Shown in pieces: positions 1-64,000 of a stretch of 64,000 bases of DNA. The position numbers were made by a program, and so were the translations under genes. Origin of the DNA: Advenella kashmirensis WT001 (GTDB taxonomy: Bacteria; Pseudomonadota; Gammaproteobacteria; Burkholderiales; Burkholderiaceae_B). The notes beneath the pieces are model-generated. The model ran no database searches. It was given only the letters and a program-made list of their open reading frames with translations, and was not told the origin of the DNA. Position 1 is the stretch's first letter, and every line of letters begins with the position of its first letter. The stretch lies in contig NC_017964.1 of NCBI RefSeq assembly GCF_000219915.2, positions 3,038,001 through 3,102,000 on the forward strand, in the 5' to 3' direction.

Positions 1-1
1 G

Positions 2-313
2 ATGAACGAACCCAAATCCAAGCAGATCCATATTAAGGAACTGAACACGATTCTGGTGCAGACCGACGCTGTGGCCAGTCAGATCGCCGCCATTGCGCCG
101 GTCCTGGCCGGCCTGGACAAAATACCGCCCAATATGCAGCAGACCCTCACCAACGTCTCTGACTTGCTGGACAAAGACGCACAGGCCATTACCGAAGCGC
201 CATCGCAAATTGAAACCGAAGGCCAGTACGGCAGCCTGGTCTTTCCACTCAAACAGATGCAACAGGCCGCGCTGCGTATTCGCCAGCAGGCGACCAATAT
301 TGGCTTGATGTAA
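2..313 (+). CDS. hypothetical protein (possibly 5'-truncated by window edge)
   Basis: No family recognised. The product is 103 residues, has no signal peptide, membrane segment, Cys or Trp, and is rich in Ala, Gln, Leu and Ile with a heptad-like spacing that suggests an all-helical soluble protein. The ATG is the second base of the window, so a start further upstream and extra N-terminal sequence cannot be excluded. The reading frame closes with TAA. The next gene is on the other strand, so this is the 3' end of whatever transcription unit it belongs to. Function unknown. Confidence 0.5.
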   Translation: MNEPKSKQIHIKELNTILVQTDAVASQIAAIAPVLAGLDKIPPNMQQTLTNVSDLLDKDAQAITEAPSQIETEGQYGSLVFPLKQMQQAALRIRQQATNIGLM

Positions 314-396
314 TCGAATCGGCAACATACCCTGGCGGCGGCAGCGAACTGCCAACCGCGGCAGGTCGGCACGCATCCATTCACACAAGGCGCCTC

Positions 397-417
397 GTTA
401 ATCGTTAATCGTTAATC
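397..417. repeat. three tandem copies of a 7-bp unit GTTAATC
   Basis: Three perfect head-to-tail GTTAATC units lie in the 200-bp gap between two convergent genes. Nothing else is visible in the gap. A short tandem repeat of this size could be a slippage site or chance. Confidence 0.6.
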
Positions 418-515
418 GTCGCTCATTATCGAACGCACCATGTGCCGCGACGCTGCTGCACCCTGCCCCGGCAGACGAGCTGCTTCACGGCACTATATCT
501 GAAACCCATGACCAT

Positions 516-1747
516 CTACTCGAACAGCTGCTCATCCACTTTAAGGGCGCCGGGCCAGAAATAGAGGATCGCCGAGACCAGCTGGATGGCAATCATGATG
601 CCCCAGCCGGTCAGGTGCGCCACGGCAGGATACTGGCCGTCCGTTGCAGGCCAGAAATCCAGGACGAATCCTACGCCCACCTGCATGGAAAAAATGCTAA
701 TGAAAAAAATCATGTTGAAGGCAGTGGTAACGCGACCGACAACCTTGCGGGGAAATACCTCGGCCAGCAAGGCATAGGCAAGAATGCAACTGGCGGCGAC
801 AAACCCATAGGCGCCCCAGATCAACGACGGCGCGACGGGCACACGAAACAGAATCAGCAATTGCACCAGCACGAACAGCGTCATTCCCAGCCCGCAAAAG
901 GCGCGCAGGCCCAGACCGTAGCGTTCGATACGCGCGCCACCAGACCAGTGATGACCGTGCCGGCCACCATGGTCAACCCCAGCATGGACACCAGACTGTC
1001 GGCCTGACGCGCGGTCAGTCCGGATACGTCGGTCAGATACGGTTTGACCCACAGCGACTGGGCGGCATAGAAGGCGCCGCCCACGGCGCATGGAAAAGGC
1101 ACCACGCGCCAGAACACCGCATTCTTCAAAATAATACGCACACCATGGATTTGTTTGGACACCGACTCATGCGGCGCCATCCGCTGCTTCGACTCGGGCA
1201 CCAGCAGCCAGATGACGGTAGCCACGGCAATGGTGAACACGGCCATGCCGACGCTGATTTCCCGCCAGGTGTATTGCGTCAGCAGCACGGCCAGCGGCGT
1301 GCCGACCACCACGCCGCCCATGCCGCCCAACGCCACCATCAGGCCATTGAGTAGCGGCCAGCGCGAGGAAGGGAAATTCTGGGCTATTGCCAGAAATCCG
1401 GCGCCAAGGCAGACCGAAACACCCACGCCGATCATAATGCGACCGATAATCAGCCCCTGCATGGAGTGTGTCATGCCGTAAAGCACCGTCCCGGCAGCGG
1501 CCACCAGCAACAGGATCGCATCGGTGCGGCGTGCGCCATAGCGGTCCAGCGCCAGCCCGGCAGGAAGCTGGGCCAGAGCAAAGCCGATAAAGTAAAAGCT
1601 GGTCAGCAGCCCCAGGTCGCTGGCCGTCAGATTCATTTCGCGCGACAGAAACGGCGCAAAGCCGATATTCAGGCCGCGATATACATAGGACAAAAAATAG
1701 CCCAGTGCAAAAAGTACAAAAATCCTTATTGCAGCCTGACGGCTCAT
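516..1747 (-). CDS. major facilitator superfamily transporter (frameshifted)
   Basis: Inner-membrane secondary transporter of the MFS; substrate not identifiable. The N-terminal half has the MFS loop 2-3 signature (GLALDRYGARR near residue 65) and hydrophobic segments at regular spacing. The reading frame breaks near position 935, where one base of a C pair appears to be missing. After the break the other frame continues with the loop motif ARIERYGLGLR and the last membrane segments, ending at 516, so the intact protein would have about 410 residues and 12 membrane segments. Its ATG overlaps the yaaA stop in an ATGA junction, so the two genes are probably translationally coupled. Most likely a sequencing error rather than a real pseudogene. 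Confidence 0.85.
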
Positions 1748-2514
1748 TGTTTTCTCCGGAAGACCAGTTTGTCTTCCGTGGACTCCTCGGCGGCAAAGGC
1801 ATAGCCCTGCTCATTGAATTTTTTCAGGGCCGCCGGCGTTTTAGCTTTGGTCTCAATGGCAAACCGCGCCATCAGCCCGCGCGCACGCTTGGCATTGAAA
1901 CTGATAATTTTGTAGACACCGTTTTTGTAGTCCTGGAAAACACACTGGATAACGCGCGCATCCAGCGTTTTGCCGTCAACTGCCTTGAAGTATTCTTCCG
2001 AGGCCAGGTTGATCACGATGCGCGAAGTCTGATCGGCCAGACGTTCATTCAGGTATTGGGCAATCTCCGAACCCCAGAACTCATACAGATTTTTGCCGCG
2101 GGCGGTTTGCAGGCGTGTACCCATTTCCAGCCGATAAGGCTGCATCAGGTCCAGCGGCCGCAGCACGCCATACAGGCCGCTCAGAATGGCCACGTGCTCC
2201 TGGGCCCATGCCAGTTGTGATTCGGTCAGCGTCTCTGCCGCCAGGCCTTCATACACGTCGCCATTGAATGCCAGCACGGCCTGGCGGGCGTTTTTCTGAT
2301 CAAACTTCGGTTTCCACTCAGCGTACCGCTGCACGTTCAGCTCGGATAGCGCCGCGCTCAGCTTCATCAGTCCCGCGATATCGTCGGCGCTCTTGGTTTT
2401 GAGCACTTTGATCAGCTCTGCGGAGCGTTTGATAAAAAGGGGCTGGGTATGGGTGTTGGTAGAAACAGGAGAGTCGTAATCGAGTTTTTTTGCAGGGGAA
2501 AGCAGGAAAAGCAT
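1744..2514 (-). CDS. yaaA: peroxide stress protein YaaA (DUF328/UPF0246)
   Basis: 257 residues, the usual length of the YaaA family, which in E. coli limits DNA and protein oxidation during peroxide stress by keeping unincorporated iron low. The diagnostic N-terminus LLSPAKKLDYDSP is present, as are ASEEYFKAV near residue 175 and the basic C-terminal region with KRARGLMARFAI. The start at 2514 is chosen because the family begins MLFLLSPAK; an upstream in-frame ATG at 2592 would add 26 residues with no counterpart. It overlaps the MFS transporter gene by 4 bp. Confidence 0.93.
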   Translation of the reverse strand: MLFLLSPAKKLDYDSPVSTNTHTQPLFIKRSAELIKVLKTKSADDIAGLMKLSAALSELNVQRYAEWKPKFDQKNARQAVLAFNGDVYEGLAAETLTESQLAWAQEHVAILSGLYGVLRPLDLMQPYRLEMGTRLQTARGKNLYEFWGSEIAQYLNERLADQTSRIVINLASEEYFKAVDGKTLDARVIQCVFQDYKNGVYKIISFNAKRARGLMARFAIETKAKTPAALKKFNEQGYAFAAEESTEDKLVFRRKQ

Positions 2515-2656
2515 GACGGACAACCTTGAATGGAATGTTTGATGAATCAGGAAAAAACGCCGCTTACCGTCAGGGGCCCGGAACGTCGTCAATACATCAT
2601 GGCAAATCGGGTTGGCCTGCCGGCTACCGCCGCCCGGCAGGCTTGACCGCGATCAT

Positions 2657-4054
<1,398 letters not shown>

Positions 4055-4179
4055 TCATTATATACAGCTATACGCGCCCGGTGGGGCCGCAAGCCGAACA
4101 ACACGCGCGCCGCTTGCTGCAAGTGCGTCGCTATTGGTTCTTGCAGAAGACTCGCCACCAAAATTACGGAACAGATCGA

Positions 4180-4437
4180 TTAAGGTGCAGCCCGGGTTTC
4201 CGATTTCATGTTCTTGTTATGGCGTTTGTCCGCGTCGGGCGCCGCCAGTTTCCAGTTTTTATTTCTACTGAGTTTTTCCCACCCCGGTGTAGGTGCCGGG
4301 GCGGCATGGGCTTGCCCCTGCGGCTTTTGATCTGTCTTGCCTTTGCCATCCATGCTCATATCTGCCGCCGTTGCAGCATGCATCCCCAGCGCCAATGCGA
4401 CGGCACTGACCAGTGTCGCTATACCGGTATTTCTCAT
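4180..4437 (-). CDS. small secreted hypothetical protein
   Basis: An 85-residue product with a clear Sec signal peptide: basic RNTGIATL start, a hydrophobic Val/Ala/Leu stretch, and an ALA-type cleavage region (HAATAA) near residue 24. The mature part is about 60 residues, hydrophilic, rich in Lys, Pro and Ala, without cysteines. No family recognised; a periplasmic role is inferred from the signal peptide only. An AG-rich ribosome site (aggagcgag) lies just upstream of the ATG. It sits between rarA and serS. Confidence 0.6.
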   Translation of the reverse strand: MRNTGIATLVSAVALALGMHAATAADMSMDGKGKTDQKPQGQAHAAPAPTPGWEKLSRNKNWKLAAPDADKRHNKNMKSETRAAP

Positions 4438-4780
4438 ATTCTCGCTCCTGTTATTGAAAACGCGCGCTGCCGGACATTGCGCCCGGCGCCAATGGCAAAT
4501 ACGTATGCGGCAGCCAGGGCTGATCGATAACCGCTGCAGGCAATATCTACCTCAAAGCCCAGGTTGCGCAAAGGATGGTTTTATTACATCCCCTTGCGAC
4601 ATATAGTACGCCCTCTCGCCTGCTACTGATGCAACAGTGTTTCAGCGGACACAATAAAGTGACGAAGCAAAAAGATGAAAGCGGGCGCCCTGAACAACGC
4701 CCCGACAGTGGTTTTTGCGTTTTTATTGAGCGTTATTTATAGAGTGCTCTTTACTTTATTGAGCTTTTTTTGCTTTTTTC
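4438..4780. other. intergenic region between the small secreted gene and rarA
   Basis: 343 bp with no supported gene. It would hold the promoter of the small secreted gene. An imperfect inverted repeat (CGCAAAGGATG ... CATCCCCTTGCG, about 4567-4598) is present without a T run. The rarA-proximal end (4745-4800) is very A/T-rich on one strand, with runs of A on the minus strand but no clear hairpin. Confidence 0.4.
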
Positions 4781-6118
4781 TTAACGCTTTTTATTTTGCC
4801 GCGCCTCACGATCCAGCGAGCGCAGGTAATTGAGCTTTTCCGTGATTTTCGTTTCCAGCCCCTGCTGTACCGGACGATACCAGCCCGGTTCGCGCATGCC
4901 GTCGGGCAGATAGGTCTCGCCGGCGGCATAGGCATCGGGCTCGTCATGCGCATAACGATATTCATGTCCGTAACCCAGCTCTTTCATCAGCTTGGTAGGC
5001 GCATTGCGCAGATGCACCGGCACTTCGCGCGATTTATCCTGCTTGACGAACGCGCGCGCCTGGTTGTAGGCGTTGTAGCCTGCATTGCTCTTGGCCGCAA
5101 CGGACAGATAGATGACGGCCTGTGCCAGCGCCAGCTCACCTTCCGGCGAGCCCAGGCGCTCATAGGTGGCGGCCGCTTCATTGGCCATTTGCATGGCGCG
5201 CGGATCAGCCAGACCGATATCTTCCCAGGCCATGCGCACAATGCGACGCGCCAGGTACTTGGGGTCGGCGCCACCATCGAGCATGCGCGTGAACCAGTAC
5301 AATGCTGCGTCGGGATGAGAGCCGCGCACCGACTTGTGCAACGCGGAGATCTGGTCATAGAAGCTATCGCCGCCCTTGTCAAAACGACGCAAGTTCAGCG
5401 TTAGCGCGTTTTGCATGAATTCGGGCGTGATCTGCGTTACCTGTGCCGCAGCAGCAGCCGTGCTGGTCTGCTCCAGCAAATTCAGGAACCGCCTGGCGTC
5501 GCCATCGGCGTAGCCGGTAAGCACCGCGACGGCCGGCTCGTCAAAGTCCAGATCGATCGCGCCACTATCTTTGGCGCGCACCAGCAACTGGCCCAGTTCC
5601 TCGTCCGACAGCGAAGTAAGCACATAGACCTGGGCGCGCGATAACAGCGCCGAATTGACTTCAAACGACGGGTTTTCAGTGGTGGCGCCAATGAACGTAA
5701 AAAGCCCGCTTTCCACATAAGGCAGAAATGCATCCTGCTGTGCCTTGTTAAAGCGATGCACCTCATCCACAAAAAGAATGGTTTTGCGTCCCTGCGCCTG
5801 GGCCACCTGTGCTTTGACAACCGCATCGCGAATGTCCTTGACGCCACCGAGCACTGCAGAGATGGCAATAAATTGCGCGTCAAAACCGTCTGCCATCAGG
5901 CGCGCCAGTGTGGTTTTGCCTACGCCCGGCGGCCCCCAGAAAATCATGGAATGCGGTCGACGCGCCTCAAACGCCACACGCAAGGGTTTGTCCGGCCCCA
6001 GCAAATGCGACTGCCCGATGACCTCATCGATATTGCGCGGACGCAGTCTTTCGGCCAGCGGCGCGTTCGCGCCCGCGGCGGCGCCATTGAACAGATCGTT
6101 ATCGGAAAAATCACTCAT
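4781..6118 (-). CDS. rarA: replication-associated recombination protein A (MgsA/RarA AAA+ ATPase)
   Basis: AAA+ ATPase related to clamp-loader proteins and RuvB that acts at stalled replication forks. 445 residues. Walker A GPPGVGKT at residues 62-69, Walker B ILFVDEVHRF near residue 115, and the sensor-1 segment IGATTENPSFEVNSALLSR that is typical of RarA/WRNIP1. The C-terminal tetramerisation region (GSHPDAALYWFTRML) is present. The start at 6118 (MSDFSDNDLF) is preferred over an upstream ATG at 6190 because the extra 24 residues overlap the lolA terminator. It lies downstream of lolA, a usual order in this family. Confidence 0.95.
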   Translation of the reverse strand: MSDFSDNDLFNGAAAGANAPLAERLRPRNIDEVIGQSHLLGPDKPLRVAFEARRPHSMIFWGPPGVGKTTLARLMADGFDAQFIAISAVLGGVKDIRDAVVKAQVAQAQGRKTILFVDEVHRFNKAQQDAFLPYVESGLFTFIGATTENPSFEVNSALLSRAQVYVLTSLSDEELGQLLVRAKDSGAIDLDFDEPAVAVLTGYADGDARRFLNLLEQTSTAAAAAQVTQITPEFMQNALTLNLRRFDKGGDSFYDQISALHKSVRGSHPDAALYWFTRMLDGGADPKYLARRIVRMAWEDIGLADPRAMQMANEAAATYERLGSPEGELALAQAVIYLSVAAKSNAGYNAYNQARAFVKQDKSREVPVHLRNAPTKLMKELGYGHEYRYAHDEPDAYAAGETYLPDGMREPGWYRPVQQGLETKITEKLNYLRSLDREARQNKKR

Positions 6119-6173
6119 AAATATTTTGGGTTTCCAGTACCACTGCGCACCTCGGTAAACCGCAGCATAACGC

Positions 6174-6199
6174 AAAAAGGGCCGTCGCAACGGCCCCTT
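6174..6199 (-). terminator. rho-independent terminator after lolA
   Basis: On the minus strand the stem AAGGGGCCGT / ACGGCCCTT with loop TGCG is followed by TTTTT. It lies between the lolA stop and the rarA start. Confidence 0.75.
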
Positions 6200-6237
6200 G
6201 AACTGGACTGCGGTAAGGGCACAGGCCCTTTGACAGC

Positions 6238-6969
6238 CTACATTTTAACGGTATCTACGCCAGGGGGGGCCTTGAACTGGTAGGCACTGGCGGGAATTTT
6301 CGCGTTGCTTTTGAAATTGCGCAATTTGATCGACGTGGTCTGACCGAAAGAGTCCAGAATGATCAACTCGGCCGGCAGGTTATTGGCAAAGCCGATATCC
6401 ACATGCGTCAAACCGGCATCAGACACTTTAGGCGTTGCGCGCATCCACACCATGCCCTGGTTATCGGGCAAAGCAGACAGCTTGAATGAATCATCCAGTG
6501 TACCGGAGCCGAACAGAATGGCCGCAGGCGAGGCGCCGACCGCTTTGCTTACCGGGCGTTCCGTGACCTGTCGCAGGTCAGGATCATATTGATAAACGGT
6601 TTTGCCGTCGGAGATCACGCTTTGCGCATAGGGCTTGACCACGCTCCAGTTGAATTTTCCCGGACGCTCAAAGGAGAAGGTACCGGTCTGCGCCGCCCGA
6701 CTCTTGCCTTTGCCGCCAGATGTTTTCTGGGCAAACTCACCGCTGGCCGATTTGACCTGCGCCACGAAATCCTTCAATTGTTGTCGGGCGTCGGTCTGCT
6801 GCGTGTTCCTGACCTCCGGAATCTTCTCGAATGTCACGCCTTCAAGCGTTGTTGACAGGCCGGCATCCGGATTCATCATATCGGGGTTCACCTTGATATC
6901 CTGCGCCAATGCTGAGACAGGAATCGTCGCAACCATCGCCAGGCAGACCGCAAGTAATGTTTTTTTCAT
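6238..6969 (-). CDS. lolA: outer-membrane lipoprotein chaperone LolA
   Basis: Periplasmic carrier that takes lipoproteins from LolCDE to LolB at the outer membrane. 243 residues, with a signal peptide (MKKTLLAVCL start, cleavage after SALA near residue 23). The LolA fold is marked by GTFSFERPGKFNW near residue 105, the YQYDPDLRQVTERPV segment near 140, and LDSFGQTTSIKLRNF near 210. The protein is about 30 residues longer than typical LolA: a polar segment (DIKVNPDMMNPDAGLS...) sits between the signal peptide and the first conserved strand. The start at 6969 was chosen because it begins the signal peptide. Confidence 0.92.
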   Translation of the reverse strand: MKKTLLAVCLAMVATIPVSALAQDIKVNPDMMNPDAGLSTTLEGVTFEKIPEVRNTQQTDARQQLKDFVAQVKSASGEFAQKTSGGKGKSRAAQTGTFSFERPGKFNWSVVKPYAQSVISDGKTVYQYDPDLRQVTERPVSKAVGASPAAILFGSGTLDDSFKLSALPDNQGMVWMRATPKVSDAGLTHVDIGFANNLPAELIILDSFGQTTSIKLRNFKSNAKIPASAYQFKAPPGVDTVKM

Positions 6970-7124
6970 GAATGAACTCCTGTTGTTGTTTCTTCCGACG
7001 GTGGGGCAATGCCCTGTGAATACCACCGGAAACATGACCTGTTTTACCATTAACAGGGCAGGAAAGGATGTAACGAAATCGTAAATACAATTGCACCGCT
7101 GTAATTTGACGGTGGCTGCAAATA

Positions 7125-7153
7125 CTTACGGCATCCCTGACGGATGCCGTAAG
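7125..7153. repeat. perfect 12-bp inverted repeat between ftsK and lolA
   Basis: Arms CTTACGGCATCC and GGATGCCGTAAG flank a 5-nt loop. No strong T run follows on either strand, so it is either a weak terminator or attenuator after ftsK, or an mRNA-stability hairpin. Confidence 0.55.
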
Positions 7154-7209
7154 CAGGAACTCGCGGTTACTGCGTATTACAAGCGGGTCTCATGACTTGC
7201 ATACCCGCT

Positions 7210-9595
7210 TTAAGCGTCGGGGTCTTCCTGACCGGCGGGAACCAGAATTTCGCGATTGCCGTTGGACTGCATCGTAGACACAATACCAGACTGCTCCATC
7301 TGCTCCAGCAAGCGCGCGGCGCGGTTATAGCCGATGCGAAGATGCCGCTGAACAGATGAGATGGACGCGCGGCGGTTTTTCAATACCACGGCCACGGCCT
7401 GATCGTACAGGGGATCGGATTCATTATCGGTAAAACCGGTCACACTGCCTACGCCGTCACCAGTTTCGCCGCCAACGCCGCCTTCAAGCAGACCATCAAT
7501 ATAATCGGGCTCGCCCTGCTCTTTGAGATAATCAACCACGCGATGCACTTCGTCATCATCAACAAATGCCCCGTGTACCCGATTGGGCAAGCCGGTGCCA
7601 GGCGGCTGATACAGCATATCGCCCTGGCCCAGCAAGGCCTCGGCACCCATCTGGTCAAGAATGGTGCGTGAGTCAATTTTGGAAGAAACCTGAAACGCGA
7701 TACGTGTGGGAATGTTGGCCTTGATCAGACCGGTAATCACGTCCACGCTGGGGCGCTGTGTCGCCAGAATCAGATGAATACCGGCAGCCCGCGCCTTTTG
7801 TGCCAGACGGGCAATAAGCTCTTCAATTTTCTTGCCCACTACCATCATCAGGTCGGCCAGCTCGTCAATCACCACCACGATCATGGGCAGCGTTTTCAAC
7901 GGCTCCGGCTCTTCCGGCGTGAGAGAGAATGGATTGGGAATGGATTCGCCCTTCTTGGCAGCTTCACGGATTTTACTGTTGAAGCCGCTGATATTGCGCA
8001 CGCCCATTTTACTCATGAGCTTGTAGCGTTTTTCCATCTCCCCCACACACCAGTTCAGCGCATTGGCTGCCTGACGCATATCGGTGACCACAGGTGCCAG
8101 CAGATGCGGGATACCTTCGTAAATGCTCATTTCCAGCATTTTCGGATCAATCAGAATCAAACGGACCTGGGAAGCGTCTGCTTTATAAAGCAGGGAAATA
8201 ATCATGGCATTGATACCGACCGACTTGCCCGATCCGGTCGTACCGCCACCAGCAAGTGCGGCATTTTGGCCAGATCGCAACCACGGGATTGCCGGCAATA
8301 TCCTTGCCCAGCGCCATCGTCAGGGACGAAGCGTTGTCATGATAGGTCTTGGAGCCGACAATTTCCGAGAGCCGCACCATTTGACGCCGCGGATTGGGCA
8401 ATTCCAGGCCCATCAGGTTTTTGCCGACAATGGTTTCAACCACGCGAATGCTGACCAGACTGAGCGCACGCGCCAGATCCTTGGACAGGTTGACGATCTG
8501 GCTTCCCTTGACGCCGGTGGCCGGCTCGATTTCATAACGGGTAATAACCGGCCCGGCCTGCGCGGCAACCACGGTCACCTGCACGCCAAAGTCACGCAGT
8601 TTTTTCTCGATCAGCCGCGACGTATATTCAATAGTCTCGGGCGAGACCGATTCGATATTTTCGCCAGGCGGATCCAGCAATTCCAGCGCCGGCAGCTCGC
8701 CGCTGGCATTCTTGGGCGGCTCAAACAGCGTGCGCTGCTTTTCCTTGATCACACGCTCCGAAGTAGGAAACACGGTAATTTGCGGCTCAATGCGCACAGA
8801 GGTCTCGTGCACCAGTTGCTCTTTTTGCACCACCACCTGCTCTTCGCGAGCGACCTGGGCAATTTCGCCGGCTTTGCGATCCTGGCGGGCGGTTTTCAGA
8901 TTGATCAGCGCATTGAGCATGCGCTGTATGCCCGAGCCTATTTTTTCAGCCAGTGCCAACCAGGAAAAATCCAGGAACAGGCCCAGGCCCAGCACCATCA
9001 TGAAAAACAGAATTAGCACCGCACCCGGCACACCAACCGCCGTTGCAAAAAGGCTGCTGATATATTGGCCCAGCACGCCACCGGCGCCGCCTGGCAATTG
9101 CGCACCAATGTGCGCCAGCTGACTGGCTTCAAAACCCATGGAACCGACAAAAAGCAAGGCAAAACCAACGCCCTGCTCCCAATGCACGCGCGGCAGCACT
9201 GCATCGGGATTGGCCACAATGCGGCTCATGAGCAATTTATAGCCTACCCACATGCGCTTGAGACACAAGGCCACGAACCACCATGCCGACAAGCCGAAAA
9301 GATACAGGAGGATATCGGAGACATACGCGCCCACAGCACCCAGCCGGTTATGAACCAGGGTGGACGACGAGGTGCTGACCCAACCGGGGTCATTCGGATG
9401 CCAGGTAAACAGCATGACCGATAGGGCAGCGGCCAACGCAGCGTACAAAACCCATTTGGCTTCCGTAAACATGGCGGCCAGCCGACTGGGTTCGGCATTC
9501 TGTGCGTTGCGCGCATTCCTGGCGGACGATCGTGACCCGGTATTGCGTGTATTGCGGGCGGAACGAGTGGGTGCGGTATTTGAAGTGCGTGCCAT
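7210..9595 (-). CDS. ftsK: DNA translocase FtsK (frameshifted twice near Walker A)
   Basis: Septal DNA pump that aligns the chromosome terminus and activates XerCD. About 795 residues. The N-terminus is basic and Arg/Asn-rich (residues 1-40), followed by about four membrane segments (about 45-200), a short linker, and the RecA-like motor with Walker [11 protein letters not shown], Walker B ([14 protein letters not shown]) and [13 protein letters not shown]. The C-terminal winged-helix gamma domain ([27 protein letters not shown]), which reads KOPS sites, is present. Two single-base losses, near 8276 and 8243, put the segment just before Walker A out of frame. Restoring one base at each gives [17 protein letters not shown] and then GTTGSGKS. 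The gene is essential in most bacteria, so error is more likely than loss. Confidence 0.93.
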
Positions 9596-9894
9596 AACTA
9601 TAAATTCGGTCAATAAAGCATTATAGCTTATTGATATTAAATGTTATTTATATTCTAGCTGTCGAATACTCATTGATTGTGAATTCTTCGTAAGCTGTTG
9701 TTTTAACAGGCCTCGCCCCCACTTAATAAATGTCAATGAGGCAATATCACGTCAGGCAGCATCCGTATTTTCCAGTGATGTAGCTGCTAGCGGACGGCCT
9801 TTTCGCCGCCCGCTGCAAAACCGTGGCAGTTCCGGGGTTTTGAACGGTGCCGCGCAGCGATCCATTATAATTGCCCATTGGATTTTTAGGATAA

Positions 9895-10859
<965 letters not shown>

Positions 10860-10897
10860 AACAGGACAGGCCCGCTCCGCCATTGGCGCGGGCCACA

Positions 10898-11634
10898 ATG
10901 GCTATGGTTACCTCCATCAAAGGCAAACTCGAAGACCTGCGGCAACTGCAGAAAGCCAAGGTGCGCGAAGAAACGCGTCGCGCCAAAGCACAGCAGGCCG
11001 CGCCCAGGCACAATAAGGCAACAACAGATCCTGCGGCATCTGCCGTTTTACGCCGGAAGATATTGCGCTGTTTCGTCAAACCGTCAGATCTGTCACGCCG
11101 CTGCCGGCAGCCAACCGCTATGCGCGCCAGGCACTGGACTACGGTAATAACGAGTATTTCCGCGCCAAGCGACGTCAGGCCGAAGGCGCAGCTTCGGTTG
11201 ATCCGCATAAACCGGCAGCGCCTGTTCGCACACGCGAGCAAAAGCGCACATCGTCGGCTGATAAAGGCCGTCGGCACACTGACCTGCCCGAAGGCGCCTA
11301 TGTACAGCGAGCCGATAGTGTTGATCTGATCAAGAAACTGCTGTCAGGACAATGGCCGGTTGCGGCTACGCTGGATCTGCATGGCGCCAATTCGACCCAG
11401 GCCGCGGAACGCTTTGATCGCTTCATTCATTCCTGTCTGGAACATCGGGTTCGCTGTATTTGTATTGTGCACGGCAAAGGCTATGGCTCTGCCCAAGGCA
11501 CCGCTGTTCTGAAGGAGCAGGTGCTGGCCTGGCTGAAAAATATGGACGCCGTGCTGGCATTCGCGCCCGCGCCCGAGAATATGGGTGGCGCCGGGGCTCA
11601 GATTGTTTTGCTAAAGACGCCTGAAAGCGATTAA
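10898..11634 (+). CDS. Smr/MutS2 C-terminal-type domain protein (frameshifted)
   Basis: Smr-domain protein of the small YdaL/SmrA type; such domains nick or cleave nucleic acid. The C-terminal third carries the signature: TLDLHG near 11370 and IVHGKGYGS near 11465. The N-terminal part is basic and helical (KLEDLRQLQKAKVREETRR). One indel near 11040 joins the N-terminal frame to TPEDIALFRQTV and the rest; the total length differs from a multiple of three by one missing base. Expected length about 245 residues. It starts 38 bp after trxB on the same strand, so it may be cotranscribed. The ATG at 10904 is an equally good start. Confidence 0.8.
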
Positions 11635-11639
11635 CACGA

Positions 11640-11785
11640 ACAGGACAACAAGCTGGCGCCGGCGATGCAAAGCACTAACCCAAAGCCCGACTGGGTAATT
11701 CAAAGCGTAGCCCGACAGCCCAGAATGCGACCTGACCTTCAAAGCGCAGCCCAATAAACTAAAGCAAGACCGTAAAGCAAGACCG
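11640..11785. repeat. degenerate direct repeats built on (C/T)AAAGC
   Basis: Within 145 bp the hexamer family CAAAGC/TAAAGC recurs about seven times. It includes the related pairs TTCAAAGCGTAGCCCGA and TTCAAAGCGCAGCCCAA, and two TAAAGCAAGACC copies 13 bp apart. The region has no reading frame and lies between the Smr gene and its terminator. Confidence 0.5.
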
Positions 11786-11799
11786 GAAAAAGAAAAAAA

Positions 11800-11838
11800 G
11801 AAAGGCGGAATCAATTTATATTGATTTTCCGCCTTTCG
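11800..11838. terminator. bidirectional terminator between smr and trhO
   Basis: Stem GAAAGGCGGAA / TTCCGCCTTTC with an A-rich run before and a T-rich run after, so it can serve both convergent genes. The remaining 170 bp up to trhO hold nothing further that I recognise. Confidence 0.75.
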
Positions 11839-12009
11839 TTTATTTTTGTTATGGGTACAGCTACCGTGCACACACTTAATCGAATATTCCAACTAAGTGG
11901 TAAAGCCTGCTCATGCAGAGCGTTTGTCTCCTCACCTGCATGAAACAAATTATGCCCGTAATTCGTATATATGACACTTAGGGAATGCACTAGTTTTTAG
12001 CATATTCAA

Positions 12010-13038
12010 CTAGTTTTCTGCACCTTTTTGTGCCTGTTTTTGCATGGCACGCTGGCGCGCCTGTTCTTTACGGGCCGCTTTCAAGGCCCGCCGCCGACGG
12101 ATCTGCTCCTGCATATCTGCACCAATATGTTCCTCCTGGCGCGCTGCTGCCAGATCCACCTGGCGCTGCCGTTCGCGAAAGCGCTCACGCTGTTCTTCGG
12201 TTTTATCGTCCCAGCAATGCGGGCAGCTTTCACCGCGGATGTACTTGGGTGAAGCGCGTTCTTCTTCACTCAGGGGATGACGGCAAGCACGGCACTGAAT
12301 ATATGGGCCGGGCTTGAGCCCATGACCAACAGAGACGCGTTCGTCAAAGACAAAGCACTCGCCTTCCCACAGGCTTTTTTCGGGAGGAATGGTTTCAAGG
12401 TATTTCAGAATTCCGCCCTGCAGATGGTATACCTCGTCAAACCCCAGGGATTTCATATAGGCCGTGGATTTTTCGCAGCGGATCCCGCCGGTGCAGAACA
12501 TGGCCACCTTGCGAGCCTTGTTTTTGTCCAGCAGCCCGCCCTCGGTCGCCTGGCTTTGCACCCAGTCGGGAAATTCGCGGAATGTCACAGTATTGGGATT
12601 GACCGCCCCTTTGAACGTGCCGATATCCACCTCGTAGTCGTTACGCGTATCCACCAGCACCACCTCAGGATCGGAAATCAGGTCGTTCCAGTTTTCCGGC
12701 GGGACATAGGTACCGGCGTTGGTAGTGTTGACATTGGGTTGCCCCATGGTCACGATTTCCTTTTTCAGCCGCACGCGCATCCGGTGAAATGGATCGCGCT
12801 CATCGGACCAGGACTCCTTGTGCTCCAGGTCCGCCAGGCGTGGATCGTTACGAAGGTAGGCCAGCACGGCATCGATGCCTTCCTTGGGGCCGGCAATGGT
12901 ACCGTTGATTCCCTCGCGGGCCAGCAGCAGCGTTCCCTTGACGTGATTGCGCTCGCAAAACGCCTGCAACGGCTCCTTGAGTGATTCGAAGTCGGGCAGA
13001 TCGACAAACTTATATAGGGCGGCAATGGTATGAGGCAT
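12010..13038 (-). CDS. trhO: oxygen-dependent tRNA uridine(34) hydroxylase TrhO (rhodanese family)
   Basis: TrhO (formerly YceA) hydroxylates U34 of several tRNAs, the first step to 5-(carboxy)methoxyuridine. 342 residues. There is an N-terminal ferredoxin-like domain ([18 protein letters not shown]), then a rhodanese domain with [14 protein letters not shown] near residue 128 and the active-site loop [12 protein letters not shown] near residue 180 carrying the conserved cysteine. A zinc-ribbon-like C-terminal part (CRACRHPL ... CPHCWDD) follows, then a basic Arg/Lys/Gln-rich tail. The frame is intact. Its start overlaps the extended 3' end of tcuB by 29 bp. Confidence 0.94.
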
Positions 13039-14264
13039 AGAACTGAATTTGGGATTTGAACGGCAAGTCTTTCATTTTAGCTGTCCTGCCGTTGGCAGAA
13101 CAGCCTTCTGTTTGATTATTCTCAACTTGCCTGAAAATTAACCCTTTATTGTAATTCAAACCCCCAACGTCAGTGGCAGCCGGCTGTTCCTTTGCATATT
13201 TAATGAGCGCGCCGCTGCGGTACAAGCCATGGACAAACTTGCCAAACGGCATGGTAATAAACAGCGACAGAATAACGGCCAGGTGAATAACCAGCAACGG
13301 CGCCAGTGCGGCAGTCTCCCGAAAGGCCATCAAGGCCAGGCCGGTAACCGCGGCCAGAAACAGCTGGACAATAAAGGCATAGTCCATTCCCATTTGACTG
13401 ATATTGCGAATATCCGGATCGGCCTTGCGCTTGAGCCAGAACTGTCCTGCCGTACCCAGAGCCAGCGAAATACCGCCGATCGTCCCGGTCAGCTTGGGTA
13501 GGCTGAAGAATGCATAGGGCGCCTGCCAGCCGAGCACGTAATGGAAGATGGTGCCAAACACTGTGGCGGCAAAACACAACATGAATCCATAAAAGGTCAG
13601 ATGGTGAAAACGACGGCGCCAGGGTGAAATATTATCGTCCGGATAAGTACAGCCGGTTTTCACATTGCCATGCAGATACTTCAGACTGAACGCGTCCGAC
13701 AGCCCCTGGCGAACATGCGTCCAGCTCAGCAGCAGTGACGGTTTTTCACCCACATCCTGTAGAAAATTGCGAAACCCCATGACCATGGCGAGAACAACCC
13801 ACAGCGCGGCCAGCCCGAAAACGGTGGCCAGTACACCATGCGGGAAAATGGCGTAGAACTGGCCATTCAAATCGTGCATTGGCGGGCCGCCGATCAGCGC
13901 CGCCAGTCTCCAGCAATACCACCAGCGCAAGCAGAAAGCCAAGGCTGGCCAGCAGGCCGCTTTGGTCGAATCCGCGGGCGATGACGCCTGGCCATGCATA
14001 CGTCTGATAGGTGGTCTGGCGCACCGCAGCCAGTTGCACCGGCAGATTCACATTGAATTCATGGGGCGGCGCGTACTGGCAGGCGTAATAGCATTCACTG
14101 CAGTTGTGGCACAGATTGGCCAGATAATGCAGATCGCCGCGGGTAAAATCCAACCGCTGCTCAAGTGCAGGAAAGACCGCACAGAAGCCTTCGCAATAAC
14201 GACAGGAATTACAGATCCCGACCGCGTTGCGGGCATCCTCTATAAGTTGTTCAAGCTGCTGCAT
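13010..14264 (-). CDS. tcuB: TcuB, tricarballylate/citrate utilisation electron-transfer protein (frameshifted)
   Basis: TcuB reoxidises the flavin of TcuA and passes electrons to the membrane. The N-terminal soluble part has two cysteine clusters, [11 protein letters not shown] (about residue 15) and [16 protein letters not shown] (about 50), for iron-sulfur clusters. It is followed by hydrophobic segments with histidines ([13 protein letters not shown]) that would bind heme. The frame breaks near 13909, where the minus strand reads CTGGAGACTGG; removing the A gives LLGLAALIGG. The ORF runs on to 13010 across a G5 run near 13165; a one-base shift there would stop it about 13145, so the true C-terminus is uncertain. 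It starts 14 bp inside tcuA. Confidence 0.9.
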
Positions 14265-15645
14265 GCTTTGCTGCCTCCGTGCCTGCAATACGACCAAATA
14301 CAGTTCCGATGGCCATCCCAAATCCGGCCACGTAACCCTTGCTCAAAATATTTCCCGCCATAATTTCACCGGCGGCGAAAACGTTGTCCGCCAGCGTTTC
14401 ATCGTCCATGATGACCTGTGCCTTTTTCGTTACCTTCACACCCATATAGGTAAAGGTGATTCCGGTGGCCAGCGGATACGCATAAAACGGCCCGGTATCG
14501 ATTTTCTGTGCCCAGTTGGTCTTATCCGGCTGCAGTCCATGCGTGCGACAACCATCCAGTACGCTATGATTGAATTGTCCGGGCTCAACCGCGGCATTAA
14601 AGGCCGCCACCGTTTCCACTGCCGTCTTGACTGGCAACCCCAGGCGCTGCGCGAGCGCTTCAATGGAATCGGCACTAATAGACTTGAAAACGGAGGGCAT
14701 GAACCGGCCAATGGCCTTCGAATCAATAATGCAATAAGCAATCTGATCGGGTTGCTGGGCAACCAGACGTCCCCAGATGGCGTAGCGCTTGGGCCAGAAG
14801 TCTTCGCCTTCGTCATAAAAGCGGCGCCCGTCCTTGTTAAGCACGATACCCAGCGAGACGCAGTCTACACGGGTGACGATGCCCCCATCATATTTGGGTG
14901 CCCGTGCATCAATGGCCACGGCGTGCCCCTGAGTCGGATCGCCAATAATACAGGCCTTATTACGCATCAGCTCGCGCAGCATGACGCCCTGGTTGAACCG
15001 GGTGCCGCGGATCAGGAAATTGCGCGCAGCCGGCCCCCAGGCCTCTTCCAGCCATTGCACATTAGACTCGAAACCACCCGAGGCAATGACCACGGATTTA
15101 CCCACAATGGTTAGTGCCTGGCCGTTTCTGACCAGCTCTACACTGTCACACTTGCCATCGGAAAAATTCAGTTTCTTAGCTTCAGTGTCGTACAGAACCT
15201 GCACGCCGGCTTTTTCGGCCGCTTTGTAATAGGCATTGACCAGCGCCTTGCCGCCGCCCAGGAAAAAGGCATTGGTGCGCCCCAGGTGCAGCGTGCCGCC
15301 CAGTGATGGCTGAAACCGTACGCCATTGGCCTTCATCCATGGCGTACACCCTTCGGTTTCACGAATCACATAGCGCGCCATATCCTCATTGGTCTCTCCG
15401 CCTGTTACCCTGAATACGTCCTGAAAATATTCGTCTTCCGGATAGCTGTCCGTCAGCACATCGGTGGGCGTGTTGTGCATACAACGAAAGTTGCGGGTAT
15501 GACTACTGTTACCTCCCCGCCAGGCGCGCGGCGCACTTTCAACCAGAATTACCGAGGCGTTCTGCTCAGCGGCTGACAGCGCGGCGCACAGTGCCGCATT
15601 GCCGCCCCCAATCACAAGAACATCACATGCCAATGTGTCATTCAT
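14251..15645 (-). CDS. tcuA: TcuA, FAD-dependent tricarballylate dehydrogenase
   Basis: Oxidises tricarballylate to cis-aconitate, which then enters the TCA cycle. 464 residues of the fumarate reductase/succinate dehydrogenase flavoprotein family. N-terminal dinucleotide-binding VLVIGGGNAALCAALSAAE (residues 10-28), the flavin-contacting GGNSSHTRNFRCMH near residue 44, the C-terminal NVFAAGEIMAGNI near residue 420 and the GYVAGFGMAIGTVFGRIAG ending are all present. The frame is intact. It is the first gene of a tcuAB operon, divergent from the GntR regulator; a candidate operator lies at 15671-15691. Confidence 0.92.
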   Translation of the reverse strand: MNDTLACDVLVIGGGNAALCAALSAAEQNASVILVESAPRAWRGGNSSHTRNFRCMHNTPTDVLTDSYPEDEYFQDVFRVTGGETNEDMARYVIRETEGCTPWMKANGVRFQPSLGGTLHLGRTNAFFLGGGKALVNAYYKAAEKAGVQVLYDTEAKKLNFSDGKCDSVELVRNGQALTIVGKSVVIASGGFESNVQWLEEAWGPAARNFLIRGTRFNQGVMLRELMRNKACIIGDPTQGHAVAIDARAPKYDGGIVTRVDCVSLGIVLNKDGRRFYDEGEDFWPKRYAIWGRLVAQQPDQIAYCIIDSKAIGRFMPSVFKSISADSIEALAQRLGLPVKTAVETVAAFNAAVEPGQFNHSVLDGCRTHGLQPDKTNWAQKIDTGPFYAYPLATGITFTYMGVKVTKKAQVIMDDETLADNVFAAGEIMAGNILSKGYVAGFGMAIGTVFGRIAGTEAAKHAAA

Positions 15646-15670
15646 GTCCTATTTCCTTACTTAATATACT

Positions 15671-15691
15671 CTTGTATTCTATTGTACACAA
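15671..15691. promoter_or_regulatory. candidate GntR-type operator in the tcuA-gntR intergenic region
   Basis: Contains TTGTACACAA (15682-15691), an inverted TTGT-N2-ACAA element of the kind bound by FCD-type GntR regulators. The adjoining CTTGTATTCTATTGT is, in reverse complement, similar to a motif upstream of the nearby tctC gene (ACAnTnGAATACAA shared). It lies 26-46 bp upstream of tcuA. Candidate only. Confidence 0.45.
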
Positions 15692-15777
15692 ATATTTATC
15701 ACTGTGTCTGAAAAGGTAAAAACAGCCGCAAAGCTTCCCAATTGCGTTATGCTGTGTCAATAGCAAGGAATCACATC

Positions 15778-16482
15778 ATGGCAAAATCCAAACCCTCTTC
15801 TGCACCCAACCGTTCCGAGAGCGACTCGGAACAAGCCAATGATCGTGGCGTCACGTTGAGCGATCAGGCATACAACTATATTGTCCAGTCCCTGGAAAAC
15901 GGCAGCCTGCCACCTGGCACGCGTTTGCGCGAGACGGAACTGGCCGCCGATATCGGCTTGAGCCGCACCCCCATCCGTGAAGCGTTGAACCGGCTGATGT
16001 CCGAAGGGCTGGTCACCAACGATCCAAAGCGTGGCCTGATCATTACCGAGCTTGATCAGAACATGGTTGGCGAACTTTACGAAATGCGCCGGGTCCTGGA
16101 AAGCACGGCTGCTGCGCTGGCTGCGCGCCATGCAACGGACGTTGAAATCGCGGTCCTCAGGCAGATCATTGATCGGGATGAAACCCTGGACGATCCTGCC
16201 GCCCTGTCATATAACAACCGGCTGTTTCATCAGACGCTGTACCAGTGCGCGCACAACCGCTATCTGCTCAAAACACTGCAGGTACTGCAAAACGCCATGC
16301 TGTTGCTGGGCAAAAGCACGCTGGCCGAAAGCGGCCGCCCATCGACCGCACGCGAGGAACATGCGCAGATTATCAACGCCCTGGAGCAACGCGACCCGGA
16401 CAAGGCGCAGGAAGTATCAAGCCGACATATCAGTGAAGCCTATAAGGTCCGGCTTAGCCGCTTCCTGCTGGATCGCAAATGA
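15778..16482 (+). CDS. GntR family transcriptional regulator (FCD subfamily)
   Basis: DNA-binding regulator, 234 residues. N-terminal winged helix about residues 27-95 with the helix-turn-helix LRETELAADIGLSRTPIREAL and the wing GLVTNDPKRGLIITE. The C-terminal FCD domain has MRRVLESTAAALAARHAT, the FHQTLYQCAHNRYL metal-ligand histidine region and HAQIINALEQRD. The start at 15778 is supported by AAGGA nine bases upstream; an earlier ATG at 15742 lacks such a site. Divergent from tcuAB and adjacent to a tctC gene, so it is probably their regulator, sensing a tricarboxylate (inference). Confidence 0.9.
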   Translation: MAKSKPSSAPNRSESDSEQANDRGVTLSDQAYNYIVQSLENGSLPPGTRLRETELAADIGLSRTPIREALNRLMSEGLVTNDPKRGLIITELDQNMVGELYEMRRVLESTAAALAARHATDVEIAVLRQIIDRDETLDDPAALSYNNRLFHQTLYQCAHNRYLLKTLQVLQNAMLLLGKSTLAESGRPSTAREEHAQIINALEQRDPDKAQEVSSRHISEAYKVRLSRFLLDRK

Positions 16483-17450
16483 TCAGTCAACGCGCGCGCC
16501 CGATGATTTGACCGCGTTCCCCCAACTGCTGATCTGCGCCTGAATAAACGCGCCGAACTCGGCTGGCGTCATTTTGGCCGCCTTTGCCCCTTCATTGCCC
16601 AGCTTGCTTTTGACCTCTTCGCTGTTGAGCGCCTTGCTGGCTGACTGATACAGCGTATCGATCACCTGCTGCGGCGTATTGGCGGGCGCCACCAGGCCGT
16701 GCCAGGATACGGCTTCAAATCCAGGCACGCCGGCCTCGGCAACAGTGGCAGGTCCGGCAGCGCATCGGAACGCTCGGCCGACGACACCGCCAACCCCTTG
16801 ATGGAGCCGGCTTTGATATGACTGATCGCGCCGGGAATGGTGGTAAACATGAAATCGGTTTGTCCGCCGATTAGTGCGCTGATTGCAGGCGCCCCGCCCT
16901 TGAACGGCACATGCACCAGATCCAGACGCTCGGCGTCCTTGAGCATGACGCCAGCCAGATGACCCGGCGTCCCGCTGCCGGCCGATCCCATATTGGTCTT
17001 TCCTGGATTGGCCTTCATATATTCAATCAGGTCTTTGAGCCCGTTCATCTGCTTATGCGCATTACCCACTACCAACACATTGGGCACGGTCGCAAACAAC
17101 GTAACCGGTGCAAAATCCTTAACAGCATCGTAGTTCAGCTTCCTGTATAGCGTAGGGTTGATTCCGTGCGTGCTGGCGGTTGCAAGCAACAGCGTATAAC
17201 CGTCGGGCTTGGCACTTGCCACCGAGTGGGCAGCGATCGCACCGTTACCGCCCCCTTTGTTTTCCACAACAATAGACTGCCCCAAGTCTTTTGACATGGC
17301 GGCTGCCATCGTCCTGGCCAGAATATCCGAAGAACCTCCGGCGGGATGTGGTACGACAAGTCGGATTGGCTGCTCGGGATAAGCGGCAAATGCGGCGAGC
17401 GGACTGGCAGCCAACAGGGCCGCAAGCATACAGGGTTTGAACGAGGTCAT
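16483..17450 (-). CDS. tripartite tricarboxylate transporter substrate-binding protein, Bug/TctC family (frameshifted)
   Basis: Periplasmic solute receptor of the Bug/TctC family. Signal peptide of about 22 residues ending AAFA, then the family start YPEQPIRLVVPHPAGGSSDILAR, the ENKGGGNGAIAA loop and the HVPFKGGAPAISALIGGQTDFMF segment. One base is missing near 16747: restoring it turns DLPLLPRPAC into DLPTVAEAGVPGFEAVSWHGLVAP. Expected length about 322 residues. No tctA/tctB membrane genes are in the window, so this is an orphan receptor in the tcu cluster and may deliver tricarballylate or citrate to a transporter encoded elsewhere. Confidence 0.9.
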
Positions 17451-17488
17451 TGCTTAGTCTCCAGAAATAGAATTCGAATAATATACTA

Positions 17489-17509
17489 TTGAATACATTG
17501 GAATACAAT
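17489..17509. promoter_or_regulatory. direct-repeat motif upstream of tctC, shared with the tcuA promoter
   Basis: Two adjacent copies, TTGAATACA and TTGGAATACAA, lie 39-59 bp upstream of the tctC start. The second copy matches the tcuA-gntR intergenic motif (ACAnTnGAATACAA), suggesting one regulator for both units. Confidence 0.4.
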
Positions 17510-17606
17510 AATAGACGAACCTAATTATGGAAATCCAGATGATGGAAATTCTGATCCCCGCTGAACGCACTCCTCCCACATGCATGCGGCTAGCAAAGAC
17601 TGCCCA

Positions 17607-18542
17607 TCAACCTGCCGGCCCCGATTTTTCTGTCGGCACTTCACTTTGGGCCGGCCGCTCAAAATGCGCGACCAGAAAATCGATGAATGCCCGGGTGCGT
17701 GCGGGCAGATTGCGCTGGCTGGGATAGTAAACATATAAGTCTGCAGCCGGCAGCGTAAAGGCCGGCAAGACGACCCTGAGCCGGCCACTTTGCAGATATT
17801 TGGCCAGATCCCATTCGGAGCGGATCAGGATGCCGTGTCCATCCAGCGCCCAACCGAGCACGATATCGCCATCGTTGCTCGAGAGCATCCCATGGACTTT
17901 CACCACTTCACTGTGATCGTGATGGGTAAAGCGCCAGATACCATAGGCATCGTCATTCTGTCGGTGGATGATGCATCGGTGCTGGGCCAGATCGGCCAGG
18001 CTGGACGGCGTACCGTGGCGCTCCAGGTATAGCGGCGAAGCGCAAAGGAATCGTTGATTGGACAGGATCCGTCTGGCATTGAGGCGCTTATCTGGCAAGG
18101 CGCCAAAACGAATGGCCAGGTCAAACCCATTCTCGACCAGGTCTACCGGCCTGTCGGTCACTTCCATTTGCACTTCGACTTGCGGATAGCGTTTGGCAAA
18201 CTCCGACACCAATGGGGCGACCGTAGTCCGGCCAAAACCCAGCGTGGCATTGATCCGCAATAGCCCGCGCGGCCTGCGGCTTGACGAAATAATATCTTCC
18301 ATATCCAGAATGTCGCCCAGTATCCGGGTCGCATGCTGGCGATAGGTTTCGCCTTCACTGGTCAGGCTGAAGCTTCGCGTGGTCCGGTTCACAAGCCGGA
18401 CACCCAGCCGTTTTTCAAGCAGGGCCAGACGCCTGGTTGCCGCTGGCGGCGTCACATCCAACGCCCGCGCCGCTGCCGCCAAATTGCCATGCCGGGCCAG
18501 TATCACCATGAATTCCAGGTCAGAGATCATTGTTCTGTTCAC
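17607..18542 (-). CDS. LysR family transcriptional regulator
   Basis: 311 residues. N-terminal winged helix-turn-helix (residues 8-66: FMVILARHGNLAAAARALDVTPPAATRRLALLE), then a periplasmic-binding-like effector domain with LRINATLGFGRTTVAPLVSEF near residue 95 and DLAIRFGALPDKRL near residue 137. It belongs to the CrgA/AaeR-like branch by the DLAIR.G pattern. It is divergent from the D-tartrate dehydratase gene with a 109-bp A/T-rich gap, the usual arrangement for a LysR activator of the neighbouring operon; D-tartrate as inducer is inferred from context only. The frame is intact. Confidence 0.9.
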   Translation of the reverse strand: MNRTMISDLEFMVILARHGNLAAAARALDVTPPAATRRLALLEKRLGVRLVNRTTRSFSLTSEGETYRQHATRILGDILDMEDIISSSRRPRGLLRINATLGFGRTTVAPLVSEFAKRYPQVEVQMEVTDRPVDLVENGFDLAIRFGALPDKRLNARRILSNQRFLCASPLYLERHGTPSSLADLAQHRCIIHRQNDDAYGIWRFTHHDHSEVVKVHGMLSSNDGDIVLGWALDGHGILIRSEWDLAKYLQSGRLRVVLPAFTLPAADLYVYYPSQRNLPARTRAFIDFLVAHFERPAQSEVPTEKSGPAG

Positions 18543-18651
18543 CTCAGGTAAATAGATTATTAATTATAGGTGAAGAATAAAAAGCTATTTTGCTCGTAAT
18601 CTTAAGGCCTGTACAAAAAAGACAGCACGTACTCAGACCTCAGGAACCCTA

Positions 18652-19818
18652 ATGAAAATCGTTGAAATTCGCGAAAAAACCCTGCCCATCAGTTCGCCCA
18701 TCCGTAATGCCTACATTGATTTTTCCAAGATGACGCTCAGTCTCGTAGCGGTAATCACAGATGTAATTCGTGATGGAAAGCCGGTCATCGGCTATGGCTT
18801 TAACTCCAATGGTCGCTACGGCCAGGGAACATTGATGCGCGAACGTTTTATCCCAAGAATTATGCAAGCGGATCCGGCGACACTGATTGATGACTCAGGC
18901 AACAACCTGGACCCGCACAAAATCTGGGCCACCATGTTCTCGAACGAAAAGCCGGGCGGACATGGCGAGCGCTCGGTCGCAATAGGCACGATCGACATGG
19001 CAATATGGGATGCCGTTGCAAAAATAGAAGGCAAACCACTGTTCCAATTGCTGGCTGATCGCTATGGCAACGGCCAGCCCGATCGCCGGGTTTTTGTATA
19101 CGCGGCAGGTGGTTATTATTACCCCGGCCAGGATCATGAAAAACTCAAGGACGAAATGCGCAGCTATATTGATCGCGGCTATACCGTGGTCAAGAAGAAA
19201 ATCGGCGGCGCTTCCCTGGATGAAGATCTGCGCAGGATCGACTCCATCCTGAGCGTACTGCAGGACGGACAGAAACTGGCGGTGGACGCCAATGGCCGGT
19301 TTGATCTGGACACCGCCATCGCCTATGCAAAGGCGCTGAGCCAGTACGATCTGTTCTGGTACGAAGAGCCCGGCGACCCGCTGGATTTCGAACTGCAGGC
19401 TGCCCTGCGAAATTATTATCCAAACCCCATGGCCACCGGTGAAGACCTGTTTTCCATGCAGGATGCGCGAAACCTGATCCGTTATGGCGGCATGCGCGCC
19501 GACCGCGACTGGCTGCAGTTCGATTGCGCCCTGAGTTACGGCCTGGTCGAGTACCTGCGCACCCTGGACATGCTGAATGAACACGGCTGGTCGCGCACAC
19601 GCTGCATCCCGCATGGCGGTCACCAGATGTCCTTGAATATTGCTGCCGGTCTGGGTTTGGGCGGCAATGAATCATATCCCGATCTTTTTCAGCCATTCGG
19701 CGGCTTTCCCGATAGCGTGAAAGTGGAAAGCGGCTTCATTACCATGCCCGATCTGCCGGGCATCGGATTCGAAGGCAAGGCCGATCTGTATCAGGTCATG
19801 CAGCAACTATCGGCATAA
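18652..19818 (+). CDS. D(-)-tartrate dehydratase (enolase superfamily)
   Basis: Dehydrates D-tartrate to oxaloacetate. 388 residues of the mandelate-racemase subgroup. From memory the sequence tracks the characterised Bradyrhizobium japonicum enzyme along its whole length, for example SSPIRNAYIDF at residue 14, FNSNGRYGQG at 50 and YAAGGYYYPG at 150. Expected catalytic residues are in place: the KxK pair K181/K183, metal ligands D212 (VDANGRF), E238 (FWYEE) and E264 (TGEDLFS), and the H321 region HGGHQMS. The frame is intact. A Bug-type binding protein follows 34 bp later and a LysR gene is divergent, so this reads as a tartrate uptake-and-use unit. Confidence 0.9.
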   Translation: MKIVEIREKTLPISSPIRNAYIDFSKMTLSLVAVITDVIRDGKPVIGYGFNSNGRYGQGTLMRERFIPRIMQADPATLIDDSGNNLDPHKIWATMFSNEKPGGHGERSVAIGTIDMAIWDAVAKIEGKPLFQLLADRYGNGQPDRRVFVYAAGGYYYPGQDHEKLKDEMRSYIDRGYTVVKKKIGGASLDEDLRRIDSILSVLQDGQKLAVDANGRFDLDTAIAYAKALSQYDLFWYEEPGDPLDFELQAALRNYYPNPMATGEDLFSMQDARNLIRYGGMRADRDWLQFDCALSYGLVEYLRTLDMLNEHGWSRTRCIPHGGHQMSLNIAAGLGLGGNESYPDLFQPFGGFPDSVKVESGFITMPDLPGIGFEGKADLYQVMQQLSA

Positions 19819-19852
19819 CGCGCCCCAATAACGACAGAGAGGAGACAGCAAC

Positions 19853-20848
19853 ATGCATAACCACGCAACACGAATTAACTTGGGCTTCACCTTGCTTGCG
19901 GGCCTGTTTGCCGCAACTGCAGCCACGACAGCACTGGCCGACTATCCGGAAAAAAGCATCACGATTGTGGTGCCATTTTCGGCAGGCGGGCCTTCCGACA
20001 AAATTGCGCGCGATGTCGCCGAAGCGCTCAGGGAACCCATGGGCCAACCCATCGTTATCGAAAACCGCCTTGGCGCAGGTGGCACGATCGGCACCGCCCG
20101 CGTCGCCAGGGCAAAAAATGACGGCTATACCCTGCTGGTTCATCACATTGGCCTGGCCACGGCACACTCGCTGTACAAAGACCCGGGTTACCAAATAGAA
20201 GACCTGGAGTTTCTGGGCCTGATCAATGAGGCGCCATCGACACTGATTAGCAAACCTGCGTTGGCAGCCAACGATTTTGCGCAATTGAAAAAGTACATTG
20301 CAGAAAAAGACAGCGCCATCAATCTGGCCAACGCAGGCGTTGGCTCGGCTTCCCATCTGTGCAGCCTGATGTTGCAAAGCGCACTGAACAGCAAGATGAC
20401 CTTTGTTCCCTATAAAGGCACTGCACCAGCAATGACTGATCTGATGGGTGGGCAAATCGATATCATGTGCGAACAGGCAACCAACAGCATTCCCCAAATC
20501 GAAAGCAAAAAGGTCAAGGTGTACGGTGTGAGCAGCATGAAACGCATGGGCATACCTGCGTTAACCGCTGTACCGACACTGGATGAGGCCGGACTGTCTG
20601 GTTTCAATTTCAGTGTCTGGCATGGGCTTTATGCTCCCAAGGGCACGCCCCGGCCGATCGTAGAAAAAATTAATGCCGCCCTGCGCGTCGCGCTGAAAAA
20701 TCCTGAACTGATCAAACGCCAGGAAGCACTGGGCATTTCAATTGTGAACGACGACAGACTGTCCTCCGAAGGCCACAAAAAATTCTTCGACAAAGAAGCG
20801 GCCCGCTGGTCCGGGGTGATCAAGAGCGCCGGCATTCAGCCGGAATAA
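19853..20848 (+). CDS. tripartite tricarboxylate transporter substrate-binding protein, Bug family
   Basis: 331 residues with a Sec signal peptide (cleavage after TTALA near residue 29) and the Bug family hallmarks DYPEKSITIVVPFSAGGPSDKIAR, ENRLGAGGTIGTARVA, FVPYKGTAPAMTDLMGGQIDIMC and VPTLDEAGLSGFNFSVWHGLYAPKGTP. A GAGAGGAGAC ribosome site precedes the ATG. It follows the tartrate dehydratase gene by 34 bp and is probably in the same operon, so D-tartrate or a similar C4 acid is the likely ligand (inference). No TctA/TctB partners are nearby. The frame is intact. Confidence 0.9.
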   Translation: MHNHATRINLGFTLLAGLFAATAATTALADYPEKSITIVVPFSAGGPSDKIARDVAEALREPMGQPIVIENRLGAGGTIGTARVARAKNDGYTLLVHHIGLATAHSLYKDPGYQIEDLEFLGLINEAPSTLISKPALAANDFAQLKKYIAEKDSAINLANAGVGSASHLCSLMLQSALNSKMTFVPYKGTAPAMTDLMGGQIDIMCEQATNSIPQIESKKVKVYGVSSMKRMGIPALTAVPTLDEAGLSGFNFSVWHGLYAPKGTPRPIVEKINAALRVALKNPELIKRQEALGISIVNDDRLSSEGHKKFFDKEAARWSGVIKSAGIQPE

Positions 20849-20968
20849 CACAAGGCGTCAGGGTATTTAAAAAGCCGGGGCCTGATAGTTATCTGGCCTG
20901 GCGCAGAGCAAAGCCAGCGAGCTCTGATTATATAAAATCGCCAAATCGAAAATCCGTATATTGAGAAC

Positions 20969-21002
20969 AAAAAACCCGCATGATATACACCATGCGGGTT
21001 TG
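20969..21002 (-). terminator. rho-independent terminator after icd
   Basis: Stem AAACCCGCATG / CATGCGGGTTT with an 8-nt loop, followed on the minus strand by a T run. It also has A residues on the other side and could act for the upstream plus-strand gene. Confidence 0.8.
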
Positions 21003-21029
21003 AGAACCGACGTAAACCGTCAGCCGGTA

Positions 21030-22285
21030 TTACATATTTTCGATCATGACCTGACCAAAACCGGAGCAGCTCACCTGCGTTGCGCCTTCGAGCAGACGGG
21101 CAAAGTCATAAGTGACTTTTTTGGACAGAATGGATTTTTCCATTGAAGCGATGATCAGATCAGCCGCTTCAGTCCAGCCCATGTGACGCAGCATCATTTC
21201 TGCAGACAGGATTTCTGAACCTGGGTTCACGTAGTCCTTGCCGGCATATTTGGGCGCTGTGCCGTGGGTCGCTTCGAACATGGCAACGGAGTCAGACAGG
21301 TTGGCGCCGGGAGCGATGCCAATACCACCCACCTGGGCGGCCAGCGCGTCAGATACATAATCGCCATTAAGGTTCAATGTGGCAATCACAGAGTACTCGG
21401 CAGGACGCAACAGAATTTGTTGCAGGAAGGCGTCGGCGATGGAATCCTTGATGATGATTTCCTTGCCTGTCCGTGGGTTCTTGATTTTGCTCCATGGACC
21501 GCCGTCGATCAGCTCGGCGCCGAATTCTTTCTGTGCCAGTTCATAGGCCCAGTCACGGAAGCCACCTTCGGTGAACTTCATGATGTTGCCTTTGTGAACA
21601 ATGGTCACGCTGGGCTTGTCATTGTCGATCGCGTACTGGATTGCCTTGCGCACCAGACGCTCAGTACCTTCACGTGATACGGGTTTCACACCAATACCTG
21701 AAGTCTGAGGGAAACGGATTTTCTTGACGCCCAGCTCGTTCTGCAGGAACGCGATCAATTTCTTGGCCTGGTCCGATTCAGCTTCGAATTCGATACCGGC
21801 ATAGATGTCTTCGGAGTTCTCACGGAAAATAACCATATCGGTTTTTTCCGGCTCACGTACAGGTGAAGGCACACCCTTGAAGTAGCGTACCGGACGCAGG
21901 CAGACATACAGGTCCAGTTGCTGCGCAGCGCCACGTTCAATGAACGAATACCACCGCCAACAGGTGTCGTCAGCGGACCCTTGATGGAAACCACATAGTC
22001 CTTGACTGCTTCCAATGTTTCTTCAGGCAGCCAGACGTCGGAACCATATACTTTCGTAGATTTCTCACCAGCATAGATTTCCATCCAGTGGATTTTGCGT
22101 TTACCGCTGTAAGCTTTCTCAACCGCAGCGTCCACAACCTTGAGCATCACAGGCGTGATATCGGCGCCGGTGCCGTCGCCTTCGATGAACGGGATGATTG
22201 GCTGGTCAGGGACATTCAGTGAAAAGTCGGCGTTGACCGTAATTTTTTCGCCCGATGAAGGGACTTTGATGTGCTGGTAAGACAT
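21030..22285 (-). CDS. icd: isocitrate dehydrogenase, NADP-dependent (frameshifted)
   Basis: TCA-cycle enzyme converting isocitrate to 2-oxoglutarate. About 418 residues. The phosphorylatable substrate serine lies in [11 protein letters not shown] near residue 115, and [43 protein letters not shown] and [14 protein letters not shown] follow in order. One base is missing near 21923: restoring a C gives [27 protein letters not shown] and joins the two frames. The start at 22285 ([10 protein letters not shown]) is the family start. A perfect palindrome lies 55-68 bp upstream. Confidence 0.95.
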
Positions 22286-22339
22286 GCTGGCTCCGTAACC
22301 CACAAGTAAAAAACATGAAGACAATCGTTGGATAAACGA

Positions 22340-22353
22340 GTCTTATATAAGAC
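22340..22353. promoter_or_regulatory. perfect 14-bp palindrome upstream of icd
   Basis: GTCTTATATAAGAC is fully self-complementary and centred about 61 bp before the icd start, a normal place for an operator. Which regulator binds is not known to me. Confidence 0.45.
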
Positions 22354-22739
22354 ATATTAGTTTAACTGAAAAACGGCTTTTTTGCGGCAGGAATCTCCCC
22401 TATCCAAACAAAATATGGTAAGGCCGGGATCGCGCCCATTGAGCGCGTTAATGCAGGCAGCAGGTCAAATGCGCATGTTATGATGAACGATATGACCAGA
22501 TGGCCATCGGTAATGTCACCAAACGCTGGTAATCATCTAACGGTTCCATGACGGATGCGCCGCAACAAGCCTGCGACGGATCGGCACGAATCGCCATAGG
22601 TATTGCTGGATTTTTGTGCAGGGGCTCAACTCCTGGTGCCGGCATTGGGTCACGACATCTGGCCCCTCATATTTCACACGATCAACCTGTTCGGGCTTTA
22701 ACTTTAAGCTAATCCCGTTATTTTATTCCCTATTTTTTT
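22354..22739. other. intergenic region between icd and the DUF1841 gene
   Basis: About 385 bp between divergent genes. It should carry both promoters. A short open frame from the ATG near 22548 gives about 50 low-complexity residues that I do not recognise. No hairpin, RNA gene or repeat stands out. Confidence 0.4.
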
Positions 22740-23168
22740 ATGTTCAATCCATCCCGCGACCAGGTTCGCCAGTTTTTTACGGAAACCTGGGCCAAGCATC
22801 GTCAGAATAAAATCCTTACGCCCATGGAGTCCATGGCGCTGACCTGGATTTTGCAACACCCGGAGTACCACGCTGCGCTGGAGAACCCGGATGCCGCCCA
22901 GCAGGAATTTGCGGTGGAAAAGGGGCAGGTCAATCCGTTTTTGCATTTATCCATGCACCTGGCCATCAATGAACAGGTCTCCATTGATCATCCGCCAGGC
23001 ATTCGCAGTATCTATGAGCAATTGGCTGCCCGCAGCGATGAGCATCACGCCATGCACGAAATCATGGAGTGCCTGGGCCAGGTCATCTGGGAATCACAGC
23101 GCCTGGGCAAACCACTGGACACCGACCATTACCTGGAACTGCTGCGCCAGCATTCAACCAGGCATTGA
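22740..23168 (+). CDS. DUF1841 family protein
   Basis: 142 residues matching the DUF1841 family of proteobacteria, function unknown. Family features are the start MFNPSRDQVRQFF, the NPFLHLSMHLAINEQVSID segment near residue 68, and HEIMECLGQVIWESQR near residue 103. It is rich in His and Glu, with no signal peptide or membrane segment, so it is probably cytoplasmic. The frame is intact, and a terminator follows 50 bp downstream, so it is likely monocistronic. Confidence 0.88.
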   Translation: MFNPSRDQVRQFFTETWAKHRQNKILTPMESMALTWILQHPEYHAALENPDAAQQEFAVEKGQVNPFLHLSMHLAINEQVSIDHPPGIRSIYEQLAARSDEHHAMHEIMECLGQVIWESQRLGKPLDTDHYLELLRQHSTRH

Positions 23169-23221
23169 CAACGCCACCGCCAGGCCGGTCGGCCTGTGCA
23201 ACGGCTACGGTCATGAGGACG

Positions 23222-23252
23222 AAAAAAACCGGAACATATAGTCCGGTTTTTT
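23222..23252. terminator. bidirectional terminator after the DUF1841 gene
   Basis: AAAAAAACCGGA, an 8-9 nt loop, then TCCGGTTTTTT. It can serve the plus-strand DUF1841 gene and, less directly, the convergent cytochrome gene. Confidence 0.8.
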
Positions 23253-23334
23253 CTGTCTGGTATTCGCACATGCATATCACTGTGCGCCCCCTTAATACAA
23301 CTGCAATATTCCGATCGTGATAACCAGAAGCCGC

Positions 23335-23703
23335 TTATTTACGGTTGTGTGTCAATGGACCTTTCTGTGCAGAAAGCCATGCAGCAATATTAACGATATC
23401 GGCTGAACCCAATTTCTTGATTTCGTTGCCCATGATCGGGTTTTTGCGAATATTGGCCGATTCAGGCGCATTGCTGACGCCACGCTGGTACGCAGTCAGG
23501 GCGTGAACCAGGTAATCATCATGCTGGCCTGCCAGAATGGGGTACATGGGTGCAATGGTTTTGTCGCCGGCGGCGCCGTGACAGGCCACACAACCGTTCT
23601 TCTCAAAGGCGGCCTTGCCGGCAGCCAGATCTGCCGCCTGGGCAGATGCCATACCCACGAGTGCACATACGGCACCTGACAATAAAATAGAGACGCGTTT
23701 CAT
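23335..23703 (-). CDS. cytochrome c (c553/c4-like, single heme)
   Basis: Periplasmic class I cytochrome c, 122 residues. Signal peptide cleaved after AQA near residue 23; heme-binding CVACH in FEKNGCVACHGAAG near residue 40; candidate axial methionine in NPIMGNEIKKL near residue 92; C-terminal helix ADIVNIAAWLSAQ. It starts 13 bp after a second, similar cytochrome gene, so the two form a pair that may carry electrons from the bc1 complex to an oxidase (role inferred from the family). The frame is intact. Confidence 0.9.
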   Translation of the reverse strand: MKRVSILLSGAVCALVGMASAQAADLAAGKAAFEKNGCVACHGAAGDKTIAPMYPILAGQHDDYLVHALTAYQRGVSNAPESANIRKNPIMGNEIKKLGSADIVNIAAWLSAQKGPLTHNRK

Positions 23704-23716
23704 ATCAGTTCCCGGA

Positions 23717-24069
23717 TTATTTTACTTGAGAGAAATAGGCGGCAATATCCAGCATATCCTGATCGGACAGGCTTTTCGCGATAGCGACCATGGAAGGGAA
23801 AGTCCGGGCACCGGATTTGTATTCTTTCAATGCAGCAACAATATAGTCCGCATTCTGGCCCGAAATCATGGGAACCGATAGACTTCGGGAAAGCTGGCGC
23901 GGTATTCAGGAATGCCGTGACAGCCGATACACATGGAGATTTTGCCTTTGGCAGCTTCGATGTCCCCTTTGGGAGCAGCAGCCTGCTGGGCAAATGCCTG
24001 ACTAAAGAAGGCACAGGGAACCACAATGGCGAGCGCAGCAACTGAGCGCTTGAAAGCGGATAACTTCAT
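23717..24069 (-). CDS. cytochrome c, single heme (frameshifted)
   Basis: First gene of a cytochrome pair. Signal peptide (MKLSAFKRSV start, cleavage after QAFA), heme motif CIGCH in ISMCIGCHGIPEYRASFPEVY, then after a break near 23876 the other frame gives PMISGQNADYIVAALKEYKSGARTFPSM and ends SDQDMLDIAAYFSQVK. Restoring one G in a G run (CGGTTCCC to CGGGTTCCC) joins the two. Expected length about 118 residues. Neither frame alone shows a whole cytochrome, which is why the C-terminal half is easy to miss. Confidence 0.85.
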
Positions 24070-24232
24070 ATTTTGCTCTTTTGTTAGCGAATGTCGAGAT
24101 TGAACGTACCGCAAGACTGCCAGCGGGTCGGATCAGCTTTAAAGCTTCAGATTGTACGACATAATTGATCTAGATTAGGGTAGTATTGGGGATCAGATGC
24201 TCAAATCATCCCTATTTTGTTGCAGAATTGAA

Positions 24233-25103
24233 ATGAAACCTAGCCAATCTCCACCGAATCCAAGCCGCTTTGGCGGCACTGAACGTTACGTTGCCACCGA
24301 CGATCTCAAACTGGCTGTCAACGCCGCCCTGACACTGCAGCGACCCCTGTTAATCAAGGGCGAGCCGGGCACCGGAAAAACCATGCTGGCCGAAGAAGTG
24401 GCCGGGGCCCTGGGCTATCCGCTTCTGCAATGGCATGTGAAATCCACTACCAAAGCGCATCAGGCTTATATGAATACGATGCCGTATCGCGTCTGCGCGA
24501 TTCCCAGTTGGGTGACGAACGGGTACGGGACATTGCCAACTACATCCGCAAGGGCGTGCTGTGGCAGGCTTTCGAATCCGATGTGCCTACCGTCGTACTG
24601 ATCGATGAAATTGACAAGGCTGATATCGAGTTTCCCAACGATCTGCTGCGCGAACTGGACCAGATGGAGTTTCATGTGTATGAAACGGCCAGACCATTCG
24701 TGCCAAACATCGACCGCTGGTCATTATCACCTCCAACAACGAGAAAGAACTGCCCGACGCCTTTTTGCGCCGTTGCTTTTTCCATTACATCCAGTTCCCA
24801 GACCGCGATACGCTGCGCGAAATTGTCAAGGTGCACTATCCAGAAGTCAAAACCGATATTCTGCGCGCCGCGATGGATCATTTCTTCATGCTGCGCGATG
24901 CGCCAGGCCTGAAGAAAAAGCCGTCCACCTCCGAATTCCTGGACTGGCTGGCCCTGTTGCTGGCCGAAGACATCGACGCAGCACGCATTGATGCCCACGC
25001 GGCAACTTCGGTTCCCGTGATGGCCGGCGCGCTCCTGAAAAACGAGCAGGATATCAGCCTGCTGGAACGCCTGTCGGGTCTGGCTCGTCAGACACGGCGC
25101 TAG
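24233..25103 (+). CDS. MoxR-type AAA+ ATPase (frameshifted twice)
   Basis: MoxR ATPases act as chaperones that assemble or metallate enzyme complexes together with a VWA-domain partner. Walker A GEPGTGKT near residue 44, Walker B VVLIDEIDKADIEFPNDLL near residue 122, sensor ITSNNEKELPDAFLRRCFFHYI near 163. Breaks near 24463 and 24687 each lose one G from a GGG run; repair gives KAHQGLYEYDAV and YETGQTIRAKHRPLVIITSNNEK. Expected length about 290 residues. The start at 24233 (MKPSQSPP) is tentative; an ATG at 24197 would add 12 residues. The VWA gene follows 33 bp later. Confidence 0.88.
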
Positions 25104-25136
25104 ACCAAGTACCGGCTTCGGGGTGACAAACATATT

Positions 25137-26308
25137 ATGTTTATCGACTTCTTCTATCACCTGAAAAACCACAAGATTCCGGTATCGGTCAAGGAATACC
25201 TGACCCTGCTCGAAGTCCTGCGCGAGCGCGTTATGCCGCCCTCACTGGATGACTTCTATCATCTTGCGCGTCTGACACTGGTCAAGGACGAAACGCTTTT
25301 CGACCGCTTTGACCAGGCCTTTGCTCTGTTTGTCAAAAAACTGCCCGCCACCCTGCCCGCCAGGCCCGACATTCCGCTGGACTGGCTGATCAGCCAGATG
25401 CAGAAAAACCTCACGCCCGAAGAAAAGGCGGCGCTTGAAAAGCACGGCTGGGACAAGCTCATGGAGATGTTCAAGGAACGCCTGAACGAGCAGAAAGAAC
25501 GCCATGCCGGGGGTAGCAAATGGGTAGGCACCGGTGGTACATCGCCGTTTGGCAATAGCGGCTATCATCCAGAAGGCATTCGTGTCGGCGGCCCTTCGGC
25601 CGGCAACCGGACCGCCGTCAAGGTGTGGGAAGAACGCCGCTTTAAGGAATATGACGATCAACAGGAACTGGGTACACGCAATTTCAAGGTAGCCCTGCGG
25701 CGCCTGCGCCGCTTTGCCCGGGAAGGCGCTGCAGAAGAACTGGATCTGGACGACACCATTCGCAGCACGGCGCGCAACGCCGGTTTTCTTGATGTCAAAA
25801 TGGTGCCGGAGCGGCATAATGCAGTCAATGTGCTGATGCTTCTGGATGTCGGTGGCAGCATGGATGATCACATCGCGCGCGTCGAGGAACTGTTTTCAGC
25901 CTCGCGCACGGAATTTCGCAATCTGGAAGTCTGGTACTTTCACAATTGCCCCTATGAGCGTTTCTGGCGCTATGACGCGAGTGGCGCCGAGTATATACCG
26001 ATACCTGGGAGTTGCTGCGAACCTATAACGCCAACTGGCGTGTTATTTTCGTGGGCGATGCCACCATGAGTCCGTATGAAATTGTCCACCCCGGTGGTTC
26101 GGTAGAACACTACAACAAAGAGGCTGGTGCCGTCTGGCTGGCCCGCATCCTGGACGCATGGCCCAAGGCCATCTGGCTCAACCCCGAGCCACAGGCCTAC
26201 TGGCAGTATCGGCAATCTATAGATGTCATTCGCAATATCATGCAGAATCACATGTATCCAGTCACCATGACGGGTATCGAAGCGGCCATGCGGCAATTGT
26301 CAAAATAG
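25137..26308 (+). CDS. VWA domain-containing protein, CoxE-like (frameshifted)
   Basis: Partner of the upstream MoxR ATPase. The N-terminal half is helical and charged; the C-terminal half is a von Willebrand A domain whose metal site reads LDVGGSMDDH near residue 240 (DxGGS in place of the usual DxSGS). A single base is missing near 25999 (ATACCGAT from ATACCCGAT); repair gives EYIPDTWELLRTYNANWRVIFVGDATMSPYEI. Expected length about 390 residues, ending at 26308. MoxR-VWA pairs are known to act together on metallo-enzymes. The client here is unknown; the adjacent cytochromes are on the opposite strand. Confidence 0.85.
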
Positions 26309-26498
26309 TTTTTTTCAACACCGTGGGGGCCGGCCTGGAATTTTTACTGGGTGACAAGGTCACGATCTGACGTTCTAAAGCTGACAATCACGTGGCCGGC
26401 TTGTTCTTTGCGACCGAATAAACATACCGGCGCCGTGCGCGCCCTTTTCAATCAACGCCCAGAATCACCGTATCGGGATCAATATAAATCCAGACTGG

Positions 26499-27326
26499 TC
26501 ACCTTGCGCAAGGCGGTGCCTGGTCCATCCCCACAACGGTGATCACGTGTACATCGGGGGCAATTTGCACCTCGAGCTCCTGCTGATCATGCGTGCGCCG
26601 AGTACTGCGGACAAGCCCGCCAAATACATTCTGACGCACCTGCTGCTGCCGGGCAAACCGGATAGCCGGCGCCTTGATAAGCAGATAGACGGCCACGCCT
26701 TTTTTCAAACCCAGCGCCAGCGTGCTGGCGTGCGTTATATTGACACTCACATGCAGCGAGTCGTGCAGACTGATGTTGACGGCATCGCGCATGCCGTCGC
26801 GATCAATAGCCGCGACTACGCCCTGCAAGTGGTTACGCGCACTGGTTTTTCGCAGGGGCAAAGGGCGCATCGCCACATCACCGACAGCATCCAGTTCAAC
26901 ATCGGGCTCAACGGCATGATCCTGCTGTCTGCGCAGTTGTTCATAGTACTGCAGCAGGGCCTGCCCTTTTTCACTAAGCAGTGTGCGTCCGCCGCCGCGC
27001 CCGCCCTTGGCGGTAATCACAACGGCGTGGCCAAGACGCGTCTGCAGATTGCGCAACCTGTCCCACGCCGTCTTGTATGTTACGCCGGCGGCCTGGGCCG
27101 CACGGGTGATGGAGCCCAGGCGATGCACATGACCCAGCAGTTGCAGATCACGCTCGTCTGCCAGCGCGTGTTGCTCCAGTCCGAAACCAATGGCCGTACG
27201 CACATTCAGTCGCGGTGGCGAGTTTTCAACTACTGTACCGGTGTGAACCGAAGAGCGGGCTGCAGGCTCACGGGTAACGACAGATTCACCGGCAATTTCG
27301 CCGGCAGAGGTCTGGCGCCGGCTCAT
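26499..27326 (-). CDS. modE: ModE, molybdate-dependent transcriptional regulator
   Basis: Molybdate-sensing repressor/activator. The N-terminal winged helix has LLGHVHRLGSITRAAQAAGVTYKTAWDRL near residue 63 and the wing GGRGGGRTLLSEKG near 108. The first Mop/TOBE module starts at SARNHLQGVV near residue 160, the second at RQNVFGGLV near residue 229. The ORF ends early at a TGA (26499) inside the second module. Past that TGA the same frame continues WIYIDPDTVILGVD and stops at 26448, so the last 17 residues are probably cut off by small compensating errors. A 40-residue N-terminal extension precedes the helix-turn-helix. Its ATG overlaps the modC stop. Confidence 0.85.
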   Translation of the reverse strand: MSRRQTSAGEIAGESVVTREPAARSSVHTGTVVENSPPRLNVRTAIGFGLEQHALADERDLQLLGHVHRLGSITRAAQAAGVTYKTAWDRLRNLQTRLGHAVVITAKGGRGGGRTLLSEKGQALLQYYEQLRRQQDHAVEPDVELDAVGDVAMRPLPLRKTSARNHLQGVVAAIDRDGMRDAVNISLHDSLHVSVNITHASTLALGLKKGVAVYLLIKAPAIRFARQQQVRQNVFGGLVRSTRRTHDQQELEVQIAPDVHVITVVGMDQAPPCAR

Positions 27327-28083
27327 GCTGTCCCCCGCTCACGAATACTGCCGTTATGAACGTGCAGCAGTAAATCGCCAAACACAGCGACATCAACCGG
27401 ATCGTGTGTCACCAAAATCAAAGGCAATTGCAACTGTGATTGCAACTGGCTGATCTCCTGGCGCAAATGCTGTCGCAAGTTGGTGTCCAGCGCGGCAAAG
27501 GGTTCGTCAAGCAGCAACAGGCGCGGCCGGCTGGCCAGTGCCCGCGCCAGCGCCACCCTTTGCTTTTGTCCACCGGAAAGCTGTTCGGGATAACGATCGG
27601 CATAGGCTTGCATATGCATTTTATCCAGCCAGTAATCCGTCTCTTCGCGCCAGGCATTGCGCGCCGGATTCAGCAGACCACGGTTAAGGCTAAAGGCCAC
27701 GTTTTGTCGGACCGTCAAATGGGGAAACAGCGCATAGTCCTGAAAAAGATAGGATATCTGCCGCTCCCGGGGAGTTCTGGCAATGCCTGCGGCAGAATCG
27801 AACAGAACATCCTGGTTCAGCACAACCCGTCCGCTATCGGGCGTCATCAACCCCGCCAGGGCGCGCAATGTCATGCTTTTGCCAGCACCGGACGGCCCTG
27901 GATCACAATGCGCCGGGTACGTGCAGAAAACGCGACATCCAGCGTGAAACCGTGCCGCGCCACCGGCAATTGACGGCGAATCGACACATCCAGCTGAAAC
28001 GGCGTAGCAGGTTCACGCCTAACAGATGCAGCCCCTGGGCCCTTATCGGGTGCCATTGTGCCCTCTCTTACTTCCGCTTTCAT
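27323..28083 (-). CDS. modC: molybdate ABC transporter ATP-binding protein (frameshifted)
   Basis: ATPase of the molybdate importer. The N-terminal strand FTLDVAFSARTRRIVIQG leads into Walker A PSGAGKSMTLRALAG only after one base is restored near 27896 (CCC read as CC). Downstream are the Q-loop LFQDYALFPHLTV, signature LSGGQKQRVALARAL and Walker B LLLLDEPFAALD, then LILVTHDPVDVAVFGD. Expected length about 253 residues, shorter than ModC proteins with a C-terminal Mop domain, which appears to be absent. The start at 28083 overlaps the modB stop by 4 bp (ATGA), and the end overlaps modE. Confidence 0.9.
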
Positions 28084-28753
28084 TGCTGCTCCAGACGGCG
28101 TGGCGCCAGATATCTTGCAGAAAACAGAATGATGATGCATACGATTGATATGACGACCACAATGAAATTGGCCTGCGCATCGGCCCTGCCTGCACGGCTT
28201 CATACACCGCAATGGAAAGTGTCTGGGTTTTCCCGGGAATATTACCCGCAATCATGAGTGTAGCGCCGAACTCGCCCAACGCACGTGCAAATGCCAAAAG
28301 CAAACCGGCAAGAATGCCGCGCCAGGCTAAGGGCAAGGTGACGCGCAAAAACAGCGCCAGCTCATTCAACCCCAACACCCGGGCAGCATCTTCATAACTG
28401 CTGTCGACATTCTCGAAAGCGGCGCGCGCCGGCTTGAATACCAGTGGAAACGAGACTATGACCGCAGCCACAACGGCACCCTGCCAGGTGAAGATCAGCT
28501 GTATGCCAAACCATTGATCCAGATAGCGGCCCAGCCAGCCATAACGCCCCAGAAGTACAATCAGATAGTAACCAAGAATGGTTGGCGGCAACACCATGGG
28601 CAGCGTCAAAATGGTATCGAGCAGGTCTCGGCCAGGAAAGGCACGCCGCGCCAGCAGCCAGCCCGTTCCAATGCCCAGGACAAGATTGATCAGGATTGCA
28701 GCACCGGCAACCTTCAGGGAAATCAGCAAGGGGATCCAGACCGGTTCCATCAC
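28080..28753 (-). CDS. modB: molybdate ABC transporter permease (frameshifted)
   Basis: Membrane subunit of ModABC with about five membrane segments. The cytoplasmic EAA loop reads EDAARVLGLNELALFLRVTLPLAWRGILAG near residue 140, and ARALGEFGATLMIAGNIPGKTQTLSIAVYE follows as in other ModB/CysT proteins. One base is missing near 28185; repair gives DAQANFIVVVISIVCIIILFSARYLAPRRLEQQ as the last membrane segment. Expected length about 225 residues. It starts 10 bp after modA. Confidence 0.92.
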
Positions 28754-28762
28754 TGATTGCCG

Positions 28763-29538
28763 TCAGGGCTTTTTGAAGCCGGCGTTGGCAAAAATTGCCT
28801 GTGCCTGCTCAGAGTCAAGAAACTGTACGAACGAACGGGCTTGCGCCGCCTTGGCTGAAGACTTGATGACCGCGACAGGATAACTGACCACGGTATTGAT
28901 AGGCAGGGCCTGCACCACGCTGACCTTGTCGCTGCGCACGGCGGCATCGGTAGCATAGACAAATCCTGCCTGCACTTCGCCACGGGAAACATAGTCCAGC
29001 ACCTGACGTACATTTTCGGCGAAAATGAATTTGGGTGCGAGCTTGTCCCACTGTCCGCTTTTTTCCAGGCCCTCTTTGGTATAGCGTCCGACAGGCACGC
29101 TGGCAACGTTGCCACAGCAATTCTATTGACTGCGGGCGCTTCCAGGCTCTGCAGGTCTCTGACGGCACCATTGGAAGCAGCAGGAACGATCAGCACCACT
29201 TCATTGCGTACGAAATTTTTCCGCGTTGCCTCATCAAGCAAGCCGCCTTGGGCCGCGTCATCCATGCTTTTCTGATCCGCAGAAGCGAACACATCTACCG
29301 GCGCGCCCTGACGGATCTGTTGCAGTAGTGCGCCCGATGCGGCAAAGTTATACTGGATTTGCATGTCTGGATGGGCTTTGCTGTATGCCGCTGCCACCTC
29401 CTTAAAGACATTGGTCAGACTGGAAGCGGCCGACACTGTCAGCGTGTCGGCGCCTGCCGCAAGTGATGCGAACGAAAAGACAAGACCCGCGACCAGTGCC
29501 TGCGCCCGGCGATATCTGCGAATATTTTTTTGTTCCAT
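28763..29538 (-). CDS. modA: molybdate ABC transporter substrate-binding protein (frameshifted)
   Basis: Periplasmic molybdate receptor. Signal peptide ending AAGA near residue 29, then the ModA start TLTVSAASSLTNVFKEVAAAY, the ASGALLQQIRQGAPVDVFASAD oxyanion-binding segment and RNEVVLIVPA. One G of a GGG run is missing near 29112; repair gives RIAVGNVASVPVGRYTKEGLEKSG and continues into VRQVLDYVSRGEVQAGFVYATDA. Expected length about 258 residues. First gene of modABC-modE; the start at 29538 follows from the signal peptide. A ModE box lies 77-100 bp upstream. Confidence 0.93.
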
Positions 29539-29614
29539 GGCTTCCTGCACAATATGGGCATTGAAGAGGTATCGGACCCCTGCGCCTGAAACGTTCATGG
29601 CCACTGGCACAATC

Positions 29615-29638
29615 CGATATATAGATGATTATATATCG
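29615..29638. promoter_or_regulatory. ModE operator upstream of modA
   Basis: CGATATATA-N6-TATATATCG is a perfect inverted repeat that closely matches the known ModE consensus (CGnTATATA-N6-7-TATAnCG type). Its place before modA and the modE gene at the operon's end support molybdate-dependent autoregulation. Confidence 0.85.
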
Positions 29639-29819
29639 AAACCTGCCTGAGTCCAATGTTAAAGTAGCGTGTGCCTGTCACGCACGCAACGTTGTCGTTA
29701 TCTGGCGCACCCACGACCCCTGCCTGCTACCCGCATACCCTGCCGGCTTAAGTTCTGCCTGCGTATGCCCTGCCACCTTCCGCTGCGGTCAGCGCACATG
29801 CCGACACAGTCGCAAGCAC

Positions 29820-30709
29820 TTATACAGCGTTGGCGCGTTGCACGGCATCGGCCCATTTGCGAGCCACTTGTCTTGCGGTTGCGCAGGTCGCGTCGTGAGT
29901 GACTACGCGTACTGCCCGTTCCAGCAACTGAATATCTGCTTCATGCTGTCTGGCCACATGGGGGTCTTCAAAAAAGATGACCCGCTGGCATTGCCTGTCC
30001 AGCACCAGATCAGCGATCTGTGCGTCGCCGCCCAATGGACCACTCAGATAACGCTCCACCCAGGGTTTGTCAGCCGGCCAGCCCTTGGACCAGGCCAATT
30101 CATTCAGCAGACCGCCAGTCGTGCCGGTGGCAACACGGCGCTCGAACATCGACAGTATCTCGAAATACTGCGAGGCATAGGCGACCATTTCCGCTTTGAG
30201 CGCATCGTGGGAAATCAGCGCCAGGGTCTGCCCTCGAATCACATCGGACGACAGGCAGTCGGACAGGGGTTCCAGCCCTGCCAGTACACGCTCGACCTCC
30301 ATCCATTCGATGCGCCGGCCACAGTTGAAATAAAGGGCTTGCCATGGGTAATGCACTGTCGCTTAAGCGCCAGTGCCTCGGGGAAAATTGATGAGGGGTC
30401 CACTGGATCAATTAGATAAATCGCTCCATCGAGCGTTATGGGCGTTGCTTCGTGAACGGTGACGCGTGACACCAGCTTCATCAGTCCCCCTTCCCGTCCG
30501 TATGGATATCGGATGTTTTTCCGGTAACCCGACAGGAAACCTTCGCGCTGGATAGCGTCATACGTACGGCCAACGGTATGCAGTTCTATATCCAGTTCGC
30601 GAATCGTCTCGGATGATGCCTTGAGCCAGGTGAACAGGCCCGCATCAGGCGTTGCATGGTGCAGGCGATTGGCTGCAAGCGCAAAACGAAGACTGCTTGT
30701 TGATGACAT
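29820..30709 (-). CDS. methylglyoxal synthase-like protein with two tandem MGS-like domains (frameshifted)
   Basis: The C-terminal half resembles methylglyoxal synthase: LALISHDALK, VATGTTGGLLNEL, YLSGPLGGDAQIADLVLDRQCQRVIFFEDP and a DATCATA ending correspond to the phosphate-binding GTTG, SGPxGGD and ATN regions. The N-terminal half follows the same pattern in degenerate form: FALAANRL, HTVGRTYDAI in place of GTTG, GREGGLMKLVSRV in place of GPxGGD, and DGAIYLIDPVDPSS. A missing base near 30312 separates the halves; repair gives FISTVAGAIEWMEVERVLAG. Expected length about 296 residues, twice a standard MgsA. Real MGS activity is uncertain. Confidence 0.7.
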
Positions 30710-30752
30710 ATGACATACTCCCCGATATTAAACGTAGCGAACCCAAACTCAT

Positions 30753-30784
30753 GCAAAAAAAATGCACGTAGTGATACGTGCATT
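30753..30784 (-). terminator. rho-independent terminator after dnaJ
   Basis: Stem AATGCACGTA / TACGTGCATT with a GTGA loop, followed on the minus strand by eight T residues. Confidence 0.85.
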
Positions 30785-30823
30785 CTAAATAGGAACCGCT
30801 GCCTGGACAGGCATGTTCAGTGA

Positions 30824-31949
30824 TCAGCTGAAAAAATCTTTCACTCTGTCGGTCCAGGATTTATTCTTTGGGGAATGGCGATCGCCTCCGTCGTTAAGCG
30901 AGGTCTCGAACTGCCGCAACAGCGCCTTCTGTTCGTCGCTCAACCGAATCGGTGTTTCGACAACCACGTGGCAGTACAGGTCACCCGGATAGGAGGCCCG
31001 AACACCCTTGATGCCCTTGCCGCGCAAACGGAAAACCTTGCCGGTCTGCGTGCCTTCAGGAACCGTGATCTCGCCTTTGCCACCTAGTGTAGGCACTTCC
31101 AGGTCGCCACCCAGGGTTGCAGTTACAAACGGCAGTGGCACTTCACAGTGCAGATCGTCGCCATCACGTTTGAAAATACTGTGTTCCTTAATGGAAATTT
31201 CGACATACAGGTCACCCGCAGGGCCGCCATTAACGCCAGGCTCACCATTACCGCCCGAGCGAATACGCATTCCGTCATCAATCCCGGCAGGAATTTTGAC
31301 CTGCAGGGTTTTGTTCTTGCGCTTGCGGCCTACACCGTCACATGCCGTACACGGATCCTTGATTTCCTTACCGGTGCCGTGGCAAGTGGGACAAGTTTGC
31401 TGGACGCTGAAAAAGCCCTGCTGCATACGCACTGCGCCCGCGCCATGGCAGGTGTGGCAGGTCGTAGGTTCGGTGCCGGGTTTGGCGCCGGAGCCGTGAC
31501 AGACATCACAATTTTCCCAGCTTGGAACGCGAATCTCAGTTTCCATTCCCTTGGCCGCCTGCTCAAGGGTAATATCCAGCCGATAGCGCAGATCGGCGCC
31601 GCGGAACACTTGCGGGCCACCGCCACGCCGTCCGCCACCGCCGCCACCGAAGATATCGCCGAAGATGTCGCCGAAGACATCGCCAAAACCGGCACCACCG
31701 GCGCCGCCCATGCCTGCATTGGGATCTACACCCGCATGACCGTAGCGGTCATAGGCATCGCGCTTCTGCGGATCGGACAGAATCTCGTAGGCTTCCTTGG
31801 CTTCCTTGAATTTTTCTTCTGCCTCGTGACTGTCCGGGTTGCGATCCGGATGATACTTCATGGCGAGTTTGCGATACGCCTTCTTGATATCCTCGTCCGA
31901 AGCGTTTTTGGCCAGTCTCCAGGGCTTCGTAGTAATCACGTTTTGCCAT
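30824..31949 (-). CDS. dnaJ: chaperone DnaJ (frameshifted near the N-terminus)
   Basis: Hsp40 co-chaperone that stimulates DnaK. J domain with the HPD motif ([17 protein letters not shown] near residue 33), a Gly/Phe-rich region ([20 protein letters not shown] near 85), four CxxCxGxG-type zinc motifs ([36 protein letters not shown]) and the C-terminal substrate domains. The true N-terminus [11 protein letters not shown] lies in another frame; the minus strand reads CTGGAGACTGG near 31918 and removing the A gives [21 protein letters not shown]. Expected length about 375 residues. It lies downstream of dnaK, separated by a hairpin. Confidence 0.95.
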
Positions 31950-31994
31950 CGTTATACGCCTTTAGATTTCTTCTTTAATATATAAAAAACAATA

Positions 31995-32025
31995 CCCGGC
32001 CCTGTCATTTTTCAGACCGGCCGGG
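31995..32025 (-). terminator. hairpin between dnaK and dnaJ
   Basis: Arms CCCGGCC and GGCCGGG around a 17-nt loop; a T-rich stretch follows on each strand. Placed between dnaK and dnaJ, it may make dnaJ expression lower than dnaK by partial termination. Confidence 0.6.
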
Positions 32026-32048
32026 TTTTTCTAATCAGACAACCTGCA

Positions 32049-33977
32049 TTATTTGTCGTCGCGTTTCACTTCTTTGAAATCGGCGTCAACAACGTTGTCG
32101 TCTGCTGGCTGGGCCTGTTCGGCACCAGGTTCACCCTGGGCTTGCGCCTGGGCCTGCATATCCGCATACATTTTCTCGCCCAGTTTCTGGGATGCGGTTG
32201 TCAGCACTTCAACCTTGGCGTCGATCGCAGCTTTGTCGCCCTCTTTGAGCACTTCTTCGAGCTCTTTGAGTGCCGCTTCGATCGCTTCCTTGTCGGCCGC
32301 TTCCAGCTTGTCGCCATATTCAGTCAGTGACTTGCGGGTTGAGTGAACCAGCGCATCGGCCTGATTGCGGGTCTGAGCCAGCTCGGCGACACGATGATCT
32401 TCGTCAGCGTGTGCTTCGGCATCCTTGACCATGCGTTGAATCTCGTCTTCGGTCAGACCGGAGTTTGCCTTGATCGTGATTTTGTTTTCCTTGCCGGTGC
32501 CTTTGTCTTTTGCAGAAACGTGCAAAATACCGTTGGCATCGATGTCAAACGTCACCTCGATTTGCGGCAGACCGCGTGCAGCAGGTGGAATACCTTCCAG
32601 ATTGAACTCGCCCAGCCCCTTGTTACCGGCGGCCACTTCACGCTCACCCTGGAAGACCTTAATGGTCACGGCAGGCTGATTGTCCTCTGCTGTAGAGAAT
32701 GTCTGGGTAAAGCGAGTTGGGATCGTGGTGTTTTTCTGGATCATTTTGGTCATGACGCCACCCAGGGTTTCAATACCCAGAGACAATGGTGTCACATCCA
32801 GCAGCAATACGTCTTTACGATCACCAGACAGCACCGAGCCCTGAATCGCAGCACCGGCAGCCACGGCTTCGTCAGGGTTCACGTCTTTACGTGGGTCCTT
32901 GCCGAAGAACTCTTTGACTTTTTCCTGCACTTTTGGCATACGGGTCATACCACCGACCAGGATCACGTCGTCGATATCAGACACTTTGACACCGGCGTCA
33001 GTAACCGCTGTGCGGCAAGGCGCAATGGTGCGTTCAATCAGATCCTCAACCAGCGCTTCCAGTTTGGCACGAGTGATCTTCAGCGTCAGGTGTTTCGGAC
33101 CAGATGCATCAGCCGTGATGTAAGGCAGGTTGACTTCAGTCTGCGTTGCGGAAGACAGCTCGATTTTGGCCTTTTCAGCCGCTTCTTTCAGGCGTTGCAG
33201 CGCCAGCACGTCTTTGCTCAGATCAACGCCCTGTTCCTTTTTGAACTCAGCAATGATGTAGTCGATAATACGCTGGTCAAAGTCTTCGCCGCCCAGGAAG
33301 GTGTCACCATTGGTAGACAGCACTTCGAACTGTTTCTCGCCATCAACGTCGGCAATTTCGATAATGGATACGTCAAAGGTACCGCCACCCAGGTCATACA
33401 CCGCAATCTTACGATCGCCTTTTTCGGTTTTGTCCAGGCCAAAAGCCAGCGCAGCCGCAGTTGGCTCGTTGATGATCCGTTTGACTTCCAGACCGGCAAT
33501 GCGGCCTGCATCTTTGGTTGCCTGGCGCTGGCTGTCGTTGAAGTAGGCTGGCACCGTGATAACGGCTTCAGTCACTTCTTCACCCAGATAGTCTTCGGCA
33601 GTCTTTTTCATTTTGCGCAGCACTTCAGCGGACACCTGTGGCGGCGCCATTTTCTTGCCGCGCGCTTCAACCCATGCGTCACCATTGTCAGCCTTGACAA
33701 TCGTGTAAGGCATCAGGTCAATGTCTTTTTGCACGGCTTTTTCTTCGAATTTGCGGCCGATCAGACGCTTGACTGCGTAAAGTGTATTTGTCGGATTGGT
33801 CACTGCCTGACGTTTGGCAGGGGCGCCAACCAGCGTTTCACCGTCTTCCATGTAAGCAATAATGGATGGGGTCGTGCGTGTGCCTTCTGCGTTTTCCAGA
33901 ATTTTGACCTTATCGCCATCCAATACTGCTACACAGCTGTTGGTGGTACCCAAGTCAATACCAATGATTTTTCCCAT
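32049..33977 (-). CDS. dnaK: chaperone DnaK (Hsp70)
   Basis: 642 residues with an intact frame. Nucleotide-binding domain with [14 protein letters not shown] at residue 4, [22 protein letters not shown] near 150, [18 protein letters not shown] near 195 and the [14 protein letters not shown] adenosine motif near 340. The substrate-binding domain starts after [17 protein letters not shown] near 395, and the helical lid ends in the acidic tail with EEVLKEG and [10 protein letters not shown] sigma-32-type promoter lies upstream at 34062-34090, separate from the one before grpE. Confidence 0.98.
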
Positions 33978-34061
33978 TTGAGTCTACCCTATTATCAAAT
34001 AATTCAAAATAATGGATCCTGCTTACACATGTTCGCGGCACAGGATCTTTCGTTGTCTAGT

Positions 34062-34090
34062 ACGTGGGGCTGGCGGTTTGCGATTTCAAG
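34062..34090 (-). promoter_or_regulatory. sigma-32 (heat-shock) promoter of dnaK
   Basis: Minus strand CTTGAAA, a 14-bp spacer, then CCCCACGT, a near match to the E. coli sigma-32 consensus CTTGAAA-N11-16-CCCCATnT. It lies about 85-113 bp upstream of dnaK. Confidence 0.75.
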
Positions 34091-34163
34091 AGAAAAAAAC
34101 CGGATTTTTGTGATTTTTTGCATTTCTGGCACGTTTTTTGATCACAAACAGCCATTCGGACAG

Positions 34164-34193
34164 AAAAATGGCCGACAGACCTGAGTCTGCCGG
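34164..34193 (-). terminator. terminator after grpE
   Basis: Stem CCGGCAGAC / GTCTGTCGG (one G-T pair) with a 4-nt loop, followed on the minus strand by GCCATTTTTC. It separates grpE from the dnaK promoter. Confidence 0.65.
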
Positions 34194-34203
34194 CGCATTA
34201 TAA

Positions 34204-34785
34204 TTACCCCTGACCCGCCGAAACGGTGACCAGTGCAGGACGCAGGACCCGATCGGCAATGGTATAGCCTTTTTGCAAGGTGCTGGCGACCGTGCCAGAT
34301 GGTGCCTCGGCTGGAATGGTGGAAATGGCCTGATGCACATGCGGATCAAACTTATCCCCTGCAACGGGGGCCACTTCCTTCAGATTGTTGCGTTCGAATG
34401 CGGCTGTCAGTTGACGCAAGGTGGTTTCAAGCCCTTCCCGGAGTGATTCGAACGACTGGTCTTCCAGCGCCAGCGCGGCCTCAAGGCTGTCACGGACGGG
34501 AACCAGACTTTCTGCAAAAGATTCTGTGCCGAATTTACGCGCCTTGGAAACATCCTCCTGGGCGCGGCGGCGTACATTTTCCATTTCGGCATGAGCACGC
34601 AGCAACTGATCATGATACTGGCTGACTTTGGCTTCGAGTTCGGTATATTTGGCTTCCAGATCGTCTGTCGGCGTATTTACCGCGTCCTGGTCAGGCTGTT
34701 CAGTGTCGGCAACCTCAGCCTGAGTGGTTTGTTCGTTGTCAGCCTTGGGGGCCTGGTTCTTGTTAGGATCAAATTCCTGTGTCAT
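34204..34785 (-). CDS. grpE: nucleotide exchange factor GrpE
   Basis: Releases ADP from DnaK. 193 residues: an acidic N-terminal tail, a long coiled coil ([42 protein letters not shown], about residues 45-85), and the C-terminal beta domain with the family signature [42 protein letters not shown]. The frame is intact. A sigma-32-type promoter lies 38-64 bp upstream; a terminator follows, then dnaK with its own promoter. Confidence 0.96.
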
Positions 34786-34822
34786 TTCTACTCCTGCATC
34801 AAATCAATATAGTTACCCCCCA

Positions 34823-34849
34823 CTTGGGGGCGGCGAAGATAAATTCAAG
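34823..34849 (-). promoter_or_regulatory. sigma-32 (heat-shock) promoter of grpE
   Basis: Minus strand CTTGAA, 14-15 bp spacer, CCCCAAG, placed 38-64 bp before the grpE ATG. The matching element in front of dnaK strengthens the call. The remaining ~180 bp up to the MOSC gene show nothing further. Confidence 0.7.
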
Positions 34850-35030
34850 GGTGCAACTGTGGCTGTATTGGCGGCTACCATGCCTGCGCCATGCCTGCCC
34901 ATCATCGGGCTGTTGCATAACAACGGCCAAAGGCGCTATCGCTGCGGTCGCCTCAAAGGGCGAGCGCGGCACAACCAGGGATTAATGCAGACGGCAACCG
35001 CAAAACCCGCGCACGTGCCGCAGCATAAGC

Positions 35031-35906
35031 TCAGAAATCGTATTCTGGCTGCACCTGCTGACCGATATGCAGCACATCGCTGATGTTGTCGGTCAATACG
35101 GCATTTACGCCAAACAGCACGCCCAGGTCGGCACTGCGAGTTTGCATCAATGTAATGCCCGGCTCATCGGCGAACGTAGCCGATGCCGGGTCAACATTCG
35201 GGATTGTGCAGCGGGTACACGGCTTGACGAAGGCAAAATTGAGCTTTCCTGCGGTGAGCCCGAAAACATAATCCTCTTCGTATTCAGGCAAGCCATCCAG
35301 CACGATATTGGGTCGAAAACGAATCATATCCACCGGTGCCTGCTGTTTGCCGGCCAGCGTGGCATTGAGCGCATCCAGTGAAGCGGTGCTGGCAAACAAA
35401 AACGGAAAACCATCAGCAAACCCGAAGGTCTGGTCCTGGGCGTTCAGCGGCTTCCAGTCGCGGTGGCGCTGCTGCCAGCTATCGGGGAAATCGGGCAAAA
35501 CGCGTCGTTGCGACTCGGGATGCAGGCGCAGCAGGCGGCAGGGCTGGCCCAGCACCTTGCTGAACCACTGGTCTGCCTGAGCGCTGACGGGTGTGCCTTG
35601 CGGCTGGCCGCCCCATACCCTGACGGCAATCGCTTTGTCGTTCGCCTGCGGGGGGAGCAGCGAGACCGTCAGCGTCGAAGCGCCGGGCGCCTCCAGGCGC
35701 AACTGCTCCTGCGCAAGATCAAGTGCCGGCTGGATCAGCACCATGCGCGGCACCGTGCGCTGGGTCATCATCGCACCCGCAGCGTCAACCAGAATAAACT
35801 GCCGGTCCCATTGGACCCCTGCCGCGCTGATGTCAGCACGATCGAGCGCAATGCCGGCGCAGGACTTGATGGGATACACATATAGACCACGAATGGTGAC
35901 GGCCAT
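35031..35906 (-). CDS. MOSC domain-containing protein (YcbX-like, molybdenum-cofactor binding)
   Basis: 291 residues. N-terminal beta-barrel domain of the MOSC_N type (VTIRGLYVYPIKSCAGIALDRADI, with FILVDAAGAMMTQR), then a MOSC domain with RFRPNIVLDGLPEYEEDY near residue 198 and FVKPCTRCTIPNVDP near residue 228, whose first cysteine corresponds to the Mo-binding position. E. coli YcbX uses Moco to reduce N-hydroxylated compounds; the same kind of reaction is plausible here. Cytoplasmic, frame intact. It is 5.5 kb from the modABC-modE operon, but not in it. Confidence 0.9.
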   Translation of the reverse strand: MAVTIRGLYVYPIKSCAGIALDRADISAAGVQWDRQFILVDAAGAMMTQRTVPRMVLIQPALDLAQEQLRLEAPGASTLTVSLLPPQANDKAIAVRVWGGQPQGTPVSAQADQWFSKVLGQPCRLLRLHPESQRRVLPDFPDSWQQRHRDWKPLNAQDQTFGFADGFPFLFASTASLDALNATLAGKQQAPVDMIRFRPNIVLDGLPEYEEDYVFGLTAGKLNFAFVKPCTRCTIPNVDPASATFADEPGITLMQTRSADLGVLFGVNAVLTDNISDVLHIGQQVQPEYDF

Positions 35907-35944
35907 GATGACTCTCTAAAAAAACAAATAAATAAAAGGTTCGG

Positions 35945-36937
35945 TCAGGCCCCACCCAGGTCGGGCCAGCCGGCAATATGTTGCCGGATCAGGCCCGCCA
36001 TGGCATTGATCCATGCCGGATGATCATTCAGACAGGGAATATAGCGAAACTGCTCGCCTCCCGCCTGACTGAAGGCGTGGGCACACTCAATTTGGATTTC
36101 CTCAAGTGTTTCCAGGCAATCGGCCACAAAACCAGGACACAGCACGTCCACATGACGGATATTGTCTCCCGGATAGGCCTGCAGCACCGACAATGTCGAC
36201 GGGCCGAGCCATTCGGCCTTACCAAACCGGCTCTGAAAAGCGATATCGATGGGCACCCCTTCTGCGGCCAGCCGCTGCTGCAACGCCTCGGCCGTAGCCG
36301 TACAGTCACGCAGATAAGGATCGCCCAGTTCGACCGAACGCTTGGGCAAGCCATGGAAACTGAGCAGCAGTTGCTGGGGTTTACCGTGCTCGCGCCAATA
36401 GTCGCGCACATTTTGCGCCAACGTATCCAGATAGCCGGGCAACTGATGAAACCGCTTGATGAAACGCAATTCGGGCATATCACGCGCATCGCCATACAGT
36501 GCCAGCGTGCGCTCGAAAATAGTAGCGGTTGTGCTGGCGGCAAATTGCGGATAAAGCGGCACGATCAGGATGCGTTCGCATCCTGCTTCGCGTAACTGGG
36601 CAAAGGCCTGTTGCATCGACGGTTGACCATAGCGCATGGCCAGCACCACGGTGGCGGGAGTCAGCTCCCGATCCAACTGCGCCTGCACGCCCTGCGCCAG
36701 ACGCTTACCATACACAAGCAGCGGCGAACCATCCTCCATCCAGATCTGACGGTATTTTGGCACCAGTTTGGACGGCCGCAGCGGCAGAACCGCTAGATTG
36801 AGTATCGGCTTCCAAAGAGCGGGCGGAATTTCAACCACGCGCGGATCGGACAGAAACTCCGAGAGATAGGCCCTGATTGCACCCGCATCGGGACTGGCCG
36901 GGGTGCCCAGGTTGATCAGTACTACTCCTGTATTCAT
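35945..36937 (-). CDS. hemH: ferrochelatase
   Basis: Inserts ferrous iron into protoporphyrin IX, the last step of heme synthesis. 330 residues. Family landmarks: VVLINLGTPASPD at residue 4, LSDPRVVEIPP near 30, YRQIWMEDGSPLL near 62, VPLYPQFAASTTATIFE near 127, the metal/proton-handling histidine in LLSFHGLPKRS near 190, and QSRFGKAEWLGPST near 245. The start at 36937 (MNTGVVLIN) is preferred to 36991. The frame is intact. It lies between hrcA and the MOSC gene on the same strand. Confidence 0.96.
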   Translation of the reverse strand: MNTGVVLINLGTPASPDAGAIRAYLSEFLSDPRVVEIPPALWKPILNLAVLPLRPSKLVPKYRQIWMEDGSPLLVYGKRLAQGVQAQLDRELTPATVVLAMRYGQPSMQQAFAQLREAGCERILIVPLYPQFAASTTATIFERTLALYGDARDMPELRFIKRFHQLPGYLDTLAQNVRDYWREHGKPQQLLLSFHGLPKRSVELGDPYLRDCTATAEALQQRLAAEGVPIDIAFQSRFGKAEWLGPSTLSVLQAYPGDNIRHVDVLCPGFVADCLETLEEIQIECAHAFSQAGGEQFRYIPCLNDHPAWINAMAGLIRQHIAGWPDLGGA

Positions 36938-37154
36938 GCTTTCCTGTAGGTTGCGGATATGGTGCCGCCCATCAGACTGTCCGCCAGACACGAACGACGC
37001 GGCAACTCAAAAAAAGCGCCACACATGGCGACTTTTACAAATGCAATATCGAGATGGGATTGTACCCGGATTGCGCACCCGCCATGGGCTGCAGCACCTG
37101 CAGCCGCCACAATGGGTCGCCGCGCACTGTCTGCAATGGCGTACCCGCAGCGCC

Positions 37155-38156
37155 CTACTGATGGCTGAGCGCGTTGGACAGCAGTCTGGCCGTCAAGTCC
37201 ACAATAGGAATGACGCGATTGTAGGACATGCGGCTTGGACCAATCACGCCCAGCGTACCCACGATTTTCCCGTCAACGCCATAAGGCGCTGTGATCACCG
37301 AAACATCTTCCATGGGCACCAGGCGCGAATCGCCGCCGATATAGATCTTTACGCCCTGTGATCGATCAGTAACATCAAGCAGTTGCATCAGATCGGTTTT
37401 CTGCTCAAACAGCGAGAACATCTTGCGCAGGCGATCCATATCGGTGGCAAAGTCCTTGATCTCCAGCAACCGGCGCTCGCCGGAAATGACCACGGATGAC
37501 TCCTGGTCGTCGTCATTGCCGGCGTCCACCGCAGCCTGCATCAGCGAGGAAATCTCCTCTTTGAGCCGGCTCAGTTCAGTCCCCAGTTGCTCGCGCACCT
37601 GCTCAAAGGACTTGCCGGCAAAATTATAATTAAAATAATTTGCAGCTTCGATAAGCTGGGCTTCGGTATAGTCGTGCACGGGAGACAGAATCCGGTTCTG
37701 CACGTCGCCATCGGGGGTCACGATAATGAGCAGGATCCGCCGCTGCGACAGCCGGATAAATTCAATCTGGCGAAATACCTGCGAGCGCTTGGGCGTGAGC
37801 ACCACGCCGGCAAACTGGGTCAGGTTGGATACCAGCGACGCGGCAACGCTAAGCGCCTTGCTGGGCGCCGTGTTGGAAAATACATCATGCAGCTCGGACG
37901 GCTCTTCCAGCTCATAGGGCTTGATCACCAGCAAGTTGTCTACAAACAGGCGGTATCCGCGGGGCGTAGGAATGCGGCCGGCCGAGGTATGCGGGCTGTG
38001 AATCAGGCCCAGGTCTTCCAGGTCTGCCATCACATTGCGAATGGTAGCAGGCGAGAGCTCGAACAGCTTGGATAGCGTTCTGGAGCCTACCGGCTGTCCA
38101 TCATCAATATACCGCTCAATCAGAGCTTTCAAGAGTGCGTTTGCGCGATCATCCAT
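37155..38156 (-). CDS. hrcA: heat-inducible transcription repressor HrcA
   Basis: Repressor of class I heat-shock genes at CIRCE elements. 333 residues: N-terminal winged helix with [39 protein letters not shown] and the [13 protein letters not shown] motif near residue 57, then a GAF-like domain ending in the [42 protein letters not shown] signature. The frame is intact. No CIRCE inverted repeat (TTAGCACTC-N9-GAGTGCTAA) is visible before grpE, dnaK or dnaJ in this window, so its targets (probably groESL) lie elsewhere, while the DnaK genes here carry sigma-32-type promoters. Confidence 0.96.
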
Positions 38157-38319
38157 GGTGGGTCTGTTATGGTTTGTACCAGAGGATATTTTACGGGCAC
38201 GTTAATTGTTAAACCTGCAGTCAATGTAGAATAACGTATTATGACGGTTGCCGTAGGTTTCATTTCCGGTACTTCTGTTACTTTTCATTGTCGTTTCGTT
38301 TATTGTATATGGTTTCATT

Positions 38320-39207
38320 ATGCATTTTTCAACCATAGCGCTGGTCGGCAGATATCATGACTCCGGTCTTGATGCCCCGCTGCGGGCGCTGGCAGGTGTG
38401 CTGCGTGCAGCCGGCCGACAGGTTCTGATTGAAAAGGAAACGTCCGAGAACACCGGAGTGACCGAGTATTCCACGGCAACGACCGCCGAAATCGGCAGCC
38501 AGGCTGACCTGGTGATTGTCATGGGCGGCGATGGCACCATGCTGGGCGTCGGTCGCAAGCTGGCCCAGTACGACGTCCCGCTGCTTGGCATCAACCACGG
38601 GCGGCTGGGCTTTATCACCGACATTCCGGTGCAAAACGCCCTGGAGGCCATCGAATCCGTTCTTGACGGCCAGTACGATATTGAACACCGCACGCTGCTG
38701 CAGGCTTCTGTCGTGCGCGACGATCAAACGCTGACCTGTGCCCTGGCCTTAAATGATGTGGTGCTGAACCGGGCAAGTCGCGGCGGCATGATTGAAATCT
38801 GCGTGGAATACAATGAAACACTCATGTATCGGCAGCGTGCCGACGGGCTGATCGTTGCCACCCCAACCGGCTCTACTGCGTATTCGCTCAGCGCCAGCGG
38901 CCCGATCCTGCATCCGGCGGTCAACGCGTTTCTGCTGGTCCCGGTGGCCCCCCAGACACTGTCGAACCGCCCCATTGCCGTGCCCGACACAGGTACGCTC
39001 ACCCTGACCCTGACAGAAGTGGGTCGGGTAGAAACCGGCGCCAGCGTGCATTTCGACATGCAGACCTGGTCCGATCTGCAGTTGGGCGACAAAATCGTGG
39101 TTACCAAGGCAGACCATCAGATTCGTTTCCTGCACCCCAAAGGCTATAGTTTTTTCTCGACCCTGCGCCAGAAGCTGCATTGGAATATCATGCCGGAAAC
39201 TGCTTAG
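38320..39207 (+). CDS. nadK: NAD kinase
   Basis: Phosphorylates NAD to NADP. 295 residues. The catalytic GGDGT motif is in LVIVMGGDGTMLGVGRKLA near residue 70, GINHGRLGFITDIP follows near 92, and the NE/D-type substrate region ALNDVVLNRASRGGMIEI near 148 is followed by the conserved DGLIVATPTGSTAYSLSASGPI near 185. The frame is intact. Divergent from hrcA and 66 bp upstream of recN on the same strand, a common pairing. Confidence 0.97.
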   Translation: MHFSTIALVGRYHDSGLDAPLRALAGVLRAAGRQVLIEKETSENTGVTEYSTATTAEIGSQADLVIVMGGDGTMLGVGRKLAQYDVPLLGINHGRLGFITDIPVQNALEAIESVLDGQYDIEHRTLLQASVVRDDQTLTCALALNDVVLNRASRGGMIEICVEYNETLMYRQRADGLIVATPTGSTAYSLSASGPILHPAVNAFLLVPVAPQTLSNRPIAVPDTGTLTLTLTEVGRVETGASVHFDMQTWSDLQLGDKIVVTKADHQIRFLHPKGYSFFSTLRQKLHWNIMPETA

Positions 39208-39273
39208 CCATTCGCGCCAGGGCTCCTGACTTACACACCCCAGCAATCCCACTCATCACAGAAGTACGTATTC

Positions 39274-40925
39274 ATGCTCCGTTCCCTGCATATCCGTGAT
39301 TTTGTCATTGTTGAACAGACCGAACTGCACTTTGACGCCGGCTTCTCGGTCTTTACCGGGGAAACCGGTGCGGGCAAGTCTATCCTGATCGACGCACTGG
39401 CCCTCACGCTGGGCGCCCGCGGCGACAGCGGCGCCATCCGCGAAGGCGCCGACAAGGCCGACATCAGCGCCATCTTCGATGTGCCTGACTCGCTGCGCGC
39501 GCTGCTGGCAGAACAGGAACTGGAACCGGAAGACAACGAGCTGGTGCTGCGCCGGGTCATAGACCGGGCCGGCAAATCCAGGGCGTTTATCAATGGCGTG
39601 CCCGGTACGCTCAGCCAGCTCAAGGCCATAGGCTCGCACCTGCTGGATATCCATGGCCAGCACGCCCACCAGAAGTTGCTGCAACGCCATGAACAGCGTA
39701 TTTTGCTTGATGCTCACGGACAGCACGAAGCGCTGGCCAGCCAGGTTCGCGCCCACTGGGCCGATTGGCAGCAGGCCCAGCAGAAGCTGGAGCGTGCCCG
39801 TAGCAGCCAGCGTGATGCCGAAGCCGAAAGGGAACGGCTGGAATGGCAATTGAATGAAATCAGCCAGATCAATCCGGGCAAGGATGAATGGGCGAGCGTC
39901 AACGCAGACTACAATCGGCTGGCCAATGCGTCTGCGCTGCTCGAAGGCGCCGCAGGAGCACTCAACTTGCTCGATGGAGAGCAGACTTCTGCATTGGAAA
40001 TGCTGAACGCCGCGTTGCACCGCATCGAACCCTTATTGCGCAATGACGAGCGTCTGCAGGGCGTACACGATGCCATAGAATCAGCCCGAATTGCCGCCAC
40101 CGAAGCGTCTTCCGATCTTGCCAGTTATCTGGACAAGGCCGAACTGGACCCAGACCGCCTGGCTGAAACCGAAGCGCGCATGGGCGCCATGTTCGCTACC
40201 GCGCGCAAATTCCGGCTCGAACCGGAAATGCTGTACGATCGCCTGCAGGAACTGACCGACGCCTGGAAGCCCTGAACAGCGAATCAGACCTGGCAGGACT
40301 GGAGCAACAGGTCGCCAGACACGAAGCGGCGTATCACGAAGCCGCCGAAAAACTGACCAGGGCGCGCCAGGCCACGGCAGGCACCCTGTCCAGGGAAGTT
40401 AGCAAAGCACTGCAGACCCTTGCCATGAAAGGTAGCACATTTGAAATAACCATACAGCCGACCGACCCCGGCGCCTCGGGCATGGACAATGTGCAATTCA
40501 ACGTGGCAGCCCATACCGGCAGTGAGCCGCGCCCACTGGCCAAAGTGGCCTCTGGTGGTGAACTGGCCCGTATATCGCTGGCCCTGTCGGTCATGGCCAA
40601 TCGCGCCCACCAGGTACCTACCCTGATTTACGACGAAGTGGATACCGGCATTGGCGGCGCGGTTGCCGAAGTGGTCGGCAAACTGCTGCGTGATCTGGGT
40701 CGGCATCATCAAGTTCTTTGCGTGACGCATCTGCCGCAGGTGGCCGCTTGCGCGCATCACCATTTCGAAGTGCAGAAAAAACAGGGCAAAAAAGAAACCG
40801 TATCGCGCATTGAGTTGCTGGATGAGCGGGCGCGTACGGAAGAGGTTGCCCGCATGCTCGGCGGCGTCAAGATAACCGAGACTACGCGCCAGCATGCCCG
40901 CGAAATGTTGACTCACGGCGACTGA
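39274..40925 (+). CDS. recN: DNA repair protein RecN (frameshifted)
   Basis: SMC-like ATPase of double-strand-break repair. Walker A GETGAGKSILIDAL near residue 30, LDIHGQHAHQKLL near 125, coiled-coil arms rich in Glu/Arg/Gln, the ABC-type signature LAKVASGGELARISLALSVM and Walker B LIYDEVDTGIGGAVAEVVG, then VLCVTHLPQVAACAHHHFEV. One base is missing near 40262: GCCTGG for GCCCTGG; repair gives ELTDALEALNSESDLAGLEQQ and joins both frames. Expected length about 551 residues. It follows nadK and ends before a strong terminator. Confidence 0.95.
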
Positions 40926-40968
40926 GCGCTGCAAACCCACCGGGTAATAAACAAACCCGCCGGACAAT

Positions 40969-40998
40969 AAAAAAGGCAGATTGCAATCTGCCTTTTTT
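40969..40998. terminator. bidirectional terminator after recN
   Basis: AAAAAAGGCAGATT / AATCTGCCTTTTTT with a tight GC loop. It also faces the convergent fur gene. Confidence 0.85.
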
Positions 40999-41085
40999 GA
41001 CAACACCCTACTGAGCGGCCATGCCGCCTGAAGTACTGTAGGTCGAACCAACGGGCCTGCGTTTTGCCGGGCCCATGCCGCCTGT

Positions 41086-41520
41086 CTAGCGACGATGTTT
41101 AGATTCGCAGTCACCACAAATGCCATAAAGAACCATGGCATGGCTTTCCAGCACAAAGTTATTGTCTTTGGCTACTTTTGACTGGCGTCGTTCGATTTCC
41201 GGATCAGAAAACTCAACAACTTTTCCGCAAACAGAACATACCAGGTGGTCGTGGTGATCGCCATCATCCAATTCGTAGACTGCCTTGCCATTGTCAAACT
41301 GGCTTCTGGACAGAATGCCGGCCTGCTCGAACTGGGTGAGCACCCGGTAGACAGTGGCAAGACCGATATCGACGTTTTCGGAAATAAGCAGACGATAGAC
41401 ATCCTCGGCACTCAAGTGACGAATTTCTGCCTTCCGGAAGATGTCCAGGATCTTGAGCCGCGGGAAAGTGGCTTTAAGACCCATGCTTTTGAGTTCACTG
41501 GGATCGTGTAATTCGTTCAA
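41086..41520 (-). CDS. fur: ferric uptake regulator Fur
   Basis: Iron-responsive repressor, 144 residues. N-terminal winged helix ([22 protein letters not shown] ... [35 protein letters not shown]). The metal-binding core is intact: the histidine cluster [18 protein letters not shown] near residue 88, with its two cysteines, and the C-terminal [10 protein letters not shown]. The frame is intact. Divergent from bamE, as in many beta- and gammaproteobacteria. A possible weak Fur half-site (TATTATCA, near 41626) lies in the shared gap but is not convincing. Confidence 0.96.
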
Positions 41521-41675
41521 GGCTCGCTCGCTGATAAATGGGAGGTGGATAAGATATCGCGGAAAACACGCTTCCGACTAATTTTTGAGATTACCTGGCT
41601 AAACAATCCTATTGATTGCCCAGAACTATTATCATAACGCTTTTACGAGTCCAAATACAGGAACGTCGCCAAGTC

Positions 41676-42266
41676 ATGAACCAAACTCGCCTTTTCCCCC
41701 GTATCCGGTATGGTCTGGTCGCATCCCTTACAGCACTTGCCGTGCTGGGTGGTTGCGCCTCAGGAGAATGGGGTTTCCCATACAGGCCTTCTGTTCAACA
41801 AGGTAACTGGATCACCGCCGAAGATGTCGCTCTCCTGCAAAAAGGCATGACAGAGGATCAGGTGCGCTTTGCACTGGGCTCGCCGACCCTCAAAGACATG
41901 TTCCATCCCGATCGCTGGGATTACCCCTATTATTTCAAACCTGGCTATGGCGATGCCGTACAGCGCAAGTTCTCTGTCTGGTTTGTCAACGGCCGGGTAG
42001 ATCGCTGGGAAGGCGATGAACAGCCCTCCTTCCAGCCCTTCAAGCAAGAAGCGCGCTTGTACCGGCCTGGCGATAAAGCCCCCGAGAACGAAGTGACCGA
42101 CCCGCAGGCACTGCAAGCCGCGCCGGCAGGCACTGACAGCAACGCAGTCACGACCTACCCAATGGACGATGGGCAGTACTCAGGGGCTGCAAGCTCCGCT
42201 CCTGCTGCGCCATCGAATGAACCGATCAATATTGAACCGGCTCCCGGCGCAACCCGCACCCAATAA
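41676..42266 (+). CDS. bamE: outer-membrane assembly lipoprotein BamE (SmpA/OmlA)
   Basis: Lipoprotein subunit of the BAM complex. 196 residues. Signal peptide with lipobox LGGC near residue 28. The SmpA/OmlA fold follows: YRPSVQQGNWITAEDVALLQKGMTEDQVRFALGSPTLKDMFHPDRWDYPYYF, with FVNGRVDRWEGDE at its end (to about residue 120). The remaining 75 residues are a Pro/Ala/Ser/Glu-rich low-complexity tail, longer than in E. coli BamE. The start at 41676 was chosen because it begins the signal peptide. The frame is intact. Confidence 0.95.
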   Translation: MNQTRLFPRIRYGLVASLTALAVLGGCASGEWGFPYRPSVQQGNWITAEDVALLQKGMTEDQVRFALGSPTLKDMFHPDRWDYPYYFKPGYGDAVQRKFSVWFVNGRVDRWEGDEQPSFQPFKQEARLYRPGDKAPENEVTDPQALQAAPAGTDSNAVTTYPMDDGQYSGAASSAPAAPSNEPINIEPAPGATRTQ

Positions 42267-42401
42267 GCGTGCCCACCATCCTGTGCCGAGCCGATGGCTT
42301 GGGCAGGATAGTGTATTACCACGGGCTGCATTCCCGCTTTCACTCCCTATTTATTTGCATGCCCGCACCGGGCTGCAGCTTTCTTCAGGAACTATCCCAC
42401 C

Positions 42402-43192
42402 ATGCGTATAGCCATTTCCGGAGCCAGCGGCCGTATGGGCCGCATGCTTATCGAAGCCGTTCTGGCGCGCCCCGAACTCACGCTGGCTGCGGCCCTGGAT
42501 CATGCCGGCAGCAGCCATCTTGGGGAGGACGCCGGCGCGTTTCTGGGCAAGGCTACCGGCGTGCAACTGGGCAGTGATCTGGCAGCGCTCAAAGACTGTG
42601 ATTGCCTGATCGATTTCACCCGTCCCGAAGGCACCCTGGCGCATGTCCAGCTTGCGTACAGCATAAGGTAAAAATGGTTATCGGCACTACCGGTTTTGAT
42701 GCAGCAGGCCAGGCAGCGATCGCCTCGGCCGCCGAGCACATTGCCATCGTGTTTGCCCCGAATATGAGTATTGGCGTCAACGCGACGCTGCGCCTACTTG
42801 AGCAGGCTGCAAAAATGCTCAACAGCGGCTATGACGTGGAAGTATACGAGGCACATCATAAGCACAAAGTAGACGCACCGTCCGGCACGGCGCTGATCAT
42901 GGGCGAAACCGTCGCCAACGCCTGGGGCAAAAAGCTGGAAGATATTGCCGACTGGAGCCGACACGGCCACACGGGCGCGCGCAAGGACGGCAATATCGGC
43001 TTTTCCGTGGTGCGTGGTGGTGATGTGATCGGTGATCACACCGTGATGTTTCTGGGTACCGGAGAGCGTATTGAAATTACGCACAAATCCTCCAGCCGCA
43101 GCACTTACGCCCAGGGCAGCGTGCGGGCTGCGCTGTTTTTACAGGACAAGCCAGCAGGCCTGTTTTCCATGCAAGATGTGATTGGCGGCTAA
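42402..43192 (+). CDS. dapB: 4-hydroxy-tetrahydrodipicolinate reductase (frameshifted)
   Basis: Lysine/diaminopimelate pathway enzyme. N-terminal NAD(P) motif [28 protein letters not shown] near residue 78, [23 protein letters not shown] near 125, and the catalytic segment [20 protein letters not shown] near residue 153; also [17 protein letters not shown]. One G is missing near 42650 (CAGCTTGC for CAGGCTTGC); repair gives [18 protein letters not shown]. Expected length about 264 residues. It lies 135 bp after bamE and before a terminator. Confidence 0.95.
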
Positions 43193-43243
43193 CACCCAGT
43201 GAGGGCTGAGGCCTGTTGATTTGTCCGATTGACACGAAAGGAG

Positions 43244-43268
43244 CGGCTGCCATCAGGCAGCCGTTTTT
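43244..43268 (+). terminator. rho-independent terminator after dapB
   Basis: CGGCTGCC, ATCA loop, GGCAGCCG, then TTTTT. Confidence 0.85.
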
Positions 43269-43318
43269 GCATTTGAAAGAATCGCCACAGACATGATGAG
43301 AATGTCAGCAGCAACAAT

Positions 43319-43348
43319 GACAGTCGTGATAACGACAGTTGTGATAGC
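43319..43348. repeat. 15-bp imperfect tandem repeat
   Basis: GACAGTCGTGATAAC followed directly by GACAGTTGTGATAGC (13 of 15 identical), in the short gap before the murB stop. No function assigned. Confidence 0.6.
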
Positions 43349-43363
43349 GGGCGCTTTGATGAA

Positions 43364-44379
43364 TCAATCGAACAACACCGGCTCGCGCTCCAGCGTCACG
43401 TCAAATTTCTGCTGCGTGGAAGCGACTACCGCATCGGCCAGCGCCAGGACATCTGTTGCCGTTGCGCCGCCATGATTGACAAGCACCAGCGCCTGGCGTT
43501 GATGCATGCCCACAGGCCCAAGCGAGCGCCCCTTCCAGCCACATTGCTCGATCATCCAGCCGGCCGCCAGCTTATAGCTACCATCAGCTTGTGGATAGGA
43601 CACGAGCGCAGGATAGTCTGTTTTCAATTGTGATTGCTTCGCAGCAGGCACGATCGGGTTCTTGAAAAAAGAACCGGCGTTGCCGATTTTGGCCGGATCA
43701 GGCAACTTGGCCTGCCGAATTCTGCAAACCGCATCAAAAATCTTTTGTGGCGTGGCGTTGCGCGCAAGCTCAGGATCGTTTTTGAGGTCAGGATACGAGA
43801 TAACCGGCACCCATTGTTTGGGCAGACGAAAGCGCACCGCCGTGATCAAATAACCTTGTCCTGCCGGTTTTTTGAAAAGACTGTCGCGATAAGAGAACGC
43901 ACACTCCAGCGCGCTAAACAAACGGGGCTGGCCTTGCGTCAGATCCCAGGTGTGTACACTGTCGATCCGATCCATGACCTCGACGCCATAAGCGCCGATA
44001 TTCTGTACCGGGCACGCCCCACCGTACCGGGAATGAGTGCAAGATTCTCCAGCCCATACCAGCCATTGCGAATACACGTAGCAACAAAGTCGTGCCACAC
44101 TTCTCCTCCCGCCGCTTCCACAATAAAGGCTTCAGGCGTCTCTTCGATCAGCCGGATTCCTTTGAGTAAATTGTGCAGCACGGGTCGCGACAGGTGCTCA
44201 CGCAATATCAGGTTGCTGCCACCGCCCAACACGTAGATCAGGCCGCCCGCCATCTGCCGCCATTGCGTGACCATGGGCAACTGCTGTTCGCTTTCGAGTC
44301 GTAAATAATGGGCGGCATGCGAGACCAGCCCCAATGTATTGAGCCCTGTCAGATCCTGCTTAGTCTCATCCCGCATCAA
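43364..44379 (-). CDS. murB: UDP-N-acetylenolpyruvoylglucosamine reductase MurB (frameshifted)
   Basis: FAD enzyme of peptidoglycan precursor synthesis. FAD-binding first half with YVLGGGSNLILRE near residue 49 and WYGLENLALIPGTVG near 107. After one missing base near 44011 the other frame continues APVQNIGAYGVEVMDRIDSVH, FSYRDSLFKK (catalytic region), IGNAGSFFKNPIV with the conserved serine, and a C-terminal GWKGRSLGPVGMHQRQALVLVN. Expected length about 338 residues. It is the E. coli-like type I enzyme by the CAFSYRDS segment. Essential in most bacteria, so the break is probably an error. Confidence 0.94.
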
Positions 44380-44558
44380 AAAGCACCCGCTAGTGTGAAA
44401 TTAATTTGACATTATAATTAATTTACTGCTATAGTTTCGCCTCTTCGCAAAGAGATTCATGTGGCAACAGCGATTGTTCCGTTATGGCGATGGAATCACC
44501 TCGGTGATGCATAAAAAACACAGAATTGAATTTTCGAAGAACGCAGCAAGAAAATATG

Positions 44559-44587
44559 TTGCAAATCTCAAATAGCTTGTATATAAT
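44559..44587 (+). promoter_or_regulatory. sigma-70 promoter of tRNA-Gly
   Basis: TTGCAA, a 17-bp spacer, then a perfect TATAAT, about 90 bp before the mature tRNA 5' end. The rest of the 300-bp gap between murB and the tRNA is A/T-rich and holds the murB promoter on the other strand; no other gene is seen. Confidence 0.7.
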
Positions 44588-44676
44588 TTATGGCTTAGCT
44601 GATCGAGATTGCAAATGCAGTTACCGAATAATTAAACACTATTCGATTAAAAGCAAAGTAATTTTCAGCTGAAATT

Positions 44677-44752
44677 GCGGGAATAGCTCAGTTGGTAGAG
44701 CGCAACCTTGCCAAGGTTGAGGTCGCGAGTTCGAGCCTCGTTTCCCGCTCCA
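44677..44752 (+). tRNA. tRNA-Gly (anticodon GCC)
   Basis: 76 nt with encoded CCA. Acceptor stem GCGGGAA pairs with TTCCCGC, the D-arm contains AGCTCAGTTGGTAGAGC, the anticodon loop TTGCCAA gives anticodon GCC (44710-44712), and the T-loop is GTTCGAGCC. A terminator follows directly. Its last 20 nt are copied at 46738-46758. Confidence 0.97.
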
Positions 44753-44756
44753 GAAT
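44736..44756. repeat. att-like direct repeat, left copy (tRNA-Gly 3' end)
   Basis: CCTCGTTTCCC-N3-CCAGAAT, covering the 3' end of the tRNA and the next 4 nt. The right copy at 46738-46758 matches in 18 of 21 positions, and both copies are followed by a related terminator hairpin. Confidence 0.65.
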
Positions 44757-44761
44757 TTAAG

Positions 44762-44793
44762 AAAAAGCCCAAACTTCGGTTTGGGCTTTTTTT
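44762..44793 (+). terminator. terminator after tRNA-Gly
   Basis: AAAAAGCCCAAAC, TTCG loop, GTTTGGGCTTTTTTT. Also positioned to stop the convergent hipA transcript. Confidence 0.85.
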
Positions 44794-44876
44794 CGTCTTG
44801 CCTATCCAATCAAAAATATATGAAAGTAAAAATTTCAGTTGACAGGACTGTTGTTTAATCGTCTGGATAAACGAAC

Positions 44877-46220
44877 TTACCGCTTACGCGGCCGCCCCAA
44901 CAACTCCGACCGCCCAACGACCACTCGCTCACTTTCGGGCTTTTCAGGCTCTGAAAATCCTGCATGTGCAATCGCGTCACTCAGCCCTCTGAAAGCAACA
45001 GTAGTCTTCGGACTGTGCAATGACGCCATCCCATCGTTCCAGGCATACACCATCTGCTTGGCAACGGTATGCCAGCGCGGCTCATTCCTGGCCGCCTCGA
45101 TTACCTCTTGCCCAACCTCCACTGCAGATTCGCATAAGCGCTCCACCATCTCTGCATATAGTTTTGGGGCAATACCGAGCCTGGCCTTGAAAAATCGCTC
45201 CAGCGTTTTGCCCACCACCCAGGTTTGCCGACCATCCACAGGCAAGCCCGGCGGATTATCCGCATAACGTGGATAAGCCTGTGTAGTAACCAAGTCGTAA
45301 ATAGGTGTGTAAGCCACGTCATTTAAACCGGTGTAATACAGCGCGATGTTCTTTGCATGGCAATCGGCATTGCGCACCACGTAGTTGGCCAGCAAGTGCC
45401 AGCCGAACTGCGCCAGTTGAGCTCCAGTGACTGCAGCAGGCACATAGACCCTGGTAGCATTCAATACGCGCTCATTCGTTGTTGCATATTTCTCATGAGG
45501 CGGCAGTCCCAGCAAGCCGCAGGCATCTTCAACCCCATGCGTGACAGCACCCTGCGTATCCACGTCGAATCGATCCACAACTAGCACGCGCCCATCGTCC
45601 GACATGCGCGTCTTGGCCACTGGTACAACATTTAGTTTCTCCAGTACCCGCATAGTGTAAAACTCGTTGAACCCGAGGTAGGGAGTGCTATCATCCGATC
45701 CCTTGATGATGTGGCGACTGGTACGCAACGTTGATTTGCCCACCACATGCACAGTGGTTTCCGTATCTTCGGGCGCAATGAACTTTGGCATCATCCCGGA
45801 AATGGATGAACGAGCATAGCGACGCACCAGGCTCGCGAAATGCGCCGTGGTGTTCTCCGCTTTGAGCAAGGCCTCAATCCGCAATGGCTCCATGTCTGCG
45901 CCAAGCGCCCCGCCTTCAGGCGTGACGGTGACGCGTCCAATCCCCATTCCACCAACCACCGCCAGCAGCGAAAGATCCGTGCCATCGAGCAACGGCCCGA
46001 ATTCTTCGCGAATGATGCTCAGCAGATAGCCCTCGGGCAGGTTCTGACGAAAGAAAGGATGCAGATCACGCGGCCAGCACCAGGGCTCCAAGCGCACCGG
46101 CATCGTCAGGCTGACAAAATCAGCAGGGTCGGTGTCAGGCAGATAACTCAAGACATACTCGTCACGCTCCCGATAGAGCTTGGCGACTGCTCGCCCGCAT
46201 ACATGCACGTCGAGTTTCAT
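44877..46220 (-). CDS. hipA: type II toxin HipA family Ser/Thr kinase
   Basis: Toxin kinase of the HipBA family; E. coli HipA phosphorylates GltX and induces dormancy. 447 residues. N-terminal HipA domain with VRLEPWCWPRDLHPFFRQNLPEGYLL near residue 45, the ATP-loop equivalent SSISGMMPKFIAPEDTETT near residue 117, and STLRTSRHIIKGSDDS. The kinase core has the catalytic NADCHAKNIALYYTG near residue 285 and the metal-binding YTPIYDLVTT near 308. The frame is intact. The hipB stop overlaps its start by 4 bp. The pair fills a small islet between the two tRNA-Gly 3'-end repeats. Confidence 0.93.
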   Translation of the reverse strand: MKLDVHVCGRAVAKLYRERDEYVLSYLPDTDPADFVSLTMPVRLEPWCWPRDLHPFFRQNLPEGYLLSIIREEFGPLLDGTDLSLLAVVGGMGIGRVTVTPEGGALGADMEPLRIEALLKAENTTAHFASLVRRYARSSISGMMPKFIAPEDTETTVHVVGKSTLRTSRHIIKGSDDSTPYLGFNEFYTMRVLEKLNVVPVAKTRMSDDGRVLVVDRFDVDTQGAVTHGVEDACGLLGLPPHEKYATTNERVLNATRVYVPAAVTGAQLAQFGWHLLANYVVRNADCHAKNIALYYTGLNDVAYTPIYDLVTTQAYPRYADNPPGLPVDGRQTWVVGKTLERFFKARLGIAPKLYAEMVERLCESAVEVGQEVIEAARNEPRWHTVAKQMVYAWNDGMASLHSPKTTVAFRGLSDAIAHAGFSEPEKPESERVVVGRSELLGRPRKR

Positions 46221-46480
46221 GCCTCATCACCCCGTCGCTGCTCGTCCAGAATATCTTCAATGGTTCGGACATGCCCCCGCTTGATCGGCTTGAGGTCATA
46301 GCCCGCGGCTTCCAGCAATCGTAGCAAAACAGAGACACTCATATCGCCTTTGGCAAGCGTTTCCATACGAGCAACCGTTGTACGCGAGACGCCAGCACGT
46401 TGCGCCAGCGTTTCCTGGCTCAAACGCTCCGCCTTGCGCACCCTACGCAGCAGGTCCGCAACGTCAGCTAATGTTGTCAC
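46217..46480 (-). CDS. hipB: antitoxin HipB-like XRE family regulator
   Basis: 87-residue helix-turn-helix protein: VADLLRRVRKAERLSQETLAQRAGVSRTTVARMETLAKGDMSVSVLLRLLEAAGYDL is a classical XRE/Cro fold and matches HipB antitoxins, which bind operators and neutralise HipA. The C-terminal 20 residues (KPIKRGHVRTIEDILDEQRRG) would contact the toxin. The frame is intact and translationally coupled to hipA. Repeated motifs upstream (46491-46662) are probable autoregulatory operators. Confidence 0.9.
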   Translation of the reverse strand: MTTLADVADLLRRVRKAERLSQETLAQRAGVSRTTVARMETLAKGDMSVSVLLRLLEAAGYDLKPIKRGHVRTIEDILDEQRRGDEA

Positions 46481-46490
46481 TGTATCCCCC

Positions 46491-46662
46491 AGGCGTCAAA
46501 ATTAAGTTCCGATCCTAAAATGTAGCCCAAGAGACACATCATTGCAAGCGATCCACCAAATTAACAATTCCTCTATCGATAAAGAATAATTTATAAATAT
46601 TTTTGTAGCCTATAGGCGTCAAATAACTCAGTATTTACGTATTTGTAGCCCGAATGCTACAA
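46491..46662. promoter_or_regulatory. hipBA upstream region with repeated operator-like motifs
   Basis: A bipartite element AGGCGTCAAA-N20-TGTAGCCC occurs twice with identical spacing, at 46491-46528 and 46614-46651. The second copy's TGTAGC is half of the palindrome TTGTAGC-N6-GCTACAA (46643-46662). A third TGTAGCC at 46604 leads into the palindrome GCCTATAGGC. The 180 bp are strongly A/T-rich compared with the flanks and hold no other gene. Confidence 0.55.
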
Positions 46663-46737
46663 TAATTGCCAAGCGCAAAGGCCATTCAAATCAAGACCAC
46701 ACAGCCAGGGCCAAATGAATCGACAGCCCAAGGTGAT

Positions 46738-46758
46738 CCTCGTTTCCCATCCCAGAAT
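46738..46758. repeat. att-like direct repeat, right copy
   Basis: CCTCGTTTCCC-N3-CCAGAAT, the copy of the tRNA-Gly 3' end about 2.0 kb from the tRNA. It lacks the rest of the tRNA. Typical of the distal boundary of an element inserted at a tRNA gene. Confidence 0.65.
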
Positions 46759-46760
46759 GC

Positions 46761-46789
46761 AAAAACCCAAACCGAAGTTTGGGTTTTTT
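46761..46789. terminator. terminator-like hairpin at the islet's right edge
   Basis: AAAAACCCAAAC, CGAA loop, GTTTGGGTTTTTT. Its stem resembles the tRNA-Gly terminator (CCCAAAC/GTTTGGG), so the duplication includes the terminator. Confidence 0.8.
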
Positions 46790-46847
46790 AATTTAGCTAT
46801 GAGCGGCCGCATGGGAAACTTACGGCCCGACCTTTACAAAACCGCGC

Positions 46848-48200
46848 TTATCCGCCCTTGCGCAGTGTCAGCGGCTTAAGCTTGCGATTGATCCACAACG
46901 CCAGCACCGTGCATGCGGCCCCGGACAGCAGGTAGAGACTGACAGCGACCAGGCCGAAATGTATCGACAAGCCTAGCGCCACCAGGGGAGCAAAGGCGGC
47001 GCCCAGTAACCACGCCAGATCTGACGTTAATGCCGCACCCGTATAACGGAAACGCGGCGAAAAATTGGCAGTCACGGTTCCAGAGGACTGACCATAGGAC
47101 AAGCCAAGCAAGGCAAAACCGATCAGGATAAACGCGTCCTGCCCCATCGCGTCGCCATTTAACAACAACGGCGCAAAACACCCGAAAATCGCGATGAGAA
47201 TGGCCAGGGCAGTCAGTGTTGTACGGCGTCCGATGCGATCGGCAATAATGCCAGATGTAATAGTAGCCGCCATGGCGACAGCGGCGCCAATAACCTGAAT
47301 GAAAAGCACCTCATTAATGGATTGAGTGGCCGTCAGGGCAATCCAGGATAGCGGAAAAATGGTCACAATATGAAACAAGGCATAGCTTGCCAGCGCGGCA
47401 AACGCGCCGATGAACAGATTGTATCCCTGCCCGGCAAGCATTTCCCATGTACCGATAGGCTCCAGTTCCCCCTCTTCCAGCAACTTCGTGTATTGCTCTG
47501 TCAGGACAAGCCGTAAGCGCGCAAACAGTGCCACCACGTTAATGGCAAAGGCCACGAAAAACGGATAGCGCCAGCCCCAGCCGAGAAAATCTTCGGCTGA
47601 CAAGGTGGAATGCAGAAACAGGAACAAGGAGCTAGCCACCAAAAAGCCCACGGGGGCGCCCAGTTGACCGAGCATGGAATACCAACCCCGGCGCTGCTTG
47701 GGAGCGTTCAGGGCGAGCAGCGAAGGCAAGCCATCCCATGAGCCGCCGAACGCGACCCCCTGCAGACTGCGAAACAGGACCAACAGGGCAATCGACAACG
47801 CGCCAAACGATTCGTAGGTCGGTAAAAATGCAATACCGGCCGTTGCAGTGCCAAGCAGAAATAGCGCCAGAGTAAGCTTGGTTCCCCTTCCCCATCGTCG
47901 CTGAATGCTCATGAACAGGGCGGTACCGAATGGACGGGTAATGAAGGCGACGGCAAAAATGCTGAATGAATAGAGCGTACCGGTCAGCGTGTCGACAAAC
48001 GGAAAGAACAGGGCGGGAAAGACCAGTACCGATGCGAGACCGTAGACAAAAAAGTCAAAATACTCGGATGCGCGACCAATGACAACACCAATGGCTATTT
48101 CGCCGGCAGCAACCGGACCGTGGCCAGCCATTTGTTGTCTGGCATCATTTTCCATCGTACGCGAGGAGGGCTCAGTACTTGTCTGGTCAAAACTCGACAT
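46848..48200 (-). CDS. MFS transporter of the metabolite:H+ symporter (MHS) family
   Basis: Inner-membrane proton symporter for organic acids or similar metabolites; 450 residues with 12 predicted membrane segments. The MHS pattern is clear: ASEYFDFFVYGLASVLVFPALFFP near residue 44, AFITRPFGTALFMSIQRRWGRG near residue 84, and SLQGVAFGGSWDGLPSLLALNAPKQRRGWY near residue 143; the second-half loop reads GIIADRIGRRTTL. The C-terminal tail is short and basic. The frame is intact. Divergent from the cyo operon, a neighbourhood seen in related genera. Confidence 0.9.
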   Translation of the reverse strand: MSSFDQTSTEPSSRTMENDARQQMAGHGPVAAGEIAIGVVIGRASEYFDFFVYGLASVLVFPALFFPFVDTLTGTLYSFSIFAVAFITRPFGTALFMSIQRRWGRGTKLTLALFLLGTATAGIAFLPTYESFGALSIALLVLFRSLQGVAFGGSWDGLPSLLALNAPKQRRGWYSMLGQLGAPVGFLVASSLFLFLHSTLSAEDFLGWGWRYPFFVAFAINVVALFARLRLVLTEQYTKLLEEGELEPIGTWEMLAGQGYNLFIGAFAALASYALFHIVTIFPLSWIALTATQSINEVLFIQVIGAAVAMAATITSGIIADRIGRRTTLTALAILIAIFGCFAPLLLNGDAMGQDAFILIGFALLGLSYGQSSGTVTANFSPRFRYTGAALTSDLAWLLGAAFAPLVALGLSIHFGLVAVSLYLLSGAACTVLALWINRKLKPLTLRKGG

Positions 48201-48349
48201 AATAGGTTCAATTCAATTAATATAATCCAAAAACGAAGGATCGCATCTGCCGCGCATTTACACCATAGGACAAAACGTCCAATTCCTAATAGGAACGGTT
48301 TAAGTATATGCTATATTTTTCCACGGCTCTATGCTGGCAACTTTTTGGC

Positions 48350-49418
48350 ATGCTTGATTCCAAGACCTTTCGACTCCTGGCCTGATGGCGCTTGCACCCA
48401 TTCTTACGGGGTGCAACGCTGTCCTGCTCTCTCCTTCCGGCGATATCGCCCTGCAGCAGCGCAACCTGATCTATATTTCAGTTGCATTAATGCTAATTGT
48501 GATTGTACCGGTCATTTTCCTGACATTGTTCTTTGCCTGGCGCTACCGTGCGTCCAATACCAAGGCGACCTATGCACCAGAATGGAATCATTCAACGCTC
48601 ATTGAGCTGGTCATCTGGCTGGTACCCCTGCTGATCATTATTGCACTGGCGCCGTGACCTGGGTCAGCACGCACAAACTGGATCCCTATCGCCCACTTGA
48701 GCGTATTGACGCACAGCGCGCGCTTCCGGCAAACGTCCAGCCTTTAACGGTACAGGTCGTTGCGCTGGACTGGAAATGGCTGTTTTTCTACCCGGAGTAC
48801 GGCATTGCGACCGTCAATGAGCTGGCTGCGCCTGTCGACCGCCCTATTGCGTTTCGGCTGACCTCATCCAGCGTCATGAATTCCTTCTTTATTCCAGCGC
48901 TGGCCGGCCAGATCTACACCATGGCAGGCATGGAGACGCAACTGCATGCGATCATCAACAAGGAAGGTGTCTACAAGGGCTTTTCCGCCAATTACAGTGG
49001 GGCTGGTTTTTCTGGCATGCGGTTCAAATTTCATGGACTGAATACGGAAGATTTTGACGCTTGGGTAAAAACAGTCAAACAAAGCCAGACTGAGCTCAGC
49101 CGCGCGGCTTACCTAAAGCTGGAAGTGCCCAGCGAGCGTGAACCCGTACGTCATTATTCCAGTGTGGCTCCCGGACTGTATGACGCCGTATTGAATCGCT
49201 GCGTAGAGCCAAACCGCATGTGCATGCGCGACATTATGGCCATTGATGCCCAGGGAGGTATGGGTGTGCCTGGCATATACAACATGGCTGAACTGGATAA
49301 AACCACCCGGATCAACCTTGGCCTGGAGAATGCCAGACACCGGACTTATGTGAGTGCTTTTTGCACGACTACAGATCCGGCCTTTTCCTCGCTAAAACTG
49401 ATGAACGCATCGCCCTGA
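48350..49418 (+). CDS. cyoA: cytochrome bo3-type ubiquinol oxidase subunit II (frameshifted twice)
   Basis: Membrane-anchored subunit II of a heme-copper quinol oxidase. Lipoprotein signal with LTGC, two membrane segments, then a periplasmic cupredoxin domain with ALDWKWLFFYPEYGIATVNELAAP and SSSVMNSFFIPALAGQIYTMAGMETQLHAIINKEG. The CuA cysteine pair is absent, so it uses quinol rather than cytochrome c. Breaks near 48382 (GCCTG for GCCCTG, in the signal peptide) and 48649 (CTGGCG for CTGGGCG) are repaired by one base each; the first makes 48350 (MLDSKTFRLLA) the likely start. Expected length about 356 residues. Confidence 0.92.
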
Positions 49419-49491
49419 GGCTATGTCCTCTTAAAAGCCATATCCCGGCCAGCAGTATTGGCCGTCACTCTATTTTCGATAATTTGAGCCC

Positions 49492-51480
49492 ATGGATCTG
49501 CATTCCCTTATTCTAGGTCGCCTCGGTTGGGACGCCATACCCTTCCACGAACCTATCCTGATCGCTACCTTCGCCGTCGTGTTACTTGGCGGTGTTGCTC
49601 TCGTTGCGGCAATTAGCTATTTCAAGCTGTGGCGCTACCTATGGCTCGAATGGTTTACCAGCATCGATCACAAGAAAATCGGCATCATGTACATGATCCT
49701 CGGCCTGATCATGCTGCTGCGCGGTTTTTCCGACGCCATCATGATGCGGATTCAGCAGGCCATTGCCTTTGGCGATGCCACAGGCTACCTGCCGCCCCAT
49801 CATTACGACCAGATATTCACTGCACATGGCGTGATCATGATCTTCTTCGTGGCCATGCCTCTGGTGACAGGCTGATGAACTATATCGTCCCGCTGCAGAT
49901 CGGTGCGCGGGATGTCGCCTTTCCGTTCCTGAACAACTTCAGTTTCTGGATGACCACCGGCGGTGCCGTGCTGGTGATGATTTCCCTTTTCATTGGCGAA
50001 TTCTCGACCACCGGCTGGCTGGCCTATCCGCCGCTCTCAGGCATAGAGCATAGCCCCAGCGTCGGCATGGATTATTACATATGGGCATTGCAGGTAGCGG
50101 GGGTCGGAACGACCCTGTCAGGTATCAACCTGATCGTGACGATTGTCAAGATGCGGGCTCCCGGCATGGGCATGATGAAAATGCCGATATTTACCTGGAC
50201 ATCGCTGTGTACCAACACCCTGATCGTGGCATCGTTCCCCGTCCTGACCGCCGTGCTGGCCCTGCTCACGCTGGACCGCTACGTAGGTACCAATTTCTTT
50301 ACAAACGATTTGGGCGGCAACCCCATGATGTATGTGAATCTGATCTGGATCTGGGGTCACCCTGAGGTCTATATCCTGATTCTGCCATTGTTCGGCGTAT
50401 TCTCCGAGATCGTTTCCACTTATAGCGGCAAACGCCTGTTCGGTTACGCATCCATGGTGTACGCCACCGTCGTGATCACGATTCTGTCCTATCTGGTCTG
50501 GCTGCACCACTTTTTCACCATGGCTCGGGCGCCAGTGTCAATTCCTTCTTCGGCATTGCACCATGATCATTTCGATCCCGACCGGCGCCAAGCTCTTCAA
50601 CTGGCTGTTCACTATGTATCGCGGCCGGATCCGCTTCGATGTTCCCATGATGTGGACAATTGGCTTCATGGTGACTTTCGTCATCGGCGGTATGACAGGC
50701 GTGATGCTGGCCATCCCGTCGGCCGACTTTGTCCTGCACAATAGCCTCTTTCTGATTGCACACTTTCATAATGTCATTATTGGCGGCGTGCTATTCGGTT
50801 TGTTCGCCGCAATCACATACTGGTTCCCCAAGGCATTCGGCTACAAGCTGGATCCTTTTTGGGGCAAGTGCTCGTTCTGGTGCTGGCTGATTGGCTTTTA
50901 CATGGCTTTCATGCCGCTGTACGTGCTGGGCTTCATGGGCGTTACACGTCGCCTGAACCACTTCGAGGATCAATCCTTGCAGATCTGGTTCCAGATTGCT
51001 GCAGCCGGCGCTTTCGTGATTGCGCTGGGCATCGCCAGCTTCCTGATCCAGCTGGTTGTCAGCTATCGCAAGCGTGATTCGTTGCGCGATACTACCGGCG
51101 ACCCCTGGAACGGACGCACACTGGAGTGGTCAACTTCATCGCCTCCGCCGTCCTACAACTTCGCATTCACGCCGCAAGTACACGAAGGCGATGCCTGGGA
51201 TCATATGAAACAGAACAACGTTCAGCGTCCGCTTACAGGTTTTCTGCCAATTCACATGCCCGCCAATACCGGTGCAGGCATTATCATCGCCGGTCTATGC
51301 ACATTGCTCGGATTTGCGCTGGTCTGGCACATGTGGCTTGTCAGCGCCCTGACATTTCTCGCCATCATTGGCGGCACCATTTACCATACGTTCAACTACA
51401 AGCGCGATTATTACATTCCTGCAGAAGATGTTGCCCGTACTGAAGCCGAACGCACTCGTTTATTAGCCAACCATGTCTGA
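49492..51480 (+). CDS. cyoB: cytochrome bo3-type ubiquinol oxidase subunit I (frameshifted three times)
   Basis: Catalytic subunit with low-spin heme and the heme-CuB site; it reduces oxygen and pumps protons. The low-spin heme ligand is in [11 protein letters not shown] near residue 107. CuB ligands appear in [13 protein letters not shown] (with the His-Tyr pair), LVWLHHFF and [19 protein letters not shown] carries the K-channel lysine. Breaks near 49872, 50523 and 50559, each one missing base, are repaired to [28 protein letters not shown] and [12 protein letters not shown]. Expected length about 663 residues. Overlaps cyoC by 8 bp. Confidence 0.94.
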
Positions 51481-52111
51481 TACCACCGCCATCCCCCCTC
51501 GTCAGGTAGCGGCCACTGCGCCAATTGATTTTTACCTGAAGCAAGAGCATCACCCGCAGAACGGAACCGCACTAGGGTTCTGGATCTACCTGATGAGCGA
51601 CTGCCTGATTTTTGCCTGCCTGTTCGCCGTGCATGGTGTGGTAGGCCGCAATTATGCGGCAGGCCCGTCTGGGGCAGACCTGTTTGATCTGCAACTGGTG
51701 GCGGTCAATACAGCCATGCTGTTGCTCTCTTCCATTACCTATGGGTTCTGCATGCTGGAAGCGCAGCGCAATCGCCTACGTCCGGCCATGATCTGGCTGG
51801 GCATTACCGGCCTTTTCGGACTCGTCTTCCTGGGACTGGAACTATACGAATTCGCTCATCTGATCCATATGAATGCCGTCCCTCAGCGCAGCGCATTCCT
51901 GTCATCTTTCTTTACTCTGGTTGGTACGCACGGCCTGCATGTTACCTTTGGGGTCATCTGGCTGGTCACGCTCCTGTTCCAATTGAAAAAGCACGGCCTG
52001 ATTCCTGAGAACCGGCGGCGCCTGATGTGTCTATCCATGTTCTGGCATTTCCTGGATGTGATCTGGATCGCCGTTTTCACCTTTGTCTACCTGATGGGGG
52101 TCCTGCCATGA
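51473..52111 (+). CDS. cyoC: cytochrome bo3-type ubiquinol oxidase subunit III
   Basis: Subunit III of the cyo oxidase, 212 residues with five membrane segments. Family landmarks are GFWIYLMSDCLIFACLFAVHGVV near residue 36, NTAMLLLSSITYGFCMLEAQRNR near residue 79, FFTLVGTHGLHVTFGVIWLV near 142 and the C-terminal LSMFWHFLDVIWIAVFTFVYLMG. The frame is intact. It begins inside the last codons of cyoB and ends 4 bp inside cyoD, so the operon is tightly coupled. Confidence 0.95.
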   Translation: MSDTTAIPPRQVAATAPIDFYLKQEHHPQNGTALGFWIYLMSDCLIFACLFAVHGVVGRNYAAGPSGADLFDLQLVAVNTAMLLLSSITYGFCMLEAQRNRLRPAMIWLGITGLFGLVFLGLELYEFAHLIHMNAVPQRSAFLSSFFTLVGTHGLHVTFGVIWLVTLLFQLKKHGLIPENRRRLMCLSMFWHFLDVIWIAVFTFVYLMGVLP

Positions 52112-52510
52112 CCACACCTTCCAATACTGCACAGCACCACACAAACGCACACGACGATCACCACGACGATGACGGACACGGCGAGAGCACATTTCGCGGC
52201 TATATGACCGGCTTCATCCTGTCTGTCATTCTGACCATTATTCCGTTCTGGCTGGTCATGGGCAATGTGTTTGAAAAATCCGGCGTCACGGCCCTGGTCA
52301 TCCTGGCTCTGGGCGCCATACAGATGTGTGTGCATGTGGTTTACTTCCTGCACATGAACACGCGCGCCGAAGGCGGCTGGAGCCTGCTGGCCATGATCTT
52401 TACGATCATCATCGTCGTCATCGCGCTGGCTGGCTCCCTGTGTGGTCATGTACCATCTGAATACCAACATGATGCCCAACATGATTCATGACATGAAAAA
52501 CATGCTCTGA
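52108..52510 (+). CDS. cyoD: cytochrome bo3-type ubiquinol oxidase subunit IV (frameshifted at the C-terminus)
   Basis: Small subunit with three membrane segments, needed for assembly of the CuB site. It has an unusual His/Asp-rich N-terminus (about 15 His and Asp within residues 8-26), then YMTGFILSVILTIIPFWLVM, LVILALGAIQMCVHVVYFLHMN and SLLAMIFTIIIVVIALAGSL. At about 52443 the sequence reads CTGTGTGGTC where CTGTGGGTC is expected; removing one base gives LWVMYHLNTNMMPN and a stop at 52510. Expected length about 133 residues. Confidence 0.9.
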
Positions 52511-52683
52511 TCCACGCTTTCCGGGACCGCATCCAGGCATGCCGATCAACGGGTCGGTCGTGCCAGAGGTCCCGGCAGGAGACCATCGTCAGTTCCCCTT
52601 CTCCCCCTTCCCTCACCACCCAACCTGATCCTCATCCGCCGAAACGGGCCTGGGTACGCCTGGTCTGGTTACTAATTGCACTT

Positions 52684-53463
52684 GTGGTTTTCCTCGGCTT
52701 CTGCGCTCTCGGTATCTGGCAAATGGAACGGCGTGCCTGGAAGCTGGATCTGATGGAGCGCGTGGCGCAGCGCATCCACGCCCCGGCCGTTGCTCCTCCT
52801 GATCGCGGCGACTGGAATACCATGTCGGCGTCCCGCGATGAATATCGCCGTGTCAAACTGCGCGGTACTTATCTGCATGCGCAATCTGCGCTGGTGCAAG
52901 CGTCAACCGTTCTTGGCACAGGTTATTGGGTCATGACGCCCCTGCGTCTTGATGATCAAAGCATTGTTCTGGTTAACCGGGGTTTCGTGCCGCAGGCACA
53001 ACAAAACGGCCCTTGGCGCCACAGTCATGAACCGGCAGGCGAGATCAAGCTGACGGGTCTGATACGATTGACCGAGCCCCGTGGTGGTTTTCTGCGAGAT
53101 AATCGCCCTGATGAAAATCGCTGGTTTTCCAGAGATGTGCTGCAAATCGGGAAAAGCCGTGGACTCAGCCCGTTGGCGCCCTATTTTGTAGATGCCGATG
53201 GCCCCGGCGCCCGTATTTTTCCGGGCATGTCACCGGCCGCGCCATCCAATAGCAGTGAACCCGCAGCAGCGACCGCTACGAGCGCCTCCGGTCAGTTGCA
53301 TATTGCCGACGAACACCTGCCAGTTGCAGGTCTGACGGTAGTATCATTCAGTAATAACCATTTAATGTATGCCATCACCTGGTTTGGTCTGGCTATACTG
53401 GTCATCCTTGCCGTGTACTACGTTTGGCGTGAGGAATATCACATCCGCAAGTCGGAAAAATGA
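52684..53463 (+). CDS. SURF1 family protein (N-terminus uncertain)
   Basis: SURF1 (Shy1) proteins assist heme insertion into heme-copper oxidases. The first membrane helix and the signature are present (FLGFCALGIWQMERRAWKLDLMERV), as are the central RVKLRGTYL, VLVNRGFVP and the C-terminal helix NNHLMYAITWFGLAILVILAVYYVWR. The GTG at 52684 falls inside the first helix; the same frame is open upstream to about 52492 (RAWVRLVWLLIA precedes it), so the true start lies upstream, probably near 52590, with no clear start codon and perhaps another indel. It ends in an ATGA overlap with regB. Confidence 0.85.
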   Translation: MVFLGFCALGIWQMERRAWKLDLMERVAQRIHAPAVAPPDRGDWNTMSASRDEYRRVKLRGTYLHAQSALVQASTVLGTGYWVMTPLRLDDQSIVLVNRGFVPQAQQNGPWRHSHEPAGEIKLTGLIRLTEPRGGFLRDNRPDENRWFSRDVLQIGKSRGLSPLAPYFVDADGPGARIFPGMSPAAPSNSSEPAAATATSASGQLHIADEHLPVAGLTVVSFSNNHLMYAITWFGLAILVILAVYYVWREEYHIRKSEK

Positions 53464-54862
53464 CACGCAGTTTTCCGCCATAAACCAGGCGACGACCCGG
53501 AATTATCTGAAATTGGACCCTTTTCGCAACCAACCCTCCCTGAGTCGGACCACCTACCTGCAGGCAACTGACCCGGGCCGGCTCGATGATGGCAATGCCA
53601 CGGGCCGCCAGAATATGCTTCAATTGATCCAATTGCGCTGGATTGCCGTGCTGGGTCAGGTGATGACAATTTTGGTAGCGCAATTTGTCCTGGATCTTGC
53701 ACTGCCGCTCAATACCATGCTGGCCCTGGTACTGCTACTGGTGCTGTTTAACGTGGGCAGCATGCTGTTCTTGCGTGCCGGCAATCCGGTCAGCAACACC
53801 CAGCTTTTCGTCGCATTGCTGGCCGATGTAGGCATACTCACAGCCCAATTGCACTTTAGCGGCGGCGCGAGCAACCCATTCATTTTTCTGTTCTTGCTGC
53901 AACTCACACTGGCAGCTGTGCTGCTCACGCCCCGCAGTACGTGGATAATGATGGGCATAACCAGTGCCTGCTTTGCCTGGCTTGCCCTGTCCAAGCAAAC
54001 GCTGATCCTGCCACCGGCCCATGAACAGGGTCTGAACAGCCTGTACGTGCTGGGCATGCTGGTCTGCTTCACGCTCAATGCCGCCCTGATCATGGTGTTC
54101 ATGACACGGATCAGCCGGAACCTGCGCATGCGTGATACCCACCTGGCTGCCATGCGCCAGGCCGCAGCAGAAGAAGAACATATTGTGCGCATGGGTCTGC
54201 TGGCATCCGGTGCCGCGCATGAACTGGGCACGCCGCTGTCGACGATGGCCGTCATTCTGGGCGACTGGCAGCATATGTTACCCTTTACCAAAAATCCGGA
54301 ATTGCTGCAGGATATCGATGAAATGCAGACCCAGGTCATGCGCTGCAAGGCAATCGTTACCGGCATTCTGGTCTCTGCCGGTAAAACACGCGGTGACTCT
54401 CCAACAGAAACAACAGTGCATCAGTTTCTTGATCAAGTGCTGGAGCAATGGCGCTTGGTGCGCCAACCCAGGCAAATGCTTTATGACAACCGTTTTGGCC
54501 CGGACGTGCGTATCGTTTCAGACTCTGCATTGCAACAGATGATCGGCAATGTCCTGGATAACGCGCTGGAAGCCTCGCCCGACTGGCTGCGCGTAGAAGT
54601 CACGCGTGAAGACGATCTGCTTGTTCTGACCGTCAAGGATGCAGGCCCCGGATTCGCTCCGGAAATGCTGGCTCACCTGGGACAGCCATACAACTCCAAC
54701 AAAGGCAAGCCTGGAGGCGGACTGGGTCTGTTTCTCTCGGTCAACGTTGCCCGCACCCTTGGGGGTAGCATTACCGCACAGAATCTGCTGTCTGGCGGTG
54801 CATCAGTTACACTGTTATTGCCCCTATCGGCCATCAAACTGGAAAAAGGAGATGACCATTGA
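53460..54862 (+). CDS. regB: redox sensor histidine kinase, RegB/PrrB family (frameshifted at the start)
   Basis: Membrane sensor kinase that senses the quinone pool and thiol redox state. Six membrane segments precede the kinase core. The quinone-binding motif GGxxNPF is present in FSGGASNPFIFLFLLQ. The H-box reads GAAHELGTPLSTMAV, and a cysteine in QVMRCKAIV matches the redox-active cysteine region. The N-box (IGNVLDNALEAS) and G-boxes (DAGPGF, GGGLGLFLSV) complete it. The ATG at 53460 is coupled to SURF1 and joins the main frame if one C is restored near 53476 (TTTTCCG for TTTTCCCG). Expected length about 467 residues. Confidence 0.9.
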
Positions 54863-55404
54863 CGAATGACGCCATTAAAGGTGAGCTACTGATCGTGGAA
54901 GACGATGCGGCGTTCGCACGCACACTAACGCGTTCGCTGGAGCGTCGCGGCTATCACGTCGTTGCCGCCAACAGTCAGGAATCTGTGCTTGCCGTGCTGC
55001 AGGACCGCACACCCGCGTATGCGGTTGTTGACCTCAAGCTAAAGGGAGAAGGCTCTGGACTTGCCTGTGTGAAGGACTTGCACGCCCATAACCCGGACAT
55101 GCTGATCGTCGTACTGACCGGATTTGCCAGTATCGCCACCGCTGTAGAGGCCATCAAACTTGGCGCTTGTCATTATCTTGCCAAACCAGCTAATACAGAT
55201 GACATTGAGGCCGCCTTTGGCCGTTCGGGCGGCGTCACCAACGTCAAGCTCAGCGCGCGCCAATCATCCATCAAGACCCTGGAATGGGAGCGCATCCACG
55301 AAACACTGGCAGAAACGGGATTCAATATTTCGGAAACCGCACGTCGCCTGGGCATGCATCGCCGCACACTTGCTCGCAAACTAAACAAACAACAAGTGAA
55401 ATAA
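54859..55404 (+). CDS. regA: response regulator, RegA/PrrA family
   Basis: Partner of RegB. 181 residues: receiver domain with acidic pocket VEDD (residues 13-16), phospho-acceptor D58 in YAVVDLKLKGEGSG, VVLTGFASI and the conserved lysine in YLAKPANTDDI. A Fis-type helix-turn-helix follows at the C-terminus (NISETARRLGMHRRTLARKL), close to known RegA/ActR/RoxR proteins. The start is TTG at 54859, overlapping the regB stop, behind AAAAAGGAGA. The family controls oxidases and carbon or nitrogen metabolism in response to redox; here it sits next to the oxidase it may control. Confidence 0.92.
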   Translation: MTNDAIKGELLIVEDDAAFARTLTRSLERRGYHVVAANSQESVLAVLQDRTPAYAVVDLKLKGEGSGLACVKDLHAHNPDMLIVVLTGFASIATAVEAIKLGACHYLAKPANTDDIEAAFGRSGGVTNVKLSARQSSIKTLEWERIHETLAETGFNISETARRLGMHRRTLARKLNKQQVK

Positions 55405-55460
55405 CCTGGCACAAAGGCGATTGATTAAGTGCCATGACCTTTTCATGAGCACAGCGAAGG

Positions 55461-55490
55461 GTCGAAAGATTATTGCTTTCGGCCTTTTTA
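55461..55490 (+). terminator. terminator after regA
   Basis: GGTCGAAAG / CTTTCGGCC (one G-T pair) with a 7-nt loop, then TTTTT. It ends the cyoABCD-SURF1-regBA unit. Confidence 0.75.
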
Positions 55491-55686
55491 TTTGTCGCAA
55501 CATTCATTCGTATCCCACAAAAATAACGAGTCCCGATTCATTTTTACACCTTATTCATGCATAACCGATCAGGCTGGCTGTCGGTGTCTGATTGGATAAT
55601 TATTTTGCGGCTAACGCTCGCCGGCATTGCCTTTTTTCCGGCGTAACAATATGATACGAATCATTCATATTCTGCAGCACCTTTTC

Positions 55687-56746
55687 ATGGCTCCTTCCGA
55701 ACATATCGCTTTCCTGGTTTCCAATAAACTTGGCGATTCCCTGTTGCTGCTCGCTCTGGCCCACAATCTGGTGCGCAGCGGCCGCCGGGTCACCGTGTTC
55801 GGACGGCAGGCGCATGCACTGGCCTCGTGGTTGCCAGGCCTTGAAGTGCGGCCGATTCCTTCTGAAGGCGCGTTGGCCCTGACGCAATTTGACAGCGTGT
55901 TCCAGATGGATATTGATCAGCCATCGCGCTTGATCCACACAACTGTCCGCGCCCGCTCAGGTCATTGACCACGTGGTTGCGCCAGCAGCCGGCACAGCCC
56001 AGACTTTTCCTGGACGAATTGCGCCATTTTGCAAAAGCCGTTTATGGTATTGAAGACTGGTCCAGCGCCTGCGGCCTGGTTCTCCCACATCCGGAGCGCT
56101 GGCGGCAAAACCGCAGGCGTATCGTGATCCACCCGACAGCAGGGTCAGCCGAACGCTATTGGTCCGACTCCAAATTTATAGAATTGGCGCAACGCTTGTC
56201 TCGCCAAGGGCATGACGTTGCCTTTGTAGTGGAAGAGCGCGAAGCCGCGGCATGGCAGGCTACGGCACAGAAACAACCCTTTTCCGTGCATCATTTTGAA
56301 TCGCTGCAGGCATTGGGCGATTTTATCCACGAATCGGGCTATCTGATCGGCAACGATTCAGGCATTGGGCACCTGGCCTCGGCCTGGGTGTGCCAACCGT
56401 CACGATATCCCACCGACCCCGCAATATGCTGCGCTGGCGTCCCCAATGGGTGCCTGGCGTAATCGTGCCACACTTGTGGTTGCCACTGCGAGTATGGCGT
56501 CGCAAGTACTGGCGCTTTGCAGTCACAGTCACAGCAGTCACCCGATCATTGCGTCAATTGCAGAAAATGGAAACACGCGACGATCGACCCAACGTACCTG
56601 CCCGCCGGGTTGGGCAAGGCAGTGGTCACCGATATACCTCCTGCATGATAATATGCCACCTGCCCATGTACCCAAGCCAATATCGTTGCAGAGCAATCAT
56701 ACGGTCCACGCTAGCGGCTGAGCGAACCGCAGCTGCCCATCGTTAA
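55687..56746 (+). CDS. glycosyltransferase family 9 (heptosyltransferase-like) protein (frameshifted twice)
   Basis: ADP-heptose:LPS heptosyltransferase-like GT-B enzyme; acceptor unknown. N-terminal HIAFLVSNKLGDSLLLLALAHNLVR corresponds to the GT9 GDxL motif; the nucleotide-sugar half shows RRIVIHPTAGSAERYWSDSKFIELAQRL and, near the end, GYLIGNDSGIGHLASALGVPTVTIS. Breaks near 55953 and 56384 are each explained by one lost C. After the second, the C-terminal part reads RNMLRWRPQWVPGVIVP and continues to 56746. Expected length about 350 residues. An in-frame ATG at 55651 is an alternative start. Confidence 0.83.
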
Positions 56747-56850
56747 AGCGCGCCCATGATGAAAGCAGACAAGCTATTGGCTCTTGGTAAGCGGTCGATG
56801 TCTGCGCCATTACACATCGCCCCCCCGTTTTCATGACATCGTAACGTGAA

Positions 56851-57702
56851 CTACTCTTTTAAGGTGTCGGCCCAATCTGCAATCGCATTGGCTGTTTCTA
56901 TCGGCTTTTCAGCGGGCAGCGCATGGCTTGCATTGTCGATCACCTTGACCGTAACCCGATCGCCAAACTCCTGCTTCAATTCGTTGCGCGAGGCGGCCGG
57001 ACGAAAGGGATCAACACCGCCTTGCAGATCAAGCATGGGCACGGTGCCACCAGCCCACCAGTCATCCCGGTTGGTCAGTTTGCGGGCCGCGCGCTGGCTT
57101 TTGGTCACTGCCTGATTCCAGCCTTCAAGCCAGGGTTCCGGATCGCTTCCCTGTGCAAAGAATGCCAGCCTCAAGCCTTCCAGACGTTGCTCGCGCGAGG
57201 ATGCAGGATCATTGATCATCGTAATGGCTTCGCTCAGTTCCTTCGGCCAGGACTTGGCGCCGGCCGCAACCAGAACGACACCGCGCGCCAGTTCTGGGTG
57301 GTCTGAAGCAATCGTACGGGCAATCCAGTTGCCATACGCATGCCCCGCGAGAATGGCTTTGTCGCCCTCGTTCCTGATGACAGCGGCAAAGTCCTTGGCA
57401 AAGTCATGAAAGGAAACCCCTTGCATCGGACCGTGACTGCCACCAATACCGCGCGGCTCCGGTCGCAGTACCCGGTAACCCCGTTGCGCCAGGCGCTCGG
57501 CCAGTTGGCCAAACTCCTCGGTGCCGCGTCCTGTTGAGGCAATCAGCAGAACCAGCGGCCCTTTTCCTTGTGCATGATAGCTAATCGTCGCGGTGCCGTT
57601 CTTCACCGACTTGACGACAGCCTCTTCTGCGTGCGCTGATCCCACGCCGATCATTGCAATGGCGCCAACAGCAAGGGCTACAGCCCGAAATTTTATGCTC
57701 AT
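56851..57702 (-). CDS. secreted alpha/beta hydrolase-fold protein lacking the nucleophile serine
   Basis: 283 residues with a Sec signal peptide (cleavage after SAHA near residue 25). The alpha/beta fold is clear: GPLVLLIASTGRGTEEFGQLAERLAQRGYRVL, EPRGIGGSHGP, then the nucleophile elbow ILAGHAYGNWIAR near residue 120, an acid candidate in LQGGVDPFRPA near 228 and the histidine in DNASHALPAEKP near 260. The elbow reads G-H-A-Y-G, with GCG (Ala) where the GxSxG serine belongs. It is therefore either a non-hydrolytic member, a family with another nucleophile, or a point change. The frame is intact. Confidence 0.8.
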   Translation of the reverse strand: MSIKFRAVALAVGAIAMIGVGSAHAEEAVVKSVKNGTATISYHAQGKGPLVLLIASTGRGTEEFGQLAERLAQRGYRVLRPEPRGIGGSHGPMQGVSFHDFAKDFAAVIRNEGDKAILAGHAYGNWIARTIASDHPELARGVVLVAAGAKSWPKELSEAITMINDPASSREQRLEGLRLAFFAQGSDPEPWLEGWNQAVTKSQRAARKLTNRDDWWAGGTVPMLDLQGGVDPFRPAASRNELKQEFGDRVTVKVIDNASHALPAEKPIETANAIADWADTLKE

Positions 57703-58521
57703 CTCTACTCTCCCATTGTTATAAATATCATTTACTCAAGCGAAATCAATCCGGCAAAACGTGTAGCTAACAATCCTTTAAGGCAGCGGGAACGCATTGC
57801 ATACCAGTGCCTGGTATAGCGACGCTTGCGTTCTGAAAACAATCTGCTGCCGTTTTTTTCAAATGAGGTTTCAAAGCGCCATGCCTATCGCTTATTACTA
57901 ATGCCACTTGTCATGCCTATCGCTGGTTACTGTGATGAGAACCGAACACAAATGCGCCTGCGTGTTCGCGAGCGCAGCGGACCCCGCGAACTATCGGATC
58001 AGCATATAAAAAAGCCTGGCAATCTCATGACTATGTCCTCTTATGCAATTTCCCTGCGCACCCTCAGCGCACGAATTGATCGACGCAACTGCTGGGGCAT
58101 TAATGACGAATGGCATATTTATTCATTAATACATTGCACGCTCATCCTAACCGCTTCCCATTTTTATGTCAATAAGCTATGTTATTGACCTTTTAATTGA
58201 GTAACTGCCATTTCAATATCTCCTATAGCAAAGGTATCTTATATTTCAATACCGAATTTAGTACTCTAATTCCACAAGCAGTACTGTTAAAAAGAGACTG
58301 CGGTTATGCTGTCTGAAGAGCAATACCAATCTCTCGCTGGCGGACACTGGCCAACAAGCCCCGGCATGACAGCATTACAGTGGCTGTTGATGCAGCCGTC
58401 TACCGGCGCCCCGCGAAAATCGCCGCGTGCAAATTATGGTTTGGCGAACGTCGGCTTGCTGATGTGTCCTGCGAATTAAACGGGCTCTGGCAAACAAACA
58501 ACCAAAACCCGGTCCGCAGCA
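57703..58521. other. 819-bp region without a supported gene
   Basis: Lies between the alpha/beta hydrolase start and the end of the second hipA. Several open frames exist, the longest 120 codons at 57826-58188, but its composition (Arg/Leu/Cys-rich, no conserved look) is that of a chance frame. A 57-codon frame at 58306-58479 (start MLSEEQYQSLAGG) is somewhat more protein-like but is unrecognised and lacks a ribosome site. The middle part is A/T-rich. No RNA gene or transposon ends seen. Confidence 0.4.
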
Positions 58522-59876
58522 TCACCCCGCCAGCCTGTCAGCCGAAGCCTGCAGACCCTGCAGAATACTGTCAGCCAGCGACTCGGAAAATGACTTGGGT
58601 AGCCCGGCCCGCACAGCCCGCACGACCGCGGGCGTTCGCGCCACAAGATCATCTACAACTGCCTGTGCGCTGTGCCCGTCAGGCGTGACTACCCCATAAC
58701 GCTCGCCCACATTCAACCAGTGCCGTCGCTCAATTGTTCGCATCAGGTAATGCGCGTTTTTTGAGCGCACGGCCATCGCCATTTTCACCCTGAAAGGCGA
58801 GAGCTTGCCCTTGCCTTCTCCCAGAAAAGGCAGAACGGAAAGAATGTCATATAGCGGCGTGAGCTCGTAGCCTCCACCAGGCCTGAGAAAAACGCTGAAA
58901 TTTTTCGCTTGACCATCGGGCGCCCACAACATCCAGAAAAGTATTTGCGACTGGAAAAAAGTGCGTTTATCACGTTCAGAATAAAGAGAGGTGTCAAGTA
59001 GCCTCATGATGCGATCTACGCCAGGTCCACCATCAGCCTCATATTTCAAATGGGGTGGGGTCGCCGTGATCTGGCAAAAATCTTCCTGTGGCAGCCGGGC
59101 CAGCCACGGTTTTTGCTCTCCATGAGCAATCCAGGCACGATCGAATCGCGTTACGGACAATACCTTCATGTCTTCGAACTGCAGCGGTTCGCATTCGGCT
59201 ACCGGTAGCCCGTAGGCGCGCAGGATCTGGGCACAAAGCCATTCGTTTTCGACAGACTCGCTCAAGTCCAGCTTCATATTCCCGACCAGCCCCATTGGCA
59301 ACTTGAAAATATGCGTCGTGGGCGTCGCGCCTTGCGGTCGGCACCAGCGACCCTGGAAATACAACAGGGCCGTTTTTTCCTGCGCGCCGGCAATGGAGAT
59401 GCGCAAGTCTTGTGCATCGGAACCGGCTGCGCGGCCAAGGGGCCGGGATTGAGCGTATCGCGCAACAAGCGGGCGACTTCGGCCTCGCTAAGTGGTGTGG
59501 CATGAACAGCGTTTACCGCCTCTGGCTGCATGCCTTCGGGAAGCAGTTGCAAGGCGCCCACGCAATCGCGGCCCACCTGCATCAGCAAGTCGAACGCATC
59601 GGTGGAACCTGTCTGGTATCGACGCGCCACCCGTTGGCGAATTTCTTTGCTGTCAGGTAACAGATTTTCGAAATAGGCGCGTACGGCGTCGCCACGATGT
59701 GGCGGATTGCCAGGTGCAAAAGGAAGAGACAGGGAAAGCGCCCGGCCACGCGTCGAGGCAACCCAGCTGTCTGCATATTGCAGAACCTCGCCATCGCCTG
59801 GCCGGGTATGCCAGGTCCCCACATAGTCTGCGTTCATCCATAGCCCGAGTGTACGGGCATGAGAGCGTCTGCCCAT
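58522..59876 (-). CDS. hipA: type II toxin HipA family kinase, second copy (frameshifted)
   Basis: Second HipA-like kinase, about 452 residues. N-terminal domain with LGLWMNADYVGTW and YFENLLPDSKEIRQRVARRY near residue 72; ATP-loop ISIAGAQEKTALLYFQGRW near 156; conserved NEWLCAQILRAYGLPVAECE; the catalytic segment reads WMLWAPDGQAKNFSVFL, keeping the Asp and Asn; and LTPLYDILSVLP holds the metal-binding Asp. One base is missing near 59418; repair gives VPDAQDLRISIAGAQEK. It differs clearly from the first HipA of this window (a different subfamily). The hipB gene is 4 bp upstream. Confidence 0.88.
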
Positions 59877-59880
59877 GGCG

Positions 59881-60141
59881 TTACCAGACTGAGGGAACTA
59901 CGCCGGCCGCGGTGTCGGGCTCACCGCTTTTGCGCAGCACCAGATCCACGCCCAGAATGCTGAGCAATCGCAACAGTCGATCTGCGCTCACGGTGTCTGC
60001 GTGACGCTCCAGTGCAGACAATGTCTGCTGCGTCACACCCAGCCGAAGGGCTGCTTCACGTTGCGTGAGCCCGGCCTCCTTGCGGAACGCCTGCAGCAGC
60101 ATGGGCAGTTGTGCCGACGTTTGAACAGTATAGTCGCGCAT
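59881..60141 (-). CDS. hipB: antitoxin HipB-like XRE family regulator, second copy
   Basis: 86-residue helix-turn-helix protein: LLQAFRKEAGLTQREAALRLGVTQQTLSALERHADTVSADRLLRLLSILGVDLVLR is a typical HipB/XRE domain, with an extra 12-residue N-terminus and a short C-terminal tail. The frame is intact. It is followed 4 bp later by the second hipA. Directly upstream lies a striking array of inverted repeats (60160-60260), the probable autoregulatory operators. Confidence 0.9.
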   Translation of the reverse strand: MRDYTVQTSAQLPMLLQAFRKEAGLTQREAALRLGVTQQTLSALERHADTVSADRLLRLLSILGVDLVLRKSGEPDTAAGVVPSVW

Positions 60142-60159
60142 CCATATCTCCTGAGATTT

Positions 60160-60260
60160 TTACAAATTATAAGCTGTAAATTTAAAATACAGCATTTAAA
60201 TTGTATTATCAGTATACAAAATATACATTGTATTTTCAATATACAAATTATAATATGTAT
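60160..60260. promoter_or_regulatory. array of three 19-bp inverted repeats upstream of the second hipBA
   Basis: CTGTAA-N7-ATACAG at 60174-60192, TTGTAT-N7-ATACAA at 60201-60219 and TTGTAT-N7-ATACAA at 60228-60246: same arm length, same spacer, and centres exactly 27 bp apart (60183, 60210, 60237). Half-sites occur where the next units would fall (TTACAA at 60160, ATGTAT at 60255). Probable HipB operators covering the promoter; the surrounding 180 bp are A/T-rich and otherwise empty. Confidence 0.75.
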
Positions 60261-60329
60261 TTAGTATTTAGAAGAAACGCACGGGCAAATGCGCGGTTAA
60301 GCTGCAATTGAGTTTTTTGCCAACAACGA

Positions 60330-61112
60330 TTAGCCGCTGATGACCACTTCCACACCTTGTTCACGAATCGCCTGCAACACCGCCTGATCAGCAGCAGCAT
60401 CGGTAATCAGGCGCTCAACCTGCGACCACGGGCAAATGCGAAAGCTTGCAAAGGCGTTAAGCTTAGTATGGTCTGCCATAACCGTGGTACAACTGGCTGC
60501 TGCGATAAAAGCCCGATTCATGGAAGCATCTTCGCTATCACGCATGAAAATACCCGCGGCAGATACTGCATGCACACCCAGAAAGGCTTCGCGAATCTGA
60601 ATGCCGGATAACACATCATTGTCGGCACGCTCTATGGTGGCCTGCTTGCGCGGGTCCAGACGCCCGGCCAGCACATAGACATGGGCAAGATGGCTTTGCC
60701 CGGCTGTCGCAGCAACTGTCAGGCCATTGGTAATCACATGCAGGTCCTGATGACCGCTAAGTGCCTGGGCCAGTGCGTGGGCGGTCGTCCCGGCATTGAT
60801 GAGAATGCTGTCGCCGTCAGAAATATACTGAATGGCGCATTCGGCAATGGCAGCCTTTTCAGTCGACTGCTGGCGATGCCTTTCGGCGTAGTTGTACATC
60901 TCGTAGCGAGCATTGCCTTCGGCAAGCACCTCTTGCGAGACCACCGCCCCGCCGTGGGTGCGTTCCAGCAACCCTTTTTCACCCAACTCAAGTAAATCAC
61001 GTCGGATGGTAATCGGCGACGTTGAAAACGCACGCGCCAAGTCCCGCACGGTCACGGCGTTGGTTTCCTGCATAAGCGCCAAAATGCGCTGTTGACGTTC
61101 TACTTTGAGCAT
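60330..61112 (-). CDS. DeoR/GlpR family transcriptional regulator
   Basis: 260-residue sugar-phosphate-type repressor. N-terminal DeoR helix-turn-helix VERQQRILALMQETNAVTVRDLARAFSTSPITIRRDLLELGEKGLLERTHGGAV, with the family's RRDL and HGGA signatures. The C-terminal effector domain of the sugar isomerase-like fold has ISDGDSILINAGTTAHALAQAL near residue 103 and FIAAASCTTVMADHTKLN near 200. The start at 61112 (MLKVERQQ) fits the family; upstream ATGs at 61139 and 61187 would add unrelated residues. Divergent from a HAD phosphatase and an ABC importer, which it probably regulates. The frame is intact. Confidence 0.92.
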   Translation of the reverse strand: MLKVERQQRILALMQETNAVTVRDLARAFSTSPITIRRDLLELGEKGLLERTHGGAVVSQEVLAEGNARYEMYNYAERHRQQSTEKAAIAECAIQYISDGDSILINAGTTAHALAQALSGHQDLHVITNGLTVAATAGQSHLAHVYVLAGRLDPRKQATIERADNDVLSGIQIREAFLGVHAVSAAGIFMRDSEDASMNRAFIAAASCTTVMADHTKLNAFASFRICPWSQVERLITDAAADQAVLQAIREQGVEVVISG

Positions 61113-61181
61113 ATATGATCCATTTTGGCTGAGATTCATTACCATAACATGAACAGTCATGAATTTAGTCAGTTGAAAAAA

Positions 61182-61195
61182 GATCATAAATGATC
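61182..61195. promoter_or_regulatory. inverted repeat between the DeoR and HAD genes
   Basis: GATCAT-AA-ATGATC, perfect arms, 70 bp upstream of the DeoR start and 47 bp before the HAD start. A related ATGATC lies at 61115. Candidate DeoR-family operator controlling both directions. Confidence 0.5.
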
Positions 61196-61241
61196 GTTTG
61201 TGTTCATATCCATGTCATATTCGATCGTTAAAGTGGGCGCC

Positions 61242-61934
61242 ATGACACCACATACCACCTACAAAACGATTATCTTTGATCTGGACGGCACACTTCTGGA
61301 CACCTGGCCCAGCCTGCTGAAGGCCGTGCGCACGGTTACTCCCGGCGTAACGACCCTAGAAGCTGCAGCACTGCGTCTGGCATTAAGCCAGGGTATTGGC
61401 GCAATGTTCTTGCGGGCCACCGAACAAATGGAACTGGGCGCCGAGGCGATGCAGGCAGCCATGCGCGACATGGAGCGCTCCTATTATGGCCATGCATTAT
61501 CTGCCGCTGTGCCATACCCGAACACAAGTCAAATGCTCACGCAACTGCATTTGGCTAGCCTGACGCTGGCGTTGTGCACCAATCGCGATCGCGCTTCCAC
61601 GCTGGCCCTACTGGATCAGACCGGATGGCGGTCACTCTTTTCACATATTCACTGCCTGGATGATGGCTTGCCGGCCAAGCCGAATCCGGCTGCCATTCTG
61701 GCTACCTTATCGCATCTCCAATGCCCGTTGCGGGAAGCATTATTCGTCGGCGACTCCTGGATCGACGCGCGTTGCGCAGCGCAGGCGGGTATTGACTTTG
61801 CAGCCCATCTTGGCGGCTATCACACTCACCCAGGTGAACTGAGCCCTGCCGTGCTGAGCTACCGACATGCAGGTGAGCTCAGTCAATGGCTGGCCGAACG
61901 GTTCACCCTTCTACCGGAACTGAATCATGACTGA
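61242..61934 (+). CDS. HAD family hydrolase (phosphoglycolate phosphatase-like)
   Basis: Small-molecule phosphatase of the haloacid dehalogenase superfamily, about 230 residues. Motif I IIFDLDGTLLDTWPSL near residue 9, motif II LALCTNRD near 107, motif III lysine in DDGLPAKPNPAAIL near 143, and motif IV ALFVGDSWIDARCAAQAGI near 165; a helical cap of the Gph type lies between I and II. The start at 61242 places motif I at the usual distance; an in-frame ATG at 61200 would add 14 residues. It overlaps the ATPase gene by 8 bp, suggesting it dephosphorylates the imported compound or a product of it (inference). Confidence 0.88.
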   Translation: MTPHTTYKTIIFDLDGTLLDTWPSLLKAVRTVTPGVTTLEAAALRLALSQGIGAMFLRATEQMELGAEAMQAAMRDMERSYYGHALSAAVPYPNTSQMLTQLHLASLTLALCTNRDRASTLALLDQTGWRSLFSHIHCLDDGLPAKPNPAAILATLSHLQCPLREALFVGDSWIDARCAAQAGIDFAAHLGGYHTHPGELSPAVLSYRHAGELSQWLAERFTLLPELNHD

Positions 61935-63126
61935 TATTATCCTTGACCACATCAGCAAGTCTTACGGCACAACCACCGTACTTAACAAGCTATCGCTCAC
62001 TATACGTAATGGCGAATTTCTCACCCTGCTAGGCGCTTCCGGTTGCGGAAAATCAACCCTGCTCAAACTGCTGGCGGGACTGGAGATGCCGGATACCGGA
62101 ACAATCAGAAAGGGCAATACGGATGTATTGACGCAGTCGCCCGGCGAACGAGACTGCGCCATGGTGTTCCAGTCCTACGCGCTCTATCCTCATATGACCG
62201 TAGGCGACAATATCTGCACCCCGCTGTATATGCGCACGCTGCATTTTGCGCAACGGCTGCCAGGGGCACGCTGGATCAGCCCGGCAACGCGTCGCAAAAC
62301 CGAAGACGCACAAAAACAGGGACGAAAAATTGCCGAGATCCTGGGCATTGCCCATCTGTGGGATCGCAAGCCCGTACAGCTTTCCGGCGGCCAGCGTCAG
62401 CGTGTCGCGCTGGCGCGTGCAATGGTGCGACGCCCCTCCCTGTTCCTGTTCGATGAACCGCTCTCGAATCTGGATGCCAGCCTGCGCCAGTCATTGCGCA
62501 GCGAAATCCGGCAACTGCACGATGAACTGGGTGTCACCTTCGTCTATGTCACGCATGACCAGCACGAAGCCATGTCCATGTCTGATCGTATCGCCGTGAT
62601 GAAAGGCGGGCATATCCTGCAACTGGGCACGCCCCAGGAAATTTATCACAGCCCAAGCCATGCTAATGTTGCCGCCTTTGTGGGGGCACCTCGGATCAAC
62701 TTCCTGGCGGTCACGCAAAATGCCACCGGACATGCCTGCCTGCAGGACCAGCCGCTGCATGATTTCTTTCCGAAGCACGCATCACAACTGGCATTTCGTC
62801 CGCAACAGGCATCACTGACTGCCTCGAGTAATACGCTGAGCGTCAGGGGCAGAATCACGCTGGTCGAGTTCACCGGGCCTGAATGCATGGTGACCATGCA
62901 AACATCGGCCGGTGAATCTGTAGTCGTGGTGCTGGAAACGGCGCCGCACCTGAAAATCGGCGAAGTGTTGCAAGTGCATGTACCACAAGAGGCCTGGCAT
63001 GTGTTTGATGCCCAGGGCACAGTTTGCGCGCAGACAGGCAATGCCTGTCATTGGCAGCCTAGGAGATCGTTATGCGCATCAAGCCACTGCAACTGTCGCT
63101 GCTACTGGGCCCTTGTCTGGTTCTGA
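61927..63126 (+). CDS. ABC transporter ATP-binding protein, UgpC/MalK type (C-terminus uncertain)
   Basis: ATPase of a carbohydrate- or glycerol-phosphate-type importer. Walker A LLGASGCGKST at about residue 35, Q-loop MVFQSYALYPHMTV, signature LSGGQRQRVALARAM, Walker B LFLFDEPLSNLDASL, H-loop VYVTHDQHEAMSMSDRI, then a TOBE regulatory domain (LAFRPQQASL, GRITLVEFTGPECMVTM). The helical subdomain carries an insert of about 18 residues (LHFAQRLPGARWISPATRRK) relative to E. coli MalK. The ORF runs 55 bp into the next gene; a one-base shift near the end would stop it at 63062, just before the permease ribosome site AGGAG. Confidence 0.9.
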   Translation: MTDIILDHISKSYGTTTVLNKLSLTIRNGEFLTLLGASGCGKSTLLKLLAGLEMPDTGTIRKGNTDVLTQSPGERDCAMVFQSYALYPHMTVGDNICTPLYMRTLHFAQRLPGARWISPATRRKTEDAQKQGRKIAEILGIAHLWDRKPVQLSGGQRQRVALARAMVRRPSLFLFDEPLSNLDASLRQSLRSEIRQLHDELGVTFVYVTHDQHEAMSMSDRIAVMKGGHILQLGTPQEIYHSPSHANVAAFVGAPRINFLAVTQNATGHACLQDQPLHDFFPKHASQLAFRPQQASLTASSNTLSVRGRITLVEFTGPECMVTMQTSAGESVVVVLETAPHLKIGEVLQVHVPQEAWHVFDAQGTVCAQTGNACHWQPRRSLCASSHCNCRCYWALVWF

Positions 63127-63944
63127 CTGCCTTGCTATTGATCGTACCCCTGTTCATTGTGGCGCTCATGTCTTTAACAGACTGGCAGTTCGGCGCCGGC
63201 ACCTGGAACTGGGTAGGGCTGGGCAACTACGTCGACCTCTGGAATGACCCTACCTTTCGCAAAAGCTTTGCCAATACTGTGTATTACCTGGTCATCGTGT
63301 CGGTGTGCTCCATTGCAATCGGCCTGGGTGTTGCCTTGCTCATCGAATCCCACGAATCCTTGCGCGGGTTTTACCGTACCGCCTTTTTCATGCCGGTTGC
63401 CTCAACACTGATCGCCATGGCTGTGGTATGGCAATTTCTCATGCATCCCACTGTCGGTTTTCTGAACAAAGTGCTGTCATGGTTTGGCATCAGCCCCCAG
63501 AACTGGCTGAACGATTACGACCTGGCCCTGCCGTCGCTGGCTGCCATCGGGATATGGCAAATGGCGGGACTGGCCATGGTCATGTTCCTTGCCGGCCTGA
63601 AAAACATTCCAATGGAACTGCGCCATGCCAGCCTGCTTGACGGCATGCGTCATCCGCTGGATCGCCTGCTGCGCTTGACCTTACCCATGCTGGGACCAAC
63701 CATGCTGTTCGTAGTAACGGTCTGCAGCATTCGATCACTACAAGTTTTCGATACTGTACATGCACTTACTCAGGGCGGGCCGAACAAGTCCACAGAAGTG
63801 CTCCTGCATACGATTTACTCCGAAGGCTTTATTTTTTTCCGCATGGGTTACGCCGCAGCCATCGTGCTGGTGTTCGTCGCCTGCATTTTCATACTTACCT
63901 TAATCCAGCAAATTGGCATGGAAAAACGGACCCATTACCAATGA
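63072..63944 (+). CDS. ABC transporter permease, UgpA/MalF type
   Basis: First permease of the importer; 290 residues with six membrane segments. FMPVASTLIAMAVVWQFLMHPTVGFLN near residue 105 and the EAA-like loop ELRHASLLDGMRHPLDRLLRLTLPMLGPTMLF near residue 185 (contacting the ATPase) are typical, followed by SLQVFDTVHALTQGGPNKSTEVLLHTIYSEGF. An AGGAGATCGTT ribosome site precedes the ATG. The frame is intact. The stop overlaps the next start in ATGA. Confidence 0.92.
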   Translation: MRIKPLQLSLLLGPCLVLTALLLIVPLFIVALMSLTDWQFGAGTWNWVGLGNYVDLWNDPTFRKSFANTVYYLVIVSVCSIAIGLGVALLIESHESLRGFYRTAFFMPVASTLIAMAVVWQFLMHPTVGFLNKVLSWFGISPQNWLNDYDLALPSLAAIGIWQMAGLAMVMFLAGLKNIPMELRHASLLDGMRHPLDRLLRLTLPMLGPTMLFVVTVCSIRSLQVFDTVHALTQGGPNKSTEVLLHTIYSEGFIFFRMGYAAAIVLVFVACIFILTLIQQIGMEKRTHYQ

Positions 63945-64000
63945 AAAATCCAATGCACGCTTCGCTTTCCTGGCAAATATTCCGACACGTGGTGTTAATG
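63941..64000 (+). CDS. second ABC transporter permease, UgpE/MalG type (partial, runs off the window)
   Basis: Only 20 codons are visible (MKNPMHASLSWQIFRHVVLM). The ATGA overlap with the upstream permease and the operon order ATPase-permease make a second permease the expected gene; the sequence itself is too short to prove it. The substrate-binding protein gene is not in the window and probably follows. Confidence 0.6.
   Translation, partial: MKNPMHASLSWQIFRHVVLM

Follow-up and report, generated by a model that had tools for sequence, protein, structure and literature searches.

The hipBA gene pair found next to tRNA-Gly(gcc) in the window (the whole 64-kb stretch of DNA analysed here) is in all likelihood the decayed residue of a genomic island of the P4/ICEclc type, which has no integrase, is bounded by attachment sites and retains hipBA as its last cargo; in the terms of PMC7563491 it would be a CIME. 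This assignment was reached by comparison and draws on the repeats, on the arm found in relatives, on an empty site, on a scar, on integrases located at the same tRNA end and on an island left end detected in G001. One chromosomal address offers a series that runs from an empty site to a full islet, to a toxin lost with its antitoxin kept and to a bare scar. Such a fixed site lets one ask whether toxin-antitoxin (TA) pairs are over-represented among island residues by resisting deletion, which has long been argued and has seldom been testable.

Boundaries and gene content of the islet

ARAGORN detected a single tRNA in the window, the tRNA-Gly(gcc) listed in Table 1, and a tRNA-Gly search of the same genome gave one match at E <= 1e-15 among the matches listed. 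An earlier note on this DNA had pointed to a second copy of the tRNA end on the distal side of hipBA, and this was reproduced: CCTCGTTTCCCGCTCCAGAAT (44736-44756, corresponding to the last 17 nt of the tRNA plus 4) and positions 46738-46758 are identical at 18 of 21 nt, and the direct repeat reaches 77% identity over 31 nt (44733-44763 versus 46735-46765) with a spacing of 2,002 bases between copies. When up to 3 mismatches were allowed, this 21-mer matched the 4,423,879-base genome at these two forward sites, with no third site and no reverse match, while the reversed pattern used as a control gave 0 forward and 1 reverse matches. A related hairpin follows each copy, as the note had also stated, and the similarity continues from the repeat into the terminator. 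The proximal hairpin resembles that of filled G110 as well (89% over 37 nt). Plain terminators that match the window on this side occur at the insert-free sites of G011 and G125 and also in G006, G001 and G009. Matches of the distal hairpin to plain tRNA-Gly terminators are weak (E 4e-4 to 0.008).

Table 1. Features of the hipBA islet and its flanks (positions in the window)
Feature	Position	Strand	Evidence
tRNA-Gly(gcc), integration target	44677..44752	+	ARAGORN
Proximal attachment-site copy (last 18 nt of the tRNA)	44735..44752	+	17/18 to the ICEclc repeat printed in PMC10732049, counted by eye
Proximal hairpin terminator of host type (no island left end)	44762..44790	+	94.6% over 37 nt to G011, 93.5% over 31 nt to empty G125
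hipA, 447 aa, predicted HipA kinase-type toxin, frame intact	44877..46220	-	PF07804 4.5e-36, PF13657 2.4e-13
hipB, 87 aa, predicted HTH antitoxin	46217..46480	-	4-nt overlap with hipA
A/T-rich control region with five TGTAKC half-sites	46481..46665	.	Presumed HipB operators, from sequence
Presumed decayed right arm	46666..46736	.	Position; multiple alignment only
Distal attachment-site copy, decayed	46737..46754	+	13/18 to the ICEclc repeat, by eye
Distal hairpin terminator, interpreted as the tRNA's own terminator after displacement	46761..46789	+	Weak matches to plain tRNA-Gly terminators
Metabolite/H+ symporter-like gene, flank outside the islet	46848..48200	-	NCBIfam match below the cut-off of that model

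Between the repeats, gene and domain searches agree with the previous description of hipA, hipB and an A/T-rich control region. HipA combines an N-terminal Couple_hipA domain (PF13657) with HipA_C (PF07804), and the NCBIfam models for HipA and HipB both match below their cut-offs. Alignment to 4pu3/4pu5 of S. oneidensis indicates that the NADxHxKN and YDL stretches, which we take to be catalytic, are kept. The operon layout, the HipA kinase domain with its N-terminal subdomain and the HTH antitoxin are those of a HipBA TA system. As in the type II systems of S. oneidensis (4pu3) and E. coli (2wiu), Couple_hipA is N-terminal to HipA_C and the HTH antitoxin gene lies upstream and overlaps; the protein is nonetheless distant from known structures (E 6e-11 to 4pu3, 2e-3 to the E. 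coli protein). The dN/dS values of hipA against five relatives range from 0.075 to 0.085, so that purifying selection has acted on the pair along the branches that were compared. The stretch at 46481-46734 has a G+C content of 40% versus 55% in the window, and TGTAKC half-sites occur there five times in 255 bp versus 0.11 expected at the window's own rate; the corresponding region carries 3 to 5 of them in each of the 7 relatives checked, and these half-sites are presumed to be HipB operators.

Concerning the claimed absence of an integrase from the islet, none of the nine Phage_integrase (PF00589) matches of the genome falls in the window and the nearest one on the same contig lies ca. 490 kb away, this search being blind to integrase fragments that lack the catalytic domain. 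A P4-integrase search gave no match within 9 kb downstream of the tRNA-Gly.

The right arm is presumed to be present in the window at 46666-46736, a segment that a multiple alignment sets against the arms of relatives, in which it is clear (L081, L082, L083, G001 and G146). BLAST with the right ends of relatives matched only the repeat and the terminator in the window and no arm, and the best pairwise alignment of the window with G001 (score 60.5 versus at most 22 in shuffles; carried by the transporter flank) places this segment elsewhere. A DNA search of 268 family genomes with the G146 arm matched five (G146, G110, G100, G109 and G589) and missed both the window genome and G001, so that it undercounts old islets. 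The G589 match is 24 nt long and looks like chance.

The module and its distal repeat outside the genus

The module was searched in one genome per species, and the best 80 of 178 confirmed stretches were kept. Of 399 genomes sampled from the order, 3 have a hipA at E <= 1e-120, one of them being the window genome. In five of the best 80 stretches (L082, L085, L086, L088 and L089), all among the nine closest, tRNA-Gly(gcc) was found in the fetched flank, flanks being short where contigs end. The 16-nt tRNA end, with at most one mismatch, occurs 571-622 nt before the hipA start at 4 of 27 loci (L081, L082, L083 and L089), that is, ca. 300 nt beyond hipB and in the same orientation and place as in the window. 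L088 has a version with 3 mismatches located further out, and no copy was found beyond hipB at that distance for the remaining 22 loci. Among close HipA kin, the fetched flanks of L084 (87%) and L087 (85%) contain no repeat at <= 2 mismatches; in L085 (86%) none occurs beyond hipB, where a whole tRNA-Gly is found at 1.5 kb. The distal end is clear in L081, L082 and L083, whose sequences before and across the repeat are 73-78% identical and are shared by G001 at 62-73%; in L089 the repeat alone is seen. The distal repeat of L081 and L083, GTCTCGTTTCCCGCTCCA, is identical at 18/18 positions to the ICEclc attachment site as printed in PMC10732049 and PMC9960961. Finally, in Brenneria the module occurs at a tRNA-Gly that has no dapB or murB match alongside, with two copies of the repeat beyond the tRNA.

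Empty, filled and scarred versions of the site

A comparison across relatives, which the earlier note had proposed as a check, revealed an empty, a filled and a scarred version of the site outside Advenella; no clean empty site was seen within the genus. At this locus, which has the order dapB-murB-tRNA-Gly, distances were taken from the tRNA to the match of a conserved 207-aa ORF, which has no Pfam match. In G125, this match starts 121 nt past the tRNA with the terminator alone in between, and the same situation is found in G011 at 88 nt. In G110, which belongs to another genus and is the record of L082, it starts at 2,300 nt, after a 2.2-kb islet composed of hipBA, the arm and the repeat. 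In G146, which belongs to the genus of G125, it starts at 380 nt, after a scar of ca. 280 bp. There, 296 nt separate the tRNA end from the end of the repeat and contain a left end, the 3' end of hipA, the arm and the repeat. The hipA piece matches G003 at 70% over 60 nt (E 2e-5), and the repeat is mismatched at 2 of 16 positions. Both attachment ends are thus present in G146, the left one being recognised by its resemblance, by eye, to the left ends of integrase-bearing islands and by one short match to G003 (E 4e-4). Insertion at the tRNA end with subsequent loss of the integrase, as had been proposed, is supported by this series, by the occurrence in Brenneria at another tRNA-Gly and by the P4-type integrases found at the present site (see below).

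Distribution in Advenella

Nine congeners were compared with the window genome, making ten genomes in all (G003 and L086 being one locus). Conservation of the same arrangement in all relatives, which the note had named as contrary to its reading, does not hold: an intact close hipA occurs in one of the nine, G003 (83%). In G001, hipB, the control region, the arm and the repeat (1 mismatch in 16) were detected and no hipA match was found. G007 retains a match to hipB residues 1-41, a control region and an end that resembles the repeat (74% over 61 nt), with an AbiEii/AbiEi pair and a Phd/YefM antitoxin between the tRNA and the hipB remnant. The symporter-like neighbour of the islet is common to G001, G003 and G007. 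In G006 and G009, hipB and the transporter are both absent within 6.8-7.6 kb of the tRNA and other genes are found instead, and in G002, G004, G005 and G008, each of which has two tRNA-Gly genes with a tRNA-Cys before the second, no hipBA match was found at the tRNA-Gly genes. From this distribution, the islet would either predate the point at which four of the ten genomes diverged or have arrived repeatedly, and would now be decaying.

The DNA just past the distal repeat of G001 matches left ends that precede P4-type integrases (E 8e-18 to G101, 6e-17 to G070, 6e-14 to G061:C58 and 3e-9 to G129). In G003, the proximal end is the only one of island type: the DNA on this side is left-end-like (E 4e-10 to G070), and within the repeat part its tRNA-Gly has one different base. 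Both features make an independent insertion in G003 an attractive possibility, but the HipBA DNA tree neither joins nor separates the window and G003 and does not reject a clade of the two (AU p 0.454).

Origin of the islet

The most probable course of events can be reconstructed as follows. The attP of the element would have recombined with the last ca. 18 nt of the tRNA, placing at its right end hipBA, then an arm of ca. 120 nt and then attR, and displacing the tRNA's own terminator beyond attR. The integrase, the remaining cargo and the left end would have been lost later, leaving hipBA, the control region and a decaying right end, and neutralisation of the HipA kinase by HipB (addiction) may have slowed the loss of this last piece. 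Several points run counter to this. The distal repeat of the window is decayed, its arm escaped the searches, Advenella showed no clean empty site and some close HipA kin have no repeat in place. In addition, the proximal side of the window carries a host-type terminator and no island left end, that is, no clean attL. Either a conversion that used the distal copy or an insertion at a second tRNA-Gly since lost could possibly account for it. A second tRNA-Gly is also central to another explanation, in which the distal repeat would be what is left of the 3' end of an ancestral second gene that had a terminator of its own, hipBA having come in between two tandem tRNA-Gly genes. This would account for the host-type terminators on both sides, and comparable situations exist, with full second tRNA-Gly copies flanking small inserts in G139, G142, G121, G158 and G084, and with the Gly...Cys-Gly order of the four small-genome congeners. 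Yet the distal copy of relatives starts at the 18-nt site and is preceded by a conserved arm and not by tRNA sequence, it accompanies hipBA to other places (L083, Brenneria), and the 80 nt before the repeat, when compared with the 5' part of the tRNA, fall within the shuffle range in five of five cases, G146 having the nearest excess (reached by 46 of 500 shuffles). The tRNA remnant, which the note itself had raised as a possible objection, is thus not supported and appears unlikely. Capture of hipBA beside the tRNA by some other recombination, the repeat being coincidental, would fit a window proximal junction that lies beyond the terminator and not at the tRNA end, but it has very little in its favour: chance is rejected for the repeat because the two 21-mer matches in 4.42 Mb are both at the islet, and the constant position of the repeat in L081, L082, L083 and L089 already contradicts coincidence.

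The note had hesitated between a remnant and a minimal passenger mobilised in trans, and the evidence leans to the remnant. As a passenger, the islet with its two sites would be a non-autonomous unit, excised by integrases that other islands at this tRNA-Gly supply. Suitable integrases do occur at the site, and small islets with an absent or broken integrase and a second repeat occur in different genera, such as the AbiE islet of G061:C58 (92-98% to G070) and the PIN islet of G065:C27 (96% to G015). AbiE in G165, PIN in G075 and TacAT-like genes in L273 and G165 (85-95%) can be added, these having no second repeat within 7 kb or lying in a longer array. Against this stand the synonymous divergence of hipA, which at ca. 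0.8-1.2 from its nearest kin speaks against a recent transfer, and the badly decayed attachment site of the window. Mobilisation in trans is therefore somewhat doubtful, and a decayed island residue is the preferred reading of the islet.

Comparison with known elements

CIMEs and microCIMEs are defined in PMC7563491, with size ranges of 1.2-13 kb and 130-220 bp, respectively. Like a CIME, the 2.0-kb islet falls within the first range and has no recombination or conjugation genes: hipA and hipB alone lie between the repeats, with no integrase, conjugation or mobilization gene. The repeats at its ends would be the att sites of such an element; in the window these are a distal site with 13 of 18 positions kept and the tRNA end, next to which an island left end was not recognised. 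At 280 bp, the scar of G146 slightly exceeds the microCIME range. A CIME would move by accretion with an element that shares its site, and tandem arrangements occur at the site in G070, L273 and G001. The CIMEs described in PMC7563491 are streptococcal, whereas here the site is of the P4/ICEclc type in Burkholderiales, the cargo is restricted to a TA pair and the left end is lost in the window. With the ICEclc family (IntB13), as described in PMC10732049, PMC9960961 and PMC6563109, the islet shares the target at the 3' end of tRNA-Gly(gcc); the same 18-bp repeat is found in L081 and L083, and relatives have a P4-type integrase beside the tRNA. Unlike ICEclc, it measures 2 kb versus 105 kb and has no integrase, relaxase or secretion genes, so that neither an IntB13-type integrase nor the conjugation core of that family is present between the window repeats.

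A HipA/HipB pair also occurs on the tRNA-targeted island GI21/CGI48 of Shewanella putrefaciens, where hipAB was shown to prevent island loss (PMC8978831). As described there, this island has an integrase and an excisionase, the order hipA-hipB and a HipB of 152 aa, whereas here hipB precedes hipA, HipB has 87 aa and there is no integrase. By analogy with the Shewanella pair, hipBA may hold the present islet in the population. The pattern expected of retention by addiction is mixed: G001 has hipB without hipA, as predicted, while the opposite is found in G070, G091 and G098, in which hipA pieces are kept and no hipB match was detected. Among the top-ranked open-licence literature (titles and beginnings of abstracts, lower-ranked work being liable to escape), there was no work on this islet or on TA-only islets at tRNA-Gly in Alcaligenaceae.

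Integrases and other toxin-antitoxin pairs at the same tRNA end

A set of 73 tRNA-Gly stretches was compared, picked from the matches listed and from the hipBA loci and therefore not random, two of them coming from one genome. Upstream murB is found in 63, of which 61 have at least 1.5 kb downstream and were assessable. P4-type integrase sequence occurs within 4 kb of the tRNA end at 7 of these 61 sites, with arm-binding, middle and catalytic domains all present in G102 and G129 and fragments in G015, G070, G081, G098 and G127.

At 14 of the 61 sites (11 at >= 70% identity), the first 6 kb from the tRNA end contain genes or pieces of the four kinds of TA pairs tested. This count leaves out the hipBA scar of G146, and four of its matches are circular, the queries having been taken from the same set (window, G070, G015 and G033). 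Beyond the query genomes, hipBA or its pieces were found in G001, G003, G007, G110 and G098, AbiE in G061:C58 (AbiEii in two frames; G061 and G109 are one record) and G165, PIN in G075 and G065:C27, and TacAT-like genes in L273 and G165, with a 27-residue piece in G158. The AbiE, Phd/PIN and TacAT-like pairs thus recur at this tRNA site in other genera. Islets bounded by a second repeat are seen for hipBA, AbiE (G070, G061:C58) and PIN (G015, G065:C27); no short repeat-bounded islet was seen for the TacAT-like pairs.

These data may tentatively be extended to a more general, though rather speculative, view in which islands at this tRNA-Gly erode to an addiction module. HipBA, AbiE and Phd/PIN would then be attachment-bounded residues of 2-3 kb across one family, with TacAT-like pairs at the same tRNA end and some residues perhaps still moved by the integrases of their neighbours; erosion would stop at the TA pair, so that tRNA ends would collect such pairs. 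If true, this could help explain TA pairs adjoining tRNA genes.

Genome-wide counts for two of these pairs cover tRNA-Gly sites only. AbiEii was found in 12 of 151 genomes at E <= 1e-60, with copies of at least 91% identity in G070 (the query), G022, G165 and G109 (two pieces). Those of G070, G165 and G109 lie downstream of a tRNA-Gly and that of G022 lies 5' of one, at a distance of 3.3 kb; the other eight genomes (39-82%) have no tRNA-Gly nearby among the matches listed. PIN matches came from 7 of 151 genomes. Apart from the query G015, at least four of six (G118, G089, G075 and G102) have PIN downstream of a tRNA-Gly, at 0.5-14 kb; the copy of G111 is not downstream of one and that of G159 has no tRNA-Gly place among the matches listed.

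Insertions and tandem modules at the tRNA-Gly end

In 11 of the 61 family sites (tRNA-Gly genes with murB upstream and at least 1.5 kb of sequence available downstream, chosen non-randomly), tRNA-Gly and tRNA-Cys are spaced by 39-68 nt. The two genes are 41.8 kb apart in the window's own genome (G000, C1 3082677-3124609) and 23-43 kb apart in the congeners G001, G003, G006, G007 and G009. The interval is inserted or rearranged, and part of it presumably consists of terminal oxidase genes. At five other loci (L220, L252, L258, L259 and L261), inserts of 1.2-3.6 kb are flanked by full second tRNA-Gly genes, a duplication that differs in kind from that of 18 nt.

In Pollutimonas bauzanensis (L273), two copies of the attachment site enclose 16.6 kb in which hipBA and TacAT-like genes occur together with metabolic genes and part of an integrase. 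By eye, an AbiEi-like ORF was also seen within this stretch and integrase-like DNA beyond the second copy. In G165 (L232), an AbiE pair adjoins a TacAT-like pair, both at most 3.5 kb from the tRNA-Gly end.

Interrupted frames in the window

Features of the window with interrupted reading frames
Feature	Position	Strand	Remark
murB/dapB stretch	42402-44379		murB in two frames
Second HipA-type gene	58522-59876	-	broken into two overlapping frames

From the ORF listing alone, dapB upstream of tRNA-Gly also appears to be in two frames. In congeners, murB and dapB each give one uninterrupted match where covered. The frame splits in this stretch may reflect either sequencing errors or decay.

One piece of the second HipA-type gene matches PF07804 and the other PF13657; an unbroken version of 451 aa, with an 86-aa HTH partner, occurs in congener G009 (L168:10910-12531).
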